NCBI GenBank assembly: GCA_937924525.1
Contig: CALDSU010000002.1
Location: forward strand, 62,001-126,000
Length of the DNA: 64,000 bases
From: an uncultured Bryobacteraceae bacterium
GTDB taxonomy: Bacteria > Acidobacteriota > Terriglobia > Bryobacterales > Bryobacteraceae
Direction: 5' to 3'
Notes under the pieces: generated by a model
Databases searched by the model: none
What the model saw: only the letters and a program-made list of their open reading frames with translations
Told to the model about the DNA's origin: nothing
Program-made: the position numbers and the translations under genes
Part shown: in pieces, positions 1 through 64,000 of the stretch
How the letters are laid out: every line of letters begins with the position of its first letter
Numbering within the stretch: the stretch's first letter is position 1

Positions 1-2
1 CC

Positions 3-710
3 GCCGCCAAGGTGGTGGAGCCCACGCGCCCGGAGATCATCGATTCGATGAAGCTGTACCTGGGCATTCACGAAGTGCTGCAGCGCGAGCGCGCCAACGC
101 CATCGCCATCGACTGCCTGGGCGGCTTCGGCCGCAAGGAGTTGCCGGCGTATCCGTGCGTGGCCTTCTCCCAGCTCAACGACGCCGGCTGGTACGGGGTC
201 TGCGAGTGCGATCTGGAATCGACCATGACGCAGTTGCTGATCACGTCGTTTTCGCGCCGGCCGGGCTTTGTCTCCGACCCGGTGTTCGACGCAAGCCGCA
301 ACGAAGTGATCCATGCGCATTGCGTTTCAGCCACCCGGATGCGGGGTCTGGAGACGCCGCCGTGCCCCTATCTGGTCCGTTCGCACCTGGAAGATCATCA
401 GGGCGTTTCGATGCAGGTGCTGACGCCTCCGGGCGAACCGGTGACGGTGGCGAAATTCACCAGCCCCCGGGAACTGCTGCTCTCCACCGGCGAGGCGCTG
501 GGTAACGTCGACAACGAGCGCGGGTGCCGCACCAAGATCCGGACCAAGGTGAAAGACGCGCGCAAGATGCTGTCGCAGTGGGCGTCCAATCTCGAGCCGA
601 CCGCGGGCACGCGCGACCTGCTGCATCGCGTGGTCTTTTACGGAGATTACTCGACGCAGGTCGAGAGGCTGGCGCAACTCACCGGCTTCCGGATCGTCCG
701 CGAAGGGTAG
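3..710 (+). CDS. L-fucose isomerase-like sugar isomerase, C-terminal part (5' end outside window)
   Basis: The reading frame is open from the first bases of the window, so this is the C-terminal about 235 residues of a longer protein. The first possible in-window start (GTG at 12) is probably internal. The pattern resembles the C-terminal half of the L-fucose/L-arabinose isomerase-like family (COG2407): an LNDAG segment followed by a CECD motif, an AHC motif near residue 104, a STGE segment and a terminal HRVVFYGD strand. Such enzymes interconvert aldoses and ketoses in the cytoplasm. The gene converges on the csm operon, with only 3 bp between its stop and the csm5 stop. Family membership is a judgement by eye and the substrate is unknown. 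Confidence 0.6.
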   Translation, partial: AAKVVEPTRPEIIDSMKLYLGIHEVLQRERANAIAIDCLGGFGRKELPAYPCVAFSQLNDAGWYGVCECDLESTMTQLLITSFSRRPGFVSDPVFDASRNEVIHAHCVSATRMRGLETPPCPYLVRSHLEDHQGVSMQVLTPPGEPVTVAKFTSPRELLLSTGEALGNVDNERGCRTKIRTKVKDARKMLSQWASNLEPTAGTRDLLHRVVFYGDYSTQVERLAQLTGFRIVREG

Positions 711-713
711 GCG

Positions 714-1817
714 TCAGGAAACTTCGAGCAGGACCCAGCCGGGCAGCGTCGAGGGCTGGCCGCCTTCGAAAACGATGCGGCGGGTCTTGGGGAAGGGCAA
801 GCCGCTGGCCACGGCCCGGGAATAAAACGGGAGTCTGCCCAGCAGGGCGCGGTATTCGCCGGCGTCCTTTTCGATCCAGGCGGTCTTGCCGCACAGGCTG
901 CCGCCCCAACCGAGCGGCAGCACGCAGGCCTGCTCAGGATCGAGATTGCGCAACCGGTCTTCGAGGGCGGCGATGGCGGCCCGCACGGGCTCCAAGCCGG
1001 TTGATTCCGCGTATTGCCTGTGCAGCCGGAGCACCGCGGCCGCGTACTGATTCACGGCCTGGAAGATTTTGCCCCGGGCGCTGGCGCTGCGCTCCTGCCA
1101 GGCTCCCTGAAAGGCCGCGCCGGGGACGGCCATTTCCGCGAACCATGGCGTGGATTCCTCGATGCGGCGCGAGTCCACCGCCCCGCGCGGGCTCTGCTTC
1201 CAGCCGAGCGTCCACTGGTCGCCGCGCGCTGCGGTCACGGTGGCCAGGCGCAGCAGGTAGACCTTGACGGGGGAGGCGTCGACGGGCGCGGAGTCGCCGG
1301 CCCGGACGAAACGCATCCGGCTGTTGCCGGCGCGCCCCAGGACCTCGTCCTCCACGGCTTCGGCCGGGCGCCGGGGCAACCGGTCGCCTGCGAACCGCTC
1401 CGCCACGGGCTTGAGCAGACCTTCCCGCAGGGACGCGAACAGTACACCGGTGCGCAGCGCGCCCTTCAGCGCGCTGGCCGGCAGATAGTGCCCATGCAGT
1501 CCGCGCGCGAACGTGGGGATATGAATGCTGTCTCCCGTGGCGCGTTCCCAATATTTGGAACACGAAGGATGCTCGAAGGGGATGCGCCGGTCCGCGAAGT
1601 TCTGGGCGAATCCGCCCCAAGACGCGAAATCGAGTTTATCGGCCTTCCTCAGTTGCGACAGGTAACCTTCGAGCCGGGGCCCCTTGGCGAGCAGCTTGAA
1701 GATCCGGTGCTGGTCGAGCACGTTTACCTGGTCCTTCCAGACCATGTAGTCGATGGGCGAAAGCCGGTGGCCGTCGCCAACCAGCACCGGCGTCAGACAG
1801 GTGACGCGGTAGGTCAT
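714..1817 (-). CDS. csm5: Type III-A CRISPR effector subunit Csm5 (RAMP superfamily)
   Basis: This 367-aa RAMP protein is expected to cap the crRNA 3' end of the Csm complex. It opens with the typical Csm5 pattern: a first beta strand TYRVTCLTPVLVGDG, then SPIDYMVWKDQV. It carries the GSALKGALRTG-like signature (here ASALKGALRTG, about residues 147-157), which is the RAMP helix-capping motif. The start codon overlaps the csm4 stop in an ATGA arrangement (1814-1817), indicating translational coupling. It is the last gene of the operon and ends 3 bp from the converging isomerase gene, so no csm6 follows it. Confidence 0.88.
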   Translation of the reverse strand: MTYRVTCLTPVLVGDGHRLSPIDYMVWKDQVNVLDQHRIFKLLAKGPRLEGYLSQLRKADKLDFASWGGFAQNFADRRIPFEHPSCSKYWERATGDSIHIPTFARGLHGHYLPASALKGALRTGVLFASLREGLLKPVAERFAGDRLPRRPAEAVEDEVLGRAGNSRMRFVRAGDSAPVDASPVKVYLLRLATVTAARGDQWTLGWKQSPRGAVDSRRIEESTPWFAEMAVPGAAFQGAWQERSASARGKIFQAVNQYAAAVLRLHRQYAESTGLEPVRAAIAALEDRLRNLDPEQACVLPLGWGGSLCGKTAWIEKDAGEYRALLGRLPFYSRAVASGLPFPKTRRIVFEGGQPSTLPGWVLLEVS

Positions 1818-2896
1818 GCCACCTCCTCGGCGGGCGCCGGTTCCACCGGGACGGCCGCGGGGACGAAAGGTTGCGCCAGAATCGGCGCCGCAACGGCGAA
1901 GCCGGCCCGGTAAACCGGATGCGGAAAGCCGTCCGGGGCCACGTTGGAAGCGCGTCCGCGCGGGGGCGCCGCCGCCACCAGTACGGAGCCTTCGGCGACC
2001 ATGTTCTGAAGTTTCTTCAGCGCGCCGGGCGCCTGGGGGCTTTCCACGCGTCCGCCGCGCGTCACCAGCGAGTAATGTCCGGCGTCCCAGCGCACGGGCT
2101 CGCCGGAAGCGGGAATATAGAGCGACAGCAGCCAGTAGCTGCTGTCGGCGGGGGCGCCGCCTTGCGCGGCCTCGGCGGCCGCGAGCAGTTGCGAAGCGCG
2201 GGGAAGCAGCATCGGCGCGAGCGCGCCCTCCACCACCTCGGCGATCTCAAATCGGCCCCAGCCGCGGGAACGCTCGCCGCCGACGCCGGTGTCGCCGAGG
2301 TAGCGCAAAGCCGTCTGGAGCGGATCCCACCAGCGGGTCCGCGCCTCTACGGTTGCGAACACGATGGCGAACCAGAAGCCGCCGCCCGCGACGAATTCCA
2401 AGCACGCCGCGGCGTGGGGTTCGAGGCCGGTCCCGGCCCGGTCCACGGCGGCGGCGGTGCGGACCGCTGGGCGATACGGCCCATACTGGCCGAGCGGCAC
2501 CAGACACTCGCTGGCGCCATCCACGCCCCAGAGCGCGTCGTCCAGCGAACCGCCGGACAACAGCGCGTCCACCACGTCCAGCGGCACGAAACGCGCCCCC
2601 TTCCAGCGCACTTTGGCGGACAGGGAGAGCGGCGGCCAGATCGTCCGCGGCGGCGTCACATAGATCAGGTCGTTGACAAAAGGGAAACAGGACGAGAAAC
2701 AGACTTCCGCGGCGGGGGCCTGCGCGGTGGCCGCCAGCCACTCGTCCAACTGGCCCAGGCGCAGGAAGGCGAGCGTCACCGCCGAATACAGCGCGTCGCT
2801 TCGATAGTGCAGACCTACGCGGTCGCGGGCGCCGGAATCGGTTCCGATCCGCCACGCGCCGGTCGGACGGATTTTGACGACGGCTGCCGAATTCAT
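1814..2896 (-). CDS. csm4: Type III-A CRISPR effector subunit Csm4 (Cas5-like RAMP)
   Basis: This 360-aa protein is the Cas5-group subunit that binds the crRNA 5' handle and contacts Cas10. The frame is open further upstream, but that part is a shadow of csm3. ATG at 2896 overlaps the csm3 stop as ATGA and is followed by a proper beta strand (VVKIRPTGAWRIG), so it is the start. Visible family features are the HYRSDALYSAV segment near residues 30-40 and the glycine-rich loop GGERSRGWGRFEI near the middle. The last about 25 residues are an Ala/Pro-rich tail that looks disordered. Coupled to csm3 upstream and csm5 downstream. Confidence 0.87.
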   Translation of the reverse strand: MNSAAVVKIRPTGAWRIGTDSGARDRVGLHYRSDALYSAVTLAFLRLGQLDEWLAATAQAPAAEVCFSSCFPFVNDLIYVTPPRTIWPPLSLSAKVRWKGARFVPLDVVDALLSGGSLDDALWGVDGASECLVPLGQYGPYRPAVRTAAAVDRAGTGLEPHAAACLEFVAGGGFWFAIVFATVEARTRWWDPLQTALRYLGDTGVGGERSRGWGRFEIAEVVEGALAPMLLPRASQLLAAAEAAQGGAPADSSYWLLSLYIPASGEPVRWDAGHYSLVTRGGRVESPQAPGALKKLQNMVAEGSVLVAAAPPRGRASNVAPDGFPHPVYRAGFAVAAPILAQPFVPAAVPVEPAPAEEVA

Positions 2897-3726
2897 TCCT
2901 GGATATAGGCGGAACCGGAATCCCGCAACCAAGCCTGCACGGTGGCCAGGTCCGGCCCGGCCACCAGTTCCTTCTCCGGCGAAGCGCCCGCATAGTATCC
3001 GCGGCTCCGCCAGGCCAGCCGCAGATTGGCGAAGCGGACGCGCCCGCTGCCGCGGGATCCGCCGCCGCCTAGCGCATCGTCTTCCAGCAGACGCATGCCC
3101 TCGACGACGAGGGAGAACAGCGGGGCGTCCTCTTCGCACAACACATCCATCGCCATGCGGACCAGGAACCGGGCTCCGGCCGGGACGCGCTCCAGCGTCC
3201 GGGGATTGGCCTGGGAGGTGATACGGTCAATCGCGTTTTCGCTCTTCACCTCGGTCAGTTCGTCATCCAGGTTCTCGCGCATCTGCGGCGTGATGCTCTC
3301 CGGATCCAGCGGCGCATCATACACGGCGAGGCGGGCGGGCGTGGCGGCGTTTGATTCGATCGGCTCGCCGGATACCCTTTCCATGCGCCCGGGATTCCGC
3401 CCGAACAGCAGGCAGATCTCGTCGTCGGGCCGGTCGCTCTGATGGATGCGGACCTCCTGTCCCTTGCGTTTGGACAGGTAGACCAGTTCGGCCGGCGTGG
3501 TGAGCCCGTGGGCGTGTTCGAGCAGCGAGCGCAGTTTACCGCGCAGCGAACTGCCCGGCACATAGGGACGTCCGAAAGCGTCCTTGATCACCGGGTTATC
3601 GGATCCGCCGATTTCCAGCGACCCCTTGCCGGCGCCCACATGCAAGCCGGTCTCGCAGTGCAATTCGCCCTCGAGAATCAGTTTTCCAATCAACTTGAGC
3701 TGAGTTTGCGTCGTATGCGCGCTCAT
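2893..3726 (-). CDS. csm3: Type III-A CRISPR effector backbone subunit Csm3 (Cas7-like RNase)
   Basis: This 277-aa Cas7-group RAMP should form the crRNA-binding backbone and cut target RNA at 6-nt intervals. The N-terminus shows the classic Csm3 order: ETGLHVGAG, LEIGGSDNPVIKD, then PGSSLRGKLRSLLE. Asp43 in GGSDNPVIKD lines up with the catalytic Asp33 of Streptococcus thermophilus Csm3, so the RNase site appears intact. The C-terminal glycine-rich loop GGGGSRGSGRVRF is present. A 66-bp gap separates it from csm2, and its stop overlaps the csm4 start. Start ATG at 3726. Confidence 0.92.
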   Translation of the reverse strand: MSAHTTQTQLKLIGKLILEGELHCETGLHVGAGKGSLEIGGSDNPVIKDAFGRPYVPGSSLRGKLRSLLEHAHGLTTPAELVYLSKRKGQEVRIHQSDRPDDEICLLFGRNPGRMERVSGEPIESNAATPARLAVYDAPLDPESITPQMRENLDDELTEVKSENAIDRITSQANPRTLERVPAGARFLVRMAMDVLCEEDAPLFSLVVEGMRLLEDDALGGGGSRGSGRVRFANLRLAWRSRGYYAGASPEKELVAGPDLATVQAWLRDSGSAYIQE

Positions 3727-3792
3727 GGAAGAATTCCTCGCATCGGAGAAGGCGGCGGATCCTGGCGCCCGCCTTCAAATCCCGCCGCCCGG

Positions 3793-4254
3793 CTACTCGT
3801 TATAGGCAATGATGGCTTCAAACAGGTCCTTAAAGCGCTCGTAGCCGCGCGGGTCGTTCTTGCGCGTCACTTGCAGCAGGAGTTTCTCGAGCTGGTCGAG
3901 GCTGCGCAAGGAATGGCGCGCGATGGTGTAGGCCAGCCGGGCGCGGAGCATCACGAAGCCATGCTGCCGTTCGGCCTCGGGGATCCGGCAGGCCCGGCGG
4001 ACGGCGTTATAGAACCGCCGCAACTGACTCTTGGTGCCCGAGTCCATGTCGCGCATCCGGCTGACGATCGCATGCGCCTGATTGTCCAGGTACAGGCTGT
4101 CGGCGATGAGCTTGTCCAAATCAATTTCGGGCGGCCCTTCCGGGCGGCGATCCCGCCGATCGCGCTCCCCCCGGTCCCGATCCCGGTCGCGGGGATAGCC
4201 GCCCCCGGCATTCGCCTCGCGAGGGGGTTTCGCTTTTTTCTCTTGATCGGCCAT
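3793..4254 (-). CDS. csm2: Type III-A CRISPR small subunit Csm2 with an Arg/Asp-rich N-terminal tail
   Basis: This 153-aa protein is the alpha-helical small subunit lining the crRNA-target filament. The helical core runs from about residue 45 to the end, with a segment SQLRRFYNAV and a C-terminal YERFKDLFEAIIAY typical of Csm2. The first about 43 residues are low-complexity, with alternating Arg and Asp (RDRDRDRGERDRRDRR), and look disordered; such a tail is not usual for the family. The frame is open to 4302, but ATG at 4254 has AGGA about 7 nt upstream and lies 20 bp after the cas10 stop, so it is preferred. Second gene of the operon. Confidence 0.85.
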   Translation of the reverse strand: MADQEKKAKPPREANAGGGYPRDRDRDRGERDRRDRRPEGPPEIDLDKLIADSLYLDNQAHAIVSRMRDMDSGTKSQLRRFYNAVRRACRIPEAERQHGFVMLRARLAYTIARHSLRSLDQLEKLLLQVTRKNDPRGYERFKDLFEAIIAYNE

Positions 4255-4274
4255 ATGGATTCCTGAACCAAACC

Positions 4275-5735
4275 TTACGCTTCGTTCACCAGCCGCGCCC
4301 ATTCCAGCGCGACCAGTCCCGACGGGCGGAGCTTAACGTGGGTGGACCGCCGCCCGGCCAGTTCGCCGGAAAGATGGGTGCGCAATTTCTGAAACTCGCG
4401 TTCGCGGCCGCCGCCGAGAATCACGTGGAGGCGGCGCTGAAACCGCCAGACGCGCTCGACCGCGGTTTCAGCGGGCCGCGATCCGGCCGCCGCGATCTTG
4501 CCGTAGAGACTCAACAACTCCGGCAGGACGTGGCGGGAGGCACGCTGGTCCGCGATCATCCGCGTGACCGCGTCCTTCAATTCCGCCGCGTCGGCCAGTT
4601 GCTTCCACTCGAGCACGCGGCCCAGCAAGTAAATGCAGTCCTTGTCGGCCGCTTTGGCCTGCGCCAGCAGCCGGCCCGCATCCTCGTAGACGGCGGCCAG
4701 CGAGGTCTGGCCGGGCTCGGCGACGGCCAGCGCCATCGAAATCGTCTTGCCCTCGGCGCCGGGATAATCTTTCAAGTTTTCTTCGCTGAAGCGGTGAAAC
4801 AAGCGCTGCATTTCCCGGGCGAGCACGACCAGGGAGTCCCACGCGCCGTACACCGCAAAGTCGTCGCCTCCCGAGTAGAGAATGGTCACGTTCCGCCAGA
4901 ACTCGGGCAGCGAACAGAGCACCTCCAGCTCGCCGGCGAAGAACTGCTTGTAGAGCACGGAAAGGGGAACGTATTCCTCAATGCTCTGCACGCGGCGCAG
5001 GCGGAACTCGAAATCATCGGCGTCGCCGCGGAGCACGCCCCACAACGGACGGCCGGTGGCGCGGCGCGCCAAGGCCGCGACATCCGCGGCGGCGCCCGGG
5101 TCGTCGCCCGGCGCGGCGTGGCGGGCGATGGTGATCCCGTCGGCCGAAATATTCGCGGTCAGCCGCCAGGTGTGCTTGCCTTCGCCGGGAACCACCAGTC
5201 CCGGGGCGTCAGGAGACCACCCCACCACCGGGGTCTCGCGGATCCGCGCCCCGAGTTGCTCGGCGAAATAGGTCCGCGTATCCGCGGGCGCGGGGGGAGC
5301 ATACGGAGTAAAGCAATCCTCGGGAGATCCCGCCAGCGGGCGGCCGGTCCACCGCTCCAGTTGCTCGTTCAAGCGCTTGCGGACGGCGGTCCAATCGCCG
5401 AGATTTTCCGTCGCCGCCCAGCACAGGCGGAGATGCCCTCCGCTCAAGCGCTCGATGTCGGCCGCGGCTTCCCGCAAAAACGCAACTGCCGCCTCTCGGG
5501 AAGCATCAGGCAGGACCAGCAGGAACTGCCCCCCGCCGCTGGAACCAAGCAGGATCCGGGCCAAACCCATTTCAGCGAGCAGCGCGCGGGGCAGGACCTC
5601 GCTCAAGAGCGTGATCCATTGGGCGCGGCCCACGACGACCCGTTCGTCGCTTTCTCCCTCGGCAAGTCCGGAGGGAGAAGTAAGGAACTCTTCAATCCCC
5701 AGCAACTTGCCTTTCAGCAGAATCTGTACTGACAT
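4275..5735 (-). CDS. cas10: HD-less Cas10/Csm1, type III-A CRISPR signature subunit with intact GGDD motif
   Basis: This 486-aa protein is far shorter than usual Csm1 (about 750-850 aa). Residues 1-115 match the Palm1 domain: ARILLGSSGGGQFLLVLP at about 59-76 is the typical Palm1 strand pair. No HD domain precedes it. The linker (about 140-235) contains a single Cys (141), so the usual four-cysteine zinc finger is missing. Palm2 begins near RGDADD (236-241) and carries SGGDDF with GGDD at 289-292, the cyclic oligoadenylate synthase motif. KAADKDCIYLLGRVLEW (361-377) and a helical D4-like end follow. Predicted roles are complex scaffold and cOA signalling, without ssDNase activity. First gene of the operon; the Shine-Dalgarno is weak. 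Confidence 0.88.
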   Translation of the reverse strand: MSVQILLKGKLLGIEEFLTSPSGLAEGESDERVVVGRAQWITLLSEVLPRALLAEMGLARILLGSSGGGQFLLVLPDASREAAVAFLREAAADIERLSGGHLRLCWAATENLGDWTAVRKRLNEQLERWTGRPLAGSPEDCFTPYAPPAPADTRTYFAEQLGARIRETPVVGWSPDAPGLVVPGEGKHTWRLTANISADGITIARHAAPGDDPGAAADVAALARRATGRPLWGVLRGDADDFEFRLRRVQSIEEYVPLSVLYKQFFAGELEVLCSLPEFWRNVTILYSGGDDFAVYGAWDSLVVLAREMQRLFHRFSEENLKDYPGAEGKTISMALAVAEPGQTSLAAVYEDAGRLLAQAKAADKDCIYLLGRVLEWKQLADAAELKDAVTRMIADQRASRHVLPELLSLYGKIAAAGSRPAETAVERVWRFQRRLHVILGGGREREFQKLRTHLSGELAGRRSTHVKLRPSGLVALEWARLVNEA

Positions 5736-5767
5736 CGAGAGAAACGTCCGGAAGCGCGGAAGCCATT

Positions 5768-5796
5768 AGTCTACCAAGCGTTTGGGACCGAGTCAA
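5768..5796 (-). promoter_or_regulatory. Candidate sigma-70 promoter of the csm operon
   Basis: Read on the minus strand, TTGACT (5796-5791) and TAGACT (5773-5768) are separated by exactly 17 bp. They match the -35 consensus at 5 of 6 positions and the -10 consensus at 4 of 6. Transcription would start near 5760, leaving a leader of about 25 nt before the cas10 ATG at 5735. It lies in the only sizeable gap upstream of cas10. Confidence 0.5.
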
Positions 5797-5836
5797 AAGG
5801 AGTTCTGCGGCCGGGCGCAAACCGCGCCCGCGGCAG

Positions 5837-5872
5837 GCTCGCGGCGGCCCCGCGCGGGTGACCGCCGCGAGC
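5837..5872 (-). terminator. Perfect 11-bp inverted repeat between the oxidoreductase gene and the csm operon
   Basis: GCTCGCGGCGG (5837-5847) and its exact complement (5862-5872) flank a 14-nt spacer. The hairpin lies about 45 bp after the stop of the upstream minus-strand oxidoreductase gene and before the csm promoter, where a terminator is expected. No T tract follows, so it is a stem-only candidate. Confidence 0.4.
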
Positions 5873-5916
5873 GCCTCCGCCCTCGTCCGCTCATGAGTCG
5901 CCGCCGCGCCGGCGAC

Positions 5917-7083
5917 TTACAGTTTCACGCCCGTCTTTTCCCACTTGCCGGTCTTGGCGGACTTGAGCACCGCGTCGCACACCCGCTGCGTCTGGAGCGC
6001 GTTGCGGAAATCGGGCTGGGTGGGTTTGCCGGACTCCAGCCCCATCACGAAGTCCGCCAGCGCGTTCAGAAACGTATGTTCGTAGCCGATGCACGTCCCG
6101 GGCACCCAGTAATGCTTCATATAAGGGTGCTCGCTGTTGGTGGTATGTATCTTCCGCCATCCCGTCAGGTGCGACTCCGTTTTCTTGCCGGACTGTTTCT
6201 GCTTGTACTCGAAGAACTGCAGGTACTCGGGTTCTTCGAGGTCGAAGTACACGCTGCCGTCCGCGCCGTTCAGCTCAAAGGTATTGAAGTTCTTGCGCCC
6301 GCGGGCGTAGCGGGTCGATTCGAAGGTGCCGATGGAGCCGTTGTCGAACTCGGCCAGGAACATGCAAGCGTCGTCAATGTTGACCGGTTGCACCTTGCCG
6401 GTTTCCTGGTGCAGGCGTTGCTTGACGAAGGTGCGGGTGGCGGCGGTCACGCGCGTGATCGCGCCGTTCAGCCACATGGCGGTATCGATGGAATGGGCCA
6501 GCAGGTCGCCGGTGACGCCCGAGCCCGCCACGTCGGCGTCCAGCCGCCACAGGGCCGCGCCGCCTTGCGGCACGTCCTCGGCGATGGTCCAATCCTGGAG
6601 GTAGGTGGCCCGGTAGTGGAAAGCGCGGCCGATACGGCCCTCGTCCACGATCTGCTTGGCAAGCGCAATGGCGGGCACGCGCCGGTAGTTGAACCAAACC
6701 ATATTCGGCACGCCGGCCTTTTCGACCGCCTTTACCATCTTCTCCGCCTCGGCGACGTCCATGGCCAGCGGCTTCTCGCAAACCACCATCTTGCCGCGCC
6801 TGGCGGCAGCGATAGCGATCTCGGCGTGGGTATTGTTGGGCGAGCCGATATCGATCAGGTCGATGTCATCGGCCGCCACCAGCTTCTTCCAGTCGGTTTC
6901 GACGCGCTCGTAGCCCCAGACCTTCGCGAACGCCCGGGCCTTGGTTTCGTTGCGCGCGCACACGGCCTTCAACACGGGCCGGTGTTGCACCGGAAAGAAA
7001 TCGTTCAGACGTTTATATGCGTTCGAATGGGCCCGGCCCATGAAGCCGTAGCCGATCATGCCAACTCGCAGTTCTTTCGCCAT
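5917..7083 (-). CDS. Gfo/Idh/MocA family NAD(P)-dependent oxidoreductase
   Basis: This 388-aa cytoplasmic sugar or inositol dehydrogenase-type enzyme begins with a beta strand and the Rossmann motif GYGFMGRAH (about residues 11-19). The family-typical CEKPLA, whose Lys helps catalysis, lies near residue 102. The C-terminal half has the [14 protein letters not shown] segment typical of the family's substrate domain. A GGAGG lies 5 nt before the ATG at 7083. It follows the TIM-barrel gene on the same strand after 19 bp, so the two are probably one operon acting on the same sugar or sugar acid. The substrate cannot be told from sequence. Confidence 0.88.
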
Positions 7084-7102
7084 AGTCTCCTCCGGCGCCG
7101 GA

Positions 7103-8053
7103 TCAGGCGCCGTATTTGCGGATCAATTCATCCAGCGCCGCTTTGCACGTGGCGGTCGCGGTCCAGGCATCCGGGTAGAAGCAAAGGTCGATGGTCCACC
7201 AGTCGTGCGGACAGCGCGCGGCTTTGACCAGCGCCGGCATGATCTCGTCGAAATTCAGCAGACCGGCCCCGAACGGGGGATGGCTGGACGTTTCGTCGTT
7301 GCCCTGCGCGTCCTTGTGGCAGGTGTTGTCCGAATCGATCAGGTGGATGTGGTTGATCCGCCCGTCGAGCATGCGGATGTAGTCGACCTGGCTGGGATAG
7401 GTTTCTTTTTCGCCTTCCTGCCGCGCGCCTACGACCGCCACCATCTGGCCGTGGCAGGTGTCGTACTGGATGCCGAAGTTGTCCCGGTGGACGGCGTCGT
7501 GGATGCGCACCGCATCGCTGGGCTTGTTAAAGGCGAAGCCGGGTTCGACCTCCCAGGTGACATACTGCCCGTTGCCGGCGGCGATGGCGCAACACTCCTG
7601 CCACGTCTTCACGACGCGCTGCATAGCCGTCGCGTAATCTACCTCGCGCAGAATCGTGGGCGGCTGCACGCAGTCCACCCGGATCCCCTGAATGCCGACG
7701 TCGCGGCAGAACTCGGAGTTCTTGCGGAACTCGGCGATGTACTTCGACTGGTCCGCGGTATTGATCAGTTTCTCGCCCCACAGGTTCGCGGCGATGCCGG
7801 AGAACTCGAGGCCCCACTCCTTCATGCGCGCGCGCAGTTCCTCGCGCTGCGACCGTTCCGGCATGGCGCCGGGCCAGGCGTCGTCGGGCCCGTTCGGGTT
7901 GCCGGGGTTGGGGTGGGGAGGAAACGCGCCGAGTTCAACGCCGTCGAAGCCGAGCGCTTTCAGCTTTTCGCACACTGTTTGGAAATCGATGGGATGGCTC
8001 GCGTAGGGGCCGATGGTGAACGCCCACGAGCCGATCGAGGTTCGCTTGCTCAT
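7103..8053 (-). CDS. Sugar phosphate isomerase/epimerase-like TIM-barrel protein
   Basis: This 316-aa protein of the xylose-isomerase-like TIM barrel family (AP endonuclease family 2 fold) shows the usual metal-ligand segments: WEVEPGF near residue 167, QYDTCHG near 195 and HIHLIDSD near 237. [11 protein letters not shown] near residue 35 is the typical second strand. Such proteins are commonly paired with Gfo/Idh/MocA dehydrogenases in sugar or inositol catabolism, and the next gene (19 bp downstream) is one. The exact reaction is not assignable. Confidence 0.82.
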
Positions 8054-8172
8054 AGTCTGGATGCCTCGGAGGAAGTGGAACCGCTTGGTTCTCGCGTCTT
8101 ATTGTCCGATATCCCGAGGCGTTTTGGGGAGGGGGCGCGTCCCAGCCAGCCGACGGCGCGCCGCGCCCCGCT

Positions 8173-9042
8173 TCAGGCCAGCAGGCGCTCGGCGTCGCGA
8201 AATACGTCCGCACCTGACGAGAAACGGCCTGGCATGGGAATCGCTGCGCGCTCGGTGCGGCGTCTGGGCGGGGCCGCCGCATCCGCGAGCAGCGCCCGCA
8301 TTTGCAGAGCGTTGACCACGGCCTTGCCCTCCGGCGCATTCGCGAACGCCACGTAGGTATCCTGCGTGAACGGCGCAAACCGGTCCAGCCGCGCTTTCCA
8401 GCGGCCCAATTCGGGAGGCGAGTACAGATAGCCGGCCGCTGTCTCCTCCTCGAACCACGCATCTCCGGCGCGGCCGAGCAACCGCACATAGCCCACAGCC
8501 GAAGTCACCAGCGCCGTAGGCGGCATCGCTTTTGCTCCCTCCGGCTGGTCCAGGTTGCAGAAGCCAACCCGGTAGTCGATCAGCGTGCCGATCGCTTCGT
8601 CCAACCGCCAACTGGCATGCCGCATCTCGGCCACCATCGGAAACTCGTGGAAGGCCCGCCGCACCGCCAGGAACCGCTCCCGGTTCTCCCTGTTGAAACG
8701 GAACGACCATGGAAAACGCAGCAGCAGACAACCCAGGCGGCCGGCGCGCCACAGCGGCCAGAGCCCTTCCTTGAAGGTCTCCACTTCCCGCTCCGGCAGC
8801 GGCGCATCCGTGACAAACGGAGGCCCCACCTGCACGGTGAAACGGAATCGCTCGGGAGTCTTCTTCAGCCACAAGCGCGACCGTTCAGGACGCAGGGGAC
8901 GGTCCGGCGAACAATCCACCTCCACAAAGTCGAAGAATTGGGAGAGGTACTCGAGGGGGTGAAAATTCCGAGGGCGCACGAGCGGGTAGACCGCGCCATG
9001 CCAGGAAGGGTGAGTCCATCCGGAAACGCCGCAAGAGACCAT
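8173..9042 (-). CDS. DUF72 family protein
   Basis: This 289-aa protein of the DUF72 (YecE-like) TIM-barrel family starts with CGVSGWTHPSWHGAVYP, then FDFVEVDCSPDRP, RFRFTVQV and a VAEMRHASW motif, all characteristic of the family. The usual EVNSTFY segment is altered to EVDCSPD here. The frame stays open to 9123, but ATG at 9042 begins right at the family N-terminus and has AAGG upstream, so I place the start there. The biochemical role of the family is unclear. It is divergent from nnr across a 254-bp spacer. Confidence 0.82.
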   Translation of the reverse strand: MVSCGVSGWTHPSWHGAVYPLVRPRNFHPLEYLSQFFDFVEVDCSPDRPLRPERSRLWLKKTPERFRFTVQVGPPFVTDAPLPEREVETFKEGLWPLWRAGRLGCLLLRFPWSFRFNRENRERFLAVRRAFHEFPMVAEMRHASWRLDEAIGTLIDYRVGFCNLDQPEGAKAMPPTALVTSAVGYVRLLGRAGDAWFEEETAAGYLYSPPELGRWKARLDRFAPFTQDTYVAFANAPEGKAVVNALQMRALLADAAAPPRRRTERAAIPMPGRFSSGADVFRDAERLLA

Positions 9043-9175
9043 GGTGAGTCGCCTTATCTTCGATTGATCTTCGCCCTTTATTCTATCTAGACTTCCGGCG
9101 CGGGTCAAGTTTTTTGTTTGCACCTGTAACGAACCCCCAACCGCGCGCGCCTAACAATCAAATCCCCGTTACGAC

Positions 9176-9218
9176 AGCGGGCGCTTACACCCCTAACACC
9201 CAAAATCGAGCGCCCGCT
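9176..9218. repeat. 10-bp perfect inverted repeat in the divergent DUF72/nnr spacer
   Basis: AGCGGGCGCT (9176-9185) and its exact complement (9209-9218) are separated by 23 nt. They lie in the C-rich, G-poor spacer between two divergent genes. This could be a long-loop hairpin or a regulator site; no more can be said. Confidence 0.35.
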
Positions 9219-9296
9219 ACCCCCACCTTTCCCGCCGCCCAATTGTGCGTTCTCTTCCCTGTTCTCAGCGATTGACATATTCTAGAAGGTCATGCC

Positions 9297-10790
9297 ATGA
9301 AGGTCCTCACCGCGGCCCAGATGCGCGAGATTGACCGCCGGACCATGGAGGCGGGGATTCCCGGACTGGTCCTGATGGAGAACGCGGGGCACCGCGTCGT
9401 GGAGGCGATGGACCGCGAGTTTGGGCCGCTGGCCGCTCATCACGTCGTCATTGTTTGTGGCAAGGGCAACAACGGCGGAGACGGCCTGGTGGTGGCCCGG
9501 CAACTGCACACCCGCTTCCATCCCCGGCGTCTCGATGTGATCCTGACTGCCGATCCGGCGGCTTTGCAGGGCGACGCCGCCGCGAACTGGCGGATGTGGC
9601 GGGCCTGCGGCGGCGAGGTGACGCACGAGTGGACGCCCGAACTGGCCGGGGCGACGCTGGTGGTGGATGCGCTGCTCGGCACGGGCCTGGCGGGACCGGC
9701 CGGCGGCGCGGCCCTCGACTGGATCCGGCGCATGAATAGCGGGTTTCCGCATGCGCGGGTGGTCGCCGTCGATATTCCCTCCGGTCTGCCGAGCGACGCG
9801 GGCAAACCGGTGGGGGAGTTTGCCCGCGCCGATCTTACCGTCACTTTTACGGCTCTCAAGATCGCGCATGCCTTGCCCCCGAATTGCGACCGGATGGGGA
9901 AGGTAGTCGCCGGGGCGATCGGCACCCCCGCGGCGATGCTGGAACAGGATCCGGCGCTGTGGCTTCATCTGATCGAGCCGGATCGGTTCCGCAAGTTCTT
10001 CGCGCCTCGGGAACGCGGCGCGCACAAAGGAGACTTCGGCCATGTGCTGGTGATCGGAGGCGCGGAAGGAAAAACGGGAGCGGCGGCGATGGCCGGAGCG
10101 GCGGCCCTGCGCAGTGGGGCGGGCCTGGTCACGGTGGCGTGCGCGAATCCGGCGCATCCGGCTCTGATTCCGGAGTTGATGACGGAGCCTCTGCCGTCGG
10201 CCGACTCGCTCGCCGGGGTGGCCCTGCGGAAGTCAGTGGTGGCGATTGGTCCGGGTCTCGGCGCCTCGAGCGCGACGGCCGCGCTGGTGCAGCGGGCCCT
10301 GGCCTCGCTGTCCTGCCCCGTCGTGGTGGATGCGGATGGGCTGAATGTGCTGGCGGCGGCGCCGTGGCCCGGGGGCGCGGCGCTGCGGGTGCTGACGCCT
10401 CACCCCGGCGAGATGTCGCGCCTGACCGGTCTCGATCCCGCGGAAATCCAGGCTCGCCGCATTGACGTGGCGCGGGCGCTGGCGATGCAGCGGTCGGCGG
10501 CGGTGGTGCTGAAAGGGCAGCGCACGGTGGTGGCTTTCGCCGACGGGCGCGTCTGGATCAACCCGACCGGCACTCCCGCCATGGCGACCGGCGGCAGCGG
10601 CGATATCCTCACCGGCATGCTGGCCGGCCTCTTGGCCCAGTTTCCCAGCGATCCGGAGGGCGCTATCCTGGCAGCAGTTTATTTACACGGCCTGGCCGGC
10701 GAGTTGGGCGCGAAATGCCTGGGGGAATTGCCGCTGACCGCCACCAGCCTCATCGATTACCTGCCGAGAGCGATGCATGCCTGCCTTTGA
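9297..10790 (+). CDS. nnr: Bifunctional NAD(P)H-hydrate epimerase / ADP-dependent NAD(P)H-hydrate dehydratase
   Basis: This 497-aa fusion repairs hydrated NADH and NADPH. The N-terminal YjeF_N epimerase domain (about 1-215) shows MRRE-like RMREID, GLVLMENAG, CGKGNNGGDGLV and a DALLGTGL motif. The C-terminal ribokinase-like dehydratase domain (about 230-497) shows KGDFGHVLVIGGAEGKTGAA, DADGLN, LTPHPGEM and GTPAMATGGSGDILTGMLAG; the Asp of GSGD (about 438) is catalytic. Length and domain order match bacterial Nnr. tsaE starts within its last 14 bp, a linkage also seen in many other bacteria. Confidence 0.95.
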   Translation: MKVLTAAQMREIDRRTMEAGIPGLVLMENAGHRVVEAMDREFGPLAAHHVVIVCGKGNNGGDGLVVARQLHTRFHPRRLDVILTADPAALQGDAAANWRMWRACGGEVTHEWTPELAGATLVVDALLGTGLAGPAGGAALDWIRRMNSGFPHARVVAVDIPSGLPSDAGKPVGEFARADLTVTFTALKIAHALPPNCDRMGKVVAGAIGTPAAMLEQDPALWLHLIEPDRFRKFFAPRERGAHKGDFGHVLVIGGAEGKTGAAAMAGAAALRSGAGLVTVACANPAHPALIPELMTEPLPSADSLAGVALRKSVVAIGPGLGASSATAALVQRALASLSCPVVVDADGLNVLAAAPWPGGAALRVLTPHPGEMSRLTGLDPAEIQARRIDVARALAMQRSAAVVLKGQRTVVAFADGRVWINPTGTPAMATGGSGDILTGMLAGLLAQFPSDPEGAILAAVYLHGLAGELGAKCLGELPLTATSLIDYLPRAMHACL

Positions 10791-11208
10791 GTACAAAACC
10801 AATTCCGAAGAAGAAACGACGTCGTTGGGCGTGCTGCTGGCGCAGCACATCACGCCTCCGGCCGTGGTGGTGTTGATCGGCAAGCTGGGCGCCGGCAAGA
10901 CCGCCCTGGTGAAGGGGTTTGTAAAAGGCCTGGGCGTGGCGGAGCCGGAGGAAGTCTCCAGCCCCACCTTCCCCCTGATCCACGAATACGGCAAGCCGGT
11001 GCGCGTCTATCATGTCGATCTCTACCGCCTGGAAACGGAGGAGGAGGTGGCCGGTATCGGGTTCGAGGAACTCTTCGACCGGCCCGCGCTGGTGCTGATC
11101 GAATGGGGCGAGCGGTTCCCGAACCTGATGCCGATGCCGCGGGTGGAGATTGACATGGAGGTGACGGGCGAAACCAGCCGCACGATTCGCGTCCGCACGG
11201 TGCAATGA
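10777..11208 (+). CDS. tsaE: tRNA threonylcarbamoyladenosine biosynthesis ATPase TsaE
   Basis: This 143-aa P-loop ATPase supports the t6A modification of ANN-decoding tRNAs with TsaB and TsaD. Walker A is GKLGAGKTA (35-43), followed by SSPTFPLIHEY and the YHVDLYRL strand that hold the family's other nucleotide contacts. IEWGERF near residue 108 is diagnostic. It overlaps nnr by 14 bp and its stop overlaps the next start as ATGA (11205-11208), so the three genes form a coupled operon. Confidence 0.95.
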   Translation: MPAFEYKTNSEEETTSLGVLLAQHITPPAVVVLIGKLGAGKTALVKGFVKGLGVAEPEEVSSPTFPLIHEYGKPVRVYHVDLYRLETEEEVAGIGFEELFDRPALVLIEWGERFPNLMPMPRVEIDMEVTGETSRTIRVRTVQ

Positions 11209-11969
11209 ACCCCGCGGCGTTGATCCTCGGCGCGAGCAGCGGCTTCGGCGCCGCGGCGGCCGTGGAGTTCGCCCGCGCCGGCTACGGCATTTGCGGGGTG
11301 CATTTCGACCGCCGGGAGAATCTGCCCGCGGCCGAACAGGTGCAGGCGGAGATTCGCGCCGCGGGACGGCAGGCGCGGTTCTTCAATGGCAATGCCGCCG
11401 AGGACAGCGTCCGGCAGGAAGTGACGGCGCGCCTGCAACAGGAAGACGCACGCGTCCGCGTGCTGCTGCATTCGATCGCCTTTGGCGTGTTGAAACCGCT
11501 GGTGGGCGCTTCCGCCGTGAATCGCAAACAGCTGGAAGCCACCGCCGACGCGATGGGACACAGCTTGGTCTACTGGGTGCAGGATCTGGTGGAAACCGGT
11601 TTACTGCGCGCCGGCGCGCGGGTGTTCGCCATGACCAGTGAAGGCGGCGCGAAAGCTGTTCCGGAGTATGGCCCGGTTTCCGCCGCGAAGGCGATTTTGG
11701 AAGCCCACGTCCGGCAATTGGCGATGGAGTTGGCCCCGCTGGGAATCACGGTGAACGCCATCCTGGCTGGCGTGACGGACACCCCCGCGCTCCGCCGGAT
11801 TCCCGGCCATGAACGCATCCTGTCGGCCGCGCGGGGACGCAATCCGCATGGCCGCCTGACTACCCCCCTTGACGTCGCCCGCTGCCTGGTGGCCCTGGCG
11901 CACGAGAACACGTACTGGATGACCGGCAACACGATTCGCGTCGACGGCGGCGAAGGCGCGGTAGCGTGA
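11205..11969 (+). CDS. SDR protein of enoyl-ACP reductase (FabI/FabL) type
   Basis: This 254-aa short-chain dehydrogenase has a GASSGFG nucleotide motif at 9-15. The catalytic pair is spaced as Tyr155-x6-Lys162 (YGPVSAAK), the spacing of enoyl-ACP reductases, not the Y-x3-K of ordinary SDRs. LLHSIAFG near residue 87 also matches the enoyl reductase HSIAF segment, and the C-terminal TGNTIRVDGG is standard. A role in fatty acid elongation or reduction of another enoyl thioester is therefore likely. Translationally coupled to tsaE. Confidence 0.75.
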   Translation: MNPAALILGASSGFGAAAAVEFARAGYGICGVHFDRRENLPAAEQVQAEIRAAGRQARFFNGNAAEDSVRQEVTARLQQEDARVRVLLHSIAFGVLKPLVGASAVNRKQLEATADAMGHSLVYWVQDLVETGLLRAGARVFAMTSEGGAKAVPEYGPVSAAKAILEAHVRQLAMELAPLGITVNAILAGVTDTPALRRIPGHERILSAARGRNPHGRLTTPLDVARCLVALAHENTYWMTGNTIRVDGGEGAVA

Positions 11970-11991
11970 AGCCGGTGCGGGAGAGAAACCG

Positions 11992-12507
11992 ATGACGCCC
12001 GAGCGGATCGCCGGCCGGCTCGAGGCCGGCCCTGAGTTGTTTCGCCTGCTGCTGGAGGATTTGACCGAAGCCGACGCGCGGTGGAAACCGTCGCCGGATC
12101 GCTGGTCGATCGCCCAGGTTCTGGAACACCTGTCACACGTCGAAGGACACGGCTTCCGGCTGCGGCTGGACCGCATGCTGGAAGAGGACTACCCGTTGCT
12201 CGAAGGGTACGATCAGGAGGCGCTGGCCGCGCAGGGGCGTTACGATTCTGGCGACCCCGAAGAATCGTTCGCGCACTTTGAGGACCAGCGCGCCGACAAC
12301 GCCGCGTTCGTGCGGGACCTGGAGCCGGCTCTGCTGGCCCGGCGCGGGCGGCACGCCCAACTGGGAGACATCACGGTGTCGGACCTGCTGCACGAGTGGG
12401 TGTTTCACGATCTGGGGCATCTGCGCCAGGTGGCCGAACTGATTCGGGCGCGGAAGTATTACCCGGAGATGGGAGCCTTGCGCGAGTACTACCACATCGA
12501 ACCTTGA
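11992..12507 (+). CDS. DinB superfamily protein
   Basis: This 171-aa four-helix-bundle protein of the DinB/YfiT type carries possible metal ligands: His in VLEHLSHVEG (about 46-49) and the pair in FHDLGHLRQ (about 140-144). The segment RWSIAQVLEHL is the usual family hallmark. Family members are thiol-linked transferases or stress proteins; no specific reaction can be assigned. It sits 22 bp after the SDR gene and probably shares its transcript. Confidence 0.8.
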   Translation: MTPERIAGRLEAGPELFRLLLEDLTEADARWKPSPDRWSIAQVLEHLSHVEGHGFRLRLDRMLEEDYPLLEGYDQEALAAQGRYDSGDPEESFAHFEDQRADNAAFVRDLEPALLARRGRHAQLGDITVSDLLHEWVFHDLGHLRQVAELIRARKYYPEMGALREYYHIEP

Positions 12508-12529
12508 GCGAGAGCGCGGGGTTGCGACA

Positions 12530-14080
12530 ATGGTTGAGACGATGCGGAATCGGCGTGAACTGCTCGCCCTCGCGGCGGCTCCTCTTCTCGGGCAGGGTCC
12601 CGGACTGCCGGTCAGCGGGCGCCCGCGGGCGCCGCACGGCGCGATGGCTGGCGACGTCACCCCGCAAAGCGCAACCATCTGGTCGTGCGCGGACCGGCCC
12701 AGCCGCATGCGGGTGACGTGGTGGAGCAGTGCGGCGGGACCTCGGCATGCTTTTCCCGGACCGCTCTGCCTGCCCGCCTCGGCGTTCACCGGGCGCGTCC
12801 GGCTCGGGAACCTGCCGCCTGGCGAAACTATTCAGTATGAGGTGCTGTTGGAAGACCTGGACAACCCGCGCGCCGTGAGCGAACCCGTGCGCGGGCGCTT
12901 GCAGACGCCCCGCGCTTCGCACGTCCGGTTTTGCTGGTCCGGCGACACCTGCGGCCAAGGCTGGGGAATCAATCGCGAGTGGGGAGGCCTGCGGATTTAC
13001 GAAACCATCCGCCAGGCGGCGCCCGACTTCTTTCTGCATAGCGGAGACACCATTTACGCGGACGGGCCGATTCCCGCCGAACAGGCGCTGCCGGACGGCG
13101 GCGTCTGGCGGAATCTGGTCACGCCCGAGAAAAGCAAAGTGGCCGAGACGTTGGACGAGTTCCGCGGCAACTACCGGTATAACCTGCTGGATGAGCACCT
13201 GCGCCGCTTCCATGCGGAAGTGTCGCAGATCTGGCAGTGGGATGACCACGAGGTGACCAACAACTGGTCGCCCGGCAAGGACTTGCGGGACGACGCGCGA
13301 TATCGCGAGAAGGACATCCGGACGCTGGCGCGGCGAGCCCGGCGGGCGTTTTTCGAGTTCGCGCCCTTGAGCGCCGAGGCGGTGGCCGCCGACCGGGTGT
13401 ACCGCCGCATTCCGTACGGCCCGCTGCTGGATGTGTTCGTGATCGACTTGCGCAGTTATCGCGGTCCGAATTCAGCCAATCGCCAGGCCCAGCCCGGACC
13501 GGAAACCGCGCTGCTGGGCCACGCGCAGACGGAGTGGCTGCTCGCCGAACTCCGCCGTTCTCGCGCCCTTTGGAAGGTGATCGCCTCCGACATGCCCATC
13601 GGATTGATGGTCGGCGACGGCCATGACGCCGAGGGCCGCGCGCGCTACGAAGGCATCGCCAACGGCGCCGGGCCGCCGCTCGGCCGGGAAGGGGAGATCG
13701 CGCGCCTGCTGCGCGCGCTGAAACGCGACTGTGTGCGGAACGTCGTCTGGCTGACCGCGGATGTGCATTACACGGCGGCGCTGCACTATCATCCGGACCG
13801 GGCGGTTTTCCGCGACTTCCTGCCTTTCTGGGAATTCGTCTCCGGGCCGTTGCATGCCGGGACGTTCGGGCCCAATGCGCTCGATGAAACGTTTGGTCCC
13901 GAGGTGATCTTTCAGAAGCATCCGCCGGCGGGCCGGTTCAATCTGGCGCCCGCGGAGGGATTGCAGTTCTTTGGCGAGGTCGACATCGACGGCCGTACGC
14001 GGAACCTGACGGTCACCCTGCGGGACCTGGAGGGCGCGGCGCTGTTCCGGCAGGTGCTGGAGCCTGGAGGATGCGCATGA
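12530..14080 (+). CDS. PhoD-like alkaline phosphatase family protein
   Basis: This metallophosphatase of the PhoD family is 516 aa from ATG 12530, or 512 aa from ATG 12542, the more natural start for a signal peptide (MRNRRELLALAAAPLLG). An N-terminal Fn3-like domain (about 35-130) precedes the catalytic domain, which has HSGDTIYADGP near residue 165, WDDHEVTNNW near 240 and TADVHYTAALHY near 412. These supply Asp, His and Asn metal ligands. Likely exported, releasing phosphate from organic phosphodiesters or monoesters. The stop overlaps the start of the next gene (ATGA, 14077-14080). Confidence 0.85.
   Translation: MVETMRNRRELLALAAAPLLGQGPGLPVSGRPRAPHGAMAGDVTPQSATIWSCADRPSRMRVTWWSSAAGPRHAFPGPLCLPASAFTGRVRLGNLPPGETIQYEVLLEDLDNPRAVSEPVRGRLQTPRASHVRFCWSGDTCGQGWGINREWGGLRIYETIRQAAPDFFLHSGDTIYADGPIPAEQALPDGGVWRNLVTPEKSKVAETLDEFRGNYRYNLLDEHLRRFHAEVSQIWQWDDHEVTNNWSPGKDLRDDARYREKDIRTLARRARRAFFEFAPLSAEAVAADRVYRRIPYGPLLDVFVIDLRSYRGPNSANRQAQPGPETALLGHAQTEWLLAELRRSRALWKVIASDMPIGLMVGDGHDAEGRARYEGIANGAGPPLGREGEIARLLRALKRDCVRNVVWLTADVHYTAALHYHPDRAVFRDFLPFWEFVSGPLHAGTFGPNALDETFGPEVIFQKHPPAGRFNLAPAEGLQFFGEVDIDGRTRNLTVTLRDLEGAALFRQVLEPGGCA
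14066..14070 (+). promoter_or_regulatory. Ribosome binding site that decides the start of the peroxiredoxin-kinase gene
   Basis: GGAGG at 14066-14070 directly abuts an upstream ATG (14071), leaving no spacer. It stands 6 nt before the ATG at 14077, which also overlaps the phoD-like stop. The start at 14077 is therefore the likely one. Confidence 0.65.
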
Positions 14081-15393
14081 AAGAAACCTCCCCTGGCATG
14101 CGCATCCTCAATCCCGGGCCTTATCATTTCTTCACCGGGCCCGCGGAAGGCGAACCGATGCCCGACTTCACGCTGCTCTCGCACGAGGGGCGGCTGGTCA
14201 ACTTCACCGCGGAACGGGCCGGGCGTCCGGCCCTGGTCCATTTCTTCCGCAGCGTGACGTGGTGCCCGTTCTGCTCGATGCAACTGGTCGAATTGCAGCA
14301 GGCGATCGCCGGCTACGACGCGGCGGGAATTGCCGTGTTCGCCATCTGCCCCGAGCCGGTGGCGCTGTTGCGAGAATTCGCCGCCGCCCACGGCATCCGC
14401 TATCTGCTGCTGGCGGACGAGGAGGCGCGGTACATTCGCCAGGTCGGCGTGCTCAACACTGCGGTAGACCCGCGGGACCCCGTCTATGGGATTCCCCACC
14501 CCGGTTCTTTTCTCGTCAACCGGGAAGGGCGGGTGTTCGAGAAGCGCTTTCATGCCGATGTCCGCGTCCGGGAGCCGATGGGCAGCCTCTTGCTGTACTT
14601 CCGGGTACGGGAGTTGAACGAGCGGCTGGAAGAAAAGGTGCGCGAGCGCACCCGCGCCCTCGAGGAGGCGCAGATGCACCTGGTGGAAGCCGCGCGGCGG
14701 GCCACCCTCGGCAAACTGATTGCGGGCATCAATCACGAGCTCAACACTCCGCTGGGGGCGCTCGCGGGCAGCCTGCGGGCGGTATGGAGTTTCTACGGAC
14801 GGGCGTGCGAGGCGCTGACTCCCGCGCAGCGCGAAGCGCTCGCCGACCTGCGGCGCACCACCGAGGAGGCCTTTGGACGATTAGAAAAGCTGGCGGGTGA
14901 TCTGCGCAAGTTCGCGCTGCTCGACGCGTCCGGGCGGGAAACGATCGATCTGCGGGAAAGCGTGGACCTGGTCATGGGGCTGTTGGCCCACGAGTGCGGC
15001 CGGCGGATCCGGGTCGTGCGGGACTACCACGAGGTTCCCCGCTGGACCGGCCCGGCGGCGCAAATGCATCAGGTTCTGCTCGAGATCCTGAGCAACGCGG
15101 TGGAGGCGATCGACGGCGAAGGGATTATTCGCCTGAGCGTGCGGCAGAGGGAGGACATGCTGGAGGTGGCCATCACCGACAGCGGACGCGGCATCTCGGC
15201 CGCGGAGCGGGCGCAGTTGTTCGAACCGCATTTACGCACCAAAGGCGGGCGCGTCGGGATGAGCTTGGGCCTGCCCCTGGCCAACCAGATCATCCGCGAC
15301 CAAGGCGGTGCGTTGGACGTGGCAAGCGCGCCCGGCGAGACCACCGTCCGCATCACCCTGCCGCTGCGGAGCGGAGAAAGCGCCGGCGTCTGA
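14077..15393 (+). CDS. Hybrid peroxiredoxin-like / histidine kinase fusion, putative redox sensor kinase
   Basis: This 438-aa protein joins an AhpC/TSA-type thioredoxin fold (about residues 15-170) to a soluble histidine kinase. The redox part carries WCPFC with Cys63 and Cys66, a CPEP segment near 91 and HPGSFLVN near 142. A coiled coil (about 178-210) links to the H-box GINHELNTPLGAL with phospho-acceptor His220. The ATPase domain shows the N box EILSNAVEAI (Asn340), the G1 box DSGRGIS (368-374) and GMSLGLPLANQII. No membrane segment is visible, so it is cytosolic. Inference: thiol oxidation of the N-domain controls autophosphorylation. No response regulator is adjacent. Confidence 0.82.
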   Translation: MKETSPGMRILNPGPYHFFTGPAEGEPMPDFTLLSHEGRLVNFTAERAGRPALVHFFRSVTWCPFCSMQLVELQQAIAGYDAAGIAVFAICPEPVALLREFAAAHGIRYLLLADEEARYIRQVGVLNTAVDPRDPVYGIPHPGSFLVNREGRVFEKRFHADVRVREPMGSLLLYFRVRELNERLEEKVRERTRALEEAQMHLVEAARRATLGKLIAGINHELNTPLGALAGSLRAVWSFYGRACEALTPAQREALADLRRTTEEAFGRLEKLAGDLRKFALLDASGRETIDLRESVDLVMGLLAHECGRRIRVVRDYHEVPRWTGPAAQMHQVLLEILSNAVEAIDGEGIIRLSVRQREDMLEVAITDSGRGISAAERAQLFEPHLRTKGGRVGMSLGLPLANQIIRDQGGALDVASAPGETTVRITLPLRSGESAGV

Positions 15394-15479
15394 CTGGCGC
15401 TCGGGCGGTGAGCGCGGGCGCAGCGCGGGTGCTACCTTTCGTTCCTTCGCGCGCTCCAGCGCCGCCACCGCTCCCGCGT

Positions 15480-16451
15480 TTACGGCGCGGCCAGGTACTC
15501 GCGAATCAAACGGATGTTGCCGGGCGGCGTTTCCAGCGGCAGGCAACCGGTGCCCATCAGGCAGTTCGGCCGGCCCGCGGCGATGGCGAGGATGCGGTCC
15601 ACTTCGGCGAAGATGGCGGCGCGGTCTTCGCAGGCCACGATGCGCGGGTCCATATTGATACGCACGTTCACCTCGGGGTGGGTTGCGCAAACGCGGTCGA
15701 CGAACGCCTGCTGGTTGGTTTCGACGTTGCACACCACGTACCCGGTGCCGGTGGAGAGGATGCCGTCCAGAATGAGATAGGTATTGCCGCCCATGATGCA
15801 GGGAACCGAGTGGCCGGCGATGGAGGCGGTGAGGGTCATAATGTGGCGAAGCGCCGGCAGCTCGACCTGCTGAAACTGGCGCGGCGACAGCAGGGGCGGC
15901 GCGGCCGCCGACTCGAAAAAGGCCACATCCAGCCCCGCAGCCACCACCGCGCGCGCAAAGGCGGCCTGATTCTCCGCCAGGGTCATCAGCCAGGCGGCCA
16001 CGGCGTCCGGGTCCGCCGCCACATCTTCGCAAAGCTGGTTGATGCCGCGCAGGTTGAACGCGATGGAGAAGGGGCCGGCCAGCGGAATCCGTACGTCCGC
16101 TTGCGGGAGCGCAGCGGCCAGCCGGCGGCCGACGTCGATCACCATGGCGATCCGCCCGTCGCGCGCCGGGTCGAAGGGCGGCAACCGCCGCGCCTCGTCC
16201 AGCGAGCTGACCAAGGGATCGAAAATGGCCGGGATCCCGTCCGGTCCCGGTACCGCGACTTGGGCTCCGTACGCCTCCGCCTCGAGGTTGTAGATGTCGA
16301 TGCCGACGACAATCGGCGTGTGGCGATACTCCAGGTAAGCCGCGCGATGTCCTTCGAACATCAAGTCCGGATCCCGGGATACCTCCCACGGCGTGCGGCC
16401 CGTGAATCGCGCCGCGTGTTCGTAGACGGAGGGGTTGAATGGAATCTTCAT
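15480..16451 (-). CDS. Uroporphyrinogen decarboxylase (URO-D)-like protein
   Basis: This 323-aa protein of the URO-D/COG0407 barrel family includes paralogues acting as corrinoid methyltransferase components. Visible pieces are VGIDIYNLEAEAYGA near 50, PLAGPFSIAFNLRG near 142, FFESAAAPPLLSPRQFQQVELP near 200 and a C-terminal NCLMGTGCLPLETPPGNIR typical of URO-D-like enzymes. The frame is open to 16535, but ATG at 16451 gives the family-like N-terminus. No haem genes are near, so true HemE activity is unlikely; the substrate is unknown. Confidence 0.72.
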   Translation of the reverse strand: MKIPFNPSVYEHAARFTGRTPWEVSRDPDLMFEGHRAAYLEYRHTPIVVGIDIYNLEAEAYGAQVAVPGPDGIPAIFDPLVSSLDEARRLPPFDPARDGRIAMVIDVGRRLAAALPQADVRIPLAGPFSIAFNLRGINQLCEDVAADPDAVAAWLMTLAENQAAFARAVVAAGLDVAFFESAAAPPLLSPRQFQQVELPALRHIMTLTASIAGHSVPCIMGGNTYLILDGILSTGTGYVVCNVETNQQAFVDRVCATHPEVNVRINMDPRIVACEDRAAIFAEVDRILAIAAGRPNCLMGTGCLPLETPPGNIRLIREYLAAP

Positions 16452-16534
16452 GGCCGGAAGCCCAAGCTCATTACAGCACCGCCGGCGGCCGGGGCAAAGG
16501 GAAGGCTCGTGTGCTATGAGAGACAAAGGCGGCA

Positions 16535-18298
16535 ATGTCTATGATGTCCATCCCGAAGATTGCGCGCCTCCGGAGGGCGACGGCTACCTGGCGGTGGGCC
16601 GTACCGGCTTTGCTTGCCGCGTGGTGGATGCTGTCTCCAGCCAAACCCGGGGATCCGGCCGGGCTCGGCAAGGCACTGGTGGAAAAGCTTCGTGCGGCGG
16701 CGCAGGAGAAGAAAAAGAAAGAGGCAAGCGCGCTGATCGCGGAGGCGCGGGCCTTGGTCGAGCAGGGGGCTGACGTAAACGCCAAAGGCGAACAGGGCCG
16801 GACCGCCCTGCACTGGATCGCCATCGGCGCCTTCCGGTGGTCCGACCGCAAGATCCACGAGGACTATCGCGAACTGGCCGAGGTCCTGATTGACAAGAAC
16901 GCCGACGTGAACGCCGAGGACGACTACGGCAACACGGCGCTCGACTGGGAGGAAGCCAATCCGGAAGAATCGCTGCGCCACGTACTCGAGCAAGCCGGGG
17001 CCCGCCGGGGGATCAGCCATGACGACGCCAACCGGATGGTCGATTACATCAACGGACTGCGCGCGCTGGCCGCGCGCAAGGACTTTCGCGGGCTGACCGC
17101 GGCGCTCGACGCCGATGTGCCCGCCGGAACGGAGATCTGGGTTCGCCTGACCGAACCGTTCCACAGTAAGAACACGCGGACGGGGGAGCGCACCAAGGCC
17201 GTCGTCATCGCGCCGGTGCGAGAGGGCGCGCGCGTGCTGCTGGAGCCGGGAACGGCGGTGGAGGGTACGGTCCTCACCGCCCGGCACGCGCGCGACCGGT
17301 TCACCCGCGCCGAGGCGGCGCTGGACTTCACCAACTTCAGGCACGCCGACGGCAACGTCACCCGGTTGGCCACGCGAGTCCTGGAAGTCGACAACGCGCG
17401 GGAGACGGTGAATCACGGACGCATCCTCGGCATTCCCTTTCCCAACCGGGCGGTGGGCCGCTGGACCTTGGGTCTGCGCGGCCTGGGTTTCGTGATGCCC
17501 GGCTTTTCCGAGGGCCTGCAATGGGCTACCCGCGGGTACAATCTCACGCTTGGCCGGGAGATCGACTACCCCGCCGGCGTCGAACTGATCTTACGCGTAT
17601 CGGTGCCGGAAAAACTCCAGACGCGAAAACCGCAGAAAGACTGGAATCAGGTAAAGCCGACCCAGGCTATGGTGAATCTCGTCCGCTCCCAACCGCTCCG
17701 GGTGAAGACCCCCAGCGGCGAGGACTCCGACATCACCAACCTGCTGTTCGTCGGCGCTGCGGAAGATCTCGAGGCCGGCTTCCAGGAAGCCGGGTGGCTG
17801 GAGGCGAAGAGCCTGGGCGTCAAGACCGGATTTCGTACCGCGTTAGCCGCCTTGCGCCAAAAGGGTTATGAGGAGGCTCCCTTCTCCAAACTCCTGCTGG
17901 ACGGCAAGGAACCTGACTACGAATATCAAAAGGATCTCAACACCGTAGCCAAACGGCATCACCTGCGCATTTATCGCCGTCCGGGGGATTACCAGGGAAA
18001 GCCGGTTTGGGTCGCTTCGGCGACCCACGACATTGGCATCGGCATGGGCCGCGCCGGAACGCAGTGGTATCACCTGATCGACCCGGAAATCGACAAGGAG
18101 CGGCAGAAAATTGCGGACGACCTTCTGTTCACCGGCGTAGCCACCGGCTATTCGTTGATCGATCGTCCCGCCGCGCCGCGCAAGGCGGGCAACGCGACCG
18201 GCGACGAACTGCGGACCGATGGGCACATGATGGTGCTCTATCTGACCAGCGAACCCGGAGGGAAACGCGGACGCCTGGCGCCCGCCGGCGGGTTTTGA
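16535..18298 (+). CDS. Ankyrin-repeat protein with C-terminal LssY-like domain, exported or membrane anchored
   Basis: This 587-aa protein has an N-terminal basic stretch and hydrophobic segment (about 20-36) consistent with a signal anchor. Two to three ankyrin repeats cover about 60-160 (ALVEQGADVNAKGEQGRTAL, then VLIDKNADVNAEDDYGNTAL). A middle beta-rich region follows (about 195-360, with IWVRLTEPF). Residues about 395-560 resemble the LssY C-terminal domain: NLLFVGAAEDLEAGFQEAGW, then SATHDIGIGM and a YHLIDPEIDKERQ motif. LssY-type domains occur in membrane phosphatase-like proteins, but here no PAP2 domain is attached. Possible nearby starts at 16541 and 16544. Function unknown. Confidence 0.65.
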   Translation: MSMMSIPKIARLRRATATWRWAVPALLAAWWMLSPAKPGDPAGLGKALVEKLRAAAQEKKKKEASALIAEARALVEQGADVNAKGEQGRTALHWIAIGAFRWSDRKIHEDYRELAEVLIDKNADVNAEDDYGNTALDWEEANPEESLRHVLEQAGARRGISHDDANRMVDYINGLRALAARKDFRGLTAALDADVPAGTEIWVRLTEPFHSKNTRTGERTKAVVIAPVREGARVLLEPGTAVEGTVLTARHARDRFTRAEAALDFTNFRHADGNVTRLATRVLEVDNARETVNHGRILGIPFPNRAVGRWTLGLRGLGFVMPGFSEGLQWATRGYNLTLGREIDYPAGVELILRVSVPEKLQTRKPQKDWNQVKPTQAMVNLVRSQPLRVKTPSGEDSDITNLLFVGAAEDLEAGFQEAGWLEAKSLGVKTGFRTALAALRQKGYEEAPFSKLLLDGKEPDYEYQKDLNTVAKRHHLRIYRRPGDYQGKPVWVASATHDIGIGMGRAGTQWYHLIDPEIDKERQKIADDLLFTGVATGYSLIDRPAAPRKAGNATGDELRTDGHMMVLYLTSEPGGKRGRLAPAGGF

Positions 18299-18503
18299 CG
18301 CCCGGTTAAAACCTGCGCTTCGAATGCACTATCATAGGGGCAAGAGGTTGAAGTGTTACCGAATTGTCATCGCTGATTCCGCGTGAGTTCGTCGGGATGC
18401 GGGAGAAGGGTGCGATGCGTATTCGGTCGCGGGAAGCGGAGGAGCGGGGCTCCCCGCTGCGAGCGGGCAGTGGAGCCGATTCGGGAGTTCGCTATCGACG
18501 ACA

Positions 18504-20171
18504 ATGCCAGCCAAAACACGTGGATGTAGAATTGTTCTTGCCGCAAGCACCAGTGAATCCACGGAGTACCAGCGCAGCACCTGGCGGCAGATGCTGCTGG
18601 CTACTTTGCCTGCCCAGTATGCCCGCTTCCTGGGCACGGACTGGTCAACCGACGTGGAAGTGTGGCCGGATGGCCGCGCCAAGTTCGTTCCCAACGGCCT
18701 GAGGGTGATTGAAAGCCTGCTGCTCCAGCGGTTTCCGCCGGAGGACGTGGCGGTCTGCTACCCGGATCAGCTGGACCAATTCGTAGGAGAAGACACGCGG
18801 GTGATTGGCATCCACGCCCACAACCCCCTGGGCATCACCTTTGCGACGGATGTCTACGCGGGCTTCTACGGACGAGAGTGCGAGCCGATCAACGCCGCCG
18901 AGTTTCGCCGCCTGGTGCAGCACCCCGCGATGGAAAATCACCGCGAGCACCTGCGGGTCATCGTCGGCGGGCCGGGCGCCTGGCAGATCGAACACAAACA
19001 ACTGCAACAGGAGTGGCGGATCGACTGCCTGGTCATCGGCGAGGCCGAGGAAACGGCGCTCGACCTGTTCGAGCGCGCGGTGCGCGGCGAACCGCTGCCC
19101 CCGCGGGTCGAATGCAGCAGCCCGCGGCTGGAGAGCATACCCGTGACGCGCCATCGTTCGACGTTCGGCGTGGTCGAGATCACGCGGGGGTGCGGGCGCG
19201 GCTGTCAGTTCTGCTCGGTGGCGTTGCGAGGAGGCAAGAGCATTCCCCTGCCGCAGATTCTGGCCAACGTCCGCCACCAAGTGGCCGAGGGCGCCGATCA
19301 CATCACGCTGACCACCGAGGACCTTTTTCTGTACCAGCAAGGCAAGAAGTTCCAGACCAATCGCCGCGCCTTGAAGGAAATGTTCGAGGCGGTGGCCGCG
19401 GTGCCCGGCATCCGGTACATTTCGCTGACCCACGGCACCATCGCCCCGGCGGTCGTCGAACCGGAGGTCATTGAAGATCTCTCCCCGGTGGCGGTGGGCT
19501 ACAGCGTCCATCGCCACGCCGCCTCCACTCATCCGGAGAACCGCTACGCCATGATGTTCGTGGGGCTGGAAACCGGCTCCGTGCGGCTGTTCAAACAGTT
19601 TATGAAGGGGAAAGCCTATCCCTTCCGCCCGGAGCAATGGCCGGAGGTAGTGCTGAAGGGCATGCAGGTGATGAACCGCCACAACTGGTTTCCGATGTGC
19701 ACCTTCATCATCGGCCTGCCCGGCGAGACGCGCGAGGATACGCGCGACTCGCTGGACCTCCTGTTCGCCTTGAAGGATGCCAAATGGTGTGTGATTCCCA
19801 CGCTGTTCGTGCCGCTGGAAGACACGCGCCTGGAGAAAAAAGAAGGCGCGCGGATCGCGCGGCTCACCGATTTGCAGTGGGAATTTTTCTTCACGTGCTG
19901 GCGCTACAACATGGATTTTTTCCGGCGCCAGCGCTCCGTGCAGTGGAAGTTCAATATGGGGATTCCGCTGTATTACTACACCCTGGGACGCAGGCTGTTC
20001 GGCAGCGCGATGAAGTACCCGCTCTTCCGGCTGGCGCATTTTCCCGAGTGGTGCCTGCGGCGGAAACTCTACCTCGACTTCAGCGGGCGCATGCACCCGC
20101 GTTACCAGGTGAGCGGCGAGGTCGAGATTCCGGCGGAACACCGCCGGCCGGAACTGCCGGTCCTGACCTGA
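18504..20171 (+). CDS. Radical SAM protein with N-terminal cobalamin-binding-like region
   Basis: This 555-aa protein has the radical SAM cluster motif CGRGCQFC with Cys230, Cys234 and Cys237, preceded by GVVEITRG. Residues about 70-200 resemble a B12-binding/Rossmann region as in the MiaB- or BchE-like B12-radical SAM group (DTRVIGIHAHNPLG, VIVGGPGAW, CLVIGEAEET). FVGLETGS (about 352) and TFIIGLPGETREDT (about 400) are typical of that group. A basic, aromatic-rich C-terminus follows. The reaction is unknown; lipid or cofactor methylation or cyclisation are possibilities. It stands alone with 200 bp of leader and no obvious partner. Confidence 0.8.
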   Translation: MPAKTRGCRIVLAASTSESTEYQRSTWRQMLLATLPAQYARFLGTDWSTDVEVWPDGRAKFVPNGLRVIESLLLQRFPPEDVAVCYPDQLDQFVGEDTRVIGIHAHNPLGITFATDVYAGFYGRECEPINAAEFRRLVQHPAMENHREHLRVIVGGPGAWQIEHKQLQQEWRIDCLVIGEAEETALDLFERAVRGEPLPPRVECSSPRLESIPVTRHRSTFGVVEITRGCGRGCQFCSVALRGGKSIPLPQILANVRHQVAEGADHITLTTEDLFLYQQGKKFQTNRRALKEMFEAVAAVPGIRYISLTHGTIAPAVVEPEVIEDLSPVAVGYSVHRHAASTHPENRYAMMFVGLETGSVRLFKQFMKGKAYPFRPEQWPEVVLKGMQVMNRHNWFPMCTFIIGLPGETREDTRDSLDLLFALKDAKWCVIPTLFVPLEDTRLEKKEGARIARLTDLQWEFFFTCWRYNMDFFRRQRSVQWKFNMGIPLYYYTLGRRLFGSAMKYPLFRLAHFPEWCLRRKLYLDFSGRMHPRYQVSGEVEIPAEHRRPELPVLT

Positions 20172-20215
20172 GCCTGCGGGTGTTGTGACAAACTGGGTAG
20201 CGGGGTCCAGGAAAC

Positions 20216-20815
20216 ATGCCGAAGCTGATGCAAACCTTGGCGGCAGGATTGGCGGCGGCCGGATTGTTCTGGTCCGCAAGGCCGGCGCCCCCGGCCATGG
20301 GTGAGGCGGAAGCGCTCGCCGCCGCGCGGCAGGTGGCGGCCGATCTTACCGGGCGCCTGCGCGACCTGTTGTCTCGCGAACTCGCCGCGGGCGGGTTCGC
20401 CGGTGCGGTGCGCGTGTGCGCCGAAACTGCGCAGCAAACCACCCAGGAGTTCGCGGCGCGCGCCGGACATTCCGTGCGGCGGGTCAGCATGAAGTATCGC
20501 AACGTCCAGGACGCGCCCGACGCCTACGAACGGAAGAAGCTCGAAGCACTCGAACAGTTGCACGCGCGCGGTCAACTGCCCGGGGAGATTGCGGAAGTGG
20601 TTTCCGAAGCCGGTCAGGCGTACCTGCGCTACCTGAAGCCGATCACGATCGCCGCCATGTGCCTCAACTGCCACGGGCCGCGGGAAAGCCTCAAGCCCGA
20701 GATTCGCCAAGTCCTGGACGACCGCTACCCGGGCGATCGCGCCGTCGGCTACCGAACCGGAGATTTCCGCGGGGCGGTGAGCGTCCGGATCGCCCTGTCG
20801 CCCGGCCGGCGGTAA
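20216..20815 (+). CDS. DUF3365 (Tll0287-like) periplasmic haem-binding protein
   Basis: This 199-aa exported protein has a signal peptide over about the first 25 residues. The haem-attachment motif CLNCH (Cys149, Cys152, His153) follows the segment YLRYLKPITIAAM, and GYRTGDFRGAVSVRI ends the domain, as in DUF3365/Tll0287 sensor-like proteins. The motif MKYRNVQDAPDAYE near 92-105 is also typical. It probably binds one c-type haem, for redox or ligand sensing. A free Cys at 68 may form a disulfide or contact the haem. Confidence 0.8.
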   Translation: MPKLMQTLAAGLAAAGLFWSARPAPPAMGEAEALAAARQVAADLTGRLRDLLSRELAAGGFAGAVRVCAETAQQTTQEFAARAGHSVRRVSMKYRNVQDAPDAYERKKLEALEQLHARGQLPGEIAEVVSEAGQAYLRYLKPITIAAMCLNCHGPRESLKPEIRQVLDDRYPGDRAVGYRTGDFRGAVSVRIALSPGRR

Positions 20816-21044
20816 GCAGGGCGCCGTAGCGCAGGAGAAGGCCCGCCGGCTGCCGGTCGCGACTCAGCGACGCGCTGCCGCCATCCAGCACCTGCCGGGC
20901 AGCCAAAGCTCGACGGAGGTCTACGGAACCGCGCTCTCCCGCGGGACCATCGCACCGCTCAAGTTTGACGACGGGTCGGGCGTGGTGCGCAGGGACGTCG
21001 GCAAGATGGTCAGCATGCCGCCCGGGGCAAACGCCAGCGAGTGA
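20781..21044 (+). other. Start-less open frame, possible gene remnant
   Basis: Between the DUF3365 stop and the next (minus-strand) stop the plus strand keeps one frame open for 87 codons (stop 21042-21044). No ATG, GTG or TTG lies in it. The end reads like protein (KFDDGSGVVRRDVGKMVSMPPGANASE is within it), but I recognise no family. It may be the tail of a lost gene or chance in GC-rich DNA. Confidence 0.15.
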
Positions 21045-21053
21045 CGCGGCGCC

Positions 21054-21833
21054 CTACGCGGGGTAGAGGTCGATCCGCCGGAACCAGATTTCGGCGCCTT
21101 CGCTCTGGATCTGGATCTTGCCGGCTGAAGGATACGCCTGGGCGCCCATGTTGACCACGGTTCCGTTGACCAGGATGGTAATGGTATCGCCGTGGCAGAC
21201 GACTTCCTGGCGATTCCATTGGCCCATGGGCTTCTCAAGGTCCTGTTTCCCGCGGAAACCGAGCACGTCCTTCCATTCCGGGTCGCGCCCGTACCAATTG
21301 AAGCGCCCGCGGGTGCGCGTCATCGGTTCGCCGCCCTTGTGCCAGTAGGTCTCGCCCTTGGCGTCCTTGCGCACTTCGCAGGTCAGCGACGGGTTCACCT
21401 TGCCGCCGGAGACGACAATGAAGTCGCCGGCGCCGCCTTCGATGATCTGCGCCTCGATGGACTCCAGCCAGATGCCGCCGTAAGCGCCGTCCTCGCCGCT
21501 GGCATGCACCAGGATGCCGCTGTCGCGGGCCGCCTGGGCGCGGTTGCCGTGGGCCGGCCCGCCCCAGCGCCACTCGGTGATCAGGCGGTAGTCGCGGAAG
21601 GCGGCCTTGGTGGCGATGCCTCCCCAATCGACGCCAGAGATGCGGAGTTGGCCGTTGACGACGCGGAAGACCTGGTTGGGGTCCTCAGCACGATGTTCCT
21701 TCAGCCAGGTGTACCAGCCGTCGAGGTTCCTGCCGTTGAACAGGCGCACCCGGCGGGTGGGGCGGATGGCTTCCGCTTCCGCGGCAGGGAGAGCCGCCAG
21801 AGAGGGCAGGGCCAGAAAAGTGCGGCGGAGCAT
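21054..21833 (-). CDS. DUF1080 (3-keto-disaccharide hydrolase-type) secreted protein
   Basis: This 259-aa exported protein has a signal peptide (MLRRTFLALPSLAALPAAEA). A concanavalin-like DUF1080 domain fills the rest: LFNGRNLDGWYTWL near 30, DYRLITEWRWGG near 80, DSGILVHASG near 105, GGIWLESIEAQIIEGGAGDF near 120-140 and GKIQIQSEGAEIWFRRIDLYP at the end. The family occurs in Planctomycetes and Acidobacteria and includes 3-keto-glycoside hydrolases. A second member lies at 57159-57827. Confidence 0.88.
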   Translation of the reverse strand: MLRRTFLALPSLAALPAAEAEAIRPTRRVRLFNGRNLDGWYTWLKEHRAEDPNQVFRVVNGQLRISGVDWGGIATKAAFRDYRLITEWRWGGPAHGNRAQAARDSGILVHASGEDGAYGGIWLESIEAQIIEGGAGDFIVVSGGKVNPSLTCEVRKDAKGETYWHKGGEPMTRTRGRFNWYGRDPEWKDVLGFRGKQDLEKPMGQWNRQEVVCHGDTITILVNGTVVNMGAQAYPSAGKIQIQSEGAEIWFRRIDLYPA

Positions 21834-21975
21834 GAACTCGCATCATAACGCGGCGGAGGGCCGCCCGTAGCCCGCGGGTCAGTCGCCCCGCAAAAAGAGC
21901 GGTGTTCGTCACGCCCGGACGGAGCCGCGCCACGAGCGGCAAAGCGGTTGGGGGCTGCGCCTCAGGCGCGGGATG

Positions 21976-24366
21976 CTACGGCTTTTCCGGCCAGGCGTGT
22001 TTCGGATAGCGGCGGCAGAGTTCACGCCGGACCTGCGGATAGAGCCGCTCCCAGAAGCCCGCCAGGTCGGTGGTCATCTGGACCGGACGCTGATTCGGAG
22101 CCAGCAAATGCACCACCACCGGAACGGCGCCGCCGGCGACGCGCGGGGTTTCCATCAAGCCGAAGAAGTCTTGGAGGCGGGAGGCGATCCAGGGGGTCTG
22201 CCCGCGCGCATAGTGGATCGGCACCGTGCGTCCGCCGGGCAGGCGCAGGCGGGACGGCGCCAGTTCCTCCACCAGGCGCGAGCCGCCCTCCGGGAGACGG
22301 GCGGCCAAAGCGGCGATCAAACCGCCTTGGCGCGCCAGCGGCTCGAGTTCGGCGAAGCTGGTCAAGCCGCGGCACAGCGCTCGCAACGCCTCTCGCACAT
22401 CCTCCTCGCCCAGCGCAGGCACGGCCGCGCAGCGGGAGGCGAAGTCCACGCGCGCCAGCCAGCCTTCCAGTTCCTCCGGGTCGCAGAACCGGTGCAGACC
22501 CGCTTCCCAGGCCTTGGCGGCTAGCAGTTCCGCCGCTTCGGCGTCCGCGGCCGGGCGGGCCCGGGTTTCGGCGAGCGTCAGAGAGTCGAAACGCAGTTCC
22601 TCCACCAGGTCAACCCGTTCGCGCTGCCGGTCCCATTCGAGGCGGGTGTGCGCGGTAACGCGGTGCGGAAAGCGATCGAGCAGCCACTCGGGCTGGATCG
22701 CGCTGGCGATGCGGACCAGCGGCAGTCCGCGGTCCGGCCGGTCGTCCACTTCGAGCGCGACCAGGAAGTCCGCCTCCCGCACCGCGCTCTGCGCGGATAA
22801 CCGCGCGGAACCACCTCCAGCCAGCAGCAGGTCGAGGCCGGCGCGCCGACGCGCGACGCGATCGGGGAAGGCGGCCAACGCCGCCTGGCACAGGCTGTCC
22901 CCGCCCTCGCTCGGCTCCGTAACGGCGGAAACCATGCGGTGAAGTTGTTGCATGATGAGGCGGGCGCGCGGGTCCCAATCCGAATCCAACAAGATGTACA
23001 GGTCGGTTTCGGCGAGCGGGGCAGGCTGCTCGGGCAGGCGCGCGCCGAGGGAGAGGAGCGCGGCGGCGGCGACGCCGTCGCGGCGTGCCCCCAGCCTGGC
23101 TGCTTCCAGCACGAAACGCGCTAGGCGGGGATGCAGGGGCAAGCGCGCCATGCGGCGTCCCAGCGAGGTCAGCCGCCCCTGGGGACCGGTGGCTCCAAGA
23201 GCAGCTAGCAGGCCCGCGGCGGCGTCCACGGCCGCAGCCGGCGGCCGATCCAGCCATTCCAGGTCCGCAAAGCCGAGTCCGCCTGCCGCCCGCAACAAGA
23301 GCAGCGCAGCGGAGAGTTCGCGGCGTAGCAGTTCCGGCGGGTGCTGAGCCGGGCGCCGCAGGAAGTCCGCTTCCGGATAGAGGCGAATCACCCGCCCGGG
23401 GCGCAGCCGTCCGGCGCGTCCGGCCCGCTGGACGCAAGAGGCGCGGCTGACCCGGCCGATCCGCAAGCGCGGCAGGCCGGTCCAGGGTGAATCCGAGGCG
23501 ATCCGCGCCAACCCGGAATCCACCACTGCCGTGACTCCTTCGATGGTGATCGAACTTTCCGCGAGGTTGGTGGCCAGGATGATCTTGGGCCGCGAAGCAG
23601 GAGTGACGGCGCGGTCTTGCTCCTCGGCCGGCAGGTCGCCGTACAGGGGAGCGACCAGCAGGTCCGCGCGGCGGGCCAGCGGCTCGCAGGCGCGGGCGGC
23701 GCGCCGGATCTCCGCCGCACCCGGAAGGAAGACCAACACATCGCCATCGAGGCCCTCGGCGAGCAGTTGCTCCACCGCGGCGGCGACCTGCTCTTCCAGC
23801 GGCGCAGCGCTGTAGGGCCGATGGCGGATCTCCACGGGGTAAATCCGCCCTTCGACGTGCAGAAGCGCGGCGTCGCCGAGGTAGCGGCGGACGGGATCCG
23901 GGTCGAGGGTCGCGGACATGATCCACAGGCTCAGGTCCGGGCGGCGCTTCCGCTGGAGATTCCGCACCAGCGCCAGCGCCAGGTCGGTTTCCAGATGGCG
24001 CTCGTGGAATTCGTCCAGCACCACCGCCGAGACGCCCTCCAAGTCGGGGTCGAACGCCATCCGCCGGGTCAGCACTCCTTCGGTGAGAAAACGGAGCCGG
24101 GTCGCCGGACCCGCTACTTCCTCGAAACGGACGGCGTAGCCGACAGTTTCGCCCACGGCTTCCCCCCGCAGGGCCGCGACGCGGCGCGCCGCCATGCGCG
24201 CCGCCAGACGGCGGGGCTCCAAAACCAGAACCTCGCCGGTGCACTCCTCCAGCAAGGCCGGCGGAACGCCCGTGGTCTTGCCCGCTCCGGGCGTCGCGGT
24301 GAGCACGACGTTGGCGCGGGACCGAAACCGGGCGCGCGCCTCAGCCAACAGCGAGTCGATCAGCAC
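21976..24366 (-). CDS. hrpB: ATP-dependent RNA helicase HrpB
   Basis: This 796-aa DEAH-type helicase has Walker A TPGAGKTTGVPP (25-36), DEFH at 118-121 as the Walker B box, a MSATLD motif III near 154, and QRAGRAGRLRPG motif VI near 310. The C-terminal HrpB-specific domain ends with HLLAPNQRPVQMTTDLAGFW, diagnostic for HrpB. Length matches the family (about 810-840). Its cellular role is not well defined even where studied. It begins 12 bp after the small membrane protein gene and is probably co-transcribed with it. Confidence 0.93.
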   Translation of the reverse strand: MLIDSLLAEARARFRSRANVVLTATPGAGKTTGVPPALLEECTGEVLVLEPRRLAARMAARRVAALRGEAVGETVGYAVRFEEVAGPATRLRFLTEGVLTRRMAFDPDLEGVSAVVLDEFHERHLETDLALALVRNLQRKRRPDLSLWIMSATLDPDPVRRYLGDAALLHVEGRIYPVEIRHRPYSAAPLEEQVAAAVEQLLAEGLDGDVLVFLPGAAEIRRAARACEPLARRADLLVAPLYGDLPAEEQDRAVTPASRPKIILATNLAESSITIEGVTAVVDSGLARIASDSPWTGLPRLRIGRVSRASCVQRAGRAGRLRPGRVIRLYPEADFLRRPAQHPPELLRRELSAALLLLRAAGGLGFADLEWLDRPPAAAVDAAAGLLAALGATGPQGRLTSLGRRMARLPLHPRLARFVLEAARLGARRDGVAAAALLSLGARLPEQPAPLAETDLYILLDSDWDPRARLIMQQLHRMVSAVTEPSEGGDSLCQAALAAFPDRVARRRAGLDLLLAGGGSARLSAQSAVREADFLVALEVDDRPDRGLPLVRIASAIQPEWLLDRFPHRVTAHTRLEWDRQRERVDLVEELRFDSLTLAETRARPAADAEAAELLAAKAWEAGLHRFCDPEELEGWLARVDFASRCAAVPALGEEDVREALRALCRGLTSFAELEPLARQGGLIAALAARLPEGGSRLVEELAPSRLRLPGGRTVPIHYARGQTPWIASRLQDFFGLMETPRVAGGAVPVVVHLLAPNQRPVQMTTDLAGFWERLYPQVRRELCRRYPKHAWPEKP

Positions 24367-24378
24367 CGGACCGCCGGA

Positions 24379-24567
24379 TCAGGACCGGGCGCGCCGCGCC
24401 AGCCAGAGCAGCAGCGAGCCAAACGCCAGCATCAGCAGTCCGGACCACAGGTTGACATTGGCATCGGTAAGCGGCGCGCGGTTGCTTGGCTGGAAGAGCG
24501 CGACGCCGATCAGAATCACGCCCAGGAGAAAGAAGAAACGCCCGGTGTGCTCGCGAAGGTCGACCAT
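24379..24567 (-). CDS. Small two-helix membrane protein, unknown function
   Basis: This 62-aa protein has two hydrophobic segments (about 9-25 and 40-56) joined by a short polar loop with PSNRAPLTDANVN, and a basic C-terminus (ARRARS), so both ends probably lie in the cytoplasm. No family was recognised. It stands 12 bp upstream of hrpB on the same strand, which supports it being real. Confidence 0.6.
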   Translation of the reverse strand: MVDLREHTGRFFFLLGVILIGVALFQPSNRAPLTDANVNLWSGLLMLAFGSLLLWLARRARS

Positions 24568-24595
24568 GCAGCCATTAGTGTAGCTCCGCCCGGAA

Positions 24596-24615
24596 AGTCG
24601 GAGACTTGCCCCACC
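24596..24615. repeat. Dispersed repeat copy A (matches 56811-56830 in opposite orientation)
   Basis: The reverse complement of this stretch, from GTGGGGC to CTCCGACT, matches the segment starting at 56811 at 18 of 20 positions. Both copies lie between genes. This suggests a short dispersed intergenic element of the REP kind. Confidence 0.4.
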
Positions 24616-24735
24616 GGGTCGCGGCTTGTCTCGACGCGGCAGACGCGAGAGCTTCCGCCATGGCAGAGGAGCAGGGAGGGCGGATCTCTCTCTGGACGGC
24701 GCCGGGACAGGCTGTTACCCTCGAAACTGACGGCC

Positions 24736-25209
24736 ATGAAGCTGCGCCTCGACATCAACGGGCGGAAGTTGCGGTTGCACGTGCCGCGGGGCATCCGGCT
24801 GTTGGATCTGTTGCGCGATTACGCCGGGCTTACTGGCACGAAGTACGGCTGCGGCGAGGGGCAGTGCGGCGCGTGCGTGGTGCTGGTGGACGGCGTGGCG
24901 CGGAAGTCATGCCTGTTGACGGCGGCCTCGGCGGTGGGGAAGAAGATCGTCACCATTGAAGGCGTCGCCTCGGGCCAGCGCCTGCACGCGGTGCAGGAGG
25001 CTTTCCTCGAACACGCGGCGTTTCAATGCGGGTTCTGCACGCCGGGGATGATCCTGGCGGCCGCGGCGTTGCTGGAGCGGAATCCACAGCCGAGCGCCGG
25101 CGAGATCGCCGCCGCGCTGCAAGGCCATCTGTGCCGCTGCGGGACGTATCCCCGGATCGTCGCGGCCGTGACGGCGGCTTCGCGGCGAAAGGCTGCCCGC
25201 CGTGGGTGA
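24736..25209 (+). CDS. [2Fe-2S] iron-sulfur subunit of a xanthine dehydrogenase-family molybdenum hydroxylase (IorA/CoxS type)
   Basis: This 157-aa electron-transfer subunit has an N-terminal plant-type ferredoxin domain with CGEGQCGAC plus a later Cys (KSC), holding one [2Fe-2S]. The C-terminal helical domain has FQCGFCTPGM and HLCRCGTYPRI, holding the second cluster. The frame is open upstream, but ATG 24736 matches the family N-terminus. It overlaps the large-subunit gene by 8 bp. No FAD subunit gene is nearby, which fits the isoquinoline oxidoreductase-like two-subunit type using a cytochrome or other acceptor. Confidence 0.92.
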   Translation: MKLRLDINGRKLRLHVPRGIRLLDLLRDYAGLTGTKYGCGEGQCGACVVLVDGVARKSCLLTAASAVGKKIVTIEGVASGQRLHAVQEAFLEHAAFQCGFCTPGMILAAAALLERNPQPSAGEIAAALQGHLCRCGTYPRIVAAVTAASRRKAARRG

Positions 25210-27088
25210 CGCGCTGCTGGCCGACTACAAACGCCGCGAGTTTCTCCAACTGCTGGGCGGCGGCGCGACCCTCACGCTGCCGCTGGGCTCGGCGGAGACG
25301 CCGGTCCGGGTCCGGCTGGCCGAAAACGGCATCTACGAGGCGTTCACCGGCAAGATCGAGATGGGGCAGGGCGCCCGCACGCTCTTGACCCAGGCGCTGG
25401 CGGAGGAGTTGCAAGCCCGGGTGGAGAAGATCCGGCTGGTGATGGGCGATACGGACCGCGTGCCGGACGACGGCGGCACGTGGGCGTCCCTCACCGCACC
25501 CGAGACCGTGCCGGCGGCGCGCCGCGACGCTGCGGCGTTCGCCGGCCGGCCGCTGACGGAGCCCGCCCAGTGGCGGGTGCTGGGGACTTCGGCGCCTCCG
25601 CTGCACGGGCGCGAAGTGGTGACCGGGGGCCTCCGGTATTGCTCGGACCTCCGGGTGGAAAGCATGCGCCACGGCCGGATCGTGCGGCCGGACGCCTACC
25701 GCGCCCGGCTCGAGAGTTACGATGACCTCGCCGCCCGCAAACTGGCCGGCGTCCAGGTGGTGCGCGAAGGCGACCTGCTGGGGGTGGTGGCGCCCGACGC
25801 CCAGACGGCGGCGCGGGCCGCCGCGCTGATGCGGGCGCAGTGGAAAGCGGAGCCCCTGCCGGACCGGGACGCGCTGATGCGAAGCCTGCGGGAGACCGCC
25901 GTCCCGCCGGTGGAGGTGAAGGACACGCGCTATCCGCCGCTGATCCGCCGGGGAGACGTGGACACCGCGCTCGGCTCGGCGCACCGCAGGCTGTGGTCCA
26001 CTTACCAGACGGCGCCGATTGCGCACGCCGCCCTGGAGCCGCGCGCCGCGATTGCGCAGTGGGATGGCGGCCGGCTGACCGTGTTTTGCGGCAAACAGGC
26101 GCCTTTCCTGATCCGCGCCGAGCTGGCCAAAGCGTTCGGCGTCCCGGAAACGCGGGTGCGGGTAATGGTGGCGATGCCGGGCGGGGCCTTCGGCGGCAAA
26201 CAGCGGGGAGAATGCGAATGGGAAGCGGCCGTGCTCGCCCGCGCCGCCGGCGCGCCCGTTCGGGTGGCCTGGACCCGCGAGGAGGAATTCCGCATTGCCT
26301 ACGCCCGCCCGCCGGCGGTGATCGACGTCGAGAGCGGAGTGGACGCCGCCGGGCGGCTCACGGCGTGGCGCTTCCGCAACTACAATTCCGGCGCGCCCGG
26401 GCTGGCCCCGCCGTACGCCATTCCGCACATGTCGAACGAGTTCTGGCGCGCCGCATCGCCGCTGCGGCAGGGCTCGTACCGCGCGCTGGCGGCGACGGCC
26501 AACAACTTTGCGCGCGAGTCGCAGGTGGACGAGTGGGCGCACGCGCTCGGCCGCGATCCGGTCGAGTTCCGTCTGGCCAACCTCGAGGATGCGCGGTTGC
26601 GCGAGGTCATCGAGCGAGGCGCGGCTCGCTTCGGGTGGGGCAAGCGGAAGGCCGGCGCTGGTATTGGTTTTGGCATGGCGTGCAACCTGGAGAAAGCCGC
26701 CCGCCTCGCGCTGTTCGTCGAAACCGAAGGAGCGGGACCTGCCTTGCGATTGCGCCGCATGGTGGCGGTGGGCGATTTCGGCGCCGCCTTGCATCCGGAC
26801 AACCTGCGCAACCAGATGCAGGGCGCGATCATTCAAGGCCTGGGAGGCGCGCTTTGGGAGCGGCTGGAATTCGACGGCGACGCCCAGCGCACGCGACGGC
26901 TTTCACAGTACCGTTTGCCCCGTTTTCGCGACATCCCGGACATTGCCATCGAGTTGATCGACCGGCGCGAGATCGCTTCAGCCGGTGCGGGCGAGTCCCC
27001 CATCACCTTGCCTGCTCCGGCCATCGCCAACGCGCTCTTTGCCGCCACCGGGGAGCGCCGGCGTTCGCTTCCGCTGGCCGTCGGCTAG
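25202..27088 (+). CDS. Molybdopterin-binding large subunit of a xanthine dehydrogenase-family enzyme (IorB type)
   Basis: This 628-aa catalytic subunit starts at GTG. The N-terminus contains YKRREFLQLLGGG, a Tat-like twin-arginine stretch, so the enzyme is probably exported folded together with its iron-sulfur partner. Visible family motifs are KIEMGQGARTLLTQALAEEL near 40, GGAFGGKQRGECEWEAA near 333-349, RALAATANNFARESQVDEWA near 430 and the C-terminal GAGESPI, whose Glu is the catalytic base. It is somewhat shorter than usual IorB (about 700-750 aa), with no frameshift seen. Likely oxidises an aldehyde or N-heterocycle; substrate unknown. Confidence 0.9.
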   Translation: MGDALLADYKRREFLQLLGGGATLTLPLGSAETPVRVRLAENGIYEAFTGKIEMGQGARTLLTQALAEELQARVEKIRLVMGDTDRVPDDGGTWASLTAPETVPAARRDAAAFAGRPLTEPAQWRVLGTSAPPLHGREVVTGGLRYCSDLRVESMRHGRIVRPDAYRARLESYDDLAARKLAGVQVVREGDLLGVVAPDAQTAARAAALMRAQWKAEPLPDRDALMRSLRETAVPPVEVKDTRYPPLIRRGDVDTALGSAHRRLWSTYQTAPIAHAALEPRAAIAQWDGGRLTVFCGKQAPFLIRAELAKAFGVPETRVRVMVAMPGGAFGGKQRGECEWEAAVLARAAGAPVRVAWTREEEFRIAYARPPAVIDVESGVDAAGRLTAWRFRNYNSGAPGLAPPYAIPHMSNEFWRAASPLRQGSYRALAATANNFARESQVDEWAHALGRDPVEFRLANLEDARLREVIERGAARFGWGKRKAGAGIGFGMACNLEKAARLALFVETEGAGPALRLRRMVAVGDFGAALHPDNLRNQMQGAIIQGLGGALWERLEFDGDAQRTRRLSQYRLPRFRDIPDIAIELIDRREIASAGAGESPITLPAPAIANALFAATGERRRSLPLAVG

Positions 27089-27133
27089 ACAGCGTTGGCT
27101 CGCCGGTCGTCGCCGCCGCCCGCGGCCTCGCCC

Positions 27134-29236
27134 TCAGATTCGCGCCAGCGCCTGTCCCGCTTCCTGCATCTGCCGCCGGATGGCGCGGAACACTTCCGCC
27201 AGGACGGCGGCATGGCGGCTGGCTTCGTCCCACCGCCCGGCTTCGACGGCTTCGCGGACGCCGGGCAGGGTCTTGGCGCTGTAGCCGGTGTACGCGCCCG
27301 GGGCGTACAGGTGGTTCTTCATCCACTCGCGTCCGGGCAGTCCCTGCGCCCGCAGAAAAGAGCGCTCGGTCCGCATCAACGACTCGTTGGCCTTGGTCAG
27401 GGCGTCCTGCGAGGCAGAGGCGAGCCGGGCCGCCGCCTGCTGGTAGCGCTGCTCGCAGGCTTTGGCTTCGCGCGCCAGCAAGTCCAGCTCCCGCCTGGCG
27501 GCGGCCAGGTCTACCTTGTCCGCGCCGGGGAGCTTTTCGAGATCCGTCAGGTACTCCTGGATGGCTCGCGCCAGGCGTGGGAACTCGAACGGCAGCAGCG
27601 GAGCATCCGCCATGCGGAGCAGCGAGGTCGCCATCAACTGCGCCATGGCGCGGCCGTGCAGGTAGTCCGGATCGCCGAATCGTTCGAACCAGTCGAACGA
27701 ATCGTAGATCGAGTGGTAGATTCCCGCGGTGTCGCCATCGCCAAAGGCGAGATTCAGCGAGGATACTCCCAGGTGGTGCAAGAAGGCGGTATAGTCCGAA
27801 CCGGAGCCGGCGGGCGCGACCCGAAACGCGGGTCCGGCATCCTGCTTGCCGCGTTGCTCCTCGGCCGCCTGGAGCAGGGACTTTGCCTTGCCGGGAGCGC
27901 GGACATCCCGCAACACCTCGGTCAGAAACTCTTCGAGCACGGCCGAGCCGCCCGCGCCCAGCGACCCCTTTGTGTTCATGTCGGTATTGAAATAGACCAC
28001 GGCTTTCCGGTCGAGCTCCGGGGCATATTTCTCCGCCCACTCGGTGGAGCCGATCAGGCCGTACTCTTCGGCGTCCCACAAGGCGAAAATCAGGGTGCGT
28101 TTGGGTTTCCACCCGCGGCGCAGCATCTGGCCCGCCGTGCGGGCGGTTTCCAGCAGAGCGGCCGCGCCGCTGCACGGATCGGCTGCGCCGTTCACCCACG
28201 CGTCGTGATGGTTGCCGTAGAGAATCCACTGATCCGGCCACTGCGCGCCGGGGATGCGCGCCACCACGTTGTAGACGGGCTTGATGCTCCAGTCGTGTTC
28301 GACGCGCAGCCGGACTTTGGCCGGTCCGGGACCGATATGATAGGTCACGGGCAGCGCGCCGCGCCAGCGTTCCGGCGCCACCGGTCCTTCGAGGGCTTCC
28401 AGAATCGGCAGGGCGTCCGCATAGGAGATGGGGGCCACGGGTATGTTCATGATGGTGGGCGCTTCCTCGCGGGAAAGGCGTTTGGATCCCTTTTCGGACG
28501 CCCACCCCGGCGAGAGCGGGTCGCCGGGGTAGAGCGGCATGTCCATCACGCTGCCGCGCTGCACGCCATCCTTGGGACGGAACGGCCCCTTGGGGTACAC
28601 ATCGCCGGCGAAATAGCCATCCTCCCGGGGATCGGAGTAGATCAGCACGCCCACCGCGCCTTGCTCAGCGGCTACTTTGGCCTTGGTTCCCCGCCAGCTG
28701 GCTCCGTAACGCGCCAGCACGATTCTGCCTTTTACGTCCACGCGCATCCGGGCCAGTTCCTCGTAGTCCGCCGGGATGCCGTAGTTGACGTAAACGACGG
28801 GGGCGGTCACGTCGCCGTCCGCCGAGTAGGAGTTGAACGTGTCCAACTGGCCCGGGTCGCCCGAAGACCGGTCTTCGGCGAGCGCGGGTTCCCGCATCGC
28901 CGCCCGCAGGGATTTCGGCTCGATCAACTCGACGCTGCGGTGGAGCGGCGTGGGCAGGAGCGCTTCGAACTCCTCGATCCGCGCGTCCAGGCCGAAACCG
29001 CGGAGCAGTCCCAAGGCGTATTCCGCGACCGCTTTGGAACCCGGAGAACCGGCGTGGTGCGGCGCGGCCGACATCCGCCGGATGTACTCGCGAATGCGGG
29101 GAGGATCGGGGATCGCGCGCGCTGCTTCCTCCAGTTTCTGGCGCTCGGCGCCGGCCGAAGCCGGATAGCCCCGGAAGGAAGGGGGCGCGGCCACCAGCGC
29201 CGCGGCGGTCAGCCAGATCGACAAAAGCACTTTCAT
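27134..29236 (-). CDS. Secreted M28-family metallopeptidase, glutamate carboxypeptidase II-like
   Basis: This 700-aa protein has a signal peptide (about 1-17), then a PA-domain-containing peptidase body. The dizinc site is complete by comparison with human GCPII: His343 (GNHHDAW), Asp353 (GAADPCSGAA), Glu390 as base and Glu391 (DAEEYGLIGS), Asp419 (FNTDMN) and the late His in IYHSIYDSFDWF. A C-terminal four-helix dimerisation domain follows. It should remove C-terminal acidic or other residues from peptides in the periplasm. It starts 11 bp after the dsbD stop on the same strand. Confidence 0.92.
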   Translation of the reverse strand: MKVLLSIWLTAAALVAAPPSFRGYPASAGAERQKLEEAARAIPDPPRIREYIRRMSAAPHHAGSPGSKAVAEYALGLLRGFGLDARIEEFEALLPTPLHRSVELIEPKSLRAAMREPALAEDRSSGDPGQLDTFNSYSADGDVTAPVVYVNYGIPADYEELARMRVDVKGRIVLARYGASWRGTKAKVAAEQGAVGVLIYSDPREDGYFAGDVYPKGPFRPKDGVQRGSVMDMPLYPGDPLSPGWASEKGSKRLSREEAPTIMNIPVAPISYADALPILEALEGPVAPERWRGALPVTYHIGPGPAKVRLRVEHDWSIKPVYNVVARIPGAQWPDQWILYGNHHDAWVNGAADPCSGAAALLETARTAGQMLRRGWKPKRTLIFALWDAEEYGLIGSTEWAEKYAPELDRKAVVYFNTDMNTKGSLGAGGSAVLEEFLTEVLRDVRAPGKAKSLLQAAEEQRGKQDAGPAFRVAPAGSGSDYTAFLHHLGVSSLNLAFGDGDTAGIYHSIYDSFDWFERFGDPDYLHGRAMAQLMATSLLRMADAPLLPFEFPRLARAIQEYLTDLEKLPGADKVDLAAARRELDLLAREAKACEQRYQQAAARLASASQDALTKANESLMRTERSFLRAQGLPGREWMKNHLYAPGAYTGYSAKTLPGVREAVEAGRWDEASRHAAVLAEVFRAIRRQMQEAGQALARI

Positions 29237-29247
29237 GGTGGATGCGT

Positions 29248-31131
29248 TCAGGACGCGTCGCCTTTCTTCGTCGCACCCTGATTCAGGAAGTCAAGAAACT
29301 CTTCGGGTTTGCGGGTCAGACCGGGGAACGAGGCCACGGTCTCACCGTCGCCATTCAAAATCGCGTAGTACGGAATCGCCACGGTTTGAAAGCGCGATTC
29401 CTGCAAGCGCTGGTTCTCTTCCGAGGCCGGGTCCGCGCCGTCGGTGTACAACTCCACCAGGACAAAGCCGCTCATCGCGCGGGCGATCTCCGGACGGGTG
29501 AACATGTTCGCCTTCATCCAGTGGCAGTTGGTGCAGGCATAGCCGGTGAAACTGACCAGCACCGGCTTGCCTTCGCTCTTCGCGCGCGCCAGTGCATCGT
29601 TCAGGTTGTTTTTCGACCAGGTCAGCGATGCGCCGCCAGCGGAAGCCGCGCTGAAGCCGGCCTGCGCCGGCAGAGGCACATAGGCATCGAGTTCTCCCAG
29701 GCGCGCGCCCCAGATGCCGGGAACCAAGCTGATCGAAAACACCAAAAACGCCAGCGCGGTGAACAACCGGCCAAGCCCCACCGGCTCGTCGCGCGAGACC
29801 CCTTCCAAACGCACGAAACCCAGCAGATACAACCCCGGCATGGCGAACAGCACGATCCACGCGGCCAAGAAGCGCTCCCGCGTCAGCAGGTTCCATTGCA
29901 ACACCTGATCGACGCTGCTGAGGTACTTCAGCATCACCGCCAGCAGGATGAATCCCATCACGATCTTGACCCGCGGCAGCCATCCCCCGCTGCGAGGCAT
30001 CCGCTTGAGATAAGAGGGGAACGCCGCCAGGAAAAAGAAAGGCAGCGACAAACCGGCGGCGAACGAGACCATTCCTACGATGGGCTGCAAACGTCCTCCC
30101 TGGGCGCTGGCGGCCAGCAGCGGTCCGACAAACGGTCCGACGCAGGCGAACGAGCTCAGCGAGAACGCCAGTCCCATGATCAGAGTGCCCGCAATGCCCC
30201 CCTGCTCCGACTTGCGATTGAGCAAGGTCAGCACGCTGGAGGGAATGCTCAGCTCAAAAGCGCCGAGCAGGCTCAGAGCGAAGACAAAAAAGATCACCGC
30301 GATGAATCCGTTTACCCAGGGGTTGGAGCCCACGCGCACTACGCCGAAAGGGCCCAAGGCCGCCGTCACCGCCAGCCCGATCATACTGAACAGCGCGATA
30401 ATGCCCCCGCAGAACAACGCCGCGTGTCCCAGCGTGCCCGCGCGCCCGCTGTCCGGCCGATTCAGGAAATAGGACATGGTGATGGGGATCATCGGGAAGA
30501 CGCAGGGGGTGAACACGGCGAGCAGACCGAAGCCGAACGCCACCGGGACCAGCGAGAGCAGGCCCCCCGCCGAAGCGGCGGGCGCGGGAGCAGGCGGCGC
30601 CGAGCCGGGCGGGGCGGACGCCGCCGCCGGCGAATAAAGCTGATAGTCCGCGGGAACCGCCGCCGGAGCGGGCGCCTCGGCCGCCACTCGCAACACCGCT
30701 TCCGCCGTGCGGCGGGTGGGCGGCAGGCAGCGCGTGTCGTCGCAAGCCTGGTAGCGCACCTCCACGGCGATCGGTATTTCCCCCGCCGCGTCCGGTTTCA
30801 GTTCCAGCTCGAGCAGAAACACGGCGCGTTCGTCGTAGGTCTCGGTTTCGGAGTGGAAGTTGGGATCGAGGGCGCGCTGGGCGGGCGGCGTGAAAATCTT
30901 CACGCCGCCGATGGCGGGATGATCGGCCAGGGCGATGCGGGTCGGCCGGGGCGGCGGGGGCGTGGTCAGCGAATACAAATGCCAGCCGGCGTCCATGGTG
31001 GCGATCAGGCGCGCGCGCGCCGTCCCTCCCGGTCGCGCCGGGTCGATCTCCAAAGCCCATTTGATCGGGTCCAGTCGCTGCCCCGGCAATACACTGCAAA
31101 GCAGAAGCGTCAGCGGGAGTGCACGAAACAT
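29248..31131 (-). CDS. dsbD: Thiol:disulfide interchange protein DsbD
   Basis: This 627-aa membrane protein carries reducing power from cytosolic thioredoxin to the periplasm. After a signal peptide, the alpha domain has QACDDTRCLPPT (about 128-139, redox Cys pair). About eight membrane helices follow, with VFTPCVFPMIPITM and FACVGPFVGPLLAASA holding the two intramembrane cysteines. The C-terminal thioredoxin-like gamma domain has GYACTNCHWMK, the CTNC active site. All three cysteine pairs are intact. Usual partners are cytochrome c maturation and disulfide isomerases. Upstream of the M28 gene in one apparent transcript. Confidence 0.93.
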   Translation of the reverse strand: MFRALPLTLLLCSVLPGQRLDPIKWALEIDPARPGGTARARLIATMDAGWHLYSLTTPPPPRPTRIALADHPAIGGVKIFTPPAQRALDPNFHSETETYDERAVFLLELELKPDAAGEIPIAVEVRYQACDDTRCLPPTRRTAEAVLRVAAEAPAPAAVPADYQLYSPAAASAPPGSAPPAPAPAASAGGLLSLVPVAFGFGLLAVFTPCVFPMIPITMSYFLNRPDSGRAGTLGHAALFCGGIIALFSMIGLAVTAALGPFGVVRVGSNPWVNGFIAVIFFVFALSLLGAFELSIPSSVLTLLNRKSEQGGIAGTLIMGLAFSLSSFACVGPFVGPLLAASAQGGRLQPIVGMVSFAAGLSLPFFFLAAFPSYLKRMPRSGGWLPRVKIVMGFILLAVMLKYLSSVDQVLQWNLLTRERFLAAWIVLFAMPGLYLLGFVRLEGVSRDEPVGLGRLFTALAFLVFSISLVPGIWGARLGELDAYVPLPAQAGFSAASAGGASLTWSKNNLNDALARAKSEGKPVLVSFTGYACTNCHWMKANMFTRPEIARAMSGFVLVELYTDGADPASEENQRLQESRFQTVAIPYYAILNGDGETVASFPGLTRKPEEFLDFLNQGATKKGDAS

Positions 31132-31169
31132 TCAAAAGCAGTGTAGCGCGAAGTCTGTTTCTATCCGGT

Positions 31170-33560
31170 TTACTCGGTGTTGCCTCTGCGCAGCCGGTAT
31201 TCCTTGCCAGGCGCGGTAGGGAACTCGATTTCCCGGCCCGGCGCGCGAACCACCTCCTTCCGCCCGGTCGAAACGACGGCGGTATCCGGCCAGGGATTCG
31301 CCAGGCGGCAGGACCGTCCGAGCAGGCTTCGGATCCAGGCGGCGCGGAGGTGGCCGCCGCGAAAGTCGCCGGTGACCAGAAAACCGCCCTCGGCCCGCAA
31401 CTGGAAAGAGCCCGACCAGTCGGGCGGCGCGGCGGGAAGGAGGCGCAGCAATCCTCCATGGCTTTGCAGCAGCATCTCCTGGAGCGCCGTGGCGCTGACG
31501 CCGCCCGCGTCCAGGAAGGGCGTCACCGACAGGCCGTTCGGCCAGTACTTGGAGTCGTTGCTGGTCCAGCCGCCGTAAGGAAAGCGCTGAAACAGTTCCG
31601 CGTGGCGGGCCAGCCGGCGCCCCGCTTCTTCGCCGAGCCCCAGCCGGGCGGCCCAAATCGCATCCATGGACCAGCCGTCGCTGAGCGGCCGGATCCGCCG
31701 GCGGAACGTCTCGAGGGCGATGGCGGCATCGGGCGCTCCCGCGCCGCTCAATCCAAACGGCGCGACCCGGTAGAGCGCGGGGTTCTCGCGATTGGCAGGC
31801 TTCTGGGCGGGGCCGTCTTCGGCGGGCGCCCAAATGGACTCGTCCGCAATCCGCGCGCCGTCCTCCCGCCACTGGCCGCGCGGCGGATCCGGCAGGTTGG
31901 CCAGCAGGCGCTCGCAGCGTTCGCGCGCCGCGCGGTCGCGGCCATACGCGCGGGACAGGCGAACAAATTCAGGCAGGATGGCGGCAACGCCCGCCAGCGT
32001 GTCCGCCGGGTTGCGCACCAGCCGCCAGGTTTCCAGGGCGTTGGCCGGTTCGAGATACGCGCGGCCCCGCTCGTCGTAGCGGAATAGCGCCGCTACAAAC
32101 TCGCTGACGCCTTTCAGTATGGGATAGGCCTGCTCGCGCAGGAACGTCTCGTCGCCACTGTAGCGGGCAAAGGTGAGGTAGTGGTGGCACAGTTCGAGCC
32201 CGGCGGTGAACAGCAGGCCCACGTACGGGTTGTACGCCGCGAAGCGCCCGAACGGTTGCTGCCGCGGGTCCCAGGGCCGATAGTGGCCCGGGACCGGTAC
32301 GCCGGGCCGCAACGAGAAATCCTCGGCGTGCCCCCACGGCAGGGCGGTCTCCGGGACCCAGAGGCCGGGGAGTCCCCACAGGCGCTCCGTCTGCCGTTCC
32401 AGGTAAGGCAGCATCCGGGAATAGTGCGAGAAGAGCCCGCGCGCCATCTCGAGTTGGTTGGCGGCGTACAGCGGCCAATAGGTGAACCGGATCTCCTGGA
32501 TCCACTCGGCCAGGCCCCAATGGCGGCGATCTTCGTCCAGCAAACCCGGCCCGCCGTCCCACTTGGCTGGCACGGGACCGCGGTTCACGCAGGCCAGCGT
32601 GTAGAGATGCACATAGTAGGCGCGGAGCAGGCGCGCGGCGTCCGCCGCGGGGGATTCCAGGTGCACATACGCGCGGCTCCAGTATGCGCGCCACCAAGCC
32701 CGGTGTTCGGCACGAAGCCGACCGGGGGAAACGGACGCCGCGTTCTGCAACTCCCGGAGGGCGGCCCCGGCGGGATCGCCGGCGGGCGTGACCGCGGCGG
32801 CAGCCAGGATACGATAGGCGCGCGGGAGGCGGGCCGGCAATCGAAAGCGGGCCGTTTGTCCCGTCGCTTCGGGCGCCAGCGGCCGAACGCCCGCCACGCC
32901 CACCGCCACGCCAAGTCCCCGGCCCAGCAGCGGATCGACGGGCCAGTCCTCCATCCCGGTGTTGGCCAGATGCGGCCGGGCCGGCCGCGTGTGGACCTCG
33001 CGCGCCGTCAGCGCCGCACCGCCAGCGCGGACCTCGACGCTCGGCCGCCACTCAACGACTTCGACCACAGGCGCATCGAGCAAACCGTGCGGGTCGGTCA
33101 CCTCCATCACCAGCACCTTGCGGTGCGGGTGTCCCCACACGGCGATCCGGGCGGCTTCGCCTTCGGGGCCGATGTGAACCGAGACTTGGCCGTGATACAA
33201 ATCCAGCCGTTGGCGGAAACCACGCGCCGCCGCCTCCGCAGCTTTGGAACTGAAGACCAACCGGATATGGCCGGGGCTGACGTTGTTGAAGAACCGCGTG
33301 CCGGCGGGCGCGTCCTGCGGCGCCTGAAAGCCCCACGCGTCGGACTTGGTCAGATGCAGCCGCAGCGACCCATCCCAGCGGACCATCGCGGACAGGTCGC
33401 CGCCGCCGGTGGGCATGGCTTGCCAAGGCTCGGGCGACGGCGCGGTGTAGATCACGTCGTGCCGCTCCACCATGGCCCGCGGATCGATCCCTGGCCGGAT
33501 GGCCGCCCTCAGTCCGCCCCAAGATCCCGTGCAGAACACCACGACCGCCAGCCAGCGCAT
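31170..33560 (-). CDS. GH95-like secreted (alpha/alpha)6-barrel glycoside hydrolase with DUF5703-type N-terminal domain
   Basis: This 796-aa exported protein has a signal peptide (about 1-19). The N-terminal beta-sandwich opens with PSPEPWQAMPTGGGDLSAMV and LHLTKSDAWGF, the pattern of DUF5703/GH95-like N-domains. A six-hairpin barrel follows (about 300-690), with RAEHRAWWRAYWSRAYVHL, NRGPVPAKWDGGPGL and WIQEIRFTYWPLYAANQ, and a C-terminal beta domain begins near 700. GH95 members are alpha-fucosidases or galactosidases; activity here is uncertain. The stop lies 38 bp upstream of the dsbD start on the same strand. Confidence 0.72.
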   Translation of the reverse strand: MRWLAVVVFCTGSWGGLRAAIRPGIDPRAMVERHDVIYTAPSPEPWQAMPTGGGDLSAMVRWDGSLRLHLTKSDAWGFQAPQDAPAGTRFFNNVSPGHIRLVFSSKAAEAAARGFRQRLDLYHGQVSVHIGPEGEAARIAVWGHPHRKVLVMEVTDPHGLLDAPVVEVVEWRPSVEVRAGGAALTAREVHTRPARPHLANTGMEDWPVDPLLGRGLGVAVGVAGVRPLAPEATGQTARFRLPARLPRAYRILAAAAVTPAGDPAGAALRELQNAASVSPGRLRAEHRAWWRAYWSRAYVHLESPAADAARLLRAYYVHLYTLACVNRGPVPAKWDGGPGLLDEDRRHWGLAEWIQEIRFTYWPLYAANQLEMARGLFSHYSRMLPYLERQTERLWGLPGLWVPETALPWGHAEDFSLRPGVPVPGHYRPWDPRQQPFGRFAAYNPYVGLLFTAGLELCHHYLTFARYSGDETFLREQAYPILKGVSEFVAALFRYDERGRAYLEPANALETWRLVRNPADTLAGVAAILPEFVRLSRAYGRDRAARERCERLLANLPDPPRGQWREDGARIADESIWAPAEDGPAQKPANRENPALYRVAPFGLSGAGAPDAAIALETFRRRIRPLSDGWSMDAIWAARLGLGEEAGRRLARHAELFQRFPYGGWTSNDSKYWPNGLSVTPFLDAGGVSATALQEMLLQSHGGLLRLLPAAPPDWSGSFQLRAEGGFLVTGDFRGGHLRAAWIRSLLGRSCRLANPWPDTAVVSTGRKEVVRAPGREIEFPTAPGKEYRLRRGNTE

Positions 33561-33635
33561 CGCTCCCCAAGGTAGCGTGCCGGGCGAGACGCCGCCAGGC
33601 GGCTGCGCCCCTGCCAGCGCTGCGTCCTCGCGCGA

Positions 33636-34481
33636 CTAGCGCAGCGACTGGATGCCTTGCTTCAGCTCGTAAAGAGCCGCCACTTCGCTGTCGGTGAGCG
33701 CCCGGTCGAAAATCGCCAGGTCGTCGAACAGCCCCACATAGGACAACCCGAGCCGGATGGTCGCCTCCGCCATGTTCCAGGTGAACGGTTCCTGAATCAC
33801 GGGGGTCGTACCCTGGAGCTTGCCGTTCAGGTACAACTTTGCGGTCCCCTTACCCGACCCAAGGCCGCGGTGCGTCACCGTCACCTGCACCCAGCGGTCC
33901 CGGCCGAATGGGGTCTTTTTCACCACCACCAGCCGGTTCAGGAAATTCGGGTTCTTGTCGGGAGGCAGGTCCTGCGGATTCCAGGACTTCAGATCCCCGA
34001 AGACACCCAGCCGGAAATGGCGCGGCTGGTCGTCTTTGGTGAAATCGACCCAGATCGCGGCGTCGTTGTAGGCTTTCGGCGTCAATTGGATGGGATCGCA
34101 ATAGCCAGGTTCGAGATCCTGGTTCGGGTCCAGTTTCAACCAGAAGGACGTGGTTCCGGTCCAGTTCCGGGGATCGAACACCACGTTACCCGGCGCGGGG
34201 TAGTAAATTGCCAGGGCGTTCTTGTGCTTGAACCACAGCGCGTCGCCGAAACGGCCCTGGCCGCGCGCCAGTTCCACTTGGGGGGCATGGAGTCCCACTT
34301 TGGCTTCGCCGAGTTTCTGGTAGTCGGGCGCCGTGTACAGCCGTTTGTCGCCCTTGGCGAATGCGGCATCGACGCCGCTGTCGAACGGCGCATGAAACGT
34401 CAGCGCCTGTTTCAGATTCGCCTGGGCGGAGAGCGGTCCCGCTCCAGCCAGGAAAAAGAAGACGATCACGCCAGTTCGCAT
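33636..34481 (-). CDS. Secreted LamG / concanavalin A-like lectin domain protein
   Basis: This 281-aa exported protein, from ATG at 34481, has a signal peptide MRTGVIVFFFLAGAGPLSAQA. The rest is one LamG-like jelly roll: ALTFHAPFDSGVDAAF at the start, GTTSFWLKLDPNQDLEPGY in the middle, and LYLNGKLQGTT, then GLFDDLAIFDRALTDSEVAALYEL at the end, the classical LamG closing motif. It probably binds sugars or a surface. The frame is open to 34562, but that would put extra residues before the signal peptide. Confidence 0.78.
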   Translation of the reverse strand: MRTGVIVFFFLAGAGPLSAQANLKQALTFHAPFDSGVDAAFAKGDKRLYTAPDYQKLGEAKVGLHAPQVELARGQGRFGDALWFKHKNALAIYYPAPGNVVFDPRNWTGTTSFWLKLDPNQDLEPGYCDPIQLTPKAYNDAAIWVDFTKDDQPRHFRLGVFGDLKSWNPQDLPPDKNPNFLNRLVVVKKTPFGRDRWVQVTVTHRGLGSGKGTAKLYLNGKLQGTTPVIQEPFTWNMAEATIRLGLSYVGLFDDLAIFDRALTDSEVAALYELKQGIQSLR

Positions 34482-34527
34482 CGTTGCCGCCCCGCGCAAT
34501 TGTACCCCAACGCCCACGGCTCTCGGA

Positions 34528-34965
34528 TTGGATAATGAAGAGTTGAGCCAGCCAACTCTCACTCTGGGCGAATTGCGCGCCTTGATGGATCAAATCTCGT
34601 TCAACCGGTTGCTCGGCTTGCGCCTGACGCGCCAGCATCGGGACGGGGTGACGGTGGAATGCCCGATCCGCGAGGAGTACACCAACCTGCACGGCACGCT
34701 GCACGGCGGGGTCACCGCCGCCCTGGCCGACGTCGCGGCGGGCTTTGCCGTGATCGCCCACGCGAGGGGACGCCCCGTCGCCACCGTCGAGCTGAAACTG
34801 AACTACCTGGCGCCGATACACGGCCGCCGGGTCACCGCCCGCGCGCACCTGATCAAGGCGGGTTCCACGCTTTGCGTCTGCGCGGTGGACGTGTTCACCG
34901 AGCACCGCAGGTTGGCGGCCAAGGCGCTGGTCACGTACATGCTGCTGCCCGCTCCGTTGAAGTGA
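34528..34965 (+). CDS. PaaI-family hotdog-fold acyl-CoA thioesterase
   Basis: This hotdog-fold protein is 145 aa from TTG 34528 and hydrolyses acyl-CoA or aryl-CoA thioesters. The motif NLHGTLHGGVTAALADVAAGFA (about 53-74) is the PaaI/DUF4442 HGG helix that lines the active site, and ATVELKLNYLAPIHG is the typical second-half strand pair. The start is unsure: no good Shine-Dalgarno precedes the TTG, and ATG at 34585 (codon 20) would also keep the fold. Its 5' end is divergent from the LamG gene, with a short spacer. Confidence 0.85.
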   Translation: MDNEELSQPTLTLGELRALMDQISFNRLLGLRLTRQHRDGVTVECPIREEYTNLHGTLHGGVTAALADVAAGFAVIAHARGRPVATVELKLNYLAPIHGRRVTARAHLIKAGSTLCVCAVDVFTEHRRLAAKALVTYMLLPAPLK

Positions 34966-35178
34966 TCGAGCGCCGGCAGGGCGGCAGGAGCACCCCGTGC
35001 AGGGCCAGCAGGAAGCTGGGGGCGCGCAAAAAACGATGTGGGGCTTGACACGTGTGGGGGGGTATGGTCGACTTCTTCCGGAGTCCAAAATGGAAATTCC
35101 AATAAACTGCTCCGGCCAACCTTCCGCGAGGGTTGGGACTTCCACGCAATCAAGTCGTGGAGAAGCGGCCGGGTAAAG

Positions 35179-35194
35179 GGAGGAAACATCCTCC
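35179..35194 (+). promoter_or_regulatory. Hairpin covering the Shine-Dalgarno right before the start codon
   Basis: GGAGGA (35179-35184), a 4-nt AACA loop and TCCTCC (35189-35194) make a perfect 6-bp stem whose 3' arm touches the ATG at 35195. The 5' arm is the Shine-Dalgarno itself, so folding would block ribosome binding. This could be a translational switch or chance. Confidence 0.45.
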
Positions 35195-37102
35195 ATGCGT
35201 GCCACACGAAGGGCGATGCTTCTCGCCGGACTCCCGCAACTTGCGCCGGCTGCCAAACATCCTGTCCTCAGGGCTGGGCCGCTTCAAGCGCGGCTCGGCT
35301 CCCATGGCGGCCTCAAAGAACTGCGTTACGAACGAGTGGTTCTTTCCGACGCTGCCTGTGGCGAAGGTTGTCCCGAACTGGTCCTGGGCGGCAGGACGTT
35401 TCGCTGTGACCAGCCTGTGCGATCACGCCAGTCCGGCCAGGAAGCCGTGTTCGAATACAGGGTCGAGCACCTGGACGTCACCTACACGGTAAGCCTGCGG
35501 GAACTGCCGGACACATCCGCCGTGCTGACGCAGCGCATCTCCTGGGCCAGCAGGCAACGCTATAGCGGCCCGGTTGGGCTCAATCTTCCCCGCAATCTCA
35601 AGCTTCCGGCTCAATCGCGACGCCTGTTCGTGCCCACAAGGGAAGGCATTGCCCGGCGCGACCCGGTGACGGATTCCGACCGTCCCACTTGGCTATACGC
35701 CATGGCGGGCGGATCGGGGGAATCGACGAAGCTCCGGCTCGCCGCTCCGGTTCTCTCGGAGTCTTCGGCCTCGGGCAATCTTCGTCTCACCCTGTGTTCC
35801 GAGCCCGGTTTCAGCACGTCGTTCCAGGTGGCGGGCTCTTCCTCCCCAGGACGATTCGGTTGGACGCACACCAGCGGCGGCGACGCCGGATCGACGACAG
35901 TGCGGACGTTCTACACAGTGATCCATCGCGGCTCGGACCGCCGCGCCTACGAGAGTCTCTATGACACCGCGCTCGCCGGTGTCCGTCCCGGTCCGGCGTG
36001 GCTGCACGACATCACGCTGGTCAACTACGACTACCTCAGCAAGAACGGCCGTGGCTGGTTTGCCGATATCGACGCGCTGGCCAGGCTGATTCCTTTGAAA
36101 GAGCGCCATCGTGTCGTTTCGACCCTCCATGGCTGGTATGACTTTGTCGGACGCTATGCCTTCAACCCGGCAACGAAGTCGCTCGATCGCTCCTGGACGG
36201 CTTTTCCCAACGTGGGCAGCCCCGCGTTCCTGGCGCACGCCCGCGGGCCCAAATCGCTCACCGCAACGCATTGGGGGTGGCGCAAGATCCTCGACGGGCT
36301 TCGGCCGGTCGAGATGTCGGTGGAGGACCTGCGCCGGCGCATGCGCTATGCCCGAGAGCGCGGTTTCCGCTGCCTGCTCTACTTCGGCGACGGTCTCAAC
36401 GCGGGCGATGGCCTGGCTGGCATCCACGAACCGGAAAAGGTGCTCAAGTGGGGGGGATGGGTCGGGCCCGAGACCGCCGGCAAAACCTATGCGCAGAACC
36501 CCTTGCATCCGGGCGTGCGGTCCTTCTTTAAGAACTATCTACGGGCGCTGCTCGAGGAGTTCGGCCGCGAGGTAGATGGCTTTGTCTGGGATGAGACGTT
36601 TCACATCGGAGCGGGGCAGATGGGCACGGATGCCGTCCCTGGCTATGCCGATGAAGCGATGATGAGCCTGGTGGACGAGTTGCGCTCCGCCACCGAGCGC
36701 CACAATTCGGAACTGGCGTTTCTGACGTCGGATATTGTCGGCCCCAGCTACCAGGCGCCTTACGCACTGGTGGCGCACGGCGCCTACCAGGACTCCATGT
36801 CCGGGTTCCATTACTGGCCCTACGGTCTCTTCCCGAATCTGCGCAACTCGTTGTGGTCGTGTAACTGGTATCACCAGTCCACTTGGAATCGCAACGAACA
36901 GGCCGTTGCCACGTACGAACTTCCGGTGGCCATCTCGAATGGCTACGGAGACGACCTCGGAGTCGCGGAGATGAATGCCGAGCAAGTGGGCCGGATGATG
37001 ACGCTTTTTCGCAAACTCGGCGATCGCCGGCTGGAGTTGAGTTGGTTGGAACGAGACGGCGGCGCGACGACCTTCAAGGGGCGTCCTGTGCCTCGCGCCT
37101 GA
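35195..37102 (+). CDS. Secreted protein of unknown function, glycosidase-like TIM barrel suspected
   Basis: This 635-aa protein has an N-terminal signal-like stretch (MRATRRAMLLAGLPQLAPAA). A beta-rich domain (about 25-240) is followed by a likely barrel: HDITLVNYDYLSKNGRGWFADIDAL near 270, RYARERGFRCLLYFGDGLNAGDGL near 385-410 and GREVDGFVWDETFHIGAG near 460. The last resembles the strand-end acid residues of GH31/GH36-like hydrolases, but I recognise no exact family. ATG 35195 is preceded by a Shine-Dalgarno hidden in a hairpin. The SDR pseudogene that follows hints at lost sugar-acid metabolism. Confidence 0.7.
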   Translation: MRATRRAMLLAGLPQLAPAAKHPVLRAGPLQARLGSHGGLKELRYERVVLSDAACGEGCPELVLGGRTFRCDQPVRSRQSGQEAVFEYRVEHLDVTYTVSLRELPDTSAVLTQRISWASRQRYSGPVGLNLPRNLKLPAQSRRLFVPTREGIARRDPVTDSDRPTWLYAMAGGSGESTKLRLAAPVLSESSASGNLRLTLCSEPGFSTSFQVAGSSSPGRFGWTHTSGGDAGSTTVRTFYTVIHRGSDRRAYESLYDTALAGVRPGPAWLHDITLVNYDYLSKNGRGWFADIDALARLIPLKERHRVVSTLHGWYDFVGRYAFNPATKSLDRSWTAFPNVGSPAFLAHARGPKSLTATHWGWRKILDGLRPVEMSVEDLRRRMRYARERGFRCLLYFGDGLNAGDGLAGIHEPEKVLKWGGWVGPETAGKTYAQNPLHPGVRSFFKNYLRALLEEFGREVDGFVWDETFHIGAGQMGTDAVPGYADEAMMSLVDELRSATERHNSELAFLTSDIVGPSYQAPYALVAHGAYQDSMSGFHYWPYGLFPNLRNSLWSCNWYHQSTWNRNEQAVATYELPVAISNGYGDDLGVAEMNAEQVGRMMTLFRKLGDRRLELSWLERDGGATTFKGRPVPRA

Positions 37103-37145
37103 GCGCCGGCGCCTGGATGGCGCTTGGATTTGCATCCCCGACCGC

Positions 37146-37657
37146 ATGTCGGACGCCAACGGCGATTCTCTCTTCTCGCTCCACGGACAGGTTGCGGTGG
37201 TGATCGGTGGAGGTGGGGTGCTGGCCGGAAAAATGGCCACCGGACTGGCCAGGGCCGGCGCGGCGATCGCCATCCTGGACGACAACATCGAGAGTGCGCG
37301 GGCTCGCGCCTGCACCATCGCTGCGCTCGGCTGCCGGGCGACGGCGATCCCCTGCGACGCCACCAGCAAAACGCAACTGGAAAGCGCACGGGGTCAGTGT
37401 TTCTGGCGCAGGACTTCGCGCCTCACGGAGTGCGCGTCAACGCGATTCTTCCGGGATTCTTTCCGGCCGAGCAGAACCGTAAGATCCTCAACCCCGAGCG
37501 GGTGGCGAACATCATGCGCCACACCCCAAGGCATCGATTCGGTGAAGCCTCGGAACTGGTCGGTGCGGCAATCTACCTGGTCTCGCCAAAGGCCTCCAGC
37601 TTCGTCACGGGCTCGATCCTGCGCGTCGCCGGCGGGTTCCTGGCGATGACAATCTGA
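37146..37657 (+). pseudogene. SDR oxidoreductase pseudogene (D-mannonate oxidoreductase-like) with internal deletion and frameshift
   Basis: The first about 81 codons from ATG 37146 encode a good Rossmann N-terminus ([18 protein letters not shown], then [12 protein letters not shown]). Near 37390-37405 the protein-like reading jumps to another frame, which encodes a good SDR C-terminus ([53 protein letters not shown]) ending at 37657. About 100 or more residues of the middle, including the catalytic Tyr-x3-Lys, are missing compared with 260-280-aa SDRs. The two halves match the same family, the SDR group annotated as D-mannonate oxidoreductase. It is non-functional as it stands. Confidence 0.8.
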
Positions 37658-37705
37658 GTGAAGACATCCTGAGCCAGCCTGCCGGGCGGCCAGGGCTATC
37701 GTACG

Positions 37706-38557
37706 ATGGAGGGGAAACCGGCTCTGCTTCCGGGCGGGCCACGCTGCGAGGAGATGAAGCCACCCAAACGGATTACCGGTCCCAGGGTCAACCGCCGCTA
37801 CTTTCTCGGCGCGGGCGCCACCGCCTCCGGGCTGGCGGCGCAGCCGGCCGCGACGCCGCTGGTGTTGATCACGTCGGCCGCCCACGCGTTCGCGCAGTCG
37901 CTGGCCGCGGGTCTGCAAACTGGCTATCGCATCCGGATGACCGAGCGGACGCGGGTTGCCACGACATTCGATTTCGTCGAATGCCCGCTGGCGAACGATC
38001 TGGCCACCCGTTCGCTGGTGCGCGGCGTGGACGCCATCCTGCACGTGGCCGAACCGTTGCCCGAAGACGATGACTGGCGGAAAATCGAGTATCTCACGCG
38101 CGGCACGTACAACCTGCTCTCCGCCGCGGCCGCCGAACAGGTCTCCCGCCTCGTCTATCTCAGCACGCTGGAAGTGATGACGCCTTACGATGCGGACTTC
38201 ACCGTGAGCGAGTCCTGGCAGCCGCGGCCGGCGCCGGTATCGCCGGTGTTGAGCAAACATCTGGGCGAATTCGTCTGCCGGGAGTTCGCGCGGGATCGCA
38301 AACTGCGGTGTGTGACGCTCCGCATGGGGAAAGTGGTTCGCCATGGGGAAACCGCCGGCTTCGACCCGCTGTGGGTGGACGAGCGGGACGTGGTCCACGC
38401 GGCGGGGCTTGCGCTGCAATTCGTCCTGAGCAGTGCCGGAGCGGCCGCGGCGGACTGGTGGCGGGTGTTGCACATCGCCGCCGATTCCCCCCGCGGCCGG
38501 TTCTCGGTTGCGGCCGCCCAGCGGATTCTCGGCTATCAACCCAAGTACGCGTGGTGA
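37706..38557 (+). CDS. NAD-dependent epimerase/dehydratase-like protein with Tat-type N-terminus
   Basis: This protein is 283 aa from 37706, or 267 aa from ATG 37754. A twin-arginine-like N-terminus (NRRYFLGAGATASG) precedes a reduced epimerase fold with VRGVDAILHVAEP, LVYLSTLEVMTPY and CVTLRMGKVV, typical strand motifs of extended SDRs. The classical GxxGxxG is absent, since the fold starts at PLVLITSAAHAFA, and Tyr-x3-Lys is not obvious (SPVLSKHLGEF instead). It may be a degenerate, possibly exported paralogue of the next gene, which starts 4 bp later. Confidence 0.65.
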   Translation: MEGKPALLPGGPRCEEMKPPKRITGPRVNRRYFLGAGATASGLAAQPAATPLVLITSAAHAFAQSLAAGLQTGYRIRMTERTRVATTFDFVECPLANDLATRSLVRGVDAILHVAEPLPEDDDWRKIEYLTRGTYNLLSAAAAEQVSRLVYLSTLEVMTPYDADFTVSESWQPRPAPVSPVLSKHLGEFVCREFARDRKLRCVTLRMGKVVRHGETAGFDPLWVDERDVVHAAGLALQFVLSSAGAAAADWWRVLHIAADSPRGRFSVAAAQRILGYQPKYAW

Positions 38558-38561
38558 AACG

Positions 38562-39326
38562 ATGAAGGTTCTAGTGCTAGGCGCGGCCGGATATCTTGGC
38601 CCGCATGTGGCCCGCGCGCTGGCGCCCGAGCATCAGCTACTGCTGACGGACATTCGGCCGCCCGAGCAGAAACCGGCGCACGAATTCCGCCTGGTGGACG
38701 CGTCGTCGCTCGACCAGGTGATGCGTGCCGCCGAGGGCATGGACGCCATCATCAACTGCTCGGTGGTCCGGCAGGGCGACCGCGCCGCTTTCGCGGTCAA
38801 CGCCGGCGGCTGCTGGAACATGATGACGGCCGCCGTCCGGCAGGGCATCCGGCGAGTCATCAACACCGGTCCCCACTTCACGGTAGCGGGACCGAGCTAC
38901 GAAGGTTTTGACTTTGCGCTCTCGCCCGACGCGCCTCCCCAGCCGGGCACAAACCTTTACGCGCTGACCAAGTCGCTGGGCCACGAGATCTGCCGCGTCT
39001 TCACTGAACATCACGAAGTGTATGTGCTGAATTACCTGTTTTATAACTTCCGCGATCTGCGCGGCGTCTCGCCCCGGGATTACAGCTACCTGCGGCCCGG
39101 CAGCGATCCGGTGCCGTTCGTCGTTTCGGGCGCCGATGCGGGCGAGGCGTTCCGGCTGGGCCTGTCCGTAGACCTCGAGAAGCTGCCGTCCCGCTGCGAG
39201 GTCTTCTTCATCCTCGCGGACATGCCTCACGGCAAGTTCCGGAACGACAAGGCCAGGAAGCTGCTGGGGTTCCAGCCGCGGGACAACCTGTCTGCTTTGT
39301 GGCGTAAAACGCCCGCGGGAGCTTGA
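38562..39326 (+). CDS. NAD(P)-dependent epimerase/dehydratase (extended SDR)
   Basis: This 254-aa protein has an intact Rossmann motif GAAGYLG (7-13), LTDIRPP after strand 2, GMDAIINCSVV and a Tyr-x3-Lys pair in LYALTKSLGHEICR (about 130-140). It begins 4 bp after the previous epimerase-like gene, in tight coupling. The frame is open upstream to 38433 but that part is a shadow. It likely acts on a nucleotide sugar or other hydroxy compound; substrate unknown. Confidence 0.8.
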   Translation: MKVLVLGAAGYLGPHVARALAPEHQLLLTDIRPPEQKPAHEFRLVDASSLDQVMRAAEGMDAIINCSVVRQGDRAAFAVNAGGCWNMMTAAVRQGIRRVINTGPHFTVAGPSYEGFDFALSPDAPPQPGTNLYALTKSLGHEICRVFTEHHEVYVLNYLFYNFRDLRGVSPRDYSYLRPGSDPVPFVVSGADAGEAFRLGLSVDLEKLPSRCEVFFILADMPHGKFRNDKARKLLGFQPRDNLSALWRKTPAGA

Positions 39327-39394
39327 AGGCGGGCTGGTGAATCGCGGACGCCCAAGGGCGCACGGTACAATGGCGGCGTGGGCCCGCTCTTGCC

Positions 39395-40270
39395 ATGTCT
39401 TCGCTTCACCTGCTGAAACAGATCCGCCAGGCAATCTCGCATCTGAATCCGGAGGAAGTGCGTAAGGCGGCGGACCGTCCGCTCGCCATCGGCCTGATTT
39501 CGGCGGGCACCGCCGGCTACGAGGCGATGGAGGATTTTCTGGCGCCCACCTCGATCTCGCGCGAGCGCCGGCTGGAACTGATGCAGATGGTCCACCGCGT
39601 AGGCGAGCCCGGCACCCCGTCGGAATTCGACCTGGTGTTCCAGGAAGAGCACCTGCCCCGCCGGCCGCAGGCGATTCCCTTCTATGTGGCGCATCCGCAG
39701 CGCACGGTGCGGGAGGTGCTGGAGTCCCGCGAGGAATTGGGTTTGAGCCTGGCGCGCTTCTTCCCCGCGTTCCGCCAACCGGTGGTGGACCGGGTGATCC
39801 ACACCGTTGCCAAGGAGAACGCGTTTTTCGCCTTGGCCACCGCCCTGCCCAACGTGATGCCCAACCTGATCCAGTTGCCCTGGGCGGCCGGCGAGTTCGC
39901 TTCGGACATCGCATTCCTGACGATGAACCAGATCCGGATGGCGTTTCTGATCGCGGCCTCCAGCGATGCGCCCGTCGGCTACCGCGAGCAGAAGGCGCAG
40001 ATCGGATCCATCATCGCGGGCGCCTTCGGCTGGCGGGCCCTGGCGCGCGAACTGGTAGGAAAAATCCCGCTGGGCGGCGGCCTGATCCCGAAGGGCGCCG
40101 TCGCCTATGCCGGCACCTATGTGGTCGGCGTCACGCTGGATCGATTCCACCGGTATGGGTATGGTCTCACCCAGGAAGAGAAACGCGAGACCTACGACTG
40201 GGCGCTGCGCAAGGGGCGGAATGTCTCCGAGTTGCTGGTCGCCGGACTGAAGAAAGTGGATGCGGCGTAG
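39395..40270 (+). CDS. DUF697 family protein
   Basis: This 291-aa protein has a C-terminal half that resembles the DUF697/YcjF-type domain: SDIAFLTMNQIRMAFLIAASS (about 168-190), IGSIIAGAFGWRALARELVGKIP (about 205-228) and KGAVAYAGTYVVGVTLDRFHRYG. Hydrophobic helices suggest membrane association. The N-terminal 130 residues are helical and unassigned (EDFLAPTSISRERRLELM). Function unknown. Confidence 0.6.
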   Translation: MSSLHLLKQIRQAISHLNPEEVRKAADRPLAIGLISAGTAGYEAMEDFLAPTSISRERRLELMQMVHRVGEPGTPSEFDLVFQEEHLPRRPQAIPFYVAHPQRTVREVLESREELGLSLARFFPAFRQPVVDRVIHTVAKENAFFALATALPNVMPNLIQLPWAAGEFASDIAFLTMNQIRMAFLIAASSDAPVGYREQKAQIGSIIAGAFGWRALARELVGKIPLGGGLIPKGAVAYAGTYVVGVTLDRFHRYGYGLTQEEKRETYDWALRKGRNVSELLVAGLKKVDAA

Positions 40271-40581
40271 CCTTCCCGCCGCCCGCCGAATCCTCGAGTC
40301 CCTGGTTCGTCCTGGGGTCGGCCCGGCCGCGACGTTCGGCTATTCCCACCGGCCGCGCGATCGCCACGCCGGGTCTGGCTTTGACCGGCGACCTGCCAGT
40401 GGGGAGGCCTAGCCCGCGGAGATTCCGCACAACGCGGCGGTCTGCGGAGCCAAGAGGCGCGTCCGCCTCCTTCCTGCGCTCGGACGCACCGCGCCCTGTA
40501 AACCGTCACCGGCGTTTTCTCGTCTGAGGGGGGGCCGGGCGACCGCGGTGTCAAGCGGGGTGGGATCGGCAGGAGGAGCTC
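40271..40581. other. Non-coding stretch, nothing recognised
   Basis: This 311-bp GC-rich interval lies between the DUF697 gene and the fusion hydrolase gene. No gene-like frame, clear promoter, RNA or repeat was seen. AGGAGGAG at 40571-40578 is the Shine-Dalgarno of the next gene. Confidence 0.5.
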
Positions 40582-43446
40582 GTGAAAGGATACCGTTTGC
40601 GCCGACGTCTGTGGACCCTGACCACTCTGCTGGGGAGTCTGGCTTCGGCCGCCTGGAGCGGGGAGGGTGTCCTGCTCTTCACCATTGGCATGCACGTGGA
40701 GCCGCTGGGAACCACCGCCCAGGGTTTCCGGTCGTCGCCCGCGGGAGCCGACTATCGCCAGCTGGCGCTGTTCGCCCGGCATGTCGAAGACCTCCAGGCC
40801 GTGGCGCAAATCGCCGAAAGGTACGGCGGACGTCTGACGATCCAGGTCCAGAGTCCGTTCACTTCCGTGGCTGCCGAATCCGGGAATCCCGTCCTGGCGG
40901 AGCTCGCCGCGCGCGGCCACGAGGTGGCGCTCCACTTTCACGAGGATGCCCATCTGGGGCCGAACTCCTCGGCCGTGCCGGAGGACGCCTGGTGCACCGT
41001 CATGCGCGCGGAAATCGACCTGATCCGGCAAACCGCTCCGGCGGCGCGGATCCGGTACTGGAGCGGCGGAAATCTCTTCCCGAACGTTTACCGGGCCGCT
41101 TCCTGCGCCGGACTGGATGTGAACAGCGACTGGAAGGATCCTCGCTCGCAGCGCACGCCGCTCGACATCGTTGGCGTCCACCCGTGGCGTCCGGCGGGCG
41201 GCACCGACGGGAGGGACTTCACCCTGTTCGCCCGCCATGATCCCGCCGGGCCGGTGGTTTTCTTGCCCGAAGGCCAGTACGACTCAACCGACTTCGCCGC
41301 CAATCGGCGGTCCGCAAATGCCGGCGGGGATGCCGCGTACTTCGATTATCTCCGGCGCATGCTGCTGGCTTCGCTGGAGACCGCGCAAAAAGACCGCGTC
41401 AATGTGTTCCATTTCACGGTGCATCCGGGAGAGTTTCGCGGGAATGCGCAAAGGCCGTTTGCCGTCATCGAGAATCTGCTTGCCGAGACGGTCGCTCCGT
41501 TGGTCGCGGCCGGGAAGGTGCGCTGGGCTACGTTATCGGAAATGGCCGACGCGTTCATCGCCTGGGAGCGGGCCAATCCGGGCGCCGACCCGCGGAGCAG
41601 CTCACCGCTGCCCGGCCCCGTGTCCGCGAAACGCGGCTACATGACGTTCGCAATCAACGCGCACGACTGGACGCACGCCGGAGAAAGCGCGCAGACGCTC
41701 GCGCGGCTGGTGGATCTGTTCGAGCGGCATCAGGTGCGGGGTGATTTCTATTTCACGCCGGAGCTGACGCGGAAGCTCGCCAGCGAACACCCCGAAGTCA
41801 TCGAACGGCTGCGGAACTCGAACATGACCATCAGCTACCACGTGCGGCCGCCGCACCCATCCTACCCGGGGTTCGACCAGCGGCTGAAGGCGCTTCCGGA
41901 GACCGCGCTCTGGCCGGCTTTGCTGGATTTCGAAACGTATGCGCTGGATCCCGCGACCGCAGAATTGGACCGGTCCCTGCCAGGAGGGTATCGCTATGTC
42001 GCCGAAGTGTTCGGCCGGCCGCCGGTGGTGGCCTCTTCGCCCACTAACGTCCCGCCGATTCGCGAGGCGGCGGAGCGGCTTTTCGCCTGGCTGGGCGCGA
42101 AGATGACTGTCCGCTATCACGAGGAGGGCACGAGGATCGACCGCCCCTTTGAAGAAGTCAACGACCTGCTGATCCGACCGAGCGACTTCAGTATTACGCG
42201 CGTCAGCTTGCCGGGCGGTGGCGAGAACTTCTGGTGGAATCTGATCCCTACGCCCGATGCCGAACTTTACCGGCCGGTGCGGCTGCTCCAGGAACGGCTC
42301 GCGGCCTGGGAGGAGCGCAAGCCGGGGCGGCTCCCCATCATCACGGCGCTGATCCATGAGAATAATTTCGTCCGGAGCGGTCCGGAGGGTTGGAGTTCCA
42401 TCTACTTCGCGATGGTGGAGGCAAGGAGGGGTGACCCGCTGCCGCCACCATATGACCTGGGGGCGCCCGATCCATCGAGACCGCGGTCGCCGGAGCAGCA
42501 GGAGGCGATCTGGAGCGCCTACGAAGAACTGGTGGCGTTCGCGGCGCGCGAGCTGGTAGTCGTCACTTCCGAGGATCTGGTCGAACTCGCTCGCAGCGGG
42601 CTCATGCCCAACCCGCCGGGCGGCAGCCCGTCTTCCGGCGTTTTCGACTCCGCCAAGCTGGGAACGACGGAACGGGATGCGCCGTATTGCTCGCCCGAGG
42701 GATCCGCGCTCCGGATGGACGTGTACTATCCGCGTTCGGGGGAGGGGCGCTGGCCGGGCCTCCTTTTCGTCCACGGCGGGGGTTGGACCGGCGGCGACAA
42801 AGGACCGGGAAATCCCGACATCTTCGCGCTCCGGGACGCCGGCTTCCTGGTCGCGTCGATCAACTACCGGCTGGCGCCACGGCATCGGTTCCCCGCCATG
42901 ATCGAGGACGTCAAATGCGCGGTGCGCTTTCTGCGGGGGAATGCGGCCGCCTTCAACCTGGATCCCGGCCGCATTGGTCTGTGGGGCTCCAGCGCCGGAG
43001 GGCATCTGGCTGCGCTGGCCGGCGTCGCCGACGCTTCCGCAGGTTTTGACGTGGGTGAGTATCCGGAGGTGTCGAGCCGGGTGCAAGCCGTGGCCGTCTT
43101 CTTCGGTCCGACCGACTTCACGGTTCCGTTCCCCGGCGGTTACGAAAACAAGCAGGAGGTATTCGGCTCGTTCGATCCCGCACTGGCGAGTCCCGTCACC
43201 TATGTGTCCGCGGACGACCCGCCCTTTTTGCTGGTGCATGGCGACGCGGACTCGCTGGTGCCCCTGTCGCAATCGGAGCTTTTTCTGGAGAGACTTCACC
43301 AGGCCGGAGTTTCCGCCAGACTGATTGTCGTCGCGGATGCGCAGCACGGGCTGTCGCCGGCGAGCGGAAAGCCGATTTCTCCCAGTCGGCCGGACATCAC
43401 CCGCATGCTGGTCGAATTTTTCCGCAACGAGCTGCGCTGGCAGTGA
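40582..43446 (+). CDS. Secreted three-part fusion: two polysaccharide-deacetylase-like domains plus an alpha/beta-hydrolase esterase
   Basis: This 954-aa protein starts at GTG with a strong Shine-Dalgarno (AGGAGGAG) 4-5 nt upstream. A signal-like N-terminus (about 1-26) is followed by a barrel with HEVALHFHEDAHLGP near 114-128 (deacetylase-like part 1). The second barrel starts near 350 with MTFAINAHDWTH, FYFTPELTRKL and ISYHVRPPHPSYP, an altered form of the NodB H-x3-HP motif. The C-terminal esterase (about 690-954) has HGGG from about 731, nucleophile Ser804 in GSSAGG, HGDADSLVP and AQHG, a complete BD-FAE/Aes-like triad. Likely removes acyl groups from polysaccharide. Confidence 0.8.
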   Translation: MKGYRLRRRLWTLTTLLGSLASAAWSGEGVLLFTIGMHVEPLGTTAQGFRSSPAGADYRQLALFARHVEDLQAVAQIAERYGGRLTIQVQSPFTSVAAESGNPVLAELAARGHEVALHFHEDAHLGPNSSAVPEDAWCTVMRAEIDLIRQTAPAARIRYWSGGNLFPNVYRAASCAGLDVNSDWKDPRSQRTPLDIVGVHPWRPAGGTDGRDFTLFARHDPAGPVVFLPEGQYDSTDFAANRRSANAGGDAAYFDYLRRMLLASLETAQKDRVNVFHFTVHPGEFRGNAQRPFAVIENLLAETVAPLVAAGKVRWATLSEMADAFIAWERANPGADPRSSSPLPGPVSAKRGYMTFAINAHDWTHAGESAQTLARLVDLFERHQVRGDFYFTPELTRKLASEHPEVIERLRNSNMTISYHVRPPHPSYPGFDQRLKALPETALWPALLDFETYALDPATAELDRSLPGGYRYVAEVFGRPPVVASSPTNVPPIREAAERLFAWLGAKMTVRYHEEGTRIDRPFEEVNDLLIRPSDFSITRVSLPGGGENFWWNLIPTPDAELYRPVRLLQERLAAWEERKPGRLPIITALIHENNFVRSGPEGWSSIYFAMVEARRGDPLPPPYDLGAPDPSRPRSPEQQEAIWSAYEELVAFAARELVVVTSEDLVELARSGLMPNPPGGSPSSGVFDSAKLGTTERDAPYCSPEGSALRMDVYYPRSGEGRWPGLLFVHGGGWTGGDKGPGNPDIFALRDAGFLVASINYRLAPRHRFPAMIEDVKCAVRFLRGNAAAFNLDPGRIGLWGSSAGGHLAALAGVADASAGFDVGEYPEVSSRVQAVAVFFGPTDFTVPFPGGYENKQEVFGSFDPALASPVTYVSADDPPFLLVHGDADSLVPLSQSELFLERLHQAGVSARLIVVADAQHGLSPASGKPISPSRPDITRMLVEFFRNELRWQ

Positions 43447-43556
43447 AGCGCGCCCCCTGCTGCCGGCCGCCCGCTGGCTGCACCGGGGACTGGTATAGTG
43501 AGGAGCGTGCGACCTGGCGGCCGGAGCAGGGAAGAGGAGCCGGCTGCGGGGGAAGC

Positions 43557-43724
43557 ATGACGGCGAACGTGACCATCCTGCTCCAGCAATGGAGCCGTGG
43601 GAACGAAGGGGCTATGGCGCAGCTATTTCCCCTGGTATACGACGAGTGACGCAAGCTCGCCGGCGGCTATCTGCGCCGCGAACGCGCGGACCATACGCTG
43701 CAAAGCGCGGCGCTGGTGCATGAT
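43557..43724 (+). pseudogene. Truncated ECF sigma factor pseudogene (TIGR02999-like)
   Basis: From ATG 43557 the frame encodes VTILLQQWSRGNEGAMAQLFPLVYDE, the start of the acidobacterial/planctomycete ECF sigma family, then meets a TGA (43647-43649). Homology resumes in the same frame (RKLAGGYLRRERADHTLQ, then SAALVHD) to about 43724 and stops abruptly. The remaining about 120 residues, including region 4, are gone. Internal stop plus truncation mark it as dead. Confidence 0.8.
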
Positions 43725-43729
43725 TTCAG

Positions 43730-44400
43730 TCACCGCCGCGCCTGCCGAGCGAAGTCACCCGCGACCGTTCGGAGCTTTTCAAGGCATCGTCGCGGTTCCC
43801 CTCGATCGCCAGCTACCTCATATTGCGTCAAGGCGTACTCGGTGAGCGCCGCCGAACGGATAATCTTGAGAATTGACGCGCCGGGCCGTCGCTGAATATC
43901 ACCGATCTTCATGTAGGCGGCCGCCAGTTCGCGCTGCAATGCGGGGCCGCCGCCCGGTCCATGATCGACGCGCGGATCCGCGTGGAGCCCGGCGGCTCCG
44001 CCACGTCCAGTTCGAACAGAAATGAGTTGGCCAGGGTACGAGCCTCCCCGGCGTGGCGCTGCGCCGTCTCTGCGTTGCGATGGGCCAGCCGCGCCTGCCA
44101 AAAAGCCACGCCCAGGCCCGCGGAAAGCGCCGGCCCGGCGGCGGCCGCCGCCAGTGCGCCGGCCCGGCGCCGGCGCACGAACTTCATCGCCCGGCAGTCC
44201 AGGGTCGGCCGGCGCGCGGAAACCGGCAGCGACTGCCAGTGGCGGCGGGTGTCCTCGGCGAACGCCTCCGCCGAGGAATACCGCAGGTGCGGCTCCGCTT
44301 CGATCGCCTTCCGCGCGATGTTGTCGAGATCGCCCGCCAAGGGGCGCTGGCCGAGCGCGATCCGGCGGATGTCGAGGCCCCGCGTCACCTGGCGCAGAGC
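43730..44400 (-). pseudogene. Inverted remnant of a Pkn-type serine/threonine kinase (kinase tail, membrane segment, first TPR)
   Basis: Read on the minus strand, about 44375 downward gives GDLDNIARKAIEAEPHLRYSSAEAFAEDTRRHW, the end of a Pkn-type kinase domain. The transmembrane stretch AGALAAAAAGPALSAGLGVAFWQARL and RTLANSFLFELDVAEPPGST follow. A frameshift near 43950 leads to LQRELAAAYMKIGDIQRRPGAS, and at least one more shift follows. The catalytic part of the kinase is missing. Its orientation is opposite to the sigma remnant before it and the TPR remnant after it. Confidence 0.75.
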
Positions 44401-44950
44401 TACACGTACATGGGCGCGACGTGATGGCATCTGGGAGATTGGGTGGGAGCGTTGGAAGCCCGCGGCAGGCGCTGGTTTTGTGCGAGCGTCTGGTGGGAAC
44501 GAACCCGCAGGGAGTGGCCGGGCGGCGCGGACTGGCTTTGGCCCAGTCCCGGCTGGGGGCCAGTTTGCCGGAAACGGGCGACGGCGCCGGCGCGATCCGG
44601 GCGGCCCAGCGCGCGCTGGCCATGGAAAAGGCGCTGCTCGACGAGAACCCGGGCAATGTGCAGATCCGGGGTTGCTGCGCGACGGCGTTGCGCTCGTTGG
44701 GCCGGGGTCTGAACCAGACCGGTTCGCCTCGGCAGTCTTTGGGTTATCTGGAGCAGGCGCGGCAGATCGCTGAGGAGGTGGCGGCGGACCCGGCCGACTG
44801 GCGCGTGCGGTCGATGCTGGCGGCGTGCCGCGGCGAGATGGCTCGTGCGCACCTCCAGCTGGGACAGCGTGCCGCGGCCCTGGCGCACGTGGTCTGGGTG
44901 TGGCGCACGCGGGAGGAACTGCGGACGAGCCTTCTCCCCGGGGCCGCGAT
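44376..44950 (+). pseudogene. TPR-region remnant of the same kinase
   Basis: The plus strand gives HLAQSYTYMGAT, then after a stop WHLGDWVGALEA, then in another frame RQALVLCERLVGTNPQ, GAIRAAQRALAMEKALLDENP and LGYLEQARQIAEEVAADPADWRVRSMLAACRGEMARAHLQLGQ. This is the usual TPR tail of acidobacterial Pkn-type kinases. Several frame changes and the missing front mark it as a pseudogene. It abuts the inverted kinase piece. Confidence 0.7.
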
Positions 44951-44983
44951 CAGGTCTAATCGGGAAAGGAGGAGCGGCGAGCC

Positions 44984-45880
44984 ATGGATTTTCTCGCACG
45001 GATCGCCCAGGGCCGGGTCCTGATCTCGGACGGTGCGATGGGGACTTTGCTGCAAGCGCGAGGGCTCGCGGCCGGCGCATGCCCCGAGGCCTGGTGCCTC
45101 TCGCACCCGGACGTGGTGCGCGGCATCGCCGCAGCCTACCTCGACGCCGGCGCCGAGATGATCGAGACCAATTCGTTCGGCGGCAGTTCGTTCAAACTGG
45201 CGCCGTACGGGCTGGCGGACCAAGTGCGGCTTCTCAACCGCGCGGCCGCGCGGCTGGCGCGAGAAGCGGCGGGGAGGCGGGCCTATGTCGCCGCTTCGGT
45301 CGGCCCGACCGGGCATATCGCCGACGACGAAGGGGGCGACGTCACCGCGGAGCAACTCTACGCCGCCTTTCAGGAGCAGATCCTCGCGCTGGCCGAGGGA
45401 GGCGCGGACGCCATTTGCATCGAAACCATGTCGTCGCTGCGCGAGGCGATCCAGGCGATCCGCGCCGCCAAGGACGGCGTTTCGTTGCCGGTCATCTGCA
45501 CCTTCACCTTTGAAACCGGCGCGCGAGGGTTTCGGACCATGATGGGGGTGAAGCCGGACCGCGCCGCGCGGGAAGCCCTGGCCGCCGGCGCCGATATTGT
45601 CGGAGCCAACTGCGGCAACGGCGTCGACCAGATGATCGAGATCGCCCGCCAGATGCGGGCCGCCGCGCCTGCCGCGCCGATTCTGATTCAAGCCAACGCG
45701 GGCGCGCCGGTGATCGAGGACGGCAAAGCGGTATTCAAGGAGACGCCGGAGTACATGGCGTCCCGGGTAGCGGCGCTGGCCGAAGCCGGGGCCAGCATCA
45801 TTGGCGGCTGCTGCGGAACCACGCCCGCGCACATCGCCGCGATGGCTCAAGCCGCCCGCGCGCTTGCCGCCGGGCGGTGA
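44984..45880 (+). CDS. Homocysteine S-methyltransferase family protein
   Basis: This 298-aa TIM barrel of the Pfam S-methyl_trans family (MetH N-terminal, BHMT, MmuM) has LISDGAMGTLLQARGL near the start, ETNSFGGSSF near 60-69, GANCGNGVDQM near 205 (first zinc Cys) and IGGCCGTTPAHIAAM near 269-283 (Cys pair). All three zinc ligands are present, so a thiol such as homocysteine is the likely acceptor. The methyl donor (betaine, S-methylmethionine or a corrinoid protein) is not clear. A Shine-Dalgarno AGGAGG precedes ATG 44984. Confidence 0.87.
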   Translation: MDFLARIAQGRVLISDGAMGTLLQARGLAAGACPEAWCLSHPDVVRGIAAAYLDAGAEMIETNSFGGSSFKLAPYGLADQVRLLNRAAARLAREAAGRRAYVAASVGPTGHIADDEGGDVTAEQLYAAFQEQILALAEGGADAICIETMSSLREAIQAIRAAKDGVSLPVICTFTFETGARGFRTMMGVKPDRAAREALAAGADIVGANCGNGVDQMIEIARQMRAAAPAAPILIQANAGAPVIEDGKAVFKETPEYMASRVAALAEAGASIIGGCCGTTPAHIAAMAQAARALAAGR

Positions 45881-45890
45881 AAGCCGCGGC

Positions 45891-47333
<1,443 letters not shown>

Positions 47334-47336
47334 GGT

Positions 47337-49994
47337 TCACCTCCGGGTCAGCGCTTCGTCGAGGTTTAACAGGGTGTTGGCGACCACCACCCAGGCGGCG
47401 CGCGACGCCTGCTCGGCGGTGGGCGCGCCGGGCTGGAGCGGCAAGACGCCGCGCAGGCTCAGGTCCATCAACTGGCCGCCGTTTTCTTTCTCGCGGATGC
47501 GGGAGGCTTTCACCGCCAGCACATTGCGGCCAGGCTTCAACGCCGCGGCGCCTTCCGGCGAGACGCGGTACTCGTAGTAGCCGTTGCGGTCCAGCAGACT
47601 CGCCGCCGCCGGCACGCCGTTCAGAAACGCTTCAAACGCGCCCGCCGTCCGGACCAGGAACTTCAGATCCTCGAGCGGCTGCGCGGCGTCGAAGGCGAGC
47701 CGCATCCACAGGAACTCGCTTTCCCAGTTGGTGGCGACTTTCCACTCGGCGGGCATTTTGGGATGCCAGCCGAACTGGCCGCGGCCCGTATTCCAGCTTC
47801 GCGCGTCGTAGTGGGCGCTCTGCCAGCCCTCGCCCGGGTCGTTCACCGTGTAGCGCCACTCGGGCGGGACGCCGCGCGCGTCGTCCACCAGCACCACCTC
47901 CCGGTCGCGCGGGTAAATGATCTGGTCGTAGTGCAGCAGCTTGAACTGCTCTGCGGCCCGGCCGTGGAGTTCGGCGGCCGCCTTACGGTGCAGCTTGAGG
48001 ATACGGTCCAGTTCGGCCGCACCCGGCGGACGCACCAGCAGCAACTCGAACAGGCGGGTGGCGCGGGCCGTGTCCTCGGGACCCGCCTCGCGGAGCGCCC
48101 GGAGCGCCAGGTGCTGCGCCGCTTCCATCGAAACCGGATCGTTCAGCGACGCCAGCGCCTGGAGCGGGGTGTTGGTCCGGATGCGGCGGATGGTGCAGAG
48201 CTCCCCCGTCGGCGCGTCGTAGGTGATCATGGACGGATACGGCGACGTGCGGCGCAGGAACGTGTAGAGCCCGCGGCGATAGCGATCCTCCCCGTCGCTG
48301 GTGATCCAGCTTTCGCCGTTGTAGACCACCATCCAGATTCCTTCGGGCTGCCACGGCATCACCGGGGGACCGTAGAGCTTGCGGCTGAGCAGTCCGCTGG
48401 CCGCCAGCGCCTGGTCCCGGACCACCTCCGCGTCCAGCCGGAAGCGCGCGCCGCGCGCCAGCAGGCGGTTGCGCGGGTCCTTTTCCAGCAGCGCCGGCGT
48501 GACCGCGGAAGACTGCCGGTAGGTGGCGGACATCGCCATCGTCTTCAGGATGCTCTTCATGTCCCAGTCCGTCCGCATGAACTCGGTGGCCAGCCAGTCG
48601 AGCAGTTCCGGGTGGCTGGGCAGGTTTCCTTGCGTGCCGAAGTCCTCCTCGCTTTCGACCAGACCGGTCCCGAACAGGCGCGCCCACAGGCGGTTCACCG
48701 TCACCCGCGCGGTGAGCGGGTTCTCCTTCGAAACCAGCCACCGGGCGAGTCCCAGTCGGTTCCGCGGAGCATCGGCGGGCGACTGGTGAAACGCCGAGAG
48801 CACGGCCGGTGCGACCTCCGCGCCCGGATTGAGGAAGTTGCCGCGCTCATGAATCCGGGTGCGGCGCTGTTTGTCCGCCGGGAGCTCGCGCATCACCAGG
48901 GTGGTGGTCTCGCCCAGCTTGAGCGTGGGAGAATCGTCCGGTTTGTCGTTGTCCTCAGTCTGGTTGAAAAATGCGTACAACTGGTAGAACTCGCGGTGCG
49001 AAATCGGATCGTACTTGTGCGTGTGGCATTGCGCGCAGCCCACGGTCAGCCCCATCCACACCTGGCCAGTCACCGCCACGCGGTCCTTGACGGCGGCGTC
49101 GCGAAACTCCTCGTCGTCGGTTCCGCCCTCGGTGTTGGTCATGGTGTTGCGGTGGAAGCCGGTCGCCACCAGGTCGGCTTCGCTGGGGTTGGGCAGCAGG
49201 TCGCCAGCGAGTTGCAGAATGGTGAACCGGTCGAAAGGGACATTGTCGTTAAGCGCGCGGATCACCCAGTCGCGATAGGGCCAGATGGTGCGCCGGTTAT
49301 CTTTCTCGTATCCCTGGGTGTCGGCGTAACGGGCGAGGTCCAGCCAGACCCGGGCCCACCGTTCTCCGTACGCGGGCGAAGCAAGCAGGCGGTCGACCAG
49401 GCGCTCATAGGCTTTGGGCGATTGGTCGTCGAGGAAGGCTTTCAACACGCCAGGTTCCGGTGGCAACCCTGTCAGGTCCAAGGCGGCGCGGCGGGCCAGG
49501 GTATGCCGGTCCGCTTCCGGCGACGGCGTCAGCCCTTCTTGTTCCAGCCGCGCCAGGACGAACCGGTCGATTTCGTTTCGCGGCCAGCGGGCATCCCGGA
49601 CGGCCGGCGGCGCGGGCCGTGTGGGTTTCACAAACGCCCAATGCTTCTCGTACGGGGCGCCGGCATCGATCCACTTCTTCAGCAGATCGATCTCGTCGGC
49701 GGTGAGCCGGGGGCCGGCGGGCGGCATGGGCCGCCGGGGATCCTGGGCGCGCACGATGACCCGGCTGCGGGCGCTGTCGCCGGGCACGATTCCGGCGTGC
49801 CCGCCCGTCTTGCCCAGCGCCCCGTCGCGCGTATCGAGGCGGAAATTCGCCTGGCGGGAGTGCTCATCCGGGCCGTGGCAGGCCAGACAGCGCTTGGCCA
49901 GCAGCGGGCGGATGTCGCGCTGGTAGTCGACGGCCAGCGCGGCCGGCGGGGGCAGGCACAAAGCCAGCCCGGGCAGCAGAGTCCAAAGCCGCAT
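47337..49994 (-). CDS. Planctomycete-type cytochrome c / DUF1549 / DUF1553 protein
   Basis: This 885-aa exported protein has a signal peptide (about 1-21), then a PSD1-type haem domain with CLACH (Cys36, Cys39, His40). DUF1549 covers about 130-340 (NEIDRFVLARLEQEGL, then WARVWLDLARYADTQGY and CAQCHTHKYDPIS, a second CxxCH). DUF1553 spans about 380-650 (NRLGLARWLVSKENPLTARVTVNRLWARLFGTGLVESEEDFG). The two CxxCH motifs suggest two haems or one haem plus a structural site. Co-transcribed with the DUF1501 gene; a periplasmic redox role is likely. Confidence 0.93.
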   Translation of the reverse strand: MRLWTLLPGLALCLPPPAALAVDYQRDIRPLLAKRCLACHGPDEHSRQANFRLDTRDGALGKTGGHAGIVPGDSARSRVIVRAQDPRRPMPPAGPRLTADEIDLLKKWIDAGAPYEKHWAFVKPTRPAPPAVRDARWPRNEIDRFVLARLEQEGLTPSPEADRHTLARRAALDLTGLPPEPGVLKAFLDDQSPKAYERLVDRLLASPAYGERWARVWLDLARYADTQGYEKDNRRTIWPYRDWVIRALNDNVPFDRFTILQLAGDLLPNPSEADLVATGFHRNTMTNTEGGTDDEEFRDAAVKDRVAVTGQVWMGLTVGCAQCHTHKYDPISHREFYQLYAFFNQTEDNDKPDDSPTLKLGETTTLVMRELPADKQRRTRIHERGNFLNPGAEVAPAVLSAFHQSPADAPRNRLGLARWLVSKENPLTARVTVNRLWARLFGTGLVESEEDFGTQGNLPSHPELLDWLATEFMRTDWDMKSILKTMAMSATYRQSSAVTPALLEKDPRNRLLARGARFRLDAEVVRDQALAASGLLSRKLYGPPVMPWQPEGIWMVVYNGESWITSDGEDRYRRGLYTFLRRTSPYPSMITYDAPTGELCTIRRIRTNTPLQALASLNDPVSMEAAQHLALRALREAGPEDTARATRLFELLLVRPPGAAELDRILKLHRKAAAELHGRAAEQFKLLHYDQIIYPRDREVVLVDDARGVPPEWRYTVNDPGEGWQSAHYDARSWNTGRGQFGWHPKMPAEWKVATNWESEFLWMRLAFDAAQPLEDLKFLVRTAGAFEAFLNGVPAAASLLDRNGYYEYRVSPEGAAALKPGRNVLAVKASRIREKENGGQLMDLSLRGVLPLQPGAPTAEQASRAAWVVVANTLLNLDEALTRR

Positions 49995-50046
49995 ATCCCG
50001 CTATTGTATGCGGACTCGCGGCGCTTGTGCCCGCAAACGGGAAGGT

Positions 50047-50364
50047 TTACTCCGGGTTGGTCAGGTCGGCGATCCACGTCATCGCGGCGTAGGCCCCCGG
50101 CCAGCCAATCGTGGTGATGGCCAAAATGGCGACATGCATCAACTCTTCCGGGGTGACGCCCGCTTCCAGCGCGTGCCGGGTGGCCGAATGCACGGCGCCC
50201 TCGTGTTGCGATCCGATCGCCAACGCCAGTTTGGCCAGGCGGCGGGTCTTCTCGTCGAGCGGACCGCCTTTTTCGTGGCAGGCTTGGCCCAGAGCGGCGA
50301 ATGCGGCGCCCACCTCCGGGTACCGCTGACTGAAGGCTTGGAGCGAAACAGGTTGTGTTTTCAT
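50047..50364 (-). CDS. Carboxymuconolactone decarboxylase (CMD)-family protein lacking the AhpD cysteine pair
   Basis: This 105-aa all-helical protein of the CMD/AhpD superfamily has DEKTRRLAKLALAIGSQHEGAVHSATRHALEAGVTPEEL. In AhpD the motif is E-x2-C-x2-C-x3-H; here both cysteines are replaced (EGAVHSATRHA), so it is not a peroxidase-type AhpD. ATG 50364 has GAGG 7 nt upstream; the longer frame to 50499 is not supported. Function unknown. Confidence 0.82.
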   Translation of the reverse strand: MKTQPVSLQAFSQRYPEVGAAFAALGQACHEKGGPLDEKTRRLAKLALAIGSQHEGAVHSATRHALEAGVTPEELMHVAILAITTIGWPGAYAAMTWIADLTNPE

Positions 50365-50497
50365 TGCGTTTCCTCTACTGTACAGCAGCTTGACGCCGCT
50401 GCGCGTACAGCCATTCCGGCCGCCGGATACCGCCGTTCCGGGATGCGCCAGGCCGCGCCGGTTTTCTACCCTGGAGCAAACAAGCAGGAGAGCTGCC

Positions 50498-51727
50498 ATG
50501 GCCGATTTCTATCAGACTGGAATTGTTACGACATTGCACCGGCTCAAGCCCAACCATGTCGAACGGCTTGAAGCAGACCTGGAAAAATTCTCCCGAAACC
50601 GGCCCATCGGGTTGGTCCTGCCGGCCCTGTACTCGGAGTTTGAATCCATGGCGATGCAGCGCATTGTGACGGAACTGAAAAAAGTACGTTACTTGCAGCG
50701 GATCGTGCTGGCCCTTGGCCGGGCCAACCGGGACCAGTATCTGCGGGCGAGGTCTTTCTTTGCCGACTTCTACACGCCGGTCACCATGCTGTGGATCGAC
50801 AGCGAGCGCATCCAGGCTTTATTTAACCTCCTGAACGAGCGGGGCCTTTCGGCGGGCGGCGACGGAAAGGGCCGGTCCTGCTGGCTTTCTTACGGCTATC
50901 TGCTGGCGACCCGCGATTGCGACGTCATCGCCCTGCACGATTGCGACATCGTCAACTACGAACGCCAACTGCTGGCGCGGCTCTGCTATCCGGTGGTGCA
51001 TCCGCACCTGAGCTTCGAGTTCTGCAAAGGATTCTATGCGCGGGTGACGGACCGGATGCACGGCCGGGTCACCCGCCTGTTTATGACGCCGTTGATCCGG
51101 GCGATGGCGGACATGGCGCCGCAGGCCACGTTCCTGCGGTTTCTCGATAGTTTCCGCTATCCGCTGGCTGGCGAGTTCGCCATGGATATCAACCTGGCGC
51201 GCGTCAACCGGATTCCGGCCGATTGGGGGCTGGAGGTCGGCGTTCTGGCCGAGGTCTACCGCAATTGCGCGCTCTCGCGCACCTGCCAGGTGGATCTGAC
51301 GGACAACTACGAGCACAAGCACCAGCCGCTGTCGAAGGAAGACGCGCAGAAGGGACTGGCGCGCATGACCTCGGACATCGCCAAGTCGCTCTACCGCACG
51401 CTGGCGGCCGAGGGGGTGGTGTTCACCGCCGACCACTTCCGCAGCCTGGAAGTGCGCTACGTGCGCATGGCCGAAGACACGATCGCGCGCTATTACGCCG
51501 ACGCCATGCTGAACGGACTGAAGTTCGACCGGCATGCGGAAGAAGAAGCAGTCACCACGTTCGCGGAAAGCCTGCGGCGGGCGGCCGCCGATTTCCTGGA
51601 GGACCCGCGGGGCCTGCCCCTGATTCCCAACTGGAGCCGCGTCCTGGCCGCGATTCCTGAATTCTTCGACCTGCTGACCGACGCCGTGGACCGCGACTCG
51701 CGGCAAGTTGCGGCGCGGACCGCGTAA
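50498..51727 (+). CDS. gpgS: Glucosyl-3-phosphoglycerate synthase-like GT81 glycosyltransferase
   Basis: This 409-aa cytosolic enzyme would transfer glucose from NDP-glucose to 3-phosphoglycerate, the first step of glucosylglycerate synthesis. Motifs of the GpgS family are present: GGDGKG (120-125), the metal-binding DCD (148-150), YPLAGEFAMDIN (221-232) and the acceptor region GLEVGVLAEVY with QVDLTDNYEHKH (His273, His275). The start has AGGAG 7 nt upstream; the frame is open further but unsupported. It is the first gene of a run with a second glycosyltransferase and a membrane channel-like protein. Confidence 0.8.
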   Translation: MADFYQTGIVTTLHRLKPNHVERLEADLEKFSRNRPIGLVLPALYSEFESMAMQRIVTELKKVRYLQRIVLALGRANRDQYLRARSFFADFYTPVTMLWIDSERIQALFNLLNERGLSAGGDGKGRSCWLSYGYLLATRDCDVIALHDCDIVNYERQLLARLCYPVVHPHLSFEFCKGFYARVTDRMHGRVTRLFMTPLIRAMADMAPQATFLRFLDSFRYPLAGEFAMDINLARVNRIPADWGLEVGVLAEVYRNCALSRTCQVDLTDNYEHKHQPLSKEDAQKGLARMTSDIAKSLYRTLAAEGVVFTADHFRSLEVRYVRMAEDTIARYYADAMLNGLKFDRHAEEEAVTTFAESLRRAAADFLEDPRGLPLIPNWSRVLAAIPEFFDLLTDAVDRDSRQVAARTA

Positions 51728-51739
51728 GGAGCCGAACCC

Positions 51740-53080
51740 ATGCCGACCCCGCCGATGCCGGAGGAAGCCCGCCGCGCCGCCGAGACGCTGCGCCGGGCCG
51801 ACGTAGTCATCGGCATCCCCAGCTACAATAACGCCCGCACCATCACGCACGTGGTCCGGGCGGCATACGCCGGGCTGGCCAAGTATTTTCCTCAGCTCAC
51901 GGCGGTGGTGATCAACTCCGACGGCGGCTCCACCGACGGGACGCGGGAGGCGGTGCTGTCGGCGCACGTGGAGGACAGCCGCCTGCTGCTATTGTCCACG
52001 CCCACCGTGGCGGCCCACCGGCTCTCGCTGCCCTATCACGGAATTCCCGGCAAGGGCAGCGCCTTCCGGCTGGTCTTTCAATTGGCCAAGGAACTCGGCG
52101 CCAAGGCGTGCGCCGTGGTCGATTCCGACCTGCGCTCGATCACGCCGGAGTGGATTGATCTGTTGCTCCGCCCCATTCTCTTCGCGAACTACGATTTTGT
52201 CGCCCCCTATTACCACCGCCACAAGTACGACGGCACCATCACCAACAGCATCGTGTATCCGCTGACGCGCGCGCTCTACGGGGTGCGCATCCGCCAGCCG
52301 ATCGGCGGCGAGTTCGGCATGTCGGCTGCGGTCTACGAGCGCTACCTGGAGCGCGATGACTGGGAGACCGACGTCGCCCGCTTCGGCATCGACATCTGGA
52401 TGACGACGATCGCCGTGGCGGAAGGTTTTCGCGTCTGCCAGAGCTTCCTGGGCGCCAAACTGCACGACGCCAAGGATCCCGCCGCCGATCTGACCGCGAT
52501 GCTGCACCAGGTGGTGGGCAGCGTGTTCACCCTGATGGAAGAGTATGATCACCGCTGGCGCGCGATCACCGGCAGCGAACCCGCCGAGTTGTTCGGCTTT
52601 CGCTTTGATGTGGGCGTCGAAGCCATCCAGGTGAATGTCAAGCGGATGATCGACGCGTTTTGCCGGGGCTCCCGGGAACTGGCCGAGATCTGGGCCGAGA
52701 CGCTCCATCCGGAGACGTGGGCGGCGGTGGCGGATTTGAGCCGGCACGCGCACGATCCCGGCGTTCCGTTCCACATCGAGGATGAACTGTGGGCGCGAGT
52801 GGTGCTGGACATGGCGTGCGCGTATCATCACCACCGGGTCGGCCGCGGACATATCCTGCGTTCGCTGACGCCGCTCTATCTGGCCCGCGTCGCCTCGTTT
52901 GTACTGGAAACCGAGAGTCTGTTGTCCGCTCAGGTGGAAGACCGCATGGAGCAGCTGTGCCTGACCTTCGAGCGGATGAAACCGTATCTGGTGGAGCAGT
53001 GGAACGGCCGAGCGGCGTCCAAGTCCGCCTCGGCGGAAGGCCGCCACGCCGCTGCTCCCAAAACCCGTCAGGAGGTATGA
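51740..53080 (+). CDS. Glycosyltransferase related to glucosylglycerate synthase
   Basis: This 446-aa GT-A enzyme has ADVVIGIPSYNNARTI near 20-35, SDGGSTDGT (60-68), GIPGKGSAFRL (101-111), metal-binding DSD (128-130) and QPIGGEFGM (186-194). The layout parallels GpgS, but the acceptor part differs (HDAKDPAADLTAMLHQ). It could be a direct glucosylglycerate synthase or add a second sugar to glucosylglycerate. A Pro/Ala/Lys-rich tail ends the protein. It starts 12 bp after gpgS and ends with a Shine-Dalgarno (53071-53075) for the next gene. Confidence 0.75.
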   Translation: MPTPPMPEEARRAAETLRRADVVIGIPSYNNARTITHVVRAAYAGLAKYFPQLTAVVINSDGGSTDGTREAVLSAHVEDSRLLLLSTPTVAAHRLSLPYHGIPGKGSAFRLVFQLAKELGAKACAVVDSDLRSITPEWIDLLLRPILFANYDFVAPYYHRHKYDGTITNSIVYPLTRALYGVRIRQPIGGEFGMSAAVYERYLERDDWETDVARFGIDIWMTTIAVAEGFRVCQSFLGAKLHDAKDPAADLTAMLHQVVGSVFTLMEEYDHRWRAITGSEPAELFGFRFDVGVEAIQVNVKRMIDAFCRGSRELAEIWAETLHPETWAAVADLSRHAHDPGVPFHIEDELWARVVLDMACAYHHHRVGRGHILRSLTPLYLARVASFVLETESLLSAQVEDRMEQLCLTFERMKPYLVEQWNGRAASKSASAEGRHAAAPKTRQEV

Positions 53081-53084
53081 CACC

Positions 53085-53804
53085 ATGGTCGCCACTTTGC
53101 AGCAGGTGCTGGAAGGCGTCCTGTTGCGTCTGAAGCATCACATCACGACCTTCCTTCCTTCGTTGTTGGCCGCGCTGATCCTGTTTCTGGTCGCCTACCT
53201 GGCCGCGATCGCCGCGCGGTGGATGGTCTACCGCATCTTCAAAGGGCTCACCATCGACCGCTTCCTGCGGCAGAGCGGCGTCGTGTTCATGCTCGACCGT
53301 TCCGGGCGGGTGCGGGCCACGCGCATTGTCGCCGAATCGGTGTACTGGGCGATCCTGCTGGCCGGAATCCTGACCGGCCTGAGCGTGTTCGACACCCAGC
53401 TCACCACGCAGATGATCGAGAGCTTCGTGTTTCTGCTGCCCAAAATGGTGGTGGCGGGCCTCATCCTGCTGGCCGGCGGCTGGCTGGCCCAGTATCTGGG
53501 CCGCAGCATGTTGGTCTGGGCGGTGAATGAGGGCCTGCCCGCGCCGCGGCGCATGGCGGCCGCCGTGCGCGTGGTGATCATGTTCGTGGCGGTGGTGGTC
53601 GCCGCCGACCAGTTGAATTTCGCCCGCAACGTGTTTCTGGCGGCGTTCATCATTCTGGTGGGCGGCGCGGCGCTGGCGGCGAGTCTCGCCTTCGGCTTGA
53701 GCGGGGGAGCTACGCTGCGGCGCGTGCTGGACGAGCGGCGGGAAGAGGCGGGGGAAGTCCGCGAAGGCGAATCCCGCGACCGCTCTTTGTGGAACCACTT
53801 GTGA
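53085..53804 (+). CDS. Conserved TM-helix repeat protein, putative small mechanosensitive channel-like
   Basis: This 239-aa membrane protein has about four to five hydrophobic helices: FLPSLLAALILFLVAYLAAIAARW (about 25-46), a segment near 85-105, MVVAGLILLAGGWLAQYLGR (about 122-141), VVIMFVAVVVAA near 165-175 and FIILVGGAALAASLAFGLSGG (about 190-210). The GxxLAxYLGR and GLGG-like motifs are typical of the conserved TM helix (CmpX/MscS-related) family. It is co-transcribed with the glycosyltransferases, which suggests osmotic adaptation. A charged tail ends the protein. Confidence 0.75.
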   Translation: MVATLQQVLEGVLLRLKHHITTFLPSLLAALILFLVAYLAAIAARWMVYRIFKGLTIDRFLRQSGVVFMLDRSGRVRATRIVAESVYWAILLAGILTGLSVFDTQLTTQMIESFVFLLPKMVVAGLILLAGGWLAQYLGRSMLVWAVNEGLPAPRRMAAAVRVVIMFVAVVVAADQLNFARNVFLAAFIILVGGAALAASLAFGLSGGATLRRVLDERREEAGEVREGESRDRSLWNHL

Positions 53805-53854
53805 GCGGCCTACGCGCACCCGCGGCCTGGTCTTCGCGCTCCCGGTCCGCGTGA

Positions 53855-54658
53855 TCAGCCCGCGCCCAGCAGCTCCAGCACCTCCGCGCTCCAGCCCGCC
53901 GGACCCGGCAGGCGGGCGATCCGGACGCCCGGCACGTCCTTGCGCAACTCATCGGCCTGGGCGGTAGCCATCAGCACCGGCACATCGACGACCCGCAGAA
54001 ACGACAGGTCATTCAGGCTGTCGCCCAGGCCGATCGACCGGATTGGCCCCAGGTGCAGAGCATACCAGCGGCAAAGCTCCTTGACCGCCACGCCTTTGTC
54101 CGCCGGGCCGCAGATGTGCCAAAAGCGGCCGCCGCGCGTCCAATGCACCGCCTCGCGCCGCAGTTCGTCCACCAGCCGCGACGCCTGGCCGGCTTCGCGG
54201 ATCAGGAACGGCTCGTCGTATTCCCGCTGGCGGGCCAGCCGGGCGCTTTCGAGCGGAAGACCGCAGGTCTCGGCCACCTCTTCGTCGGTCATGTCGCCGA
54301 AGCCGGTCACCTCGCAGCCACTGTGCTGCGCCGCGCGGCGCAAAGCTTGCCGCAGATACGCGTAGGGCCGGCCCCATTCGACGACGTCATAACCGTCGCG
54401 CCGCACCGTGCCGGGGATGGAGAATGGGAAGTAGCCATGCGGAAGGAAAGCCGCCGCCCCGTTTTCGACAATGAACGGATGGGTGTGTCCCAGCTCCGCG
54501 CGCAGGACCTCGAGCTCCGCGCGGGTCTTGCTGGTGACGGGAATCCAGGGAACCCCGCGCCGCGCCAGTTCCTCCAGCGCGGGCCGCGCGGCTTCCCAGG
54601 AGTAGGTGTGATGGTCCAACAAGGTGCCATCCAGATCGGTGAAGATCACGCTCGTCAT
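53855..54658 (-). CDS. mpgP: Mannosyl-/glucosyl-3-phosphoglycerate phosphatase-like HAD hydrolase
   Basis: This 267-aa HAD hydrolase of the C2B-cap group has motif I IFTDLDGTLLD with Asp8 and Asp10, VTSKTRAELEVLRAELG near 40-57, PFIVENGAAAFLP near 60, a cap with FGDMTDEEVAETCGLP and motif IV GLGDSLNDLSFL near 215, as in MpgP/YedP. Such enzymes remove phosphate from glycosyl-3-phosphoglycerate to give glucosyl- or mannosylglycerate. It converges with the gpgS run (51-bp gap from the previous stop), so it completes the pathway on the opposite strand. Confidence 0.8.
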   Translation of the reverse strand: MTSVIFTDLDGTLLDHHTYSWEAARPALEELARRGVPWIPVTSKTRAELEVLRAELGHTHPFIVENGAAAFLPHGYFPFSIPGTVRRDGYDVVEWGRPYAYLRQALRRAAQHSGCEVTGFGDMTDEEVAETCGLPLESARLARQREYDEPFLIREAGQASRLVDELRREAVHWTRGGRFWHICGPADKGVAVKELCRWYALHLGPIRSIGLGDSLNDLSFLRVVDVPVLMATAQADELRKDVPGVRIARLPGPAGWSAEVLELLGAG

Positions 54659-54756
54659 GATTTCGGTTCCAGGTTACGCTGCGGCGGCCCGCAAGTCGAC
54701 CGCCCCGGGAGGGTAGGCAGCGGGCGAATTTGCCGCACGCCGCCGGAGAGAATCTC

Positions 54757-56097
54757 TTGAGATCCAGATCCTGGTTCATTCTCGTCCTCGGCTACAGCGG
54801 GCTGCTGGCGCTGATCGTACTGCTCAGCGCCGGCGCGCTGCGCCGCGCCCGGCAATTGCAGGAGCAGACCCTCCGCGCCCATGAAACCTACCTGCGGATC
54901 GAAGAGCCTCTGCGCGACGTCCCGCAGGACCTGTATTTGGGCGCCGTGCTGGTGCGCGACTATCTGCTGGATCTGTCGCACCTGAGCGGGCCTTATTACC
55001 GCGAGCGGCTGGTCGCTTTGCGTTCCTCGGTGCAGACCCGCCTGGACCTGCTCGAACAGCGGCTGGGTGAGTCGGGTAAGGCCTCGCTGCGCAAGTTGCG
55101 CGACGAGGTGGAGGCCTATTGGTCTTCGCTCGACCCGATCTTCGACTGGACGCCCCAGCAGAAGGCGGCGTTGAGCTACGGCTTTCTGCGCCGGCAAATC
55201 CTGCCGCGCCGCGACGGAGTGATCGCCCTGGCCATGGAAGTGGACCAATGGAACGCGCAGAACTTCCAGCAGGAGCGCGCCCGCATCCGGAAGCTGCAAG
55301 ACGAGTTCGAGCGCTTCCTGTTCCGCCTCAGCCTGGTGGCGGTGCTGCTGGGGCTGGCCGTCGCGCTGCTGAGCGCTGCGCGGGTGTTGTTCCTCGAGCG
55401 CCGGGCCGACCGCCAGCGGCTGGCCCTGGAGCAGGCCGAACAGGAGTTGCGCCGCCTCTCGCGCAACCTGGTGCAGGCCCAGGAAACCGAACGCAAGTCC
55501 CTCTCCCGCGAACTGCACGACGCGGTGGGGCAGATGCTGACGGCCATGGGCATGGAGCTGGCGAACCTGGAAATGCTGCAGCGAAGTTCCCCGGAACGTT
55601 TTCACGGCCTCCTCGACGAACTGCGCCGGCTGAACGCCGAAACGCTGCGCACCGTGCGCGACCTGGCGATGGGGTTGCGGCCGTCGATGCTGGACGACCT
55701 GGGACTGGGGCCGGCGCTGGAATGGCAGGCCCGGGATTTCTCGCGCCGGAGCGGGATTCCCGTCACGGTGCAGATGGACGGCTCGCTCGACGACTTGCCG
55801 GAGACGCACCGGACGTGCATCTTCCGCGTTGTTCAGGAAGCGCTCACCAACTGCGCGCGTCATTCCCAGGCGAGTGCAATCCGGGTCGCCATTCACGGTC
55901 GGCCGGACTGGCTCACCGTGACCGTGCAGGATGACGGCATCGGCTTCGAGCGCGCCCACGTTTCCGCCGGGTTGGGGCTGCTGGGCATGGAAGAGCGGGT
56001 GCGCGAGCTGGACGGAACCATCGAGATCGCGTCGCAGCCCCACAAGGGCACGCTGCTCAAGGTGGATGTGCCGATTCGCAAGGAGGTGCCCGCATGA
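54757..56097 (+). CDS. Membrane sensor histidine kinase (HisKA_3, NarL-type)
   Basis: This 446-aa protein starts from TTG 54757, which has GGAGAG 6 nt upstream; an in-frame TTG at 54730 has no Shine-Dalgarno. TM1 is about 6-28, a helical periplasmic region about 30-190 resembles CHASE3/4HB-type sensors, and TM2 is about 192-213. The phospho-acceptor lies in LSRELHDAVGQMLTAM (His254), typical of HisKA_3. The ATPase domain has EALTNCARHSQASAI, DDGIGF and GLGLLGMEERVREL. The stop overlaps the response regulator start (ATGA). The signal is unknown. Confidence 0.9.
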   Translation: MRSRSWFILVLGYSGLLALIVLLSAGALRRARQLQEQTLRAHETYLRIEEPLRDVPQDLYLGAVLVRDYLLDLSHLSGPYYRERLVALRSSVQTRLDLLEQRLGESGKASLRKLRDEVEAYWSSLDPIFDWTPQQKAALSYGFLRRQILPRRDGVIALAMEVDQWNAQNFQQERARIRKLQDEFERFLFRLSLVAVLLGLAVALLSAARVLFLERRADRQRLALEQAEQELRRLSRNLVQAQETERKSLSRELHDAVGQMLTAMGMELANLEMLQRSSPERFHGLLDELRRLNAETLRTVRDLAMGLRPSMLDDLGLGPALEWQARDFSRRSGIPVTVQMDGSLDDLPETHRTCIFRVVQEALTNCARHSQASAIRVAIHGRPDWLTVTVQDDGIGFERAHVSAGLGLLGMEERVRELDGTIEIASQPHKGTLLKVDVPIRKEVPA

Positions 56098-56744
56098 ATC
56101 CGATCCGGATCCTGGTGGCCGACGATCATGGCGTGGTCCGCAAGGGACTGCGCCTTCAACTCGAGCAGCACGCGGATTTCGCCGTGGTGGGGGAGGCGGT
56201 GGACGGGCGCGAAGCCGTCCGCCTGGCCGAGGAACTGAAGCCCGACGTGGTGATCATGGACATCGCCATGCCGAATCTCAACGGCATCGAGGCGGCCGGC
56301 CAGATCGCGAAGAAGCGGCCCTCCACTGGCGTGGTGATCCTGAGCATGCACTCCGATGAAACCTACCTGGTGCGCGCCTTGACCGCGGGCGCCAAGGGGT
56401 ATCTCCTCAAAGACAACGCGGACGCGGATCTGGCCCGGGCCGTCCGCGCCGTGGCGCAAGGCAAGCCCTTTTTCAGCCCGGCCATCGCCGAGACCTTGCT
56501 CGAGGACTATCTGCGGCAGCTCCAGCAGCGCGGCTTGCAAGACTCCTACGACCTGTTGACCGACCGCGAAAAGGAGGTCCTGCAACTGCTGGCCGAGGGC
56601 CGGTCCAACAAGGACGTCGCCACGCTGCTGAACTTGAGCCCCTACACGGTGGAGACGCACCGGACGCGGATCATGCAAAAGCTGAACCTGCATTCCACCG
56701 CGGACATTGTCCTCTACGCGGTGCGCAAGAAGATCATCGCCTAG
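56094..56744 (+). CDS. NarL/FixJ-type response regulator
   Basis: This 216-aa protein has a receiver domain with the acidic pair Asp10-Asp11 and phospho-acceptor Asp56 (VVIMDIAMPN), a conserved Ser/Thr in ILSMHS and Lys in YLLKD. The C-terminal LuxR-type HTH reads LTDREKEVLQLLAEGRSNKDVATLL and YTVETHRTRIMQKL (about 150-195). It overlaps the kinase stop by 4 bp, so it is the cognate partner. Targets are unknown; the neighbouring osmolyte genes are one candidate. Confidence 0.93.
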   Translation: MNPIRILVADDHGVVRKGLRLQLEQHADFAVVGEAVDGREAVRLAEELKPDVVIMDIAMPNLNGIEAAGQIAKKRPSTGVVILSMHSDETYLVRALTAGAKGYLLKDNADADLARAVRAVAQGKPFFSPAIAETLLEDYLRQLQQRGLQDSYDLLTDREKEVLQLLAEGRSNKDVATLLNLSPYTVETHRTRIMQKLNLHSTADIVLYAVRKKIIA

Positions 56745-57158
56745 CAGACTTGCCCTCCGCGTCGCCAATGGCGGGCGCCGCGTTGACTTTCACGGGAGCG
56801 GCCAGCCGCAGTGGGGCGCGTCTCCGACTTGCCCTTGGAGTTGCTGGATTCCTCCCGTGGCGGGAAGCCGGCCGCGCCGGTCGGAGAGCGGCGCCACGCG
56901 GCCCGGCCGTCCGCGAAGGAAGCAGGAGGGCCCCCGGCCCTGCGGGCCGCCAAAAGGGAGGAAAGTGGTCGCGATGCGGGTATGCTGCATTGAGCCAGCG
57001 GAGCCGCGACCGGGAGGGGGCGGGCGCGAGGCAGCCGTGGCAAGCCCAACGCCCTTGCCCGCTCGTGGCTCGGAACGGGGCTCGCAAGAAATGCTCCCAA
57101 CCTCCCCCCAAACTTTCCCGCCGCGCCCCGTCTCGCGGAGTGATACGCTCAGAACGCT
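56745..57158. other. 414-bp non-coding spacer with a dispersed repeat copy
   Basis: No gene-like frame was accepted here, although frames are open on both strands in this GC-rich stretch. At 56811-56830 it carries GTGGGGCGCGTCTCCGACTT, matching the inverse of 24615-24596 at 18 of 20 positions. The tail (57139-57158) precedes the DUF1080 start but shows no clear promoter. Confidence 0.5.
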
Positions 57159-57827
57159 ATGGGACGTTTCCTTTTCCTCGTGTTCCTCGCCGCCGCGCCG
57201 CTGGCCGCCCAGAAATGGACCAGCCTGTTTAACGGGAAGAACCTGGATGGCTGGGTCCAAAAGAACGGGACCGCAACCTACACCGTGGAAGACGGCGCGA
57301 TCGTGGGCCGCACTGCCGAAGGCAGCCCGAACTCCTTTCTGTGCACCACGCGCAACTACGCCGACTTCATTCTGGAATTCGAAGTGAAGGTGGATCCGGA
57401 GCTGAACTCCGGCGTCCAAATTCGCAGCCATCAATACGGCGCGGACGCCGAAGTGCAAACCCTCAACCAGACTACCGAGAAGCGCAAATGGCCGGCGGGC
57501 CGCGTATACGGGTACCAGGTGGAGATCTCGAATGAAAAAGAGGGCACCTCGGGCGGCATCTACGATGAAGCCCGGCGAGGCTGGCTGGCCAACATTTCCT
57601 CGGATCCGCAGGCGCGGGCAGCCTTCAAGGATAACCGGTGGAACAAGTATCGCGTGGAAGCCCGCGGGCCGCGCATCCGGACCTGGGTGAACGGCGTGCC
57701 GTGCGCGGATCTCAACGACTCGATGGATGCCGAGGGTTTTATCGGCTTGCAGGTGCACTCGTTCAAGGGGCCGCATCCGAAGGAAGTCCGTTGGCGTAAG
57801 ATTCGAATTCAGGAACTCGGGCGCTAA
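57159..57827 (+). CDS. DUF1080 secreted protein
   Basis: This 222-aa exported protein has a signal peptide of about 18 residues (MGRFLFLVFLAAAPLAAQ). The DUF1080 domain fills the rest: SLFNGKNLDGWVQKNG, NYADFILEFEVKVDPELNSGVQIRS, GYQVEISNEKEGTSGGIYDEARRGW and GFIGLQVHSF. The motif IYDEARRGW is typical of family members thought to act on 3-keto sugars. It is about 40 residues shorter than the copy at 21054-21833 and lies upstream of a CocE-like hydrolase gene. Confidence 0.9.
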   Translation: MGRFLFLVFLAAAPLAAQKWTSLFNGKNLDGWVQKNGTATYTVEDGAIVGRTAEGSPNSFLCTTRNYADFILEFEVKVDPELNSGVQIRSHQYGADAEVQTLNQTTEKRKWPAGRVYGYQVEISNEKEGTSGGIYDEARRGWLANISSDPQARAAFKDNRWNKYRVEARGPRIRTWVNGVPCADLNDSMDAEGFIGLQVHSFKGPHPKEVRWRKIRIQELGR

Positions 57828-57887
57828 GCCGCCAGGTGGACGTTCGGGCGCGGCCGCGAGGCGCACGTGTCCCTGCGGGAGGGAAGG

Positions 57888-59663
57888 ATGCGAACGAAAG
57901 GGATCCTCTGGGCCGCGCTAGGCGTCTTCGCCGCCGTGCCCGCCTGGCCGCAGGCGGGCGTCGTCTCCGAACGAATCCGCGTCGACGGCAATGTCGCCGT
58001 CACGATGCGCGACGGCGTCACGCTCTATGCCGATGTCTACCGTCCCGCGCGGGAGGGCCGTTTTCCCGTGATCGTCGTCCGCACGCCTTACGGCAAGCAG
58101 CGCGACGGCGCGCACGAGGCGCTGATTCAGTTCGCGCAGCGCGGCTACGCCGTGGTGATGCAGGACACGCGCGGGCGGTTCGAATCGGAAGGCGCGTGGG
58201 ATCCGTTCCGCGCCGAAGCGCCGGACGGATACGACACCGTCGAGTGGGCCGCCGCGCAGCCATGGTCCAACGGCAAGGTGGGGATGTACGGCGGATCGTA
58301 TCTGGGCAACGTCCAGTGGCAAGCCGCCGCGCAATCGCCCCCGCACCTGGTGGCCATCTTCCCCACCGTCGCCTCGACCAGCCTGTATCACAACACCTGG
58401 TATCACGGCGGCGCGTTCAAACTCGGCCTGGCGGTGGGCTGGGGCGTGGTGCGGAACCCGCGCCGCCAGCTGTACCCGCAAACCTGGCACCTGGCGCCGC
58501 TGGGACCCGAGGAGTGGCGCTACGAAAACCTGTTGTGGCATCTGCCCCTCGCCAGCCTCGACCGGCAGTTCGGCTACACCGTGCCGCATTTTCAGGATTG
58601 GGTGCGGCACGCCTCCTACGACGGCTACTGGAAAGTGATCAGCGTGGAGGAGAAGTTCCGCCGCGTCCAGACGCCCGTCCACGTGCTGGGCGGCTGGTTC
58701 GACCTGCTGCTTGGCGGCGCCCTCAATGGCTACGCCGGCATGCGCCGCGAAGGCGGCTCGGAGCGCGCGCGCCGGGAATCCAAGATGATCGTGGGCCCGT
58801 GGGGACACGGACCCAGCCGCAAGTTCGGCGACGTGGACTTCGGTCCGGAGGCCGACCGCTCCGTCTTCGACCGCAACTTGCGCTGGTTCGATCATTACCT
58901 GAAGGGCGTCGACAATGGCATCGACCGCGAACCGCCGGTCGAGATCTTCTACCTGGGCGTCAACCGGTGGGTGCGCCACGACGACTGGCCGGTCCCCGGC
59001 ACGCGATTCACCCCCCTGTACCTGGACGGCAAAGGGCAGGCCAATAGCGCGCGCGGCGACGGGACGCTGCGCTTTGATCGTCCGGCCGCGGCCGTCGCGG
59101 ACGAGTACGTCTACGACCCCCGGCATCCCGTGCCGACGCTGGGCGGCAACGACTGCTGCGGCGCGCCGATGCCGGTGGGCCCTGTCGATCAGCGTCCCGT
59201 CGAAGCCCGTCACGACGTCCTGGTCTATACGGGCGACTACCTCCGCGAACCGCTCGCCATCGCCGGACCCGTGCGGATGAAACTGCACGCCGCGACTGAT
59301 GGCCCGGACACCGACTGGATGGTCAAGCTGGTAGACGTACACCCGCACGGCTTCGCCATGAACCTGGCCGAGGGCATTTTGCGCGCGCGATACCGCCAAG
59401 GCCTCGATCGCCCGGCGCCGCTCGAAGCCAACCGCGTCTACGAGTTCGAAATCGACATGCGCGGCACGGCGCACGTCTTCCTGCCCGGCCACCGGATCCG
59501 GATTGACATTACCAGCAGCAACTTCCCGCAGTTCGACCGGAACCCGAACACGGGCGAGGAGGCGGCCACCGCCGTCCGCCTGCGCGTCGCGCGGCAAAGG
59601 GTGTGGCATGGCGGGCAGCAGGCGTCGCACTTGGTGCTGCCCGTCGTCGATGCGCCGCGCTGA
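57888..59663 (+). CDS. Secreted CocE/NonD family hydrolase (X-Pro dipeptidyl-peptidase-like)
   Basis: This 591-aa exported protein starts from ATG 57888, which follows GGGAGG by 5 nt and begins a proper signal peptide; a GTG at 57867 is less likely. The alpha/beta hydrolase core has VRTPYGKQ, MQDTRGRFESEG, nucleophile Ser137 in MYGGSYLGN, a lid, and IVGPWGHGPSRKFG with the catalytic His. The C-terminal jelly roll (about 380-590) ends with IDITSSNFPQFDRNPNTGE, typical of CocE/NonD. Substrates in the family include esters, beta-lactams and N-terminal X-Pro; not decided here. Confidence 0.9.
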   Translation: MRTKGILWAALGVFAAVPAWPQAGVVSERIRVDGNVAVTMRDGVTLYADVYRPAREGRFPVIVVRTPYGKQRDGAHEALIQFAQRGYAVVMQDTRGRFESEGAWDPFRAEAPDGYDTVEWAAAQPWSNGKVGMYGGSYLGNVQWQAAAQSPPHLVAIFPTVASTSLYHNTWYHGGAFKLGLAVGWGVVRNPRRQLYPQTWHLAPLGPEEWRYENLLWHLPLASLDRQFGYTVPHFQDWVRHASYDGYWKVISVEEKFRRVQTPVHVLGGWFDLLLGGALNGYAGMRREGGSERARRESKMIVGPWGHGPSRKFGDVDFGPEADRSVFDRNLRWFDHYLKGVDNGIDREPPVEIFYLGVNRWVRHDDWPVPGTRFTPLYLDGKGQANSARGDGTLRFDRPAAAVADEYVYDPRHPVPTLGGNDCCGAPMPVGPVDQRPVEARHDVLVYTGDYLREPLAIAGPVRMKLHAATDGPDTDWMVKLVDVHPHGFAMNLAEGILRARYRQGLDRPAPLEANRVYEFEIDMRGTAHVFLPGHRIRIDITSSNFPQFDRNPNTGEEAATAVRLRVARQRVWHGGQQASHLVLPVVDAPR

Positions 59664-59666
59664 GAG

Positions 59667-60432
59667 CTACGCGCCGAGCTGAATGAGGGAGAAGTGCGCG
59701 CCCTGCGCGTAGCGCCCCACCCCCGGCGCGGACGTGGGCCCGTGTTTCCGTGCGCCGCCCGCCTCGCGCAGTCGGCGCAAACTCGCGTCGAGGTCGGAGA
59801 CTTTCCAGTAGATCATCCAGTGCGGCGGGATGCCTTCCCATTGCGCGGTCATCTCCAGCATCCCTGCGGCTTGAACCGCGCCGTTGTGGAACAGGGTGTA
59901 TTTCCATGGGCCCCATGGGCGCGGTCGCGGCGCTCCACCCGAAGACCTTCGCGTAGAACTCCTTGCTGCCGGCGACATCGCGCGTCGCCAGTTCGGGCCA
60001 GCACCAGGTTCCCTCCGCGTCGATCACCTGCGACGCCGGATGCTGTAACGCCTGCCAGACGGCGAAGACCGCTCCCGCCGGATCCTGCAACACCGACATG
60101 CGGCTCACGTCCATCACGTCCATCGGCCCCATCAGCACAGACCCGCCCGCCGCCTGCGCCTTCGCGGTGGTCTCGTCCGCGTCCGCCACCGCTACGTACA
60201 GCAGCCAGCGCGGCGGGATGCCCATGCCGATTTGCTCGGCGTTGAGCTGGTATATGCCGGCCACGTCGCGCCCTTCGCTTTGCGCCAGCGTGTACCGTTC
60301 CTCGCCCTCGGGCACGTGCGCCGCCCGCCACCCGAAGAGCGCGCCGTAGAACTGCTCGGCGGCAGCGGGAGCGGTGGCGCCTAGTTCATACCAGCAGAAG
60401 CGCCCTGCATCGTATTTGTCGACGAATTTCAT
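59667..60432 (-). pseudogene. Two-domain VOC (glyoxalase-like) protein gene broken by a frameshift
   Basis: From ATG 60432 the first VOC domain (FCWYELGATAPAAAEQFYGALFGWR to SVLQDPAGAVFAVWQ) and the start of the second (GTWCWPELATRDVAGSKEFYAKVFGWS) are fine. Near 59900 the frame changes: the expected WKYTLFHNGAVQAAGMLEM, PHWMIYWKVSDLDASL and the end at 59667 lie in the next frame. A one- or two-base indel in the ATGGGGCCCATGG area explains this. It could be a real mutation or an assembly error. Function unknown for the intact family. Confidence 0.75.
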
Positions 60433-60534
60433 GGAATGGCTCTCCTCGCGATCAAGTTCGATTTGTTGTTGCAGGGAACCGGGCCTGGACCGGATGTCCG
60501 AACTTGCCTCCTCCTCCGGCCAAGCCTCCTCAGT

Positions 60535-61029
60535 CTACACTGCCGCCCGCGGCGGGCGGGTGAAATTTACGTCACGGACGGCGCCCCGCGGACCGCCAAG
60601 CAGGCGCGCGAACGCTTGCCGGCACGGCGCGGAGGAGAACCAGTACAAGTGGCCCGGGCACCGGCAGTCTGACGCTCCGAATCCCGGCCAAGCCATTCGC
60701 GCGCCGGGGAGCGACGCCATCGCGCGCGCCCAGCGGCACTCCTGCCGCCGGACTCCCGCCCGCCACCACGCCTCCTCGACGTCGGCGCACTCCCGCAGGG
60801 AGTCGATGTGCCAGTGTCGTTTCCGTTGCGCTCCCAGATGCCGCCCGGCGCGCGCCGCCAACCCGCCCGGTCCCCACGCGCTGCCTGCATAACCGTACCA
60901 GCCGGGCTCGATCCGCACGCGGCCGAGGCTTCCTACCTCGACCCACCGCCGCCGCGAGGCGCGCAGCACGAGCAGATACGTCCCGCCCTGGCGGGGAAGC
61001 TCCTTTTGCGCCTTGTCACCGGCCCGCAC
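60535..61029 (-). CDS. DUF123 (GIY-YIG-fold) family protein
   Basis: This about 164-aa protein of COG1833/DUF123 has GTYLLVLRAS, GSLGRVRIEPGWYGYAGSAWG (GIY-YIG-like part), AGRHLGAQRKRHWHIDSL and PGFGASDCRCPGHLYWF, all diagnostic. The start is uncertain: GTG at 61029 avoids overlap with the divergent acuI start (61042), while GTG at 61053 would overlap it. Family members are small nuclease-fold proteins, sometimes fused to endonuclease III; activity not established. A basic, Pro-rich tail ends the protein. Confidence 0.78.
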   Translation of the reverse strand: MRAGDKAQKELPRQGGTYLLVLRASRRRWVEVGSLGRVRIEPGWYGYAGSAWGPGGLAARAGRHLGAQRKRHWHIDSLRECADVEEAWWRAGVRRQECRWARAMASLPGARMAWPGFGASDCRCPGHLYWFSSAPCRQAFARLLGGPRGAVRDVNFTRPPRAAV

Positions 61030-61041
61030 GATAATGGTGGC

Positions 61042-62037
61042 GTGACTGCTCACAATTTTCCCGCGCTCGTCGTGCGCGAGCAAGACGGGGCCCCGCAGGC
61101 GGCGCTGGAAACTCTTTCCGCCGCCGACCTGCCGCCCGGCGACGTGCTCATTCGCGTCCGGTATTCGAGCCTGAATTACAAGGACGGCCTGGCGGTTACC
61201 GGCAAGGGCAAAGTGATTCGCCAGTTCCCCATGGTGCCCGGCATCGACCTGGCGGGCACGGTCGAACAATCGGAATCGCCGGACTGGCAACCGGGGGAAG
61301 CCGTGCTGGTGACCGGCTGGGGCGTGGGCGAAGCGCACTGGGGCGGATACGCGGGCTTCGCGCGCATGAAGTCCACATGGCTCACCCGGCTGCCCGCCGG
61401 GCTTTCGCTCGAGCACAGCATGACCATCGGGACAGCAGGCTTCACGGCCATGCTGGCGGTGATGGCGCTGGAAGAGCACGGCGTGCAGCCGGGCGGAAAG
61501 CCGGTCCTGGTCACGGGCGCGGGCGGCGGCGTCGGCAGCGTCGCCGTGGCATTGCTGGCCGGGCGAGGCTACACGGTGGCGGCTTCCACGGGCCGGGCGG
61601 ATCTCGAACCGTACCTGAAGAGCTTGGGAGCTTCCCGCATTGTCCCGCGCGACGCGCTCGCCCGGCCCTCCAAGCCGATGGAAAGCGAGACTTGGGCCGG
61701 CGCGATCGATTCGGTGGGCGGCCAGACCCTCGCCACGCTTTACAGCCAGATCGAGCGGCACGGCGCGGCCGCGGTCTGCGGCCTCGCCGGCGGCCACCAG
61801 CTTCAGACCACTGTTTTCCCCCTGATCCTGCGCGGAGTATCGCTGCTCGGCATCGATTCGGTCTACTGCCCGCCAGCCCGCCGGCAAGCCGCCTGGAGCC
61901 GGCTGGCCGCTGAGCTTTCCCCCGCGCGACTAGACGCCATGACCACCCAAATCTCTCTGGCGGACGTGCCGCGCTGGGCGGAAACCATCCTGGCGGGAGC
62001 CGTGCGCGGCCGCGTCGTGGTGACCCTGGGCGCGTAG
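61042..62037 (+). CDS. acuI: Acrylyl-CoA reductase-like quinone oxidoreductase (YhdH/AcuI type MDR)
   Basis: This 331-aa medium-chain reductase starts at GTG 61042, which gives the family length (E. coli YhdH is 324 aa). Visible markers are FPALVVREQDG, DVLIRVRYSSLNYKDGLAVTGKGKV, VPGIDLAGTVEQS, GWGVGEAHWGGYAGFARM, GTAGFTAMLAVMALE and VTGAGGGVGSVAVALLAGRGYTV (NADPH site). No zinc ligands, as expected. It reduces acrylyl-CoA or related enoyl-CoA, detoxifying acrylate. The frame is open upstream, but that part is antisense to the DUF123 gene. Confidence 0.85.
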   Translation: MTAHNFPALVVREQDGAPQAALETLSAADLPPGDVLIRVRYSSLNYKDGLAVTGKGKVIRQFPMVPGIDLAGTVEQSESPDWQPGEAVLVTGWGVGEAHWGGYAGFARMKSTWLTRLPAGLSLEHSMTIGTAGFTAMLAVMALEEHGVQPGGKPVLVTGAGGGVGSVAVALLAGRGYTVAASTGRADLEPYLKSLGASRIVPRDALARPSKPMESETWAGAIDSVGGQTLATLYSQIERHGAAAVCGLAGGHQLQTTVFPLILRGVSLLGIDSVYCPPARRQAAWSRLAAELSPARLDAMTTQISLADVPRWAETILAGAVRGRVVVTLGA

Positions 62038-62061
62038 AAACGTGCTTGTTAGAATACAAAG

Positions 62062-63003
62062 ATGTTGACGCCTACCGAAAAAATCTGGCATAACGGCCGC
62101 TTGATTAACTGGGACGACGCCCGGATCCACGTCCTCTCCCACGTGGTCAGTTATGGCAGCTCCGTGTTCGAGGGGATTCGCTGTTATGCCACGTCGTCCG
62201 GACCCGCCGTGTTCCGGCTGCGTGAGCACATGCGCCGCATGATCGATTCGGCCAGGATCTACCGCATGGACATCGGCTACACGATCGAGCAGCTCTCCGA
62301 GGCAAGTCTCGAGCTGGTCCGCGTCAACAAATTGCAATCGTGCTACCTGCGTCCGCTCGCCTTTCGCGGCTATGGGGAGATTGGCGTCAACCCGCTCCGC
62401 AATCCGGTCGAGGTCTACCTGGCGTGCTGGGAATGGGGCAAGTATCTCGGCGAGGAGGCGCTCTCGCAGGGCGTTGACGTGTGCGTGTCCTCGTGGAATC
62501 GCATCGCCCCCAACACCCTGCCGGCGCTGGCTAAGGCGGGCGCCAATTACATGAATTCGCAGTTGATCAAGATGGAGGCGCTGCTGAACGGCTACGCCGA
62601 GGGGATCGGCCTGGACGCGGCGGGTTACGTCAGCGAGGGCTCGGGCGAGAACATCTTCGTGGTGCGCGATGGGCGCATCCACACGCCTCCGCTAGGCGCA
62701 TCCGTGCTGCCCGGCATCACGCGCGACACCGTCCTCACGCTGGCGCGCGACCTCCAGATCCCGGTGGTGGAAACCATCATCCCCCGGGAGATGCTCTACA
62801 TCGCCGATGAGGTCTTCTTCAGCGGCACGGCCGCCGAGATCACGCCCATTCGCTCGATCGACAAGATTCAGGTCGGCAAGGGCAGCCGCGGACCCGTGAC
62901 GGAAGCCTTGCAGACCGAGTTCTTCGGCATCATTAGCGGGAAGGCGCCGGATCGCCACGGCTGGTTGTCGCTGGTGAATGCGCCCCAGCCCGCGGTCCAG
63001 TAG
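62062..63003 (+). CDS. ilvE: Branched-chain amino acid aminotransferase
   Basis: This 313-aa fold-type IV PLP enzyme has [16 protein letters not shown] near 27-42, [16 protein letters not shown] near 97-111, the PLP Lys158 in [26 protein letters not shown] near 191 and [16 protein letters not shown] near 252-267. Length and motifs match bacterial IlvE of class IV. It catalyses the last step of leucine, isoleucine and valine synthesis with glutamate. It begins 24 bp after acuI and a strong hairpin follows its stop. Confidence 0.92.
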
Positions 63004-63020
63004 GAAGCCCGAGCGTCACA

Positions 63021-63046
63021 AGAGGCGGGCTTGCGGGCCCGCCTCT
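63021..63046 (+). terminator. Perfect 10-bp hairpin after ilvE
   Basis: AGAGGCGGGC (63021-63030), a 6-nt loop TTGCGG and GCCCGCCTCT (63037-63046) form a perfect stem 18 bp after the ilvE stop. No T tract follows (GCGGAAAC), so it is a stem-type terminator or mRNA 3' protector. Confidence 0.6.
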
Positions 63047-63190
63047 GCGGAAACTTCGACTGCGACCGGATTACGAAGCCGAGCTACCTCCCCCGAGATT
63101 TACCCGATTCCGCCAGCCGCAGCCGATGCTTGTTTTGTTGTACCGGTTTCGCGGCGGGCGCGCCAGCGCGGAAGAGCGCTGCGGGAAGGC

Positions 63191-63219
63191 TTTTCAACAA
63201 GTTTTTTCTCTTGTATTGT
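63191..63219 (+). promoter_or_regulatory. Weak candidate promoter in the AT-rich leader of the nagA-like gene
   Basis: TTTTCA (63191-63196) and TATTGT (63214-63219) stand 17 bp apart, each matching 4 of 6 consensus bases, in an unusually AT-rich patch. A second -10-like TATAAA (63257-63262), 11 nt before the start codon, lacks a -35 partner. Neither is certain. Confidence 0.25.
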
Positions 63220-63273
63220 GAGGGAGTTCGCAGCCGCGGGCTGTGACAAACCTGTGTATAAAGCAGACGCGTG

Positions 63274-64000
63274 ATGATTTGTATTGGCAAGGATGTTGCT
63301 TCAGGGACCCCGGTGGCGGTCGAGTTCGGAGAGACGATTGAGCAGGTACGGCCTGCCGACGGGCCCGTGGCGTCGTACCTGGCGCCCGGATTCATTGACC
63401 TCCAGGTGAACGGCTACCTCGGCGTCGACTTCTGTTCACCCGCGACGCCGGTGGAAGAGATCGGCCGCGCCTGCCGCTTTCTCTATTCGACGGGCGTGAC
63501 CCGTTGGTATCCCACGGTGATCACCGGTTCGCCTGAGGATATGGCCGGCGCCCTGCGCAACCTGGCGCGAGCGAAGGAAACCCTGCCCGAGGGACCCGCT
63601 ATGGGCGGGTTTCACGTGGAAGGCCCCTACATTTCCCCGGAGGAAGGGCCGCGCGGCGCGCATCCTGAGCGCTGGTGCCGGCCGCCGGACTTTGACGAAT
63701 TTCAGCGGTTCCAGGAGGCCGCGCGGGGAAATATCCGGCTGTTCACCATGTCGCCCGAGTGGCCGGGATCGCCCGCGTTTATCGAACGCGTGGTCGCCAC
63801 CGGCGTCGTGGTCAGTATCGGCCATACCAAAGCCACATCGCAGCAACTAGCCGACGCCGTGGCCGCCGGCGCTTCCCTGTCCACCCACCTCGGCAACGGC
63901 GCCCACACCATGCTGCGGCGGCATCCGAACTACATCTGGGATCAGTTGGCCGAAGACCGCCTGACCGCCGGGTTCATTGCCGACGGCATCCACGTCCCGG
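63274..64000 (+). CDS. nagA: N-acetylglucosamine-6-phosphate deacetylase-like protein, 5' part (cut by window end)
   Basis: About 242 codons are visible, running off the window. An in-frame GTG at 63271 is an alternative start. Motifs of the NagA amidohydrolase family are: YLAPGFIDLQVNGYLGVDF, TGVTRWYPTVITGS, GGFHVEGPYISPEEGPRGAHP (Glu metal ligand), VVVSIGHTKATSQQLADAVAAGASLSTHLGNGAH (His ligands) and FIADGIHVP. It deacetylates GlcNAc-6-phosphate in amino-sugar recycling. The N-terminal strand domain appears short. No other amino-sugar gene is in the window. Confidence 0.85.
   Translation, partial: MICIGKDVASGTPVAVEFGETIEQVRPADGPVASYLAPGFIDLQVNGYLGVDFCSPATPVEEIGRACRFLYSTGVTRWYPTVITGSPEDMAGALRNLARAKETLPEGPAMGGFHVEGPYISPEEGPRGAHPERWCRPPDFDEFQRFQEAARGNIRLFTMSPEWPGSPAFIERVVATGVVVSIGHTKATSQQLADAVAAGASLSTHLGNGAHTMLRRHPNYIWDQLAEDRLTAGFIADGIHVP

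Follow-up and report, generated by a model that had tools for sequence, protein, structure and literature searches.

The window analysed here, a stretch of 64,000 nucleotides from an uncultured Bryobacteraceae bacterium (genome G000), carries on its minus strand a csm operon in the order csm1-csm2-csm3-csm4-csm5, running from position 5735 down to 714. The first gene, csm1s (4275..5735, ATG start), encodes a short Cas10 of 486 aa with a Palm1-linker-Palm2-D4 layout and neither an HD domain nor a zinc finger. It is followed by csm2 (Cas11; 3793..4302, 169 aa as called), csm3 (Cas7; 2893..3726, 277 aa), csm4 (Cas5; 1814..2908, 364 aa counted from the ATG at 2908) and csm5 (714..1817, 367 aa). 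Csm2, Csm3, Csm4 and Csm5 each exceeded their curated NCBIfam cut-offs (TIGR02582 for Csm3 and TIGR01899 for Csm5). The upstream neighbour is a Gfo/Idh dehydrogenase gene, and the downstream neighbour is a convergent ORF that weakly resembles a sulfoquinovose isomerase (32 bits against a cut-off of 700). Neither the window nor the 10 kb past its left end yielded a CRISPR array. Among the features of type III-A, the locus has a large subunit with two Palm domains and D4, GGDD in Palm2, Csm2-Csm5 in one operon with Csm1, and the Csm3 aspartate. It lacks an array linked to the effector genes, and it lacks the N-terminal HD of Csm1, which is usual in III-A, not obligatory.

In the 486-aa protein, Pfam recognised Cas10-Cmr2_palm2 (PF22335) at aa 233-368 (4632..5039, E 3.4e-16), including the GGDD cyclase motif at aa 289-292 (4860..4871). 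Csm1_B, representing the Palm1 region, matched weakly at aa 36-82 (E 7.9e-4, under the family cut-off), and no HD family was detected at E<=1. The NCBIfam Csm1 model scored 148.7 bits against a cut-off of 170, its best stretch covering model positions 489-730 of 753. A near-invariant motif specific to this clade extends from W106xxTENLGxW115 to R121 (5373..5420). Cysteines occur at 105, 141, 274 and 367 and form no CxxC pair; since C141 alone lies between the two palms, the zinc finger has been lost. The AlphaFold model (pLDDT 83.7, pTM 0.85), which was also compared with solved structures using Foldseek, superposed over residues 1..486 on residues 247..753 of Enterococcus italicus Csm1 (Z 32.8, 442 residues, rmsd 3.3 A). 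Because this alignment starts at about residue 247 of the reference, what has been lost is the N-terminal HD half, and Palm1, Palm2 and D4 are retained. An earlier note made from the letters of the window had described a Cas10 of 486 aa with Palm1 at its N-terminus, no HD domain, one Cys in the linker and GGDD at 289-292, and all of these points were borne out. The same note had the complex no longer cutting ssDNA. The loss of the HD domain was confirmed, and with the domain missing, HD-dependent ssDNA cleavage is predicted to have been lost as well.

Homologues were examined in two samples, both hand-picked from the listed matches (long contigs, good genomes). The first consisted of 55 csm loci, the window's and 54 others; the second was a panel of 70 genomes, 68 with the operon and 2 without. 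Prevalence was measured by a separate search of 257 genomes and not from either sample. Most of the genomes were draft MAGs.

Palm2 was recognised in each of the 18 short-Cas10 homologues scanned, and an HD family in none of them (E<=0.1). The HD half of canonical Csm1 gave no tblastn match in the 55 csm loci, in a search that recovered its positive control. In the window an in-frame stop lies 30 nt upstream of the csm1s start, and in 46 of the 55 loci such a stop occurs at no more than 120 nt; the other nine have longer open frames, of up to 1107 nt. These stops, the blank search and the same start in the homologues rule against an annotation or assembly artefact in which the HD half was lost by a frameshift, such as the one upstream of 5735 considered in the earlier note, or resides in a split gene nearby, and we give this explanation practically no weight.

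The five genes were found in this order in 51 of the 55 loci, the window's included, and the other four loci were truncated by contig ends. The gene sets comprise 50-55 sequences, as csm4 and csm5 genes truncated by contig ends were excluded (G619, G513, G499), along with csm2 of G553 and csm4 of G490, which contained extra stops in the stretch as delimited. Csm3 D43 (3598..3600), presumably the RNase catalytic aspartate, was invariant (53/53), and its DNPVIKD loop aligned with DNPVIRD of the 4qts Csm3. Over the aligned part, identity to the proteins of the window's genome was 61-83% for Csm3 and 63-92% for Csm2. Csm2 has a highly conserved core preceded by a low-complexity tail, which in the window is rich in Arg, Asp, Gly and Pro (approximately aa 17-54; 4141..4254). 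All 52 Csm2 proteins as called had 34-154 residues ahead of the core, lengths that may be overestimates given that each start was set at the first ATG in the open frame, and R+G+P made up at least 40% in 47 of the 52. The tail is probably disordered. Csm4 exceeded 400 aa in 16 of 50 loci, L060 among them, and in G524 the length was due to a long Pro/Glu-rich insertion ahead of the C-terminal domain.

Matches to the short Cas10 were found in 215 of 257 Bryobacterales (Acidobacteriota) genomes, in 143 of the 163 good ones and in 70 of 84 genera; G446 and G613, counted among the 215, gave fragmentary matches only. A single family held all of the short-Cas10 matches listed. In an even sample of the phylum, 21 of 396 genomes matched, with full-length matches only in G000, G187 and G289, which belong to this same family. 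One peptide pattern matched 150 stretches in public records, of which 127 were relatives; in the best 80 of these 127, most named records were Bryobacterales, Ca. Solibacter, Ca. Sulfopaludibacter and Acidobacteria bins. A short Cas10 of Bryobacterales type is also carried by L209, L217 and L226, whose records bear the labels Nevskia soli, Acidimicrobiia and Bordetella parapertussis, and these bins look mislabelled or mixed. A mobile origin was considered and rejected, as relatives were absent from plasmid and phage records (E<=1e-5). In viral contigs five stretches matched the pattern and none was confirmed.

CRISPR effector loci are typically patchy in distribution and horizontally mobile. 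The five-gene csm unit, by contrast, is inherited vertically. In the Cas10 tree the short proteins all grouped on the same side of a single branch (support 97/93), which was recovered in 98% of 200 bootstrap trees; the tree includes one row in a wrong reverse-strand frame (L143, branch of about 5) and six loci entered twice, and the short group was still one branch. The loss of HD, raised in the earlier note as possibly common to a clade, is so. Cas10 distances followed those of RpoC with a Spearman coefficient of 0.827 (40 genomes, 780 pairs), a value reached by none of 999 permutations, of which the highest gave 0.379. This comparison retains the pair G490/G492, whose RpoC identity is oddly low (0.82). 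For Csm2-5 the coefficients with RpoC were 0.66-0.79.

The surroundings of the operon were conserved in part. An AAA_22 ATPase gene, which we take to be ‘ExeA-like’, follows csm5 on the same strand at a distance of 1-191 nt in 23 of the 49 loci with downstream sequence, spanning 17 genera (for example L099:10382-11287); the locus of the window's genome is outside these 23. It may be only an old neighbour, or it is possibly linked in function. A conserved stretch behind csm5 was at one point a candidate for a non-coding RNA, and it proved to be the start of this ATPase gene; an Rfam search of L099 gave no match. Upstream, a common gene was present in 11 csm loci. Behind the ATPase gene (L099:11510-12085) there is a short frame whose start resembles a signal peptide and which contains some 7-9 Pro-rich repeats, nearly identical to one another, with a unit of about 15-17 aa such as ISPLPPPDPWGDGL and IRPIRPPDPLGFDRE. 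The frame occupies the same place in G594, G538, G539 and G515, and judged by its sequence it looks like a secreted repeat-peptide precursor. Similar DNA repeats were seen in the csm loci of G534, G471, G481 and G490.

Across seven genome pairs, dN/dS of the operon genes ranged between 0.015 and 0.22 (Cas10 0.04-0.14, Csm3 0.015-0.093, Csm2 up to 0.22), two values from the pair G441/G443 being saturated. One pair, G538/G539, allowed a comparison with a canonical III-A locus: 0.137 for the short Cas10 against 0.138 for the canonical Csm1, 0.093 against 0.037 for Csm3, and 0.168 against 0.213 for Csm5. The short operon is thus under purifying selection, no stronger than that on the canonical locus. 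Since the canonical values are similar, constraint alone is no argument for a non-immune role, and what selection shows is that the operon works. Decay of a formerly complete III-A locus could account for the absence of HD, of the zinc finger and of a linked cas6 and array, and for the erosion of the cyclase motif in some lineages. However, the frames are open save for the two stretches in G553 and G490, Cas10 dN/dS is low, Csm2 and Csm3 remain similar and the short Cas10 is matched in 215 of the 257 genomes, and we reject a decaying remnant as highly improbable.

The short complex is an additional system beside a canonical III-A locus in the window's genome. On another contig (C3; L003:13675-19944) this genome carries cas6, an NE0113 CARF gene, a full Csm1 and csm2-5, together with an array that has ATTGAAAC handles and is cut short by the end of the contig. 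The canonical Csm1 is 842 aa long with an HD motif at residue 20, CGAC/CAAC and GGDD; its Cas3_HD match in Pfam was weak (E 0.033). The two systems have the same set of subunits, but the canonical one differs in its HD motif, CxxC pairs, cas6, NE0113 gene and array, and its Cas10 is placed elsewhere in the tree. One spacer of the canonical array (L003:19683-19714) reads as a perfect hairpin (CCCCGTGCGG...CCGCACGGGG) with T's behind it, resembling an intrinsic terminator inside the array. Two further Csm1 proteins from Acidobacteriota, whose open frames span 531 aa (L141, G086) and 666 aa (L145, G275), have CxxC pairs and no HD motif that we could see. They lie on a branch apart from the short Cas10s and are possibly a second reduced Cas10 lineage.

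The earlier note proposed RNA cleavage by Csm3 and cyclic oligoadenylates (cOA) as the only ways in which the complex acts. The invariance of D43 agrees with the first part, whereas the second is weakened by the variation at positions 289-292. These read GGDD in 41 of the 55 loci and GGDE in four; in the remaining ten the motif was altered (GGND in three, and GSDD, DTAD, GGHG, GIEG, GLEG, GGYD and SGSG in one each) while the operon persisted. In G441 and G443 both the cyclase motif and the Palm2 aspartate D238 have been lost, and Cas10 dN/dS is still 0.055. With the motif altered in these loci and the Csm3 aspartate invariant, cOA would not be the constant output of the complex. Two families of effectors that would respond to such a signal were looked for. 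Csx1_HEPN was found in none of the 70 panel genomes, by a search that was positive in 2 of 14 control genomes; an NE0113 CARF protein was found in 10 of the 70, and the 55 csm loci contained no relative of NE0113 (profile and phmmer, controls recovered). A module that works mainly by cOA signalling, with RNA cleavage by Csm3, does have in its favour the GGDD/GGDE motif in 45 of the 55 loci and the Palm2 domain recognised in all homologues scanned. It would also fit the sections we drew on of Hoikkala et al. 2024 (PMC11229360), in which the cyclase domain was recognised in 92% of Cas10s and HD in 39% of 1113 type III loci, 65% of III-A and 3% of III-D. Considering both sides, we find this model somewhat unlikely.

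No cas6 was found in the 55 csm loci (profile and phmmer, controls recovered), but Cas6 was present elsewhere in the genome, unlinked to the operon, in 62 of the 68 operon-bearing panel genomes (63/70 overall). Two were seen in the window's genome: that of the canonical locus, and a second on contig C5 (L238), which has no array nearby. Among 19 usable cas6 loci, 18 formed one family, with L253 as a divergent member and no widely common neighbours. A profile built from the other 17 proteins matched 202 of 257 genomes at E<=1e-15; some weak matches to it (e.g. G538, G539, G466, G480 and G637) are probably other Cas6 proteins, and one stop was listed within several matches, in G615 the gene's own terminal stop. 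Cas6 occurred without a short-Cas10 match in G498, G517 and G503, and the reverse was seen in G430 and G484.

One real array was found near the 19 usable cas6 loci, at L250 in G410; it has six repeats and lies at a distance of about 7 kb from Cas6, and another Cas10-type gene lies some 10 kb from this Cas6. A repeat in L252 (G461; L252:12357-13011), about 3.5 kb from cas6, was dismissed as a spacerless tandem repeat with a unit of about 100 nt. Exact 19-mers recurring at 40-120 nt were found in 15 of the 55 csm loci. The clusters inspected were tandem or palindromic and none was repeat-spacer-like: those of ten loci were coding tandem repeats downstream with a period of about 45 nt, a tandem repeat of about 80 nt in G502 and palindromic repeats in G539. 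The clusters of G510, G551, G449 and G423 were placed within csm4 by coordinates alone, and the single cluster of G532, at 11.6 kb, was coding-like. ATTGARAC handles were not in excess near the csm operon (21 seen against 26 expected under a first-order chain and 46 under equal bases). The same held for the cas6 loci, with 15 handles, six of them in the G410 array, against 12 expected.

The guides could instead come from other CRISPR systems in the cell. Cas1 was present in 43 of the 68 operon-bearing panel genomes (44/70 overall), and TTGARAC pattern matches in 26 (27/70 overall), a count that covers repeats ending in TTGARAC and includes some matches that are not arrays (G415). Ordinary crRNAs in trans are therefore possible for many genomes, and the short complex might be an ordinary immune effector that has parted from its arrays, acting by RNA cleavage and cOA with crRNAs taken from co-resident systems. 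The canonical locus and array on another contig of the window's genome would suit such an arrangement, as would the conserved crRNA-binding subunits and Cas6 family and the dN/dS values resembling those of the canonical locus. It would be unusual, however, for a defence locus to be near-core and passed on vertically. Furthermore, 20 of the 68 genomes have neither Cas1 nor a TTGARAC-type array; among these 20, PF22335 (Palm2) is matched just once in 18, and Cas6 is present in 17. We regard immune service with guides in trans as possible, though at somewhat less than an even chance. A precedent may be subtype III-G, which according to the excerpts available from PMC12669027 has so far no array and has been suggested to recruit crRNAs in trans.

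Subtype III-G is nevertheless a different system. The same excerpts give it an apparently active HD, no conserved Cas7 aspartate, and Csx26 in place of Cas11, whereas the short complex has lost HD, keeps an invariant Csm3 aspartate and includes Csm2. Variant III-A2, as portrayed there, resembles the short complex in a Cas10 predicted to make cOA and in a conserved Cas7 aspartate, but is without an identifiable Cas11, while Csm2/Cas11 is among the best conserved subunits here. The III-A Csm complexes of E. italicus, Lactococcus lactis and Streptococcus thermophilus share with it the same five subunits, the Palm1-Palm2-D4 fold of Cas10 and the Csm3 Asp loop. Compared with these, the short complex is without HD, zinc-finger cysteines, linked cas6, NE0113 and array, and it adds Arg/Gly/Pro-rich Csm2 tails and vertical inheritance across a family. 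An HD-less Cas10 is in itself common. Like the short Cas10, those of III-D, many III-B and about one third of III-A combine a cyclase with the loss of HD but, as far as the consulted sections of PMC11229360 describe them, they sit in CRISPR loci of ordinary make-up. The main text of that paper does not contain the word Acidobacter, and a clade-wide, array-free complex was not found in those sections. We found no account of this complex in the open-access literature, to which our search was confined. The new part is the family-wide, array-free complex.

We think it likely that the operon encodes a vertically inherited, guide-dependent, RNA-targeting Csm ribonucleoprotein, which is either domesticated or supplied with guides in trans. 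According to this model, the HD domain and zinc finger of a III-A complex would have been lost once, at or before the base of Bryobacteraceae/Solibacteraceae (Acidobacteriota), and the resulting minimal complex would then have been transmitted vertically as a five-gene unit. The stand-alone Cas6 would cut guide RNAs, which would be loaded onto Csm1s-Csm5, and the Csm3 backbone would bind and cleave complementary RNA. Cas10 would serve as a scaffold and, in those loci that have GGDD or GGDE (the window's included), might also produce a cyclic-nucleotide signal. Cleavage of DNA by an HD domain would not be expected of the complex. Arrays located elsewhere may supply the guides in trans; where a genome has neither Cas1 nor arrays, the guides may instead derive from chromosomal RNAs.

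The choice between immune service and domestication turns on the nature of the guides, which may be CRISPR spacers acting in trans or chromosomal RNAs dedicated to the complex. If they derive from chromosomal RNAs, the complex would be a domesticated regulatory or surveillance ribonucleoprotein. Such a domesticated III-A effector would be a Csm ribonucleoprotein without DNase, linked array or adaptation genes, using non-CRISPR chromosomal guides processed by the stand-alone Cas6 to regulate or survey the cell's own transcripts; its cyclase output would be optional, and the Arg/Gly-rich Cas11 tails would add RNA binding or condensation. We put this fuller version forward tentatively, as a reading that has a real but minority chance of being correct. 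The short complex would offer a naturally DNase-free Csm scaffold, and the question of a stable non-immune role for a type III complex becomes testable in soil Acidobacteriota. If the interpretation is true, the complex would clearly illustrate how a multi-subunit CRISPR effector becomes a near-core component of the cell: machinery once used for defence may, within a single family of soil bacteria, have been turned into a standing part of the cell.
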